The translations under genes were made by a program, and so were the position numbers. From assembly GCA_001750925.1 (NCBI GenBank), contig MAXH01000192.1, positions 1-34,944 on the forward strand: a DNA stretch of 34,944 bases. Direction: 5' to 3'. The notes below the pieces were generated by a model. It saw only the letters and a program-made list of their open reading frames with translations. It searched no databases and had not been told where the DNA came from. This document shows positions 1-34,944 of this stretch, piece by piece (the stretch's first letter is position 1; each line of letters opens with the position of its first letter). This DNA is from Desulfobulbaceae bacterium S3730MH12. Its GTDB lineage: Bacteria; Desulfobacterota; Desulfobulbia; Desulfobulbales; Desulfocapsaceae.

Positions 1-236
1 TCAAAAGTTCCCTGGCTGAACACATTGTCAACAGTGGACACACTTACACCACGTCCAACCTGTGAAATTCCGCTGGAACTACTAATCGAACTTGACAAAA
101 GGTCTGAAAAAACGGTACGGGATCCTTTGAATCCTATAGTATTGGTATTGGCAAGGTTATTCCCTATAACGCTCATTGCCTGTCCGTTGGTCTTTAGTCC
201 GCTGACTCCACTGTACAATGCACTTGATATTCCCAT
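1..236 (-). CDS. flgE: Flagellar hook protein FlgE, N-terminal part (cut by window edge)
   Basis: The reading frame starts MGISSALYSGVSGLK and continues with NNLANTNTIGFKGSR. This is the N-terminal rod/hook signature shared by FlgE, FlgF and FlgG, in which the N-terminal helix packs in the axial core of the hook. The start ATG is preceded by a strong GGAAGGGGG ribosome site. Only about 78 residues are visible; the rest lies to the left of the window. It is the last visible gene of the flagellar operon, directly after flgD (its assembly scaffold), which supports FlgE rather than another rod protein. Identity as FlgE rests on that context plus the N-terminal motif, since the diagnostic C-terminal half is not in view. 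Confidence 0.9.
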   Translation of the reverse strand, partial: MGISSALYSGVSGLKTNGQAMSVIGNNLANTNTIGFKGSRTVFSDLLSSSISSSSGISQVGRGVSVSTVDNVFSQGTF

Positions 237-299
237 TATTTCCCCCTTCCTCTAAGAGCCAGATGTTTAAATCCACCCATATCGATTAATCCACTGTTT

Positions 300-320
300 A
301 TAGTTTTATTACCACGCCAT
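300..320 (-). repeat. Probable degenerate end of the dispersed palindromic repeat
   Basis: Immediately after the flgD stop codon the minus strand reads TGATGGCGTGGTAATAAAAC. This resembles the conserved left end (GATGGCGTCGTAAAAAGTC) of the repeat copies at 2999-3158, 15962-16052 and 19547-19628. Only this end is recognisable; the rest of the flgD-flgE gap is unlike the family. It is called on position (abutting a stop codon, same orientation) and partial sequence match, so it could be chance. Confidence 0.3.
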
Positions 321-322
321 CA

Positions 323-1102
323 TTATTCAATTATTTCATTAACATCTTCAGCAAGACCAGCTACTGTTTCCAATGTTTCCTCACCGTTCTCCCAATCTTC
401 ATTGCTATGAGTCTCACCTGTTCTGGTGCCGGGATTGTAAACACCCAGGATCTCATTAAAATTAATATCCCCTGCGTGAGTTATTAGAATCCCACCTGAT
501 TCACCTTCAAGGTCAACCCCGGTTACCTCAGATCTGATTATCGGGGCTGCAGCGACACTTTCACCATCGGTTGCTTTGGCACTGATAATGATTTCATATT
601 TACCTACAGGTGCCGGAGTCCCATTTTCGGTTAGACCGTCCCAGGTAATAAAATGATTACCTTTTGTTAACTCGATGCCATGTAAAGTAGTAATTGTAGA
701 TCCATTTTGCTGCAGGGAAAGCGTTACCTCTGAAGCAGGACCATCAAGCTGGTAACCAATTTCCTGGGGCTCTCCGGAAAAATTGAAATTGCCGCTATGA
801 TACGCAACCTCTTTTCCTATTGTATTAAGAGTAGAAAGTTTGTCGGATCCTGCATTTGAAGCGACCAGATTATCCATGCTTTCATTTAAGGTAAATAACT
901 GCTCCAGTGAGCTGAACTGTGCCAATTGAGCTGTAAATTCTGTGGGATCATCGGGGTTAAGAGGATCCTGGTTCTGTAACTGAGTGACAAGAAGGGTGAG
1001 GAAATCGTCTTTCCCCATACTGGTTTTACTGGCTGATTCATCTTTTATACCAGCCGCTGCCACAGTGTTTGCCTGTCCCAGTGCTTCTATATAGCTGCTC
1101 AT
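323..1102 (-). CDS. flgD: Flagellar hook assembly scaffold FlgD
   Basis: FlgD caps the growing hook and is needed for polymerisation of FlgE; it is later replaced by the hook-filament junction. The N-terminal third carries the family signature DDFLTLLVTQLQNQDPLNP followed by FTAQLAQFSSLEQL (about residues 32-70). The C-terminal part has the beta-rich FlgD Ig-like region with a conserved pattern around TWDGLTENGTPAPVGKYEI. Length (259 aa) is close to the usual 220-260. The start ATG has a GAGGAG ribosome site. It sits between fliK, whose product controls hook length, and flgE. The acidic C-terminal tail (ENGEETLETVAGLAEDVNEIIE region) is longer than in enteric FlgD. Confidence 0.95.
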   Translation of the reverse strand: MSSYIEALGQANTVAAAGIKDESASKTSMGKDDFLTLLVTQLQNQDPLNPDDPTEFTAQLAQFSSLEQLFTLNESMDNLVASNAGSDKLSTLNTIGKEVAYHSGNFNFSGEPQEIGYQLDGPASEVTLSLQQNGSTITTLHGIELTKGNHFITWDGLTENGTPAPVGKYEIIISAKATDGESVAAAPIIRSEVTGVDLEGESGGILITHAGDINFNEILGVYNPGTRTGETHSNEDWENGEETLETVAGLAEDVNEIIE

Positions 1103-1118
1103 TGTAAACTCCTCAAAT

Positions 1119-2465
1119 CTAGACTTTTATATTAACACCGGTTTTCCAACCAATTGTTTCTTCAACTGCATCCTCCAGCACCATATTGAAACTATTTGGC
1201 TCTTTAACCTCCCGGACTGTCGGAGTGTAATTATTCCGGTCGGCAAGGTGCTGTTCAAAGAGGTTGAAATCGGTGATAGAATCAGATTGGGTGGTGACCA
1301 GGATTTCTTCGATAGTAAAGCCTTGCTCTGTTAGAGAATTCCTGAGTTTAGGCAGGTTTCGTTCGACTATTTCCTGGATCTGCAGACTTTGAGCAAGGAC
1401 ATTTGCCTTAATAGACCCCTCTTTTACAGTAAGGTCAATTTGCAGCTCTCCAAGTTCAGCCGGATGGAGCCTCAGGGTAAGCCTGGTATCGTTCTGCTGT
1501 TTAAAAACCTGAAATCGTTCAACCACTTGGTGCATAATATCTTCTTCATAGACAATATTACCGGAAGATAAAATAATCGACTTACCGCTGTTTTGTGCGT
1601 GACTGCCGGAAACGTCCTGCAGGAGTGTAGAAACTTGCTGAAAACCGGCTGCCTGCTCCGTAGAAAGAGAAGAATTTGACTGCAGATGGGCTGAGAATTG
1701 TTGACTGTTAGTGCCATTCTGCTGTTCACTGTTCGTTGTATTCGAACTGTTGTTACCATGTTCTCTGGTGTTGATTTTAGCATCAAGATACTGGGCCAGT
1801 GCATCCTGTCGCAGGGTCTGTGTTTTATGGCCTGTTTTTTCAAAGATTATATGCGGCTCACGCATTTGACCGGAGAATCTTCCTGAATTGTCTCCTGCCA
1901 GTCCACCGGAAAATCCGTTGACCGCACCCTGGATGGAAACTGTGCCGGTTTCGCTGCTGTTGTGAATTATCTGCTGCAGTTGCCTGAGTATGCCATCGTT
2001 TCCAGTCAGAGGAGCCGGCTGGATGGTATTTCCCTGATTGTCAGTAAACGCAATATTAATTTTAAAAGGTGTATCACCACGGTGTGCAGGAGATTGCGAT
2101 AAAGAGGACGAAATTTTTGCGTCTGTAGTGGTGAGTTCTGTACGCAATTGTTTGAGATGATCTGGAATTTTTGCGCCATTGGCCTGTTGATTCCAATTTG
2201 GATCACCGTTCTTAAATTGAGATGCTGAATTTCCTACTGGTGTATTAGAAGAGAAAACGTTTGAGCCTGGAGTGGTACCAGGAGTATCATCTGAATAGGG
2301 ATCAATTTGAGTTGATTCGTCGGAAGAAGTGTTACTGGGAACTTGTGATTCTCCACCAACGGCATTTTCTAAATGAGGACTAAATGAGGTTTGGTTATTG
2401 CTTGAGGGTGGGGCTCCGGGGGGAGGTGGTTTTGGTGCTGTCTGGACAATCGCTATTTGGGTCAT
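1119..2465 (-). CDS. fliK: Flagellar hook-length control protein FliK
   Basis: FliK is an exported molecular ruler that measures hook length and switches the export gate (FlhB) to late substrates. The first ~300 residues are low-complexity, rich in Ser, Asn, Gln, Pro and Gly, as typical of the ruler part. The C-terminal ~110 residues match the Flg_hook domain: LTLRLHPAELGELQIDL, then a predicted helix with LPKLRNSLTEQGFTIEE. I place the start at the ATG at 2465, which has a purine-rich GAGTG upstream. A GTG nine bases further upstream (2474) is possible and would overlap the preceding stop codon. Length of about 448 aa is usual for the family. Confidence 0.9.
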   Translation of the reverse strand: MTQIAIVQTAPKPPPPGAPPSSNNQTSFSPHLENAVGGESQVPSNTSSDESTQIDPYSDDTPGTTPGSNVFSSNTPVGNSASQFKNGDPNWNQQANGAKIPDHLKQLRTELTTTDAKISSSLSQSPAHRGDTPFKINIAFTDNQGNTIQPAPLTGNDGILRQLQQIIHNSSETGTVSIQGAVNGFSGGLAGDNSGRFSGQMREPHIIFEKTGHKTQTLRQDALAQYLDAKINTREHGNNSSNTTNSEQQNGTNSQQFSAHLQSNSSLSTEQAAGFQQVSTLLQDVSGSHAQNSGKSIILSSGNIVYEEDIMHQVVERFQVFKQQNDTRLTLRLHPAELGELQIDLTVKEGSIKANVLAQSLQIQEIVERNLPKLRNSLTEQGFTIEEILVTTQSDSITDFNLFEQHLADRNNYTPTVREVKEPNSFNMVLEDAVEETIGWKTGVNIKV

Positions 2466-2470
2466 TGTTT

Positions 2471-2998
2471 TCACTCAAGTTGTATCGTTGAAAAAGTAGT
2501 GCTCAGCTGCGCTGCTTTTTTATTTGAAATCTGATCCAGTATTTTCGCGGCAGCTTTAACTCTCATGTTAGCTAGTAGATCTGCTGCAAGTTGCTGATCA
2601 AGTCCGGTGAGTGCCAGGGATGCTCTCTCCGGAGTCATTTTTTCATATATAGACGCTAACCCTTTGAGCCGTTTTTTTTCTTCTGCTGATTTTGCTGTAA
2701 GAAGTATTTCAATTTTATTTTGAAGTTTCCTGAGTTCTTCAAGCTTATTATCAATTTCAGCTAGTTTCTTATCGACAACATCCCCAAGGGTCTTTAGCTC
2801 CTTTTTTTTCATAACCATTTCTTCCTGTTCTTTACGAATACTTGCTCTTTCCAGGCTGACGACATGGTGCAGCCTTCTTTCCTCTACCGATGAGTATTCT
2901 GCCGCTGCAGGCTGATCGGCAGCATGAAGTGTGGCGCAAGTAGAAAGAAGCAGAGTTGTTGAGGCAAAAATAACGACTGTTTTAGTGAGTATGTTCAT
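2471..2998 (-). CDS. MotE-like periplasmic flagellar protein (MgtE N-type domain)
   Basis: This is a 175-aa secreted protein. It begins with a signal peptide (residues ~1-25, LTKTVVIFASTTLLLS followed by ATLHA), has a long charged coiled coil (about residues 40-115, KKELKTLGDVVDKKLAEID), and ends in a short helical domain with YEKMTPERASLALTGLD and AAKILDQIS. That pattern is characteristic of MgtE-N/MotE-type proteins found in flagellar operons between fliJ and fliK. In Sinorhizobium, MotE is a periplasmic chaperone of a motility protein; here the role is inferred from context. An upstream in-frame extension to 3124 exists but runs through the palindromic repeat at 2999-3158, so I reject it. 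The chosen ATG directly abuts that repeat and has no visible Shine-Dalgarno sequence, so translation may depend on coupling or RNA structure. Confidence 0.75.
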   Translation of the reverse strand: MNILTKTVVIFASTTLLLSTCATLHAADQPAAAEYSSVEERRLHHVVSLERASIRKEQEEMVMKKKELKTLGDVVDKKLAEIDNKLEELRKLQNKIEILLTAKSAEEKKRLKGLASIYEKMTPERASLALTGLDQQLAADLLANMRVKAAAKILDQISNKKAAQLSTTFSTIQLE

Positions 2999-3158
2999 AG
3001 TTGACAAGTTCGTAAAAATTTCAGTTTCAATGGATAAGTAAAAAACTTCATATTGGAGGCGTGCAACTTTTCTATTGTTACTGCGTACATACGGTACGTA
3101 GTAACAATAGAAAAGATGTAACAACGAACAAGATGAAGACTTTTTACGACGCCATCAT
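2999..3158 (-). repeat. Dispersed palindromic repeat, fullest copy (A), with 22-bp central hairpin
   Basis: It lies between fliJ and the motE-like gene, in operon orientation, starting five bases after the fliJ stop and ending at the motE-like ATG. Left end: GATGGCGTCGTAAAAAGTC. Right end: TTTTTACGAACTTGTCAA. The centre (3067-3115) is an inverted repeat with 22-base arms starting CTTTTCTATTGTTACT, a 5-nt loop and a single G.U wobble. Outside the hairpin the two halves also mirror each other (GTAAAAAGTCTTCAT versus GTAAAAAACTTCAT), so the whole unit is an imperfect palindrome. Its right 67 bases match copy B (15962-16052) at about nine positions in ten, and its left 38 bases match copy C (19547-19628). 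It encodes no protein. Confidence 0.85.
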
Positions 3159-3160
3159 AG

Positions 3161-3598
3161 TTAGATTCCAGCATCGTGTCTTATGGTCGCAATTTCATCG
3201 AGCATTGCGACCTCTTTTTTATCGAGGTATTTTTTCCATGCTCGATTCTGTTGATCTTTCAGGCTCGCCATAATTTGTCTGTTTTTGCTTTTTTCTATAA
3301 GATTCTCCTGCATTTTATTTCTGTTTTCAGATTTTTCATGCAGTTTTGTTTTAACACTATGAATATTCTTTTTAAGAAAGAGAATTCTATTCTCGAAATT
3401 AATTAGATCTAAAATCGAAATAGTTTCGTTCTGTAGCTGTTCAATTTCTTTTATAAGGGCGGCAAGATTCCTCCTGTCCTCATCCAGCTTCTGCTGGATT
3501 ATTTTCTCCTGCCGTTTAGCTTCAGCCAGCCGGTGAATGGCGATATCCTCCAATCGTTTTCTATAATCAAGGACAGTGTCAAGGTTGAACGGTTTCAT
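3161..3598 (-). CDS. fliJ: Flagellar export chaperone FliJ
   Basis: FliJ is the central stalk-like coiled coil of the flagellar export ATPase (the counterpart of the F-ATPase gamma subunit) and escorts chaperones. The 145-aa product is almost entirely heptad-patterned helix. It starts MKPFNLDTVLDYRKRLEDIA, the family's typical opening, and ends with a charged DKKEVAMLDEIATIRHD tail, consistent with conserved FliJ features. Length is typical (140-150 aa). It follows fliI with a 29-base gap, the standard order. Sequence conservation is always low in FliJ, so position next to fliI carries much of the weight. Confidence 0.88.
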   Translation of the reverse strand: MKPFNLDTVLDYRKRLEDIAIHRLAEAKRQEKIIQQKLDEDRRNLAALIKEIEQLQNETISILDLINFENRILFLKKNIHSVKTKLHEKSENRNKMQENLIEKSKNRQIMASLKDQQNRAWKKYLDKKEVAMLDEIATIRHDAGI

Positions 3599-3627
3599 AA
3601 AATGTCAATAATCGGGATGAAAAAGAT

Positions 3628-4983
3628 TTATAAAGGATCTGTTTCGCGCCTGTTTTTTTTCGGGGGTTTCTCATCTTTTCTGTTACCCAGCAAGTTTCCT
3701 AACTGATTGAGACCATCTTTTATTGAAGTGGTTTCATTATAATCCTGTTTTAAGAAATCATTTATCGAGTCAATTCTGCTGATTGCATAGTCAATCTTCA
3801 GGTTGGAGTCTTTTGCGTAGGCACCGATATTGATGAGATCCTCAGCATCTGCATAGGTCGCAAGAACCTCTCTGGCTTTCCCTGCAAGTTCCTGATGACG
3901 GGGGGTGATGATATTCCGCATTACACGGCTGGTTGAATTGATAACATCAATTGCAGGAAAATGATTTTTGCCAGCGAGAGTTCTGGACAAAACGATGTGA
4001 CCGTCAAGAATCGAGCGTACAGAGTCTGCGACCGGTTCAGTGAGATCATCCCCATCAACAAGGACAGTATAAAGTCCGGTAATTGTCCCACGGTTTTTGA
4101 ATCTTCCAGCTCGTTCAAGTAGTTTGGGCAGGGTTGCAAAAACAGAAGGGGTGTATCCTTTGGTTGTTGGTGGTTCACCAACTGCCAACCCGATTTCACG
4201 CATCGCCATCGCAAAACGGGTAACAGAATCCATCATAAGGAGTACGTTTTTTCCCTGATTACTGAAAAATTCTGCAATGGCGGTGGCTACAAACGCGCCT
4301 CGCATACGAAGTAAAGGGGACTGATCAGAAGTTACAACAACAATGACGGAGCGGGCAAGTCCTTCCTTTCCCAGATCCCTTTCGATAAATTCTCTAACTT
4401 CTCTGCCCCGTTCGCCAATAAGGGCAATTACGTTAATGTCAGCCTTGGCATATTTCGCCATCATGCCCAGAAGTATACTTTTGCCAATACCTGACCCTGC
4501 CATAATTCCCATCCGTTGACCCATTCCGCAGGTAATAAGGCCATTTATCGCTCGAATTCCAAGGTCAAGAGGCTGGCTGATATTCTGTCTTTCCAGTGGG
4601 CCCGGAGGAAGGGAGTAGAGATCCTTGTCTTCCGTAAGGATTGGCACGGGTAATCCGTCCTGGGGGAGTTCCATTGCATCTATGACTCTGCCAAGCAGGT
4701 TATTACCTACCTTGATGCTGGCACTGTTTCTAATCACACGAATTAGACTTCCCGGACCAAGACCACGCAGGTCGCCAAGAGGCATAAGGAGGGCTTTGCC
4801 GTCCTTGAAACCTACTATTTCAGCATGGATATTTTCTCCATTATCCACCGGGGTAATCTGGCACAGTGACCCTATAGATGCATATGGGCAATACCCTTCG
4901 ATAACCAGGCCGACAATACGGGTGACTTTTCCCCATACTTTAATAGTTTCGAGGTCTTTAATATGTGAATCTTCTAATAGCAT
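3628..4983 (-). CDS. fliI: Flagellar export ATPase FliI
   Basis: FliI is the hexameric cytoplasmic ATPase that energises loading of substrates into the flagellar type III export gate. Visible motifs: Walker A GSGIGKS at residues 163-169, ALIGERGREVREFIE (P-loop ATPase beta-type signature), Walker B region VLLMMDSVTRFAMAMREIGL, and GEPPTTKGYTPSVFATLPKLLERAG, which is diagnostic of FliI/type III ATPases. Length 451 aa is standard. Gene order fliH-fliI-fliJ is canonical. The C-terminal tail is unusually basic and disordered (GNRKDEKPPKKNRRE). The 66-base gap to fliH contains a diverged repeat copy, and no clear Shine-Dalgarno sequence precedes the start. Confidence 0.97.
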   Translation of the reverse strand: MLLEDSHIKDLETIKVWGKVTRIVGLVIEGYCPYASIGSLCQITPVDNGENIHAEIVGFKDGKALLMPLGDLRGLGPGSLIRVIRNSASIKVGNNLLGRVIDAMELPQDGLPVPILTEDKDLYSLPPGPLERQNISQPLDLGIRAINGLITCGMGQRMGIMAGSGIGKSILLGMMAKYAKADINVIALIGERGREVREFIERDLGKEGLARSVIVVVTSDQSPLLRMRGAFVATAIAEFFSNQGKNVLLMMDSVTRFAMAMREIGLAVGEPPTTKGYTPSVFATLPKLLERAGRFKNRGTITGLYTVLVDGDDLTEPVADSVRSILDGHIVLSRTLAGKNHFPAIDVINSTSRVMRNIITPRHQELAGKAREVLATYADAEDLINIGAYAKDSNLKIDYAISRIDSINDFLKQDYNETTSIKDGLNQLGNLLGNRKDEKPPKKNRRETDPL

Positions 4984-4998
4984 GATTTTGATTGTATA

Positions 4999-5040
4999 CC
5001 GAATAGTACGGAGTTTTTTAAAATTCTTGGATAAGTACTG
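4999..5040 (-). repeat. Diverged partial copy (D) of the palindromic repeat
   Basis: On the minus strand the fliH-fliI gap reads CAGTACTTATCCAAGAA, then an A/T-rich stretch, then TCCGTACTATTCGG. This parallels copies E and F, which read TACTTATCCAGCGAGACTG followed by TCCGACTAGTCGG at the same spacing (within one base). The 10-base core TACTTATCCA is exact. It occupies the place where the fliI ribosome site would be expected. Confidence 0.45.
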
Positions 5041-5049
5041 AACATTCTC

Positions 5050-5784
5050 TTATGTTTTCTTTTTCAATTCTTCCCGGATCACGTCAAACTGGCTTGCAAT
5101 AGTAGCATCAATAGTACAGTTGTCGGATTCAATTTTTGCCCCACCTTTTTCAACAGTTGCATCCTTTTTGATCACAATATTGCTAAGACCGCTAAGGCCG
5201 GCTATGAGGTCGCTTGACCTTTCTGCTACCATGTCATAATCGTCAGGATTAATATAGACATAAAATTCATCTGATTTGACTGCTCGTTGCAGAGCTTCGT
5301 CGATCGTTGCAATAATTGTATTATTATCATCCCGTAATGAGTGCCTGACAATCCTTTCGGCAACCTCCATGGCAAATTTCTGTATTTCCCGGCTGCTGTT
5401 TGCAATGATAGTATCCCTAACCGTTTCAAGTTGTTCACAAATGGTGAGAAGAGATTTTCCTGCGGATTCGAAATCAGCTGATCGTTTTTCAAATCCCTTT
5501 TGAACTCCAGCCTCATATGCTTCTTCAAGTTTTTTTTCCACCTCTGAGATTTCAATGTATTTACCAGGGTCTACTGTATCATTGAAAGATCCATTTTCCT
5601 CCAGACCGGTATGAACCTTGTCGGAATCTGCTTTTTTGTCTTTACTGTCTTGTTGCGGTGAAATATCAGTAGAGGGTGCAGAGGTTGAAGATTCCACAAC
5701 CGGGACTGGTGGAACAGGAGTGACCTTAAGAATATCCTCAGGCTGGAAAGAGTCAGAATGCTTGAAATATTTAGACAAGTTCAT
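5050..5784 (-). CDS. fliH: Flagellar export stator protein FliH
   Basis: FliH dimers bind FliI and tether the ATPase to the C-ring, regulating its activity. The N-terminal ~80 residues are disordered and Pro/Ser/Asp rich. A helical segment follows with VEKKLEEAYEAGVQKGFEKRS, which has the Gly-spaced helix typical of FliH. The C-terminal domain (FAMEVAERIVRHSLRDD ... VKSDEFYVYINPDDYDMV ... KKDATVEKGGAKIESDNCTID) matches the FliH/V-ATPase E-subunit-like fold. I start at the ATG at 5784 (MNLSKYFKHSD), which overlaps the fliG stop by 14 bases and suggests translational coupling. An upstream in-frame ATG at 5826 would overlap fliG by 56 bases and is less likely. Confidence 0.9.
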   Translation of the reverse strand: MNLSKYFKHSDSFQPEDILKVTPVPPVPVVESSTSAPSTDISPQQDSKDKKADSDKVHTGLEENGSFNDTVDPGKYIEISEVEKKLEEAYEAGVQKGFEKRSADFESAGKSLLTICEQLETVRDTIIANSSREIQKFAMEVAERIVRHSLRDDNNTIIATIDEALQRAVKSDEFYVYINPDDYDMVAERSSDLIAGLSGLSNIVIKKDATVEKGGAKIESDNCTIDATIASQFDVIREELKKKT

Positions 5785-6775
5785 CACCGCCTCCAGGTCC
5801 AAGTACAAGTTTCCCTTCACTTTCAAGCTTCATGGCAATCTTGACTATGGCCTGTTGCATGAGTTCTACTTCGGAGAGGCGTACCGGACCCATGGCTTCA
5901 AGATCGTCTCTGATCATATCAGCTGCGCGGATGGACATGTTTGCAAAAATTTTCTCTTTCATCTGGTCGGAAGCGGTCTTGAGAGCTACAGTGAGAGAAT
6001 CGTTATTTACCTCTCTTAAAATCAACTGCAGTGATCTTCCATCAAGTGCCACAAGATTTTCAAAGGTGAACATCTTTTTCCTGATCTCGTCCGCCATGTC
6101 CGGGTCGGTCTCCTCCATCTTCTCAAGAATATCAGCATCGAGGTTGTTTTTCATATGGTTGAGGATTCCGACAACAGCATCAATACCACCTACTTTTTTA
6201 TGAGCTTTACCTGAAACGAGACCTATCTCCCTGTTTAATGCGTCTTCTATTCTGCTGATAACCTCGGGAGAGACCCGTTCAATTTTTGAAATGCGGTATG
6301 TTACATCGGTTCTTAATTCTTCAGGAAGGTGCGCGAGTATCTCACTGGCATGTTCAACATGCTGGGTGGAAAGAACGAGGGCTATGGTCTGCGGATGTTC
6401 ATGTTCCAGCAGGCCGGCCACCATGCGTGGGGCCATCAGAGATATAGTTTCCAAAGATCTTGATTCGGTAGCTGAAACAAATTGATCCATTAAAAAATCA
6501 GACCGTTGTTCCCCTGAAGTGGCAGCAATAGCTTTCTTTGCAAAATCTTCTCCCTTTACAAAAAGTCCTGCATACTGGTCTCGAGTTTCATGAAAGTTTG
6601 CAAATACTTTCTCCTTAATGTCGCTAGGTATATGGTTGATCATTCCCATGGTTCTGGTTACCTGTCGTACTTCCTCGTCGGATAATTCGTCAAAAATTTT
6701 TGATGCCGCCTCTTCTCCAAGGCAGATAAGCAAGACTGCTACCTTATTAAGTCCTGTCAATGTTTCAATTGCCAT
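5771..6775 (-). CDS. fliG: Flagellar motor switch protein FliG
   Basis: FliG forms the rotor ring that receives torque from the stator and binds FliF, FliM and MotA. The N domain begins MAIETLTGLNKVAVLLICLGEE. The middle domain has the EHPQ motif at residues 126-129 (FliM binding), followed by LSTQHVEHASEILAHLP. The C-terminal torque helix region reads FTFENLVALDGRSLQLILREV, with the conserved charged residues seen in E. coli FliG. Length 334 aa is normal. It begins three bases after the fliF stop and overlaps fliH at its end. The C-terminal extension after KIAMKLESEGKLVL is a short Gly-rich tail. Confidence 0.97.
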   Translation of the reverse strand: MAIETLTGLNKVAVLLICLGEEAASKIFDELSDEEVRQVTRTMGMINHIPSDIKEKVFANFHETRDQYAGLFVKGEDFAKKAIAATSGEQRSDFLMDQFVSATESRSLETISLMAPRMVAGLLEHEHPQTIALVLSTQHVEHASEILAHLPEELRTDVTYRISKIERVSPEVISRIEDALNREIGLVSGKAHKKVGGIDAVVGILNHMKNNLDADILEKMEETDPDMADEIRKKMFTFENLVALDGRSLQLILREVNNDSLTVALKTASDQMKEKIFANMSIRAADMIRDDLEAMGPVRLSEVELMQQAIVKIAMKLESEGKLVLGPGGGDELV

Positions 6776-6778
6776 CTG

Positions 6779-8398
6779 TTATCCTTCCTGTATCCAGTTT
6801 TTTATTATAAAGGCAGTGGGTACATGGTTCTGAAGCACCTCTCTTTTGAGCATTGTGATTGTTTCATCTACAGGTGGAAGAGGGACGATCTCTTCATCCT
6901 GAATTGTATTTTGTTCCTGTTCGAGTTGTTTTACTGTCTTATAATGATTCTGTACTTCGCCACGCATGGTTTTTATTACAGGCCTGACCAGTAGTAAATA
7001 GATCAGGAGAATACCAAGAAGAATCAACCCGTATTTTATAAAAGGGATATATTGGTAAATAAAATGAGGTGCCGGTTGTTCCGTTTCAGCTAAAGTTTTA
7101 TCGGTATCGATAAACGGCATAGACAATACGTTAATCATGTCTCCCCGTTCCTGAACAATACCAATTGCAGTACCAACCATGTTTTCAATAGATTTCAACT
7201 CTTCGGGTGTGAACGGGATGGTAGATACAGCATTGCCCTGGTTGTCCAGCTCCACCCGATCAGCAACCAGTACAGAAACTGAAAGATTTACAATGGAACC
7301 GACAGGATTAACAATTTTGCTTATGGTTTTGCTTATTTCATAATTGGTTATCTTCGAAGTACTGCTTGTCTGTGGAATTGGGTCTATCTCTTCCTGAAAA
7401 TTTCCATCAAGATTTGACTGTACTCCGGGAATCCCACCTGCAATTTGAGTACCGCTGCTCTCCTGATTCAATTGTTCACTTCTGATAACAGGTTCATCAG
7501 CATCGAATAGTTCTTCTGTTTTTTCAACTTTGGAAAAGTCAAGTGCGGCTGTCACTCTGACAACAGCGTGGTCACTACCCATTGTCTTATCCAGGAGGTC
7601 CTGGGCACGTGTCTCCAGCCTATGTTCCACTTCCTGCTGATAGGCCAGCATGTCAAGAGACATCAGATTATTTTTGTCAGATTTTTCCTGACCTTCAAGT
7701 ACTACTCCTCTGGAATCAATTACTTTGACATCTTTTGGCTCTAGCCCCATGACTGACCCGGCAACAAGGTGGACAACTCCCTGAACCTGACTCATATCAA
7801 GTTCTTTCCCGGGCTTAAGTGTAATAATTACTGAAGCAGTAGCCTTTTTTTGTTGATTCTTAAACAATCTTTTTTCAGGGAGTGCAAGGTGTACCCGAGC
7901 TGTCTCTACAGGGGCAAGTGAAGTTATTGTCCTGGAAAGTTCTCCTTGAAGAGCTCTGGTATGATTTACTTTCTGGACGAAATCTGTGAGAGCGAAACTC
8001 TGTTTGTCAAATATTTCAAATCCGACTCCGCCGCCGCTCGGCAACCCATTGGCTGCGAGATCCAATCTGGTCTGGTAGATCTGATCTGCTGACACCCATA
8101 TGTCACGACCCCCATTCTTTAATGAATAGGGTATTTTTTCTGCCTTCAGCGAATTTGCAACCAATGAAGCGTCATTTGTTGAGAGGTTGGCATACAGGAG
8201 TTGTTGATCTGCAACTCTGGCCTGAAAAATCAGGAAACCAAAAAGCAATATTGAGACGAACAGCACCACACCTGTAGCAATTTTCCTTGACAGCGGCCAT
8301 TCCTGAATAAGCGTGAAGAGATTTTTTCTTTCAGGTTGAACCATTGGAGGATCTGCAGTTTCAGTCGGTGCGGGAACTTTTTGTTCTTCAGCTTCCAT
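6779..8398 (-). CDS. fliF: Flagellar MS-ring protein FliF
   Basis: FliF builds the membrane MS-ring (and lower C-ring mount), the base on which the rest of the flagellum assembles. It has a cytoplasmic N-terminus, TM1 around residues 40-62 (KIATGVVLFVSILLFGFLIF), ring-building motif domains with ALQGELSRTITSLAPVETAR and RVHLALPEKRLF (YscJ/FliF signature), a low-complexity periplasmic loop (about 300-360), and TM2 near the C-terminus (YGLILLGILLIYLLLVRPVI). It ends with a FliG-binding tail. The ATG at 8398 is chosen because AAAGGAT precedes it at good spacing; the codon at 8416 has none. Length (539 aa) is typical. Confidence 0.97.
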   Translation of the reverse strand: MEAEEQKVPAPTETADPPMVQPERKNLFTLIQEWPLSRKIATGVVLFVSILLFGFLIFQARVADQQLLYANLSTNDASLVANSLKAEKIPYSLKNGGRDIWVSADQIYQTRLDLAANGLPSGGGVGFEIFDKQSFALTDFVQKVNHTRALQGELSRTITSLAPVETARVHLALPEKRLFKNQQKKATASVIITLKPGKELDMSQVQGVVHLVAGSVMGLEPKDVKVIDSRGVVLEGQEKSDKNNLMSLDMLAYQQEVEHRLETRAQDLLDKTMGSDHAVVRVTAALDFSKVEKTEELFDADEPVIRSEQLNQESSGTQIAGGIPGVQSNLDGNFQEEIDPIPQTSSTSKITNYEISKTISKIVNPVGSIVNLSVSVLVADRVELDNQGNAVSTIPFTPEELKSIENMVGTAIGIVQERGDMINVLSMPFIDTDKTLAETEQPAPHFIYQYIPFIKYGLILLGILLIYLLLVRPVIKTMRGEVQNHYKTVKQLEQEQNTIQDEEIVPLPPVDETITMLKREVLQNHVPTAFIIKNWIQEG

Positions 8399-8493
8399 GA
8401 ATAATCCTTTTTGCAAACAATATTAAAAATAAAGTACAGAGAGTTGCCTGAAAATCGGAGCAACAGAATAGATAAAGACTGTATGCCTAGCCA

Positions 8494-8793
8494 TCAAATT
8501 TGCATTCTCATGATCTCTTCATAAGCAGTCAGTGCCTTGTTTCTCATCTGAACTAACATACGAAGAGAAACATCCGCCTCTTCAACGGCAATCATCACTT
8601 CATGAAGATGTTTCGCCTCCCCGGTCATGAGTCTTTCGACTGCCATGTCTCCGGCTAACTGGGCATTATTTGTTGACTCTATTGTTGAAGACAGAATCTC
8701 TCCAAAACCTGACTTGGTACGACCGACATCACTGGTTCCCTGCGGGGTAATTAGAGAAGGGGGAAGAGATGTTATTCCATTAACCATATTCAT
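8494..8793 (-). CDS. fliE: Flagellar hook-basal body complex protein FliE
   Basis: FliE joins the MS-ring to the proximal rod. The 99-aa protein ends with the conserved helix EVMIAVEEADVSLRMLVQMRNKALTAYEEIMRMQI (residues 65-99), the hallmark of the family, with the near-invariant RNK...AYEEIMRM. GGGAG lies upstream of the start. It lies five bases after flgC and 95 bases before fliF. The N-terminal 30 residues are poorly conserved, as usual. Confidence 0.95.
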   Translation of the reverse strand: MNMVNGITSLPPSLITPQGTSDVGRTKSGFGEILSSTIESTNNAQLAGDMAVERLMTGEAKHLHEVMIAVEEADVSLRMLVQMRNKALTAYEEIMRMQI

Positions 8794-8798
8794 GAGTA

Positions 8799-9230
8799 TT
8801 ATCTCCCGATTTCAAGAGCCTTCAGGGCCATTCTTTTTGCTGATTTGATAGTAGTGACATTCGCCTGGTACGCTCTTGTCGCAGACATCATATCAACCAT
8901 TTCTTCAAGAACACTTATATTAGGCATTTCTACATATCCGTCATCCTGTGCATCGGGATGAGTCGGGTCGTATACTTTTCTTGGAGGAGTGTCATCTTCA
9001 AGGATTTTTGTTACTGCTACTCCCTGGGCAGAATTTTTCATATTGTTTTCCAGCTGTTTTTGGAAGCTCAGCGGCTGGCTTTCAAAATAGACAGATTTCT
9101 TCCTGTAGGCACCTCCCTCAGGAGTGGAGGTTGTTTCGACATTGGCCAGATTGGAGCTGATAGTATTTAATCTGATAGTATTGGCTTTAAGTGCTGAACT
9201 GCTTATCTGGAATGTGTTGAATATATCCAT
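8799..9230 (-). CDS. flgC: Flagellar basal-body rod protein FlgC
   Basis: FlgC is a proximal rod subunit in the periplasm. The N-terminus (FQISSSALKANTIRLNTIS then NLANVETTSTPEGGAYRKK) carries the rod-protein signature. The C-terminus (VEMPNISVLEEMVDMMSATRAYQANVTTIKSAKRMALKAL) has the FlgC-type MxxATRxYQAN helix. At 143 aa it is of normal length. The AAGGAAAG upstream supports the start. It lies between flgB and fliE in the canonical flgB-flgC-fliE order. Confidence 0.96.
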   Translation of the reverse strand: MDIFNTFQISSSALKANTIRLNTISSNLANVETTSTPEGGAYRKKSVYFESQPLSFQKQLENNMKNSAQGVAVTKILEDDTPPRKVYDPTHPDAQDDGYVEMPNISVLEEMVDMMSATRAYQANVTTIKSAKRMALKALEIGR

Positions 9231-9269
9231 GCTATGGCTTTCCTTGTAATTAATATTTCCAAGTCAGGT

Positions 9270-9686
9270 TTACTGTCCGCCGGAAATGACATGTTTGAGA
9301 AGAGTGATTCTCTTCTTTAAGAGCTGGGCAGATGTTTCATACAGTATCTCGTTTTCAGATAAGGCAATCATTTCCTGGTCAACACTGACTCCATTTTCGT
9401 CACCTATACCGGATTGGTCAGCAACTTTGCTGATTTTTCCGACAACAGAGTTGAATCCGGCAGGTCCCTGTGAAATATGGCTGTTATGTGAGGTCTCCAG
9501 GGCAACCGCACCGGTTTGTTTGATTGCACTCCTTAGATCCTGCTCGAAGTCAAAAACAGAAGGGGAGTAGCCTGGAGTTTCAGCGTTGGCAATGTTTGAT
9601 GAGATGATCTGAGCTTTTTCTGCTCTCAGATCCAAAACTTTGCTTAGAAGCTGCATTTGTGAATCAAATGGTCTTAAAGAATCCAT
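9270..9686 (-). CDS. flgB: Flagellar basal-body rod protein FlgB
   Basis: FlgB is a proximal rod subunit. The 138-aa product has the N-terminal motif VLDLRAEKAQIISSNIANAETPGYSP, typical of rod proteins. The C-terminus (VSVDQEMIALSENEILYETSAQLLKKRI) matches FlgB specifically. AGGGAAAAC precedes the ATG. It follows the TPR gene with a 66-base gap in which I see no convincing separate promoter, so it is probably read from the sigma-54 promoter at 12193-12208. Confidence 0.95.
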   Translation of the reverse strand: MDSLRPFDSQMQLLSKVLDLRAEKAQIISSNIANAETPGYSPSVFDFEQDLRSAIKQTGAVALETSHNSHISQGPAGFNSVVGKISKVADQSGIGDENGVSVDQEMIALSENEILYETSAQLLKKRITLLKHVISGGQ

Positions 9687-9752
9687 GTTTTCCCTATTTT
9701 TTACGATTCCATTTTGTTCGAAAGTTGCAACTGATATGGTTCATGAAATCAA

Positions 9753-12161
9753 TCACATACGGGAAGCAGCATTTGAAAATTTTAATTCTTTTTCGGCATA
9801 CTGTTTCCAACGATCATCTCTTCCTGTTTCGACAATTTTCCTGAAAAATCTTAGACCATTTTTTTCTTTTCCCTTTCTTCTTTCAAGTTCAGCAAGACGA
9901 TAGAGGCTCTGATTAAAGAAAGGATTGTCACTGGTTACCTGTAAAAACATATCTTCCGCCTGGAAAAAATGTTCCGTTCTAAAAAGACTCTCGCCAAACA
10001 TTATTCTGTCTATGGGGCTAAAAGAATAATTTGAATCGGAAAGGATGTTATACACCCTGGTACAGTCTTTAAAGTTGTCAGTACGGTAGAAAAGAGAGCC
10101 TGCGAGTCTGATTATACCCCGGTGGTCAGGAAGAGGAGTCGGAAGAATCCGGAGCGCTTCTGTAAGTCTCCCCTCGGCAACAAGTGCCTGCAATCGAAGA
10201 AGAAGGATCTCATCTGAAAATGATCCCCGGGGATAGTTATAGGTGTATTGTGCAGCGTAATCCTCTACAAGACTGTAATTGCCATGATTAAAAGAAGCCT
10301 TGATCATTGGTAGATAAAATTGCTCCTTTTTATCGATTGGTACGATTTCGATAAGGTACAGGTAGAGCTGTTGTGCTTCGTCAAAAATGCCGATCTTCTG
10401 ATATGCTTCAGCAATGTCTACCAGGTACACACTGTCTATCCACCTTTTCTTAAACAGTTCTTTGTTCTGTTTGGCCAGGACAAGTCCCTTAAGGTATTCT
10501 TTCTTATCCACAAGTCGTTTAATTTCGCCAGGAAGCAACTCAATAAGCAATGCCTGTGCAGTGGGCTTAATGTCTCCCTGCCGGAAATCCCTGATAAGTT
10601 TTTGCAGCAATGCAATGGATCTGTCGTTTTGACCAAGTAAGGTGTAGATCAGGGCTTGCTTAAACAGTGCTTCTTCAGTAACCGTACGCCGCACTGATTT
10701 CTGGCTAATGGCTTCATATTGTTTTAATGCCCAGTTGTATCGACTGTTGTCCTGAAGTAGAAAGAGGTCATTTTTTTTCAGGGCGGCCCGGTTTCCTGCT
10801 TCACTCCCTGAAAATGCATTTTCAATTTGAGTAAAATCAGAGACAAGAGACGTGCCGATCTGAAATTTAAGCCTGGCCATATTTAATCTATATTTAACCA
10901 ACCCTAAGTAATCTTCAGATAAGGCAAGGGATGAGAGTTGCTCATAGCACTCTGCACTCTCCTCAAATTTTTTATTATTGTAGAGTGTTGTGCAATACCG
11001 ATTCAGAGAATATGGCCGGGTAGGAAGAAGCACTGATTCGGACAGTAAATTATAGGCAACATAAGCCTTCACCGGATGTTTGATTGCAAACCAGTAATCA
11101 GCCTGGCGGATTGCCCGGATTTCCTTGACTTGATCAGGGAAGCCTATATCGTCCCGGAGGAGAAGTTTGTTCATTTTGCTGTATTGGGATGTTACAAGTG
11201 CAGTTTCAATCTGGGAATTCAGCAGGTAAGGGGCCAGGGGGTTGCTTGTACTTACCCTCTCTTCCAGCTCTTTAAACTCTAGGTCTGCAAGATATGGGTC
11301 TGCATGAACTGCCCGGGTGAGTGCCAGAAGATATAGGAAGAAGTTTTCAATAGGCTCTTCAAGCTGTTTTTCTTTTAAAAGGTCAAGCTGTTTGAAGGCT
11401 TCTTCAAAGTTTTTCCCTCGTGCAAGCGCTTCACAGTAGATAAGTGCAAGAATGTTCTGCTGTGCGGTATCCGGTTCAGTTTGAAGTTTGTTTAAAATTA
11501 ACGGCGCAAGTTGAGCCCATAGACCCTGGTCTGCAAGCTTGAACATTTCTGGAGATAACAGCTGTAAGGTACTTTTTTCACCAGGTGGAAGGAGTTGAAT
11601 TATCGGAAAGGGTGGAAAACTGAATTGTAATGGAATATCAAGATCCACCGGTGATTCATATTTGGGAAAAAAAGAAAACCAGTCGCTGCTATATGGAGAT
11701 AATACATATGGATTGGAGTAATCTGAGGAATTCCTGTCTAGAATAGTCAGCCCTTTCAGCCTGTCAGCCAATTTTTTATATGACTTACTGAATCGATTGC
11801 CAAGCAGTACTTCCAGGACAATTTTTTCGTCTGCGCTTTTTGAGAGTTTATAATTTTGTGGTTTGTATCGGAAAAAGAGAGAGAGTATATAGTCCTCGCC
11901 TCTATGTTGTGACAAAATTTTGACTATCTTGTCGTCGGCTTCAAATATTTGAAGGTCAGGTGCGATTTTAGATTGTGGGAAAATGAGATTAATGCGTTTC
12001 TCGTTGGCTGTATCATTGAACACAGGTGGCCTGTCAAAGCTGAAATAGAGCTGAATACTATCTCTGTTATCTACGCGTGTTATCTTAATAAGTTCAGAGG
12101 CCATGATTGGGCCATCGAACATGTAGAAGAAGATTATAAGTAAGGTTAGAAGAGATTTCAT
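9753..12161 (-). CDS. Secreted AMIN-like/TPR protein, first gene of the flagellar operon
   Basis: This 802-aa protein has an N-terminal signal peptide (LLTLLIIFFYMFDGPIMAS) and a beta-rich segment at about residues 25-120 (IKITRVDNRDSIQLYFSFD ... ILSLFFRYKPQNYKLS) resembling AMIN-type domains that bind the cell wall or secretin-type proteins. About 600 residues of helical tetratricopeptide-like repeats follow (for example EEALFKQALIYTLLGQNDRSIALLQKL and DNFKDCTRVYNILSDSNYS). I recognise no assigned name. Being the promoter-proximal gene of the flagellar operon suggests a periplasmic role in flagellar assembly or placement, such as passage through the wall. That role is inference. No strong Shine-Dalgarno sequence is visible, and the leader from the predicted start site is only about 20 bases. 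Confidence 0.8.
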   Translation of the reverse strand: MKSLLTLLIIFFYMFDGPIMASELIKITRVDNRDSIQLYFSFDRPPVFNDTANEKRINLIFPQSKIAPDLQIFEADDKIVKILSQHRGEDYILSLFFRYKPQNYKLSKSADEKIVLEVLLGNRFSKSYKKLADRLKGLTILDRNSSDYSNPYVLSPYSSDWFSFFPKYESPVDLDIPLQFSFPPFPIIQLLPPGEKSTLQLLSPEMFKLADQGLWAQLAPLILNKLQTEPDTAQQNILALIYCEALARGKNFEEAFKQLDLLKEKQLEEPIENFFLYLLALTRAVHADPYLADLEFKELEERVSTSNPLAPYLLNSQIETALVTSQYSKMNKLLLRDDIGFPDQVKEIRAIRQADYWFAIKHPVKAYVAYNLLSESVLLPTRPYSLNRYCTTLYNNKKFEESAECYEQLSSLALSEDYLGLVKYRLNMARLKFQIGTSLVSDFTQIENAFSGSEAGNRAALKKNDLFLLQDNSRYNWALKQYEAISQKSVRRTVTEEALFKQALIYTLLGQNDRSIALLQKLIRDFRQGDIKPTAQALLIELLPGEIKRLVDKKEYLKGLVLAKQNKELFKKRWIDSVYLVDIAEAYQKIGIFDEAQQLYLYLIEIVPIDKKEQFYLPMIKASFNHGNYSLVEDYAAQYTYNYPRGSFSDEILLLRLQALVAEGRLTEALRILPTPLPDHRGIIRLAGSLFYRTDNFKDCTRVYNILSDSNYSFSPIDRIMFGESLFRTEHFFQAEDMFLQVTSDNPFFNQSLYRLAELERRKGKEKNGLRFFRKIVETGRDDRWKQYAEKELKFSNAASRM

Positions 12162-12192
12162 AGCATATATAATTTAATGTTTAGGTATGCTA

Positions 12193-12208
12193 TGCAAATT
12201 ATATACCA
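12193..12208 (-). promoter_or_regulatory. Sigma-54 (-24/-12) promoter of the flagellar operon
   Basis: The minus strand reads TGGTATATAATTTGCA, which fits the sigma-54 consensus TGGCAC-N5-TTGCA with GG at -24 and GC at -12 in exact register. Transcription would start near 12182, about 20 bases before the first ATG of the operon. A sigma-54-dependent activator gene lies about 1.6 kb upstream (13786-15258), the usual arrangement for class II/III flagellar genes. Confidence 0.75.
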
Positions 12209-12613
12209 GGAACGGGGTGAGGCAGATCTAGAGAATCTTGCTCGATTTTGCTGGAGGGTAGATGGGACTGGTTAAACAGGCTGGAAATGTCAGAATGCAG
12301 GTGTGAATTGATTTAACCCGACTAGTCGGAAAACTTTCAGTCTCGCTGGATAAGTGCCATGGAAGTATATTCAACCATGTAATTTTAAACGATCTTTCTT
12401 AATTTCTTGTTTTTTATTACTGAAATTCTGGAGTAAGGCACTAATGGCAAATATATCTGAAAGACTGATATTCAACAGATATTCCTGGAAAAGTTGATAT
12501 GTTCTTAATATATTCTCATCGCTGCCCGATAAGATGAGGAGGCAGTATAAGAATCCATTATCAATTCCTGTAATTATAAATGTGGAGAAAGAATCATAAA
12601 GAATTCTATTGAA
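12209..12613. other. Intergenic region between divergent flagellar operon and CheX-like gene
   Basis: This 400-bp A/T-rich stretch lies upstream of both flanking genes. It contains the repeat copy E (12315-12360) with the 12-base palindrome CCGACTAGTCGG, about 135 bases upstream of the predicted sigma-54 start site. No coding potential and no clear sigma-70 promoter for the rightward gene were seen; its ribosome site is also weak (GGAGAAAG about 18 bases upstream of the ATG). Confidence 0.6.
12315..12360 (-). repeat. Repeat copy E with perfect 12-bp palindrome CCGACTAGTCGG
   Basis: It reads on the plus strand AACCCGACTAGTCGGAAAAC, then TTTCAGTCTCGCTGGATAAG. The same ~46 bases occur in the opposite orientation at 30637-30682 with only a few differences. 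The half TACTTATCCA-GCGAGACTGAAA is recognisably the right part of copies A and B (TACTTATCCA-TYGAAACTGA). A small CATGG/CCATG hairpin flanks the core at 12357-12382. Confidence 0.75.
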
Positions 12614-13750
12614 ATGACAGAGACTAGCGGGTTTGTACCAAAACTTGAAGATGCATCTCTATTCAAAGTCGAAAAACATAAGAACAAGGTTGAGGGAATA
12701 CTGTGTGCATGTCGGGAGAGAATAGCTGATGAGGTGGGTGCTCTTTTAGGCATAAATGTACAACTGGTTCATCTTGAGGACAGGGTGGCAGGGAGAGATG
12801 ATTTCAACTTTAAGGAAGGATCTTGTAGTCAGATTATTGCTAATCTGGATGTAGTTGGTGAAATTGAGGGGAGGAGTTTTCTGTCCATCAATTTAAAAGA
12901 TTCAATACTGATCGCCGGCAGACTGATGTTATTTTCGGATTCCGAACTTCGAGCGGTTGTCGATGGTGAGGATTTTAAACCGGATATAGAGGATGCCTAC
13001 GGCGAAATTATCAACATAATTGCCAGGATTTTTACAGCGGTCTTTGAAAATGAATACACAAAACAAATTCGATTTATCAAGGTCGGATTTCAGCAGGTTG
13101 CATCAATAACAATGGATCCCTTTTATGATAGAACCATTGTTGATTTGGAATATTACGTCAGCTCTATGAGGCTTGTTCTAGGAGAAAATGAATTTGGCAT
13201 AATTCATCTGTTTTTCCCGGTTGACCTACTGCTGTTGGAGAACTTTGTGGAGACTGTTGCTGATGCTATTGAAACCACCGGCACCCAACAAGTAATGGCT
13301 GAACAGTCGGCGATAAAACCTGTTGAGAAGGAAACGACCAATGTAAACGATATACTCACTGTTGAGAATTATAATAATTCCAGCGAACATAACGATATTC
13401 TGCTGATTGGTGACGATGAAGTTGAAGTGGCAAAATTGAAAAATGTGTTGGGAATCAGGGGGTATGGCGTTCGTGTGCTCTCTTTCAAAGATAACGTTTA
13501 TGACTTTATTTCCGGAGAGCTTAAAGCTGTTTATCTGGTTACCAGAGAAATCGATGAACAGGCACTCGGAGTAGCTATCAAGGTGAATAGCGCCTGTTCT
13601 CTGCCAATTATAGTTGCAGCACCGGGTTGGACCAGGGAAAAAGTGATAAAAGCCGTAAAATATGGGGCAAAAGATATTCTTCTTACCCCGGCAGCTGTGG
13701 AAGATATAGAGGAAAATATCGCCAATAACCTAACAAAGTTTGCTGCTTAG
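12614..13750 (+). CDS. CheX/CheC-like phosphatase domain fused to a degenerate receiver domain
   Basis: This 378-aa protein has two domains. Residues ~20-225 resemble the CheC/CheX/FliY family, with D127-x3-E131-x2-N134 (DAYGEIIN) matching the phosphatase signature D/S-x3-E-x2-N. The proline expected 22 residues later is Val157. Residues ~260-375 have a receiver-like fold (DILLIGDDEVEVAKLKNVLG ... GAKDILLTP). They lack the phosphoacceptor aspartate (region AVYLVTREID), and the usual lysine before the last loop proline is Thr358. It is therefore probably a non-phosphorylated pseudo-receiver. It lies next to flagellar and sigma-54 regulator genes, so a role in chemotaxis or regulator dephosphorylation is plausible but unproven. 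Confidence 0.7.
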   Translation: MTETSGFVPKLEDASLFKVEKHKNKVEGILCACRERIADEVGALLGINVQLVHLEDRVAGRDDFNFKEGSCSQIIANLDVVGEIEGRSFLSINLKDSILIAGRLMLFSDSELRAVVDGEDFKPDIEDAYGEIINIIARIFTAVFENEYTKQIRFIKVGFQQVASITMDPFYDRTIVDLEYYVSSMRLVLGENEFGIIHLFFPVDLLLLENFVETVADAIETTGTQQVMAEQSAIKPVEKETTNVNDILTVENYNNSSEHNDILLIGDDEVEVAKLKNVLGIRGYGVRVLSFKDNVYDFISGELKAVYLVTREIDEQALGVAIKVNSACSLPIIVAAPGWTREKVIKAVKYGAKDILLTPAAVEDIEENIANNLTKFAA

Positions 13751-13785
13751 GTCTCACACCTCATACATTTTGATAAAAATCCAGG

Positions 13786-15258
13786 CTAGTCTTCCCATAA
13801 ACTGCTGATATTCTTTTTCTTAATTTTTTCCAGCAAGGTTGTTCGCTTGAGTTTTAGAAGTCTTGCGGCTTCTTTTTTATTGCCCTCGGTAAATTTCATG
13901 GCTTTGACGATGAGTTCTGTTTCAAAGTCATTGATCAGTTCTTTGAAATCTACCTGACCTTCCTCCCAGTTTACATTGGCGCCGGAAAAATCAGCCGCTT
14001 CAGTTTCTATCTGCGCAATGTCAGGATCAGGTTGGCCTACAGGAATGGTTGGATTCTCAGGCATCTCAACATTATGAAATTTTTCCGGAAGGTCATGTAA
14101 CTGTACTGTCTTGCCACTGAAGAGTATACTCATATGCTGAATAAGATTCTCAAGTTCCCTGACATTCCCCCGCCATTCATAATAAATAAGTGCTGATAAT
14201 GCGGGGGAGGAGAATGTGAATTTATCCCGGCCTCTCTTGAGAATGTAGGTATCGATGAATGAGTTAATAAGCGGGATGATGTCTTCAGGCCTCTCTTTGA
14301 GCGGTGGTATGTTTAGCGGGATAACGCTTAACCGGTAGTAAAGATCCTCCCTGAATGTTCCTTCACTGACAAGTTGTTCCAGGTCACAGTGAGTAGCAGC
14401 CAGGATTCGCGTGTCAACCGGAATTGGCTTGAATGCACCGACGGGTTCGAATTCTTTTTCCTGCAGAACCCGGAGTAATTTTGCCTGCAGTGAAGATTTC
14501 ATGTCGCCAATTTCATCGAGAAAAAGTGTCCCCTGGTCGGCATACTGGATTCTTCCAGGTTTATTTGATGTTGCACCTGTAAAGGCTCCTTTGGTGTAGC
14601 CGAAAAGTTCGCTCTCCAGCAGATCATCTGGGATGGCAGCACAGTTGACAGGGACAAAATTTTTCTTCCTTCTCTTTGAGCTGGCATGAATGGCTTTTGC
14701 GACCATTTCCTTACCCGTGCCGGAGTCACCTCGTATCAATACCGTTGAAAAATCATCTTCGGCAACTTTAGTGATCAGTTCAAACAGTTGCCGCATCGTA
14801 TTACTTGTACCTATCATCCCATGGAAAGTTGAGGTGGCCTTTGTTTTCTTTTCAGGACTATCTGTATCGTCCGCCTGATTAATCAAAGTTTCATGGATTC
14901 TTTTCAGAGCAATTGCAGTCTCAAGAGGATCAATGGGTTTATGGATATAGAAGAAAAGATCTTTTTCCAGCATCTTTTTTATCAGGTGTGGGCGGCCGGC
15001 AGGGATAATTGGCAGAATTGCCGTTTCAGGGTGACTGCTTTTTACGGAGTCTATCAGAGACAACCCCTCATGTTTATCAGAAAAGTTCAGATCGAGTATG
15101 AGTATTTGAACAGTTTTGTTCTTCAGGGTTGATTCCAGTTCACTGTCATTGGATACATGTTGAAAGCTGCATTCAAACTCCAATGTGAGGTTGTCGGAAA
15201 TTGAAAAAAGAGTATCTGGCTCTCTGTCGGCAATGAGTATAGTCGGTTGTGCATGCAT
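13786..15258 (-). CDS. Sigma-54-dependent response regulator (FlrC/FleR/NtrC type)
   Basis: This is a 490-aa enhancer-binding activator. Receiver domain, residues ~5-125: phosphoacceptor Asp56 in ILILDLN, acidic D11, Lys107 in IHKPID. AAA+ domain, ~145-380: Walker A GDSGTGKE at 177-184, the sigma-54 contact loop GAFTGA at 224-229, and Walker B TLFLDEIGDM. A C-terminal Fis-type helix-turn-helix (EGNKKEAARLLKLKRTTLLEKIKKK) binds DNA. It would activate sigma-54 promoters after phosphorylation; the strong -24/-12 site at 12193-12208 is the nearest candidate target. The cognate kinase is not adjacent; the orphan histidine kinase at 22136 is one possibility among others. The 35-bp gap to the convergent CheX-like gene has no obvious terminator. 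Confidence 0.9.
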   Translation of the reverse strand: MHAQPTILIADREPDTLFSISDNLTLEFECSFQHVSNDSELESTLKNKTVQILILDLNFSDKHEGLSLIDSVKSSHPETAILPIIPAGRPHLIKKMLEKDLFFYIHKPIDPLETAIALKRIHETLINQADDTDSPEKKTKATSTFHGMIGTSNTMRQLFELITKVAEDDFSTVLIRGDSGTGKEMVAKAIHASSKRRKKNFVPVNCAAIPDDLLESELFGYTKGAFTGATSNKPGRIQYADQGTLFLDEIGDMKSSLQAKLLRVLQEKEFEPVGAFKPIPVDTRILAATHCDLEQLVSEGTFREDLYYRLSVIPLNIPPLKERPEDIIPLINSFIDTYILKRGRDKFTFSSPALSALIYYEWRGNVRELENLIQHMSILFSGKTVQLHDLPEKFHNVEMPENPTIPVGQPDPDIAQIETEAADFSGANVNWEEGQVDFKELINDFETELIVKAMKFTEGNKKEAARLLKLKRTTLLEKIKKKNISSLWED

Positions 15259-15276
15259 GGTAATTAAAGGTTGAAT

Positions 15277-15292
15277 TTATCAAGTTTGATAA
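15277..15292. promoter_or_regulatory. Inverted repeat TTATCAA-N2-TTGATAA upstream of the sigma-54 regulator
   Basis: TTATCAAGTTTGATAA has perfect 7-base arms separated by two bases, ending 19 bases upstream of the regulator's ATG. Size and position suit an operator for a dimeric helix-turn-helix protein, possibly autoregulatory. A second A/T-only inverted repeat (TATTTAT-CA-ATAAATA, around 15343-15358) lies further upstream but is less informative. Confidence 0.4.
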
Positions 15293-15476
15293 GTGTAATC
15301 ACTGTTGTTGCCTGCCTGGCTATAACTGTAGCAGATCTGGAGTATTTATCAATAAATACACCTTTGTTTACAAAAGCGTAAAATTATTGTATTGATATAT
15401 CGTACTGAAATAACAATGATTATATAATATTCTGTTTATCTCGTAATGCTCCCTGGCTGGTGTCTGACCGTAAAGT

Positions 15477-15962
15477 ATGCTGAAAATTCATTTTCTACTT
15501 CTATTCTTAACTTGTGTTATGTGGTTTTCAGAGGGACACGCTGATCCGACTTTTACTGCGGTTGTGACCAAAATCATTGATGGTGATTCTATTGTTGTCA
15601 AAAATGGAAAAAAGTATATAGAGGTTCGATTTTATGGTATTGACTGTCCTGAATGGAATCAGCATTCTGCCACTTTAGCAAAGAGATATATAAAATCCTG
15701 GATATATAAAAAAAAGGTGGTTATTGCACCTCAATACCATGATTCGTATGGTCGACTGGTGGCCTTGATTGAACATAATGGTCAGGATGTCAATGGTGGG
15801 TTGGTTAAATCAGGGATGGCATGGGTTTATCCAAAATACTGTAAGAAAAAGGTTTGTGAAAAATGGCGTGAAGATCAATCAAGTGCTAAAGGTGAGAGCA
15901 GAGGCTTATGGGAAAGTATGGAGCCTGTTCCGCCATGGCAATGGAAAAGAATGCACCATTGA
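15477..15962 (+). CDS. Secreted thermonuclease-like nuclease (SNase family)
   Basis: This 161-aa protein has an N-terminal signal peptide (LLLFLTCVMWFSEGHA) followed by an SNase/TNase OB-fold domain. Visible catalytic features are the DGD calcium-binding motif in IIDGDSIVV, an Arg-containing VRFYGIDCPE (the RxxGIDxPE hallmark), and DSYGRLVA with the second conserved arginine. The family cleaves single- and double-stranded DNA or RNA with Ca2+. The four C-terminal cysteines or charged residues around PKYCKKKVCEKW may stabilise the exported form. No Shine-Dalgarno sequence is obvious. The palindromic repeat copy B begins on the last base of its stop codon. Confidence 0.88.
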   Translation: MLKIHFLLLFLTCVMWFSEGHADPTFTAVVTKIIDGDSIVVKNGKKYIEVRFYGIDCPEWNQHSATLAKRYIKSWIYKKKVVIAPQYHDSYGRLVALIEHNGQDVNGGLVKSGMAWVYPKYCKKKVCEKWREDQSSAKGESRGLWESMEPVPPWQWKRMHH

Positions 15963-16052
15963 TGGCGCCGTAACAATAGAAAAATTGCACGCCTCCAATA
16001 TGAAGTTTTTTACTTATCCATCGAAACTGAGGTTTTTTACGAACTTGTCACC
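15962..16052 (+). repeat. Palindromic repeat, copy B (internally deleted)
   Basis: It starts ATGGCGCCGTAACAATAG, in which the A belongs to the nuclease stop codon, and ends TTTTTTACGAACTTGTCA. The right ~85 bases match copy A (2999-3158) almost base for base, including TTGCACGCCTCCAATATGAA and TTACTTATCCATCGAAACTG. The left half and one hairpin arm present in copy A are missing, so ATGGCG is joined directly to GTAACAATAG. Same orientation as the upstream gene. Confidence 0.85.
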
Positions 16053-16065
16053 ATTGATTAATGAT

Positions 16066-16114
16066 AAACAGGATATTCGCACTTCTTTCAGGAATGGGGT
16101 AAGATATCCTGTTT
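16066..16114. promoter_or_regulatory. 11-bp inverted repeat in the leader of the pentapeptide gene
   Basis: AAACAGGATAT and ATATCCTGTTT form a perfect 11-bp stem around a 27-base loop, 75 bases upstream of the pentapeptide gene start. There is only a short T stretch after it, so it is a weak candidate for a terminator of the nuclease transcript. It could also be an operator or leader RNA structure. Confidence 0.45.
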
Positions 16115-16188
16115 TAAGAGTAATTTGGATTGTTGGAATAGAGCACTTGGTGTGCATGTGGAAGTTATTTTAGGGGCGATAGATAAAA

Positions 16189-17547
16189 ATGGTAAAAAAA
16201 TTAATATTTGGTTCTGTTCTTTTTGCAGGTACTGCTGCATTTTCGTTCCTCTCTACTGCTAATGTATATTGTGCTGAGAGTGTAACTGCTAAGGAAAACC
16301 TGGAACAGTTAATCAAAACAAATGAATGCAGAGGATGTGATCTCGCAGGGGTTAATTTGAATAGAGTTGACCTTTCCGATGCTGATCTTGAAGGGGCTGA
16401 TCTTTCAAACGCAAAAATGTCTCTAACTAATCTATCACGGGCGAATTTGCGAAATACAAATTTGCGTGGTGTTGTTTTTGGAGGTACAGATCTAGGCGAT
16501 GCGGATTTGAGTGGATCTGATCTGCGTGGTACTTCACTCGACGGTGCATATATAGGTGGAGCTTTACTCGATGGTGTCTTTATTACTACTAAACCCTATG
16601 AAGATATAGATGCTGCAGAGATTAAAAGAGAAGTTTATATTGCTGATCCGTCTAAACCTAAGGAGAAGCCGAAAACCAAAGAGGTAGTAGTTGCTCCAAG
16701 ACGGGTCTTTGAGGAACCACCACCGGCTATAATTGTAGAAGAACCTCAAAAGAAAGTAAAAAAAACGAAGAGTGATGCATCAATTGAGTTAAGCTCAAAT
16801 GAAACTGAATTAAAGGAGATTTACCCTCAGGCTCCTGCAATTAAAAAACCCACTCACGTGCAAAAGGCAGTGGTCGAAGAGAAAATAGAACCAGTAGTTC
16901 CAGAGAAAATGATAGCTGAAAAGAGCGAAACAATCAAAAAACAGGAAAAAATTGTTTCTGCACCAATAGCTCCAATAGCTAAAATGGATGAAGTGGTCAA
17001 AGAGGAAGAAGTGGTCGAGGAAGCCCCTACAGCTTCAGTAGCCAAAGCGGAAGAGGTGACCAAAGTAACTCCGGCGGTCTCCACGGTTCCGGTAGTGGCG
17101 GAGCCAGAGAAAATCAGTGAAGGTCAAGCTTTTGTTGCAGATAAAGAAGAAACCATCGGCACTATAGGGGAAAAAAATCAGCATCTGGCCGCTGAGAAAA
17201 AGAAAAGAGATAATCTGACTAGGCTGTTTGACACAAACAAGTGTTATGGTTGTGATCTGTCTGGATTGGATTTGTCAAAGAAAAATCTTGATGGTGCGGA
17301 TCTTGAGAAAGCTAATTTAACTGATTGTAATCTTGAAAAAGTCGATCTGGAAGAAGCAAATCTTAAGGGAACTCTCCTGATTAATGCCAATTTACGGGGA
17401 GCCAATCTTGAAGAAGCCGACTTATATAGAGCAGATCTGACCGGAGCAGACCTCACCGGGGCTAATATAAAGAAGGCCCTCTTCGATAATGCAAAAACTT
17501 CCGGTGCAGTGGGAGTAAATACGGAAGCATTTTTACTGAACAAGTAA
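16189..17547 (+). CDS. Secreted protein with two pentapeptide-repeat modules
   Basis: This 452-aa protein starts with a signal peptide (LIFGSVLFAGTAAFSFLSTA). Module 1 (residues ~35-130) and module 2 (~340-445) are runs of A(D/N)LXX pentapeptides (DLSDADLEGADLSNA; DLYRADLTGADLTGAN), expected to fold as right-handed quadrilateral beta-helices. Each module opens with the same cap, LxxLxxTNxCxGCDLxG (LIKTNECRGCDLAG and LFDTNKCYGCDLSG), so it arose by internal duplication. Between them lie ~200 residues rich in Glu, Lys, Pro, Val and Ala, likely disordered and elongated. The CxxC pair in each cap could form disulfides or bind metal. Function is unknown. It ends at a clear terminator shared with the convergent FKBP gene. 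Confidence 0.85.
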   Translation: MVKKLIFGSVLFAGTAAFSFLSTANVYCAESVTAKENLEQLIKTNECRGCDLAGVNLNRVDLSDADLEGADLSNAKMSLTNLSRANLRNTNLRGVVFGGTDLGDADLSGSDLRGTSLDGAYIGGALLDGVFITTKPYEDIDAAEIKREVYIADPSKPKEKPKTKEVVVAPRRVFEEPPPAIIVEEPQKKVKKTKSDASIELSSNETELKEIYPQAPAIKKPTHVQKAVVEEKIEPVVPEKMIAEKSETIKKQEKIVSAPIAPIAKMDEVVKEEEVVEEAPTASVAKAEEVTKVTPAVSTVPVVAEPEKISEGQAFVADKEETIGTIGEKNQHLAAEKKKRDNLTRLFDTNKCYGCDLSGLDLSKKNLDGADLEKANLTDCNLEKVDLEEANLKGTLLINANLRGANLEEADLYRADLTGADLTGANIKKALFDNAKTSGAVGVNTEAFLLNK

Positions 17548-17562
17548 TGGCAATAGGGGGTG

Positions 17563-17595
17563 TGAGCGAACGCGAGGGTTCGCTCAACGGTTTTT
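17563..17595 (+). terminator. Rho-independent terminator after the pentapeptide gene
   Basis: TGAGCGAAC-GCGAGG-GTTCGCTCA forms a 9-bp perfect stem with a 6-base loop, followed five bases later by TTTTT. It lies 15 bases after the stop codon and reaches the end of the convergent FKBP gene. Confidence 0.8.
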
Positions 17596-18052
17596 AATTG
17601 TCACCGTTACCAGCTTTGCTGATATCTGAAAGAGTAAGGTCATACGTTAGATGATGTCCGGCAAGCGGGTGGTTGTAATCGACAGTGATTTTGGAATCAT
17701 CGACTTCAATAACCGTAGCAGGAATTTTTTGTTCAACGCCTTCCTTTTCAACCTTTAGGGAGAGGATCATCCCGGGTTTAGGTTTGATATTTTTCACCAT
17801 CTCGTCACTGTCAATAGTTTGTACGAGTTCTTTTTGTCTTGCGCCAAATCCTTCCTCAGGTGGAACTCGAATCTTGCGGCTATCACCAATCTTCATCTCC
17901 ATTATGGCCTGCTCCAGGGTTGGTGGAATATCGCTGTTACCTATCCTGGCCATAAGCGGTTTTTCTTCTACTACTATTTGAAAGGGCTCGCCGTTGTCCA
18001 GTTTGCCTGTATAGAATAATGAAACAGTGTCATTTTTTTGTGGGTATGACAT
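17594..18052 (-). CDS. FKBP-type peptidyl-prolyl isomerase (SlyD/FkpB-like)
   Basis: This 152-aa protein catalyses cis-trans isomerisation of X-Pro bonds and may act as a folding chaperone. It has the SlyD-type layout: FKBP half (VSLFYTGKLDNGEPF ... GDSRKIRVPPEEGFG), an inserted flap domain (~70-120), and the closing segment VDYNHPLAGHHLTYDLTL, where NHPLAG is the family hallmark. It lacks the His/Cys-rich metal-binding tail of E. coli SlyD, so it is closer to SlpA/FkpB. GAGG precedes the ATG. No signal peptide, so cytoplasmic. Monocistronic by context. Confidence 0.9.
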   Translation of the reverse strand: MSYPQKNDTVSLFYTGKLDNGEPFQIVVEEKPLMARIGNSDIPPTLEQAIMEMKIGDSRKIRVPPEEGFGARQKELVQTIDSDEMVKNIKPKPGMILSLKVEKEGVEQKIPATVIEVDDSKITVDYNHPLAGHHLTYDLTLSDISKAGNGDN

Positions 18053-18185
18053 GGTTGTATGCCTCGTTGAAATTATGATAGAAAGATCGTGTTTTTATAA
18101 CGCCATCAGGAGTGACATACTATATATAAGGACAAGTTTTATGCAAGATACTGATTTCAAAAATTGTAAAAGGCATGAGAGCAAC

Positions 18186-18214
18186 TTGACAAAGCAGAGT
18201 TAGCAGTCTAGTTT
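18186..18214 (+). promoter_or_regulatory. Possible sigma-70 promoter of hisI
   Basis: TTGACA (18186-18191), a 17-base spacer and TAGTTT (18209-18214) lie 43 bases upstream of the hisI start. The -35 is perfect; the -10 matches only half of TATAAT, so this is tentative. Confidence 0.4.
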
Positions 18215-18256
18215 ACTCCTCTTTCCGGTTTAGAGTCATTTGAAAGGATTAGAAGA

Positions 18257-18640
18257 ATGATATCACTTAATTTTAGTAAGTCCCCCGATGCTCTTTTACC
18301 TGCTATTGTTCAGGATTATAAGAGCGGAGATGTACTTATGCTTGCCTATATAAATAAATTGGCATGGGAAAAAACCCTGGAAACAGGAAAAGCTCATTAT
18401 TGGAGCCGCTCTAGGAACACATTGTGGCTCAAAGGTGAGACATCGGGCCATATGCAGATAATTCATCAGATTCTTGTAGATTGCGATGAAGATACGGTTG
18501 TGTATAAGGTTGAACAGCTGGGAAATGCAGCCTGTCATACCGGTCATAGAACCTGTTTTTTCAGACGTGTAGATAATGGTGCACTTGTGGTTGAAGGAGA
18601 AAAAATTTTCGATCCGGCCGCAGTGTATGGTGAAAAATAA
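18257..18640 (+). CDS. hisI: Phosphoribosyl-AMP cyclohydrolase HisI
   Basis: It opens the purine ring of phosphoribosyl-AMP in histidine synthesis (third step) and is a Zn/Mg enzyme. The 127-aa protein is the single-domain form, without a fused HisE. Visible signatures are [27 protein letters not shown]-like [12 protein letters not shown], the metal-binding DCDEDT, and the zinc-binding CHTGHRTCF. An AAGGATTAGAAG ribosome site is present. It is followed by hisG 34 bases later in the same direction, so the two are probably co-transcribed. Confidence 0.96.
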
Positions 18641-18674
18641 GTTTGAGCAATTGAATATGAACGGAGCACTATCG

Positions 18675-19547
18675 ATGAATCAGTTAAAACTTGGGTTGCC
18701 CAAAGGAAGTCTGGAAAAAGCCACCATAGAGCTGTTCGAAAAGGCAGGGTGGCTGATTAAACCCGCTGCAAGAAATTATTTTCCTGAAATTGATGACTCT
18801 GAGCTGGATTGTTCCATATGCCGGCCCCAGGAGATGTCACGGTATGTGGAAGACGGAATGCTTGATGCTGGTATAACGGGAAAAGACTGGACCATGGAAA
18901 ATGAGTCTGACACTGTGCTGGTTTGTGATCTGGTCTACTCCAAGGTGAGCAGGCGACCTACAAGATGGATTGTTGCAGTGGCCGGTGATTCTGATATTGA
19001 GACCATAGAGGATCTTGAAGGAAAGAAAATCTCAACTGAACTTGTAAATGTAACAAGACAATTTTTTGATGAAAAAGGTATTAACGTTAATATTGAATTT
19101 TCATGGGGAGCAACTGAGGCCAAGGTTGTTTCCGGTCTGGCCGATGCAATTGTTGAAGTTACTGAAACGGAGAGTACTATTCGTGCTCATGGTTTGAAGA
19201 TTATTTATGAACTGATGGAGTCCAACACCCAGTTTATTGCCGGCAGGGAGGCATGGAATGATCCCTGGAAGCGTGAAAAAATTGAGAATATCGCTCTTCT
19301 TCTACAGGGGGCACTCAAGGCGGATCGAATAGTTGGATTGAAGATGAATGTTGCAAATGAAAAACTTGAGGAAATTGTCGGAATTCTGCCAAGTATCAAT
19401 GCGCCGACTGTAGCCCCTTTATACAATCAGGACTGGTGTTCTGTTGAAACTGTGGTATCAGAGGATATCGTCAGAGACCTTATCCCAAAGTTGAAGAAGA
19501 GCGGGGCTGAGGGTATTATTGAGTATGCCCTGAACAAAGTCATCTAA
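18675..19547 (+). CDS. hisG: ATP phosphoribosyltransferase HisG (long form)
   Basis: HisG condenses ATP and PRPP, the first and feedback-controlled step of histidine synthesis. The 290-aa length and the C-terminal ACT-like regulatory domain ([19 protein letters not shown]) mark the long, HisZ-independent form inhibited directly by histidine. The N-terminus [22 protein letters not shown] and the PRPP site region ([18 protein letters not shown]) are clear. The ATG at 18675 is chosen because GGAG lies eight bases before it; in-frame upstream starts overlap hisI. Repeat copy C begins at its stop codon. Confidence 0.96.
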
Positions 19548-19628
19548 TGGCGTTGTAAAAAGTCTTCATCTGCTTCGTTGCTGCATATGAAGATTTTTAC
19601 TTAGCCATTTGAAATTATTTTCAACAAG
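19547..19628 (+). repeat. Palindromic repeat, copy C (hairpin deleted)
   Basis: It starts ATGGCGTTGTAAAAAGTC at the final A of the hisG stop codon and continues TTCATCTGCTTCGTTGCTGC, matching the left end of copy A. It then jumps straight to ATATGAAGATTTTTACTTAG and CCATTTGAAA, which match the right part of copy A. The ~70-base central hairpin is missing. It fills the hisG-engB gap and leaves engB without a clear ribosome site. Confidence 0.8.
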
Positions 19629-19636
19629 ATATAACA

Positions 19637-20221
19637 ATGGATTTTTCTAAAATAGAATTTCTCCTTAGTGTCCACAGCCTTAAGCAGCTGCCACCTGCCA
19701 CTCTCCCTGAAGTTGCCTTTGCCGGGCGGTCAAATGTAGGAAAATCCAGTCTTATTAATCGTATGATTGGCCGGAAAAAAATGGTGAAAGTAAGTGGCAG
19801 ACCGGGCAAGACCCAGGGGCTTAATTATTTTCAGCTTGGGGATGAATTTTTCCTGGTTGATCTGCCCGGCTATGGTTTTGCAAAAGTTTCCAGATCCATG
19901 CAGGATAGCTGGCAAGCATTGATATCAACCTATCTCGAGACCCGGGAAACGCTCAAATGTGTTGTTGTGATTATGGATATCAGGCATGAACCAAAGGCTA
20001 TGGATACCCAGCTCATTCAATGGCTGCGTGAGCAATCGATTTCCGTTCTCCCGGTATATACCAAGATCGATAAACTCTCCGGTAGCAAGAGGCAGAAAAA
20101 TGCCAGACTTCTTGATGCAGGGCATACCATCAACGCTGCTGAAAGAGTTCTCTTTTCCGCAAAAACAGGGCAGGGCAGGGATGAATTGGTCTCTTTGCTT
20201 GCACGATTCCTCTCTGACTGA
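19637..20221 (+). CDS. engB: Ribosome biogenesis GTPase YihA/YsxC (EngB)
   Basis: EngB is an essential GTPase acting in 50S subunit assembly. The 194-aa protein has all G motifs: G1 GRSNVGKSS, G2 region PGKTQGLNYF, G3 DLPGYGFA, G4 YTKIDKLS and G5 SAKTGQG. Length is typical (190-210 aa). It follows hisG with the repeat copy C between them. The ATG at 19637 begins MDFSKIEFLLSV, the standard opening for the family. Confidence 0.97.
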   Translation: MDFSKIEFLLSVHSLKQLPPATLPEVAFAGRSNVGKSSLINRMIGRKKMVKVSGRPGKTQGLNYFQLGDEFFLVDLPGYGFAKVSRSMQDSWQALISTYLETRETLKCVVVIMDIRHEPKAMDTQLIQWLREQSISVLPVYTKIDKLSGSKRQKNARLLDAGHTINAAERVLFSAKTGQGRDELVSLLARFLSD

Positions 20222-20448
20222 CATCCTATAATTTTGGTTGTCTTGTAAAAGTCCAATATTCTGCGCTGTAGATATTTCCCAAAGTTTCAACAAATTTCCT
20301 TATTTCCTGTAGGCTTCTCTCTGCTTGCTTTCTGTTGTTTAATCATGCTGGATACAACGCATTTGTGTTTTTTTAGGAGAGTAACTGATATGATAGAGGT
20401 GCAAATATTGATTTTCAGAATATCAACAGCATTTGAGAAGAGGGGAGA

Positions 20449-22149
20449 ATGGAGGAACTGTCAAAACCGCAAAAGGCACGGATAGCCATCCGTACATTTA
20501 AAATTCACGCTGATTCTCTAACCCTGCAGGGGGCCTATAAACCTTCCGGCAAGGCTGGAGAAAAACTTGCAGAGGCACTTCGATCACTCAGTCCTGAAAT
20601 CTATGGGTCAATGACCGATAACAGGATAGTTGAACTGAAAGGTCTGGAATATGTGATAGACAGAATGCCGAAAGGCATCGAAAAATGTACCCGACTGATT
20701 CTTACCGCCCAGGAGGATTTTAACCAGACATCCTTTGAAAAAATTGTTCCTCTAAAGAGGAGAAGGGTCTCATATGCGGTTTCAAAGAGGGAAATGTGTT
20801 TTGTTATAACACGAGGTACAAGCGAAATTTACGATTTTTTAACCCATATCACCTTTCTTAATATTGAAGCACAAAAGATATATCGGCAGGCGTTCAACAG
20901 GGTTGATGACATGAGTCCTGAGTGGGCCGAGCTTGAGAGGGTAGTCACGAGGGAAAAAGAAGTTGCAGGGGAAGAGCTGGATCAGGCTATCTGGAATCTT
21001 TCTATAATTCTAGGAAGGACTTATAAAGAAACTAGAGACAGCTATGAATCGTTTGAAGAAAACAGGCTGGAGAGTGTCTCCAACAATGGCCTGTTCTCAA
21101 TTATATACAACATCGGGATGCGAATAAAGGGAGAACAGGAAGGTGTTCAAAATTTATTGACGGTATACTTTACCCCTTCCCTGCATGAGATGATAGGACA
21201 TCATAAATATGCATCTCTCTGGGCAGTTTCCCTGAAGAAGAAGATCCGTGATTTAGGTCTGCAGGATCGGCCTGTTCATGTGATAAGTGCAAACATGCAC
21301 TCCATGAGGAATTTACTTTATGGTGCAGGAGCTTTGATGGCAGCTGGTGATGCAGTACCAGATGATCTCTATGAGATGGTGAAGTGTATAAAAGATAAGG
21401 AAAGTCTGGTTGTTGACTATGCTCAAAAACATGGTTGTTTTATTTATGATGATAAGACCGGATCAAGTATCGATGTGAATATTATTGATCTTTCACGTAT
21501 TGATGAACAAAAAAACCATCCTGCTCTACCTCTCTCTTTTGAGAAACGACAGGAAAAACGACCTGTACTTGTGGTGATGGACTATGCCTTTGGTACTCAG
21601 GCTTTCGAAATCATGGATGAGTTGCTTAGTCCATATCGTGACGGGAAACATCATATAAATTTTAATGTTCAATCAATTTCAATCATGGGGAAGGCAGGTA
21701 TTTTATCCGGCAAGAAAGGTGATATTATGCTGGCTTCCGCTTATGTTCTGGAAGGTACCCCGCATAACTATATTGTTAACAACGATTTTGATGAAAAGGA
21801 TTTTGATAACGGTGTGGAAGTGTACAGTGGCCCTATGGTGACAGTTCTCGGAACTTCGTTGCAAAATCGTGATATGCTGAATCGCTTTCATTCTTCAAGC
21901 TGGAAAGCCATTGGGCTGGAGATGGAGGGGGGACATTACCAACGGGCAATAAGCGGTGCCATTATCCAGGAACATATACGGTCGGATATGAAAATCAGAT
22001 ATGCCTATTATGCCTCGGATAATCCTCTTGTCAGCGGGCAAACACTTGCTTCAGGGCCTATGGGAGAAGACGGTATTGTTCCCACCTATATGATATCAAA
22101 AATAATTCTGCAAAAAATAGTCAACTGCGATTGTAATGATCAGGGATAA
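20449..22149 (+). CDS. Uncharacterised 566-aa protein with nucleoside-phosphorylase-like C-terminus
   Basis: I do not recognise a named family with certainty. The N-terminal ~330 residues are mostly helical with no known motif (for example YKPSGKAGEKLAEALRSLSP and TVYFTPSLHEMIGHHKYASLW). The C-terminal ~190 residues contain VLVVMDYAFGTQAFEIMDELL, SIMGKAGILSGKKGDIMLAS, and GLEMEGGHYQRAISGAI. The last resembles the catalytic Met-Glu loop of purine/AMP nucleosidase-type phosphorylases (NP-I superfamily). It is cytoplasmic with no signal peptide or membrane segment. It overlaps the downstream histidine kinase by 14 bases, so the two are translationally coupled. Substrate unknown; a nucleotide or nucleoside ligand is an inference. 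Confidence 0.75.
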   Translation: MEELSKPQKARIAIRTFKIHADSLTLQGAYKPSGKAGEKLAEALRSLSPEIYGSMTDNRIVELKGLEYVIDRMPKGIEKCTRLILTAQEDFNQTSFEKIVPLKRRRVSYAVSKREMCFVITRGTSEIYDFLTHITFLNIEAQKIYRQAFNRVDDMSPEWAELERVVTREKEVAGEELDQAIWNLSIILGRTYKETRDSYESFEENRLESVSNNGLFSIIYNIGMRIKGEQEGVQNLLTVYFTPSLHEMIGHHKYASLWAVSLKKKIRDLGLQDRPVHVISANMHSMRNLLYGAGALMAAGDAVPDDLYEMVKCIKDKESLVVDYAQKHGCFIYDDKTGSSIDVNIIDLSRIDEQKNHPALPLSFEKRQEKRPVLVVMDYAFGTQAFEIMDELLSPYRDGKHHINFNVQSISIMGKAGILSGKKGDIMLASAYVLEGTPHNYIVNNDFDEKDFDNGVEVYSGPMVTVLGTSLQNRDMLNRFHSSSWKAIGLEMEGGHYQRAISGAIIQEHIRSDMKIRYAYYASDNPLVSGQTLASGPMGEDGIVPTYMISKIILQKIVNCDCNDQG

Positions 22150-23623
22150 GTACAGTAGAAAAAGAGATTTTTTTTACAATCTGTCGCCATGGATTCTGGC
22201 GGCTGCATGTGTGCTGTTATTTTTTGTGCTGACCCTTTTTGCCGTCAACAATTATCAGCGTGAAAAAAAGTTGATGGTTGAAGCACTTATCCAGAAAGGT
22301 GGTACCATAATTCGGTTTATCAGCAGTTCCAGCCGGGAATCCATGCGTGCAAATTTTCGGGGATCCCAAACTCCTTTGCCGTGGGAGGAGCATGTCAAAA
22401 TAGCAATGGAGCAGGCTGTTGAACAGCCTGGAGTTGACTATGTTGTCTTGGTTGGCTTGCATGACCGGGTAATCGCAGGTGCAGGGGAAGGCGGTTTCGA
22501 AAAAAACCTTACTGCTTCAACGCGCTCTTTTCTTTCTTCCTTAAAAACTCATGATGCAAGAGTCTTTATTTCAAGGGATATCAAAGATGAAAAGGGCCGA
22601 AAAAGATACTTTCAAGTAGCTGCACCCTTTAAACCCGTCGGTGTTCCAGGACGTTTCCCTGGAATGGGGGGTAGATCCGGCATGAATCAAAGGATGATGC
22701 ATAACCTCGGTCATCAGTCGATGTTTGAGGGTTTTAAAAGAGAAATGGATCGGTTAGGCAGAATGCAGCCGATTCTTATTGTACAATTAAACTCTGAACA
22801 GTTCAGCTATCCTATCAGAAGGCAGATACTGCAGATGGTAATTCTTCTGCTGGTCTTTGGTCTGGTTGCCGTTGGTGGGTTTTTATCACTGCTGACCCTG
22901 CGGGGGTTAAAAGGATCTCGACTTCGCCTTGGCAAAATTGAAAAGGAGCTGCAGAGAAGTGAGCGTCTCGCCGCTCTTGGCAAGATGGCTGCAGGGGTAG
23001 CTCATGAGCTGCGCAATCCCTTGAGTTCAATAAAAGGACTGGCACTTCTTTTGAAGTCAAAATCCAGTGATGAGGGCAGTAGTGTTGAAACAGTCGATAT
23101 TCTTGTGCAGGAAGTGGAAAGATTGAACCGTAGTATAGAGGAGCTGCTCGATTATGCAAAACCTGCTAAACTCAATAAGATAAATTTAAATATTAATGTT
23201 GTTGTTGAAAAAACTATTCAGCTTGTCGCAATGGACATCCAGGCTCAGGGGATATCTCTCGATTCACACCTTGCAGAAGGATTACCTGAAATCATGGTCG
23301 ATGAAGATAAACTGAACCAGGTTTTTTTGAACCTGTTTCTCAATGGCATCCAGGCTATGGCCAATGGCGGAATTCTAACTGTAAGCTCAATTAGAAGGGG
23401 CGATACTATAGCCGTTGTTATAGAGGATACAGGATCGGGTGTGGCGGAGTCGAATTTAGCGAGAGTATTTGACCCTTATTTTACCACAAAAAATGATGGC
23501 ACGGGATTGGGGCTTGCGATGTCCTCAAAAATCGTTGAGGAGCATGAGGGTAAAATTATTCTTACCAGTGAACCGGGGAAGGGGACAAGGGTTGAGGTGA
23601 TTCTTCCCGCTGTTTCAGGTTAA
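22136..23623 (+). CDS. Membrane sensor histidine kinase (ZraS/HydH-like)
   Basis: This 495-aa kinase has TM1 at ~17-40 (WILAAACVLLFFVLTLFAV), a ~190-residue extracytoplasmic sensor and TM2 at ~237-257 (MVILLLVFGLVAVGGFLSLL). The phosphorylation helix with His in AAGVAHELRNPLSS lies near residue 290. The ATP-binding domain has an N box (NQVFLNLFLNGIQAM), G1 (EDTGSGV) and G2 (GTGLGLAMSSKIVEEHEG). The sensor contains a Met/His/Gly-rich stretch (GMGGRSGMNQRMMHNLGHQ) that could bind metal ions, as in the Zn/Pb sensor ZraS; ligand identity is inference. There is no adjacent response regulator. It likely signals to an NtrC-type regulator elsewhere, possibly the one at 13786-15258. Confidence 0.92.
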   Translation: MIRDKYSRKRDFFYNLSPWILAAACVLLFFVLTLFAVNNYQREKKLMVEALIQKGGTIIRFISSSSRESMRANFRGSQTPLPWEEHVKIAMEQAVEQPGVDYVVLVGLHDRVIAGAGEGGFEKNLTASTRSFLSSLKTHDARVFISRDIKDEKGRKRYFQVAAPFKPVGVPGRFPGMGGRSGMNQRMMHNLGHQSMFEGFKREMDRLGRMQPILIVQLNSEQFSYPIRRQILQMVILLLVFGLVAVGGFLSLLTLRGLKGSRLRLGKIEKELQRSERLAALGKMAAGVAHELRNPLSSIKGLALLLKSKSSDEGSSVETVDILVQEVERLNRSIEELLDYAKPAKLNKINLNINVVVEKTIQLVAMDIQAQGISLDSHLAEGLPEIMVDEDKLNQVFLNLFLNGIQAMANGGILTVSSIRRGDTIAVVIEDTGSGVAESNLARVFDPYFTTKNDGTGLGLAMSSKIVEEHEGKIILTSEPGKGTRVEVILPAVSG

Positions 23624-25558
23624 TCATTCAATCCCGACCCCTTCTTTTATAGAGGGGAACTGTTCTATATCTGTATGGGGCAAAAAACAGGCTGAGATAA
23701 AGTTATCCATATAATCGGTATAAACACTCAGTTCGATGTATGTCATCATTGATGCGATTTTTTCAAGGATCTGTCTGGCATCCTCACTCATTAAGGTTAA
23801 ATAGCAGCCCATCAGTGAACTGTTGCCGATATAGGAAAATTTATCTCTGCTGATATCCGGGAGTAAGCCGATGCGTATTGATTTTTCAATATCCAGACTG
23901 TTGCCGATCCCTCCGGCTATATATACCTTCTCAAGAGAGCTGAAATCCTTGCCAATACTGCCTATGAGTGTTGCCGCCCCCGAGTAAACCGCACCCTTAG
24001 TTCTGATAAAGCTGTCGATATCCACTTCAGTAATGGTCAGGTCTGATTCCAGATCGAACTCCTCTTTAAAGACAATGACATACTCTCCCGTCCCATGTTC
24101 ATCGTATCTGATTCTATCAGAGTTGGGGGTTTTATTAAACTTACCCCTTTTGTTGATGATATTGTGGAGCATCATTTCGGAGACCAGGTCAATGATTCCA
24201 GATCCGCATATCCCAAGAGGTCTGCCGCCGCCAATTATAGTCAGTTCAGGAGTAAGACTCTTTTGGTCTATTCCGATTTTCTCGATAGCGCCGTACGATG
24301 CTCTCATACCGCAGCTGATACCTCCTCCCTCAAAAGCAGGGCCAGCAGAACAGGCACAGGTGAGGAGATACTCTTTATTGCCGAAAACGATTTCACCGTT
24401 AGTGCCAAGATCAATTAACAGGACATCACTTTCAGAAAGCCAGATGCCTGATGCCAGGATTCCGGCGGTAATGTCACCACCTACATAACTTGAGACAGAG
24501 GGCACAATATACAAAAATGTTTCGGGGTTAATGGCAATTTCAAGCTCGGATGCTTTAACAAACGGTGCCTTTAGGAATCCGGGAACATATGGTTCCTTGC
24601 GTAGAAAATCAGGAAAAATACCGAGAAGAAGGTGGGACATGGTGGTATTTCCAGCAGCCACAAAAGCAATCACTTCATCACGGTCAACTCCGGCGTCGCC
24701 AAACATTTTTTCAAGGATAGGGTTGATTGTCTCGTGGATGAGGGCATGGTTCATTTTTTCAAGACCGCCTTCTTTTGCTGCAAAAACAATTCTGTTAATA
24801 ACATCAGCACCATATTTAATCTGACCATTTCCCGATGATGCCTTTGCAAGGAGCTCTCCTTTGTACATATCGACCAGAAAAGCGGCAACAGATGTGGTGC
24901 CGATATCCACCGATACCCCGTAAAGCCTGCTGGTTGTATCTCCTTCTTCGAGGTTGATGATGGTAGTCTTGTCTTTTCCTCTTGGAATATGGGTTATGGT
25001 CAGGCTGAAACCAGACTCCCGCAGTAATTGCGGGATCTTTCTCAGAGTCGGCAGCCGACAGAATGTGTTTTTGTAACCGTAATTGACCTTAAGGTGTCTT
25101 TTAATACGATCCCAGTCTGAAATATTGTCATCGAGGTTCGGCCTGTCGATCTGGAGAAAATCTTTCCTCACATATGAGGTAAAAGTCATCTCGTTGTCAG
25201 TGATGTAGTTTCTCGATATCTCAAATAATTTGATATCTGATTCTGAAGAGAGGTCATCAATTTTCATTTCGGCCAGGGAGGACGCGAAAATGGCAGGTAC
25301 CTCTATCTCAATATCGTTTATTACCTCAGAGTGGCAGGCTGAAATATAACCTTCTTCAAGTTTGAATGTGGTTCTTACTGTATCGTCTGCAGAGCGGACG
25401 TTTCCTTTAAGCAGTTTAACTTTGCATTTCCCGCATGAGACACTGCCGTTGCAGGGAGCTTCTATAAAGATGTCAGCCTTTCTGGCTACTTCCAGTAAAT
25501 TGTCACCGTAATTACAGAGTATTTCCTTGTTAGCCGGATAAAATGTCACCTTTTTCAT
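23624..25558 (-). CDS. Reductive activator of corrinoid proteins (2Fe-2S + ASKHA domains, RACE)
   Basis: This 644-aa ATP-dependent electron donor reactivates oxidised Co(II) corrinoid methyl-carriers. The N-terminal ~90 residues form a plant-type 2Fe-2S ferredoxin with the ligands in APCNGSVSCGKCKV and ISACH. A middle linker (~95-210) follows. The C-terminal ASKHA domain (DUF4445 type) has the phosphate motifs VDIGTTSVAAFLVD and LIDLGTNGEIVFG and the hinge CGMRASYGAIEKI. AGGAG precedes the ATG. It meets the histidine kinase tail to tail with no bases between the stops. No corrinoid methyltransferase or CODH/ACS gene is in the window, so its partner is unknown. Confidence 0.92.
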   Translation of the reverse strand: MKKVTFYPANKEILCNYGDNLLEVARKADIFIEAPCNGSVSCGKCKVKLLKGNVRSADDTVRTTFKLEEGYISACHSEVINDIEIEVPAIFASSLAEMKIDDLSSESDIKLFEISRNYITDNEMTFTSYVRKDFLQIDRPNLDDNISDWDRIKRHLKVNYGYKNTFCRLPTLRKIPQLLRESGFSLTITHIPRGKDKTTIINLEEGDTTSRLYGVSVDIGTTSVAAFLVDMYKGELLAKASSGNGQIKYGADVINRIVFAAKEGGLEKMNHALIHETINPILEKMFGDAGVDRDEVIAFVAAGNTTMSHLLLGIFPDFLRKEPYVPGFLKAPFVKASELEIAINPETFLYIVPSVSSYVGGDITAGILASGIWLSESDVLLIDLGTNGEIVFGNKEYLLTCACSAGPAFEGGGISCGMRASYGAIEKIGIDQKSLTPELTIIGGGRPLGICGSGIIDLVSEMMLHNIINKRGKFNKTPNSDRIRYDEHGTGEYVIVFKEEFDLESDLTITEVDIDSFIRTKGAVYSGAATLIGSIGKDFSSLEKVYIAGGIGNSLDIEKSIRIGLLPDISRDKFSYIGNSSLMGCYLTLMSEDARQILEKIASMMTYIELSVYTDYMDNFISACFLPHTDIEQFPSIKEGVGIE

Positions 25559-25625
25559 TTTAATCTCCTGACTGTTGAATTAGACCATGGCATGGGTGAT
25601 AAATCCGTAAAAATATTCTGCTCGG

Positions 25626-25715
25626 TCATTCCAAACTTACCTGCTTAAGCTGCATATTGTAAAGCAATTCATATTCACCCTCTATAGAAAGAAGTTCATC
25701 GTGAGTTCCTCTCCA
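25626..25715 (-). pseudogene. C-terminal remnant of an ABC transporter ATPase
   Basis: In the 318-bp gap upstream of the RACE gene the minus strand translates to WRGTHDELLSIEGEYELLYN-MQLKQVSLE and then a stop codon at 25626. RGTHDELL followed by a Y..LY..Q ending is the typical close of MsbA/multidrug-type ABC transporter nucleotide-binding subunits. The matching Walker A, signature and Walker B motifs are absent: upstream of the tryptophan the frame no longer resembles the family. The rest of the gap (25716-25876) has an ORF-like stretch on the plus strand (QKFRLLKKHYCEQ) that I cannot assign. Confidence 0.6.
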
Positions 25716-25876
25716 GAAGAAACAGGCACATAAAGAACTGGGAGTAGAGAATATCATCGAACCTCCACTGGAAATCAGTAGTCTCTGGGCAGAAATTCCG
25801 CCTGCTGAAGAAGCACTACTGCGAGCAGGTGAATGTCGGTAAGCGACGGTGTTTGGGTTGGGGAGAATCAGCGTGA

Positions 25877-26176
25877 CTACAACTCCAGGAGCCTGCTGCC
25901 GTGAATTACCCGAAGGACTGTAACTGTCTGGTCATACACCTTGAAAATAATCCGGTATCTGCCATGAATAAGATGTCGATACCGGGTGCCGAGAAGGTTG
26001 TTCTCAGGTATAAGAGGCTCGCGTTCAGGCATGGTGGACAAAGAGAACACTTTTTTTTCAAGAGCCAGAACAAAGGCAGAGGCACTGGCCGGACTGTCCA
26101 TAGCAATATAATCATAGATTTCGATCAGGTCGTTTTCGGCATGTCGGGTAAGGAAGATTTTATATGTTTCTGTCAC
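25877..26176 (-). CDS. RelE/ParE-family toxin
   Basis: This ~99-aa toxin has the RelE/ParE superfamily layout: TRHAENDLIEIYDYIAMDSP (helix 1), STMPEREPLIPENNLLGTRYRHL and a closing beta sheet GRYRIIFKVYDQTVTVLRVIHGSRL. The H/R pattern in the C-terminal strands is typical of ParE-like ribonucleases or gyrase poisons; I cannot separate the two. The start is a GTG at 26176 or a GTG at 26209. I prefer 26176, which overlaps the antitoxin end by 17 bases and gives the normal length, with AAGAG upstream. It is co-transcribed with its antitoxin. Confidence 0.85.
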   Translation of the reverse strand: MTETYKIFLTRHAENDLIEIYDYIAMDSPASASAFVLALEKKVFSLSTMPEREPLIPENNLLGTRYRHLIHGRYRIIFKVYDQTVTVLRVIHGSRLLEL

Positions 26177-26435
26177 GTTTAAACTCTTTGAAAAAAGTTT
26201 CTGCTTCACGTACCTGGCCCTCTTTAACGTCTTCTTCAGCCGGGATGAGCATTTTCAGGAGGTTTAAGGCGCGGGTGGTTTTTTCATACTCCCCTGCATC
26301 AATAATTACTGCTTCTGCTTTACCGTTGACAGTAAGGATTACAGGGCGTCCCGTGTTATGCAACTGTTTGAGAATAGAGTTGGTCTTTCGCTTCAACTCA
26401 GTGATTGAAAGAATATCTTCGGTTATACTTAGCAT
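26160..26435 (-). CDS. Phd/YefM-family antitoxin
   Basis: This 91-aa protein starts MLSITEDILSITELKRKTN, then QLHNTGRPVILTVNGKAEAVIIDAGEYEK. That is the DNA-binding core of Phd/YefM antitoxins, where GRPVxLTxNGxxxAVxxxxxxYE is the hallmark. The acidic C-terminal tail (EEDVKEGQVREAETFFKEF) wraps and inhibits the toxin. It precedes the toxin and overlaps it, the standard order. It should repress its own promoter; I saw no clear operator in the short upstream region. Confidence 0.9.
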   Translation of the reverse strand: MLSITEDILSITELKRKTNSILKQLHNTGRPVILTVNGKAEAVIIDAGEYEKTTRALNLLKMLIPAEEDVKEGQVREAETFFKEFKRDRNI

Positions 26436-26772
26436 TATATTTCACCCAGAATAAAGTGTTTTAAAGATGTTAATATAGTGCATTGTAATATGGTTGCATA
26501 TAAATATGCAAGGGCATTTTAGTGTTTGTTGAGGATGGTAACCCTGAACTGACCGTTGAAGTATGTTCGATAGCACCATCAGCCCAACGCTTCATTACTT
26601 CAATAAAAAATATGCTATGAGCGGAGTTTAGCTGGTCAAAAATACAAACATTGAGCGTATGGTGGAAGGAATTATCCTGCGACGCGCAGCCAGTTTTCTC
26701 AAGGAATTGGCGCTCTAGCCGAAAAGTCGGCAAGGCAAACATCTTCGACAAGGAGAAACAGGAGTAAACACT
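26436..26772. other. Non-coding stretch between two toxin-antitoxin pairs
   Basis: This 337-bp stretch has no supportable gene. A minus-strand ORF of 93 codons (26470-26751) lacks a ribosome site and any recognisable family. On the plus strand short protein-like pieces occur in different frames (GILVFVEDGNPELTVEV; ERMVEGIILRRAASFLKEL) that are interrupted by stops. This suggests debris of a decayed gene rather than a functional one. A small hairpin GCCGA-AAAG-TCGGC lies near 26718-26731. Confidence 0.4.
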
Positions 26773-27060
26773 TTACTCAAGACGCTTAGATGCAGCTTTG
26801 TAAATCTCCTTATCGCGTCTTATGCCAACCGCCAAGACATACACAATTACCTTTTTTTCCATAGTTTTATAGACGACACGGAAATCTCCAATCCTTAGCT
26901 TACGAAAATTTGCCAGATTTCCAGCTAATGGACCACCGAACTGGAGTGGAGAGGTAGTAAGCTTGCTGTCAATTATCCTGATAATACGCCTTGCCGCAGA
27001 CGGCCCGATACTCTCAAGATCATCTTCTACATCTCGATGGTAAATAACTGACCACTTCAT
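26773..27060 (-). CDS. RelE-type mRNA interferase toxin
   Basis: This 95-aa protein opens WSVIYHRDVEDDLESIG and continues PLQFGGPLAGNLANFRKLRIGDFRVVYKTMEKKVIVYVLAVGIRRDKEIYKAA. This is a full RelE fold with the conserved Arg/Lys-rich beta strands (FRKLRIGDFRVVY). RelE-type toxins cut mRNA in the ribosomal A site. The start ATG overlaps the antitoxin stop by four bases (ATGA), indicating coupled translation. It differs clearly from the toxin at 25877, so the two modules are independent acquisitions rather than a duplication. Confidence 0.9.
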   Translation of the reverse strand: MKWSVIYHRDVEDDLESIGPSAARRIIRIIDSKLTTSPLQFGGPLAGNLANFRKLRIGDFRVVYKTMEKKVIVYVLAVGIRRDKEIYKAASKRLE

Positions 27061-27326
27061 TTCTCGAACTTTTCCAACATTTTTTTGTGGGTGATAGCAT
27101 CATCAAGACTAAAGGTCTGCATGCGAGCCAGCGCAAGAGAAGTCAGTCGTAGATCTTCAAGTTCCTCTTCTAAGGCCTCGTAAGCGTTTACTGACATCAA
27201 AATTGCCTTAGGTTTGTTGTTTTTTAATATGATAAATTTTTCGTTTTCTCCGCTGGAAAGAGAATCAAGCGTATGTGCTGTCTTCTTGGAAAGCACTGTC
27301 GCAGAAATATAATCGCTCGTTTGCAT
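27057..27326 (-). CDS. RelB/Phd-type antitoxin
   Basis: This 89-aa protein has an N-terminal DNA-binding part SATVLSKKTAHTLDSLSSGE followed by KFIILKNNKPKAILMSVNAYEALEEELEDL, the Phd/YefM-like core. The C-terminal helix (SLDDAITHKKMLEKFEK) is the toxin-binding part. It precedes and overlaps the RelE toxin. The ribosome site is weak (GAGACC). It is the gene nearest to the tRNA-Glu 3' end. Confidence 0.85.
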   Translation of the reverse strand: MQTSDYISATVLSKKTAHTLDSLSSGENEKFIILKNNKPKAILMSVNAYEALEEELEDLRLTSLALARMQTFSLDDAITHKKMLEKFEK

Positions 27327-27563
27327 AGACTTGGTCTCACGTTTTTGTATTTAGCACCTTACTCCAAAACCCTTTCTTTCATTTCAGTACCCCTTGAGAG
27401 ATATTAGGACAATAATGCTTATAATAATCGGATTTTTCAGCTAGGTCAATGTCTTTGTCAACAGGCGCTCGCGCCAATCTCGTTGTAGACACCAATATTA
27501 TAAATTATTTTATTATTAGCCCTGAAAGGTGGGGGATGTGGGGGGGGAGTGTATTTGAAGAAC

Positions 27564-27602
27564 AAAAACGGGCAGCTAGATTTGATCTAACTGCCCGTTT
27601 TT
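27564..27602 (-). terminator. Bidirectional terminator after tRNA-Glu
   Basis: AAAAACGGGCAG and CTGCCCGTTTTT form a 12-bp stem (a TAGAT/ATCTA pair extends it past one mismatch) with U-runs on both strands. It lies seven bases beyond the tRNA CCA end on the minus strand, so it terminates the tRNA transcript. Its symmetry means it would also stop rightward transcription. Further left (27327-27563) I see no gene, only an A/T-rich part and a G-run near 27531-27548. Confidence 0.85.
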
Positions 27603-27608
27603 ATAACA

Positions 27609-27684
27609 TGGTGACCCCAAGGGGACTCGAACCCCTGTTCCCGGCGTGAGAGGCCGGTGTCCTAGACCACTAGACGATGGGGCC
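27609..27684 (-). tRNA. tRNA-Glu (anticodon CTC)
   Basis: The minus strand begins GGCCCCATCGTCTAGTGG (acceptor 5' strand, D arm). It has an anticodon stem-loop CCGGC-CTCTCAC-GCCGG with anticodon CTC for GAG codons, a T-arm AGGGGTTCGAGTCCCCT, and the matching acceptor strand TGGGGTC, then discriminator A and an encoded CCA. The full length is 76 nt. Monocistronic with its own promoter and terminator. Confidence 0.97.
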
Positions 27685-27695
27685 AATGTGGGAGT

Positions 27696-27724
27696 TTTAT
27701 AACTGACAGTTTGAACCTTGTCAA
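27696..27724 (-). promoter_or_regulatory. Sigma-70 promoter of tRNA-Glu
   Basis: The minus strand has TTGACA (27719-27724), a 17-base spacer and TATAAA (27696-27701). The predicted start lies about five bases before the mature tRNA 5' end, so only a short leader needs removal. Confidence 0.8.
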
Positions 27725-28047
27725 CATTTTGTTTTAAGCCTGATCTTTTCTGCCATGTCCAATGGGACAGGTGGAAGCGAACAGTTGTGTTCTGTCTTTT
27801 TTCCAAAGGAGGTTACGAAAAACGAGTAATCATTAATCAACTAGCTGCTTTTTTCAAAAAAAGTGATAGTGTGCGGCGGTGTAAGATAGAAGTAAATGCT
27901 GAGAATTGAGCGGGAAAACATGGAAAAAGCAGTACGCCACCTTGAATATGGTAATTTCAATGCTATAATATAAGCTTGCATAGACATAGAATCCAAGATG
28001 ATTGGATGTTGACTTGCTTGATTTACATGGGAAGGGGTATTTTAAAA

Positions 28048-28076
28048 TTGACTTTTATCGTTGGACAAATTATAAA
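28048..28076 (+). promoter_or_regulatory. Sigma-70 promoter of the RpoD-family gene
   Basis: TTGACT (28048-28053), a 17-base spacer and TATAAA (28071-28076): five of six matches in each box at ideal spacing. It lies 172 bases upstream of the predicted GTG start and is the only strong rightward promoter in this gap. Confidence 0.65.
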
Positions 28077-28173
28077 TATCTTCTTCTGAAAAATACTATA
28101 TGCTTGCGGGATCTTCCTCGCCGGCTTTTTTTTTGTCAAAAAAACACTGAGAGTATATTCCAGTTTTTTACAA

Positions 28174-28216
28174 GACTATCTGATGGTCTGTGTAAATATC
28201 ACTGTACAGGATAGTC
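28174..28216 (+). promoter_or_regulatory. Inverted repeat in the sigma-factor mRNA leader
   Basis: GACTATC and GATAGTC bracket 29 bases immediately upstream of the ribosome-binding region of the sigma-factor gene. A stem-loop here could affect translation initiation. The arms are short, so significance is uncertain. Confidence 0.3.
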
Positions 28217-28247
28217 TCTAAAATTCAATTAATGGAGTGGTTCACAG

Positions 28248-29576
28248 GTGCTACCTGAACTTAAAGAGAGCCTTCTAAAAGCAGGAAAGGAAGAGGGTTG
28301 TATAAGCTTTGATACTTTAAACGAACTATTGCCAAATGAGATAAATGACCCCAATGCGATTGAAAATATCTTTGATTTTCTTGGTGCCCACTCAATAGAA
28401 ATAGTTACAGTAGAAAAAAATGGGGAAAAACGCACACTCTCCGGGGAACTCTGGGTAAAGAAAGAGGAGAATGGAGACGGTCTCGGTGATGATGATGAGG
28501 TTCCGGCAACGGAAGAAGATTCCCATGAAGGTGAGGAGACCACTACTACTTATCTTAGAGAAATGGGCAGGTTCGATCTTCTGACTCCGGAAGAAGAGGC
28601 GAAGTACTCCAAGACAATCCGCCAGGGATTTGATTCCATCATCAAAGCGATTCGAGAGGACGTATCCAAGAGTCAGGAAGTTGAGATACTGTGCGAGCGG
28701 ATAGCTCTGTGGGAAAAAAGGGATCCTACCCTTAAACCGAAGAAACAGCAGCTCAATTTTATGCGGTACAGTGTTATAAGTGCTGCAAAAAAATACCCTG
28801 ACAGACGGGATCTTTTCGAACTCCAGGCTAAACTTGAGGCCTATAGCCGATCTATAGAAGTAGCAAAAGATACAATGATCAGGGCTAATTTGAGGCTGGT
28901 CGTTTCTATTGCTAAACGATATATGCATCAGGGTTTGACCCTGGCTGACCTGATCCAGGAAGGGAATCTTGGCCTGATGCGTGCGGTATTTCGCTTTGAC
29001 TATACAAAAGGGAATAAGTTCTCTACTTATGCAAGCTGGTGGATTCGCCAGGCGATTACCAGGGCCATTCTTGATAAGACCCGGACAATTAGACTGCCTG
29101 TTCATTTTCTGGAACTCAGGAGTCAGTTTTTCAAAGCGTTTTATGCTCTATTTAAAGAACTGGGTCGGGAACCAACTCCTCTGGAGATTTCAAAATCGAC
29201 TAATCTTCCGATGGATAAAATCCTGTCCATTCTTGAGGCCTCGAGAGAACCGATATCTCTTGAAACGCCTGTAGGAGATGATGATTCCACCTTGGGGGAT
29301 TTCCTTGAGAATCAAGAGTCTCAATCACCATATGATGCTGTACAGACAAGGGAGTTGTCCGGGCGTGTCAAAGATATTCTCAGGACTCTCACTGAAAGGG
29401 AAGAAAAGATAATTCGTCTTCGGTTTGGTATCGGTGAAAAAGCGGAGTACACCCTGGAGGAAATTGGCAAGAGATTTAATGTTTCCAGGGAGAGAATTCG
29501 CCAGATTGAGAAAAAAGCCTTGAATAGACTGCGTCATTCCAGTCGCAGAGAAAAGCTCAAATTTTTTATTGATTGA
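28248..29576 (+). CDS. rpoD: Sigma-70 family (RpoD-type) RNA polymerase sigma factor
   Basis: This 442-aa product has a region 1.1-like N-terminus (KEEGCISFDTLNELLPNEI), an acidic linker, and region 1.2 (TTYLREMGRFDLLTPEEEAKY). Region 2 follows (NLRLVVSIAKRYMHQGLTL, DLIQEGNLGLMRAVFRFDY, STYASWWIRQAITRAI). Then come region 3 (GREPTPLEISKSTNLPMDK) and region 4 with the helix-turn-helix YTLEEIGKRFNVSRERIRQIEKKAL. Region 1.1 and the -10/-35 helices resemble primary sigmas. The protein is much shorter than typical RpoD (no large non-conserved insert), and region 2.4/3.0 reads ILDKTRTIRLPVHFLELRS, somewhat unlike canonical RpoD. It may therefore be a second group 1/2 sigma. No dnaG or rpsU neighbour. 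The start codon is GTG. Confidence 0.82.
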   Translation: MLPELKESLLKAGKEEGCISFDTLNELLPNEINDPNAIENIFDFLGAHSIEIVTVEKNGEKRTLSGELWVKKEENGDGLGDDDEVPATEEDSHEGEETTTTYLREMGRFDLLTPEEEAKYSKTIRQGFDSIIKAIREDVSKSQEVEILCERIALWEKRDPTLKPKKQQLNFMRYSVISAAKKYPDRRDLFELQAKLEAYSRSIEVAKDTMIRANLRLVVSIAKRYMHQGLTLADLIQEGNLGLMRAVFRFDYTKGNKFSTYASWWIRQAITRAILDKTRTIRLPVHFLELRSQFFKAFYALFKELGREPTPLEISKSTNLPMDKILSILEASREPISLETPVGDDDSTLGDFLENQESQSPYDAVQTRELSGRVKDILRTLTEREEKIIRLRFGIGEKAEYTLEEIGKRFNVSRERIRQIEKKALNRLRHSSRREKLKFFID

Positions 29577-29596
29577 TACTGTGTTGTTTTTAGTGT

Positions 29597-29624
29597 AAGC
29601 CGGGTTAACAGCCCGGCTTTTCTG
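29597..29624 (+). terminator. Rho-independent terminator after the sigma-factor gene
   Basis: AAGCCGGG-TTAACAG-CCCGGCTT forms an 8-bp stem with a 7-base loop, followed by TTCTGTT. It lies 20 bases after the stop codon. Confidence 0.8.
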
Positions 29625-29695
29625 TTATTGGAGAAAATATCTTTTCGATGTGGCTTCAGGAATTCTTTTTCAGGCAGCTTGAGGAACAGTTTTTA

Positions 29696-30553
29696 ATGAA
29701 ACAGTCAAAAGAATCGATTGTAAAGATAGGTATGGTTAATTTCCTTATTACTGCACCTATTTACGAAACATGGAAGCGTACTGTTTTACAATCGAACTGG
29801 GAACTGGTGGAAGGTTCTCCGAGAGCGCTCAATAAACAACTTGATGAAGGAGAACTTGATCTGGGTCTTGTGTCCAGCTTTGAGTATGGTGTCCATTCGG
29901 ATAAATATAAAATATTATCGGGACTGTCTTTGAGTGCTACAGGATCAGTGGATGATGCTGGTTCTGTCTTTCTATTTTCTCACGTCCCCCTTGATCAGCT
30001 GAATCAGGCCGAAGTTCTTTTATGCTCACAATCAGATACTTCGGTCGGCTTAGTCAAGATCATTCTCGAAGAATTTATCGGAGTTGTTCCTGTCTATACA
30101 TCGGGAGATGTTTCTACTGTTCAAGCAGAAAAATTTAAAGCTGTTCTCGCCATTGGAGATGATGCACTGCGGATGGTGGCAAAATCGACATATTTGTATC
30201 AGTTTGATCTTGCCGATATCTGGAACCGGGAAACCGGGCTGCCGTTTGTCTTTGCCGTCTGTGCGGTTCGTGATGAATTCTGTCTGGAAAACAGGGAAAC
30301 TCTTGATGAGATCCATAAAGAATTATTGCGCTGCAGGGATGAAGGCGTAAGTGCGCTGGAAGAGATATGCACTATAACTGCATCCCGTATTCCAATGTCG
30401 GTGCGAAACTGCTGTCATTATCTGGAGACAATAGAATATGATTTAAGTGATCAGAAGCAGAAGGCGCTGACTACCTTTTTTGATTTTCTGATCAAGCGCG
30501 GGGATATTGGAAAAAATGCATTGCCCTTAAAGATTTATTCGAACTTGCTTTAG
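29696..30553 (+). CDS. mqnA: Chorismate dehydratase MqnA (futalosine menaquinone pathway)
   Basis: MqnA converts chorismate to 3-enolpyruvyl-benzoate, the first step of the futalosine route to menaquinone. The protein has the periplasmic-binding-protein-like fold of the family: KIGMVNFLITAPIYETW at the N-terminus, then ALNKQLDEGELDLGLVSSFEYG (the domain that recognises the ligand carboxylates), SQSDTSVGLVKIILEEF, and AVLAIGDDALRM. I start at 29696 (about 285 aa, normal length), preceded by GAGGA. A start at 29648 would add 16 residues. No other menaquinone genes (mqnB-E) are nearby. The substrate call rests on family resemblance; related MqnA/MqnD proteins look similar. Confidence 0.8.
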   Translation: MKQSKESIVKIGMVNFLITAPIYETWKRTVLQSNWELVEGSPRALNKQLDEGELDLGLVSSFEYGVHSDKYKILSGLSLSATGSVDDAGSVFLFSHVPLDQLNQAEVLLCSQSDTSVGLVKIILEEFIGVVPVYTSGDVSTVQAEKFKAVLAIGDDALRMVAKSTYLYQFDLADIWNRETGLPFVFAVCAVRDEFCLENRETLDEIHKELLRCRDEGVSALEEICTITASRIPMSVRNCCHYLETIEYDLSDQKQKALTTFFDFLIKRGDIGKNALPLKIYSNLL

Positions 30554-30601
30554 TACCTTACTTCTTAAACCCTGTCATTAAAAATAAGAAATCAAGGAGT
30601 A

Positions 30602-30682
30602 TACCTTGAAATTATGCTGTTCCATTTATTTTCAAGGTACTTATCCAGCGAGACTGAAAAGTTTTCCGACTAGTCGGGTTAG
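30602..30682 (+). repeat. Palindromic repeat copy F with adjacent 10-bp hairpin
   Basis: It comprises a perfect stem TACCTTGAAA/TTTCAAGGTA with an 18-base loop (30602-30639), then TACTTATCCAGCGAGACTG, then TTTTCCGACTAGTCGGGTTA. The last ~46 bases repeat copy E (12315-12360) in inverse orientation. Copy A has the same order: hairpin, then ACTTATCCA, then GARACTGAAA. It lies 49 bases after the mqnA stop and ends about 18 bases before the DUF3108 gene. Confidence 0.75.
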
Positions 30683-30700
30683 AGCTGTCTGGTGAAAGTA

Positions 30701-31561
30701 ATGACGTTGAAACACGTTTTTGCCGGTTTGCTGTTTTTTTGTTTTACTTCTTCTTACCCTTTAAGTGTTTCAGGAGAAGATGTAACCTCGCAGGAGAGAA
30801 CTCAAAATATTCCTTACGGAGTTATTGATCCTGATCTGATGGCCATAGGGTATCCTGTAAAGGAAATCCTGGAATATGATGTCTATTGGAATGCAGGCAT
30901 TAAAATCGGACAGCTTTATCTTGAAATAAGAGAACTGAAGGAATTGCAGGAGAGTTTTGAAATTAAGGCGTCTGTTACCACCAAAGGCGGTGCCATCAAT
31001 CTTATTTATCCTGTAAAAGATACCCATATAACCCATGTACGTGGAGACAAAAGACTTCCTTACAGGTACGAGGTGTGGCAGAAAGAGGGATATAATTATG
31101 AGGCCCATCGGTTGACCGAATATGACCAGAAAACAGGTGAAATCAGTAGATGGAAAAATAAAAAACCTCGGGATGGATACAAAGTAGAAGGTGAAATCAA
31201 TAACGAATTCTCTTCATTTTTTAACAGTCGCCTGATGGTTAATAAGGTCGGAGAACAGATCGTTGTACCGACTTTTGCCGACAAGAGGCGGGTTGAGGTG
31301 GTTGTTAACACGGTTGCGGAAAAAACATTGAAAAAAACTATTCTCGGGTCTGTTTCAACTCTTGAGGTTATGCCGGTTATGACCTTTAAAGGCCTCTATG
31401 ATAAAAAGGGTGATACTGTTATTTGGTATACCGCCGATGAATGTAGAGTACCCGTTCTTATTAACTCTAAAATTGTGATCGGGTCTCTTACTGCAAAGCT
31501 GGCTGCTTATGAAAACTCAGCCTGTACCCGTTATGAAACTTTTCAAAGAAAGAAAAAGTGA
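30701..31561 (+). CDS. Secreted DUF3108-family protein
   Basis: This 286-aa protein has a signal peptide (LKHVFAGLLFFCFTSSYPLSVSG) and a beta-rich body. The body has YPVKEILEYDVYWNAGIKIG, GAINLIYPVKDTHITHVRG, LPYRYEVWQKEGYNYEAHR and IWYTADECRVPVLINSKIVIGSLTAKL. The VYWxGIKxG opening and the DxxRxPVxxxSKxxxGxxxAxL end are the DUF3108 pattern; the family is periplasmic and of unknown function. I start at the ATG at 30701, which has GGTGA five bases upstream; an in-frame GTG at 30692 is the alternative. It is followed by purC after 46 bases. Confidence 0.85.
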   Translation: MTLKHVFAGLLFFCFTSSYPLSVSGEDVTSQERTQNIPYGVIDPDLMAIGYPVKEILEYDVYWNAGIKIGQLYLEIRELKELQESFEIKASVTTKGGAINLIYPVKDTHITHVRGDKRLPYRYEVWQKEGYNYEAHRLTEYDQKTGEISRWKNKKPRDGYKVEGEINNEFSSFFNSRLMVNKVGEQIVVPTFADKRRVEVVVNTVAEKTLKKTILGSVSTLEVMPVMTFKGLYDKKGDTVIWYTADECRVPVLINSKIVIGSLTAKLAAYENSACTRYETFQRKKK

Positions 31562-31607
31562 TTGTATCGCACAAGGTCACGCCTGCAGCGATGCTGAGGA
31601 GTAAAAA

Positions 31608-32501
31608 ATGCTTGAACCTGTAACTACCACAAATTTTCCTGAACTTAATCTTCTGCACAGGGGTAAAGTGCGGGACATGTATGGAATTCCCGGCCATGAT
31701 GATAAACTGCTCATGGTGGCAACCGATCGTATATCAGCCTATGATGTTGTTATGGATGATGCTATTCCAGGAAAGGGTGCTGTGCTGACAGAGTTATCAC
31801 TGTTCTGGTTTAATCTGCTCGGCGATATTGTTGACAATCATCTGATTACTGCCAATGTAGAAGAATATCCTGAGGTATGCAGGCAGTATGATGATCAACT
31901 TACAGGCCGTTCTATGCTGGTTAAGAAAACCAAACCCCTCACCATTGAGTGCATCGTTCGGGGATATATTTCGGGTTCTTTCTGGAGTGCTTATAAAAAG
32001 AACAGCGTCGTCTGTGGATTTCAATTACCGGAAGGGATGCTTGAGTCAGAAAAGTTTCCGGAGCCACTTTTTACACCATCAACAAAAGCTGAGATCGGAG
32101 ATCATGATGAAAATATCTCACTTGAACAGATGGAGAAGATAGTTGGCACTGAAAGAACGAAGGAGATTGCTGCTATCAGCAGGGCCTTGTATCAAAAGGC
32201 CGCCGACTACGCGAGAACAAAAGGAATTATTATTGCTGATACAAAATTTGAGCTTGGAGAATTGGATGGTAAGTTGATATTGATAGATGAGGTGCTCACT
32301 CCTGATTCATCCCGATTCTGGCCTGAAGATAAATATGGGGTCGGCAGAGCACAGCCCAGTTTTGATAAACAGTACTTACGTGATTATCTCTCTCGTCTCG
32401 ACTGGGATAAAACACCGCCTCCACCAGCGTTGCCGGATGAAATTATAGCGAAAACAAGAGAGCGGTATGAGGAGGCTGTAAGGAAAATTACTAAGGAGTA
32501 A
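31608..32501 (+). CDS. purC: SAICAR synthetase PurC
   Basis: PurC ligates CAIR and aspartate in purine synthesis (ATP-dependent). The 297-aa protein is the longer form. It has LLHRGKVRDMYGIPG, LLMVATDRISAYDVVM, IECIVRGYISGSFWSAY, IIIADTKFELGE (metal and substrate residues) and LTPDSSRFWP. GAGGAGT precedes the ATG. Its stop overlaps the convergent epimerase gene by 11 bases. Confidence 0.97.
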   Translation: MLEPVTTTNFPELNLLHRGKVRDMYGIPGHDDKLLMVATDRISAYDVVMDDAIPGKGAVLTELSLFWFNLLGDIVDNHLITANVEEYPEVCRQYDDQLTGRSMLVKKTKPLTIECIVRGYISGSFWSAYKKNSVVCGFQLPEGMLESEKFPEPLFTPSTKAEIGDHDENISLEQMEKIVGTERTKEIAAISRALYQKAADYARTKGIIIADTKFELGELDGKLILIDEVLTPDSSRFWPEDKYGVGRAQPSFDKQYLRDYLSRLDWDKTPPPPALPDEIIAKTRERYEEAVRKITKE

Positions 32502-33399
32502 TTGTTTTGGAGACCGGTTGAGTACAGTACTGAAGAGTTGCATCCAGTGACTGGTCTTTAAATTCATATCCTGCATCCAGGAGTACTTTGGGTATAGCCC
32601 TGGTGGAACTGAGAAGCATCTCGTCAGCCATCTGGCCAAAAATTGTTTTTACAAGAAGTGAGGGAAGACGGAAAAAAGTCGGACGATTTAATGCTTTTCC
32701 AAGAGACTGAGTAAGACTTTTATTGGTAGCCGGAGTTGGGCTGACAATATTGACCGGCCCCTTTATAGTGTCATTTTTGATGATAAATTCTACAATATCA
32801 ACTAGATCACTGATGCTTATCCAGCTGATATATTGATTTCCCCCGCCGATGATCCCTCCCAGCCCTGCCTTAAACGGGGGGATCATTTTATGAAGTGCCC
32901 CACCTTTTGGACTAAGCACCATACCAAAACGAAGATTGACTACTCTTACCCCCATGGAGGCCAGGCGCCGGGTCTCTTTTTCCCACTGGTCACAAACCTC
33001 AGCCAGGAACCCTTCACCCAGTGAGCTGCCTTCGTCCAGAATCTCATCGCTGCGACTACCGTAGTAGCCGACAGCAGAGGCACATAAAAAAACTTTCGGT
33101 TTACTGGTCAGATGTGAGATATAGTCAACCAGCTCTCTTGTGCCGTTTACTCTGCTGCTTAAAATGAGACGTTTCTTGGCAGAGGTCCATCTACCCTGGG
33201 CCACATTTTCACCTGCAAGGTGTATGACTGCATTAAAATCCGGTGAATTGGCCGATTCGATAGATTGTGTCAACCAGAAATTGCCATGTTCATCCGTGAT
33301 GTTTCTTCGCAGAGATTGGATAGAATGACCGTTTTTAAAGAGTGATGCTACCAGGGCATTTCCAACAAGGCCCGAGCTGCCGGTTATCAGTGTTTTCAT
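32491..33399 (-). CDS. TIGR01777-family NAD(P)-binding epimerase (SDR39U1/YfcH-like)
   Basis: This 302-aa extended short-chain dehydrogenase has the N-terminal nucleotide-binding motif TGSSGLVGNALV, FNAVIHLAGENVAQGRW (the AGENVAxGRW signature of this family), and the catalytic YYGSRSDEILDEGS. The C-terminus contains GGNQYISWISISDLVDI and VSPTPATNKSLTQSLGKAL. A physiological substrate is not established for the family. It is eight bases downstream of the AroK/YgbA gene, so the two are likely co-transcribed, and it overlaps purC at the 3' end. Confidence 0.92.
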   Translation of the reverse strand: MKTLITGSSGLVGNALVASLFKNGHSIQSLRRNITDEHGNFWLTQSIESANSPDFNAVIHLAGENVAQGRWTSAKKRLILSSRVNGTRELVDYISHLTSKPKVFLCASAVGYYGSRSDEILDEGSSLGEGFLAEVCDQWEKETRRLASMGVRVVNLRFGMVLSPKGGALHKMIPPFKAGLGGIIGGGNQYISWISISDLVDIVEFIIKNDTIKGPVNIVSPTPATNKSLTQSLGKALNRPTFFRLPSLLVKTIFGQMADEMLLSSTRAIPKVLLDAGYEFKDQSLDATLQYCTQPVSKTITP

Positions 33400-33408
33400 A
33401 GTATTTTC

Positions 33409-34293
33409 CTACTTACTGTTTAACTTGGTCCTGCTGTTTCCTGCATGGGCGGATAAACCAGGTGGTTTTTTCCTGGAATCTATAAAATGCTGCATTGCCA
33501 TCAGTGGATGTTTCAAGGCCATCTTTGGGCCTGCATATCGCATTATATCTATAACTTTTTTTTGCATATCCTTTTTGTAACAGTGAACCACACATTTACC
33601 ACAGGTCGATTTTTTTTCCTGGAATGGGCAGCATAATAGCCTGTCCCTGGAATATTCGACAAGTTCACTGCATTCATTACAAATAATATCCTCTGTTTCA
33701 TGATGCTCATTGCAATAGAGTTTTACCATAGCTTTTATCGTATTAAACTCTCTTTGAAGTCGGGAGGTGAGAGGAATAAAAGGTGATTGGTCGAGCTGCA
33801 ATATTATATCATCACAGACTTGATCCTGGGTATGGGATGAGGTTTTAACGGTAATATCTGCATACTTCTTATAAAGGATTGATCGTTCGTCAAACAAATC
33901 TTGAAAAGACTGATCAGGCCTCTTTGCGAGTCCCCGGGTTTCGTAATTATGAATTCGGGATTTCAGGGCTGGAAGATCGGCATGCAAAAAGATAATGATA
34001 CCGTCTCTTCCCAGATGATTCATGGCAGGATGACTGTATGGTGCACTTCCACCTGTTGCAACAATATGATTTCTGCAATTAATCTTGAGCAGAACGTTTT
34101 CCTCGATCCTGCGCAATGCCATATGACCCTGCCCGTCAATAATTTCCTGGAGTGTTTTCTGTTGATCCATTTGAATCAGAATATCGGTATCAGTAAACTC
34201 CATGGCAAGCGATTTAGCCAGGACAACACCTATTGTGCTTTTTCCTGAACCAGGCATGCCGATGAGAATAATGTTTGTTTTTTTCTGAGGCAT
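33409..34293 (-). CDS. Fusion of a shikimate-kinase-like domain with a YgbA (NO-stimulated) domain
   Basis: The 294-aa protein joins two domains. Residues 1-170 resemble shikimate kinase (AroK): P-loop GMPGSGKST at 12-20, FTDTD (D34-type substrate residues), ALRRIEE, IVATGGSAPYS and lid LAKRP at 122-126. Residues ~178-275 match the YgbA/nitrous-oxide-stimulated-promoter family: REFNTIKAMVKLYCNEHH, CNECSELVEYSRDRLLCCPF, STCGKCVVHCYKKDMQKKV, IMRYAGPKMALKHPLMAMQH. Eight cysteines (194, 205, 208, 221, 222, 231, 234, 238) suggest a metal or Fe-S site. E. coli YgbA is linked to nitrosative stress. Whether the kinase half acts on shikimate is uncertain; it may be a paralogue. Confidence 0.85.
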   Translation of the reverse strand: MPQKKTNIILIGMPGSGKSTIGVVLAKSLAMEFTDTDILIQMDQQKTLQEIIDGQGHMALRRIEENVLLKINCRNHIVATGGSAPYSHPAMNHLGRDGIIIFLHADLPALKSRIHNYETRGLAKRPDQSFQDLFDERSILYKKYADITVKTSSHTQDQVCDDIILQLDQSPFIPLTSRLQREFNTIKAMVKLYCNEHHETEDIICNECSELVEYSRDRLLCCPFQEKKSTCGKCVVHCYKKDMQKKVIDIMRYAGPKMALKHPLMAMQHFIDSRKKPPGLSAHAGNSRTKLNSK

Positions 34294-34338
34294 AAATGTT
34301 TTATAATCAGGGTAATATGTCTATTTCAGATTACGTTT

Positions 34339-34944
34339 TTATTCTTTCTGCCCGTTTTCTGCAAGTTGAGCTGTGATCGACTGCACAGAAATAAAGGAGA
34401 GGAGACTGAGTACAGCCCCTGCTAAAAAAGGTATGCGATAATCGATCATCCATAGAAGCCCACCTAAGACCGGCAGGACAACAGCTGCTATATGGTTAAT
34501 CGTAAAGCCGACAGCCATGCTCGGTGCTATATCGGCAGGGTCGGCAATTTTGTGGAAAAATGTTCTGATAGCAATAGCAAAATTATAAAAGATATGATCA
34601 AAAATATAGAGCAGGGCGGCAATGTACTTATCTTCTACAATTGCATAGCCTATAAAAATAAAAATAAGTGACATATATTCAAGGGATAAAACCTTACGTT
34701 CACCATATTTCACGATACATCTACCGATAAAAGGGCTGAGAAAGTAATTGACAAAATTATTCACCAGAAAAAGACCCGCAATTTCCTGTATTGAAAAATC
34801 AAATTTTTTAACCAGCAAAAAAACGGCAAAAGCAACAAAAATCTGCCTCCTCGCACCGGAAAGAAAGGTGAGAAGGTAGAATAACCAATACCGTTTTCTT
34901 AAAACCATGCCTTTTTTTTGCACCACGGGATTCTCTTCTATGGA
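34339..34944 (-). CDS. MFS transporter, C-terminal half (cut by window edge)
   Basis: The frame is open to the right edge of the window, so this is the C-terminal ~200 residues of a larger protein. It shows about six hydrophobic segments (LFYLLTFLSGARRQIFVAFAVF, EIAGLFLVNNFVNYFLSPFI, MSLIFIFIGYAIV, IAALLYIFDHIFYNFAIAI, HIAAVVLPVLGGLLWM, FLAGAVLSLLSFISV). There is an MFS-type loop GRCIVKYGERKVL between the second and third. The internal GTG or ATG near 34908-34926 should not be taken as the start. Substrate cannot be predicted. Confidence 0.8.
   Translation of the reverse strand, partial: SIEENPVVQKKGMVLRKRYWLFYLLTFLSGARRQIFVAFAVFLLVKKFDFSIQEIAGLFLVNNFVNYFLSPFIGRCIVKYGERKVLSLEYMSLIFIFIGYAIVEDKYIAALLYIFDHIFYNFAIAIRTFFHKIADPADIAPSMAVGFTINHIAAVVLPVLGGLLWMIDYRIPFLAGAVLSLLSFISVQSITAQLAENGQKE

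Follow-up and report, generated by a model that had tools for sequence, protein, structure and literature searches.

The palindrome that lies between fliJ and a motE-like gene in the flagellar operon of Desulfobulbaceae bacterium S3730MH12 is, with high confidence, a nonautonomous DNA transposon (MITE) belonging to a family spread through the Desulfobacterota. It has inverted ends and a 6-bp target duplication, it is short, with no transposase gene inside its 154 bp, and copies with conserved ends are dispersed in genomes while orthologous sites are found unoccupied. On these grounds, the MITE-type mobile unit that the preliminary description had listed among several possibilities is the one retained.

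The Element and Its Place in the Operon

The palindrome is confirmed at positions 2999–3158 of the window (the whole stretch of DNA analysed, 34,944 nucleotides) and is strongly folded. It had been given as 160 bp long. The palindrome is real and its extent has to be corrected: because ATAGTT flanks 3003–3156, the claimed 160 bp correspond to a 154-bp element plus one 6-bp duplication. Besides this copy A, the window holds two further copies, B and C. The features are the following.

3003–3156, + strand: MITE copy A, complete element of 154 bp; ends from comparison with other copies and from the flanking 6-bp duplication
2997–3002, no strand: target site duplication ATAGTT on the motE side; direct sequence reading, with the 6-bp length backed statistically family-wide
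3157–3162, no strand: target site duplication ATAGTT on the fliJ side; direct sequence reading
3029–3156, + strand: conserved core of the family, about 127 bp; covariance model R1 (copy A being one of the 35 rows used to build it), 121.6 bits, E = 1.0e-24, full model length
3067–3088, + strand: left arm of the central 22-bp stem; sequence and folding
3094–3115, + strand: right arm of the central 22-bp stem; sequence and folding
3161–3598, − strand: fliJ, upstream operon neighbour; PF02050, 53.3 bits, above cutoff
2471–2998, − strand: motE-like gene, downstream operon neighbour, ATG at 2998–2996; PF03448 (MgtE_N), 25.3 bits for a cutoff of 25.9, start region aligned with relatives
15961–16049, − strand: MITE copy B, internally deleted, 89 bp, with duplication ACCATT (15955–15960 and 16050–16055); sequence and similarity search
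19546–19609, − strand: MITE copy C, a 64-bp miniature that has lost most of the stem; sequence and covariance model

Several elements of the preliminary description stand as they were given. The element does lie between fliJ and a motE-like gene, the former identified above the profile cutoff and the latter just under it; the 22-bp central stem is fully paired with one G·U; and the outer halves mirror each other, the arms being GTAAAAAACTTCAT and GTAAAAAGTCTTCAT (reverse complement). Read on the + strand, copy A shows the R end GACAAGTTCGTAAAAA first and runs to the L end TTTTTACGACGCCATC. This strand folds at −57.0 kcal/mol (z = −5.3), and the − strand, that of the operon mRNA, at −51.3 kcal/mol (z = −4.7). 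Both are far more stable than shuffled sequences, as 0 of 200 dinucleotide shuffles folded as well in either case. Since the + strand folds better and the operon is transcribed from the − strand, the operon mRNA carries the less stable version. The only frame that stays open across copy A prolongs the motE frame by chance and is broken in a congener (G002). A search of the window against curated Rfam at gathering score returned tRNA only, with no match for the palindrome.

An SNase-like gene at 15477–15962 owes its stop codon (TGA) to the edge of copy B: the final base of the duplication supplies the T and the two opening bases of the element the GA. The C-terminus of this gene may have been shortened by the insertion. 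Copy C abuts the stop codon of hisG and has no recognisable target duplication. The window also contains an inverted repeat pair of 115 nt (12330–12444 and 30550–30664, 72% complementarity) that is unrelated to the palindrome.

Ends, Target Duplication, and Dispersed Copies

The ends of the family, GATGGCGTCGTAAAAAGTC and GATGAACTCGTAAAAAGTC, are terminal inverted repeats (in short form GATG...TCGTAAAAA), and the R end, read toward the outside, is GACTTTTTACGAGTTCATC. The draft genome from which the window comes (3.13 Mb in 319 contigs) gives 48 DNA-similarity hits, many over query positions 32–159 and few over the whole unit, some of them self-complementary or overlapping. The covariance model, built from 35 cores, also gives 48 hits, which reduce to about 30 distinct core places once both strands are merged. 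The terminal repeat pattern GATGGCGTCGTAAAAAG has 61 matches with at most one mismatch, for 0 with the reversed pattern used as control. The palindrome is therefore a dispersed repeat, with many partial copies and lone ends, and is not private to the flagellar operon. The preliminary description had made its finding depend on further copies elsewhere in the genome, and with so many of them it survives.

Direct 6-bp repeats are found at the edges of other copies, such as AATAAA (L003), ATGTGT (L010), and ATAAAT (L011). For 97 exact L ends in other genomes, the 6-mer preceding the element was sought 50–340 bp downstream; it recurs in 70% of the cases versus 9.4% for control flanks shifted by 10–45 bp. 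The consensus of the duplication is AANNTT, over 6 bp. Of the 133 exact ends, 107 are matched by a partner end no more than 320 bp away.

Some copies depart from this scheme. A 118-bp element with the same ends and an unrelated interior (L045:4934–5052; L122) occurs in several copies in two genomes (G331 and G332), which suggests that different interiors may share one mobilising system. A short insert, CGGAGTCTCGCAGGCTCGCTTAC, with variants such as CGGAGTCTACGCTTAC, recurs in many copies at the same places in the arms of the MITE (L009, L026, L019, L069, and L158:2065–2080), and inserts of this type are found in other genera too (L038, L047, and L129). In two copies of the L175 type (L013 and L020) both ends are altered alike (GATGGATTCG/CGAATCCATC and GATGAAATCG/CGATTTCATC), such as correction of one end by the other would leave them. 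In several genomes a different palindromic repeat, GTCATTCCCGC...GCGGGAATGAC, lies between or inside MITE ends (L159:2020–2110 in G003, L046, L076, L115, and L136).

The core model, with at most eight candidates scored per genome, matches 132 of 395 sampled genomes of Desulfobacterota, from 88 of 246 genera. The ends, with at most one mismatch, are present in 68 of 297 sampled genomes of the phylum, with a maximum of 149 matches per genome, and exact L ends occur in at least 118 stretches of the GTDB genome collection. Among the matches listed, all names are Deltaproteobacteria/Desulfobacterota or the unspecific Proteobacteria/Pseudomonadota. A plasmid collection searched for the family gave no match, and viral contigs gave just 1 and 5 exact end matches.

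Insertion at the fliJ/motE Junction

On the operon strand the junction reads ...ATCTAACTAT[element]AACTATGAACATA..., and the duplication is AACTAT. The motE-side copy (2997–3002) includes the TAT of the motE start region, and the fliJ-side copy (3157–3162) overlaps the fliJ stop codon TAA (3161–3163). Direct reading of the sequence shows the fliJ stop (TAA) and the motE start (ATG) restored on either side of the element. Both reading frames survived because the target that was duplicated includes the final two bases of the fliJ stop codon together with the opening bases around the motE start, and the operon tolerates the insertion since the duplication rebuilt these two signals.

Stop codons are found next to elements in other genomes as well. 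According to mechanical, and thus approximate, ORF calls, 7 of 50 gene 3′ ends next to elements lie exactly 4 bp before the element, 6 of 50 lie at a TGA formed by the junction, and 2 of 50 at a TAA inside the end. The 4-bp class is consistent with a TAA overlapping the duplication, the link between offset and codon being a reading of the consensus. Judged from these sequences, insertion of family elements at stop codons is recurrent.

The site has a history within the genus. G002 has a full element precisely at the fliJ/motE junction, with duplication AACTAT, whereas in G003 one finds a remnant of the element, another inserted repeat, and a changed fliJ C-terminus. The other repeat in G003 is GTCATTCCCGC...GCGGGAATGAC, and it helps replace the C-terminus of fliJ, which then reads ...IATIKSSLLRHSRLGGND. 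Four further congeners (G001, G004, G005, and G006) have the fliJ–motE pair without the element; their unoccupied junctions differ in sequence and are not base-exact preinsertion sites. The MITE entered AACTAT at the junction in a common ancestor of three or more species of the genus. The element of G002 belongs to another subfamily than copy A, a point against the MITE account, which then has to suppose either one insertion whose element was later exchanged by recombination with a different copy, or a repeated insertion into this junction.

A Structured and Polarised Core

The core is almost always 124–129 bp long. The sequence of its stem varies strongly between subfamilies and pairing is kept: among copies of the genus, 16 of 43 predicted pairs are kept with both sides changed, and the corresponding figures for two sets from the phylum are 15 of 28 and 16 of 30. 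For a MITE in decay, this core has stayed unusually constant in length and structure, which speaks against a plain MITE account and hints at a constraint.

The two strands of the element also differ. In 86 of 90 elements the better fold is that of the strand with the R end first, by a mean of 9.9 kcal/mol, and for the central stem alone the same holds for 18 of 20 clusters drawn at 65% identity (Wilcoxon p = 3e-4). One of the two exceptions contains L034 and L144, in which the core is inverted relative to the ends, so that these also obey the polarity rule. Although related elements are not independent in these counts, the fold polarity of the R-first strand is taken to be real. A strand-neutral count by pair position favours G·U over A·C by 14:4 in the genus set (p = 0.03) and, more weakly, by 20:12 in the phylum set (p = 0.2). 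A simple C-to-T mutation of one strand as the source of the asymmetry fits poorly with the composition of the central stem, in which the R-first strand has 1552 G and 1120 C, with T close to A. The polarity suggested behaviour like that of integron attC sites, an idea dropped in view of the target duplications.

These data raise the question of whether the ends are all that matters. Tentatively, and against the balance of the evidence, the core could be a substrate in the life cycle of the element, as structured RNA or single-stranded DNA, with the R-first strand as the functional one. The polarity of whole elements and central stems, the compensatory changes, and the narrow range of lengths all point in that direction. 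However, the elements share common descent, and mismatches conserved from an ancestor could maintain the asymmetry; the strand-neutral excess, nominally significant in the genus, is slight in the phylum; and correction between the arms of a palindrome could produce compensatory changes without any function. It is likewise rather doubtful, though worth stating, that a polarised single-strand structure (RNA or DNA, R first) serves mobility or maintenance throughout the phylum while the sequence of the stem changes.

The Mobilising Enzyme

The MITE was presumably moved by a DDE-type transposase acting in trans on its inverted ends. No autonomous element with the ends of the family was found in the genomes examined, either at DDE_Tnp_1 and rve loci or between paired ends, and this counts against the MITE account. 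None of 32 DDE_Tnp_1 loci and none of 30 rve loci is flanked by family ends, these profile searches covering two transposase families, which makes the result a gap in coverage rather than a sign that the enzyme is absent. No transposase ORF lies next to the 26 exact ends that have no partner, roughly half of them being cut by contig ends, and paired ends in two genomes enclose only MITE-sized spacings or nontransposase DNA. Two longer stretches between ends were rejected as autonomous elements: that of 1.2 kb in G244 is actually two opposite MITEs, and that of 398 bp in G334 has no transposase-sized frame.

Comparison with Known Repeats

Palindromic, intergenic, and in high copy number, the family recalls the REP/REPIN repeats. 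The latter are units of 20–40 bp according to PMC3733652, and here one finds 154 bp and full target duplications. Hence, the REP-type label that had been offered alongside the MITE one does not fit an element several times longer that duplicates its target, and it is very improbable that the palindrome belongs to the REP/REPIN type and owes its mobility to a RAYT (Y1) transposase.

The resemblance is closer with ERIC (or IRU), the 127-bp intergenic MITE of enterobacteria, which is also an imperfect palindrome found in transcribed regions, with a long RNA hairpin and variants carrying internal insertions. The core of the present family is also about 127 bp, the likeness being one of description in which equal length may be a coincidence. 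ERIC differs by its TA termini (PMC2229807, as a general statement for most such repeats); the TA-type duplication is not found here, where the target is the 6-bp AANNTT and the ends are other. The Correia elements (NEMIS) of Neisseria are about 105–155 bp long, have terminal inverted repeats, form a hairpin in transcripts, and lie near genes, but they belong to another host lineage, in which processing by RNase III is known (PMC10969869). By analogy, the family resembles ERIC and Correia as a short, transcribed hairpin MITE, a likeness that does not imply membership in either.

By lineage and by insertion in an operon, the closest precedent is Chunjie, a MITE of Geobacter uraniireducens. It comes from the same broad lineage and is reported in an operon that it does not disturb (from the title of a 2008 Genetics paper cited in PMC10969869). 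Its size, 178–235 bp (PMC10969869) and the only property compared, as against about 154 bp here, speaks against identity. In the open literature searched, no paper contains the end sequence and no description of the family was found under Desulfobacter or Geobacter with MITE. Relative to that literature, this is a new family of a known kind.

A Role in Regulation?

The preliminary description had also suggested that the palindrome could tune the relative expression of its neighbours or stabilise 3′ ends. Neither suggestion found positive evidence. No terminator-like site was found in the element, and the one promoter-like match equals the shuffle mean. Relative to co-directional genes, orientations are 16:16 in one set and 15:12 in another, that is, a total of 31 L-first and 28 R-first as mRNA strand, a balance that speaks against selection for a role in cis regulation. 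Just 2 of 67 and 4 of 45 elements fall within a called frame. Sister species, moreover, have at this site a copy whose interior was swapped for another or is largely gone.

The palindrome might still be, whatever its origin, a selected RNA hairpin that acts in cis to set fliJ against motE, through RNase processing or protection of a 3′ end. The operon strand folds strongly, the site is still occupied in three species, and there are precedents in ERIC and Correia elements, whose transcribed copies undergo processing by RNase E or RNase III (PMC10969869, PMC2229807). Yet the operon strand is the less stable of the two, the 28:31 orientations show no preference across the family, the element of G003 is mostly gone or replaced next to a changed fliJ C-terminus, and four congeners have the gene pair without the element, all of which makes such selection improbable. 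A general selected cis-regulatory role of the family is not supported, and an effect of copy A in particular on expression is possible by analogy with those processed elements. The probability that the palindrome is due to chance or to an assembly artefact is negligible, given copies in 132 of 395 genomes and an occupied orthologous site in an independent assembly (G002).

As a MITE, the element would now form in the operon mRNA a long hairpin spacer of 160 nt that splits a formerly close fliJ/motE junction. If translation of fliJ and motE was coupled before the insertion, this spacer may have weakened the coupling. Any altered motE translation or mRNA processing would then be a by-product of the insertion and not the raison d'être of the element.

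Implications

The ends, the 6-bp target rule, the core model, and the distribution define a MITE family for the Desulfobacterota, with which annotators could account for thousands of palindromes between genes, and for some gene ends that are truncated, in this phylum. The family also shows how a transposon can slip into operons and leave the genes unbroken when its target rule overlaps TAA stop codons. Conservation and strand polarity of the interior would not be expected of a passive MITE and raise the question of how the element moves; if the reading of a polarised core were true, this would be a MITE with a functional structured interior.
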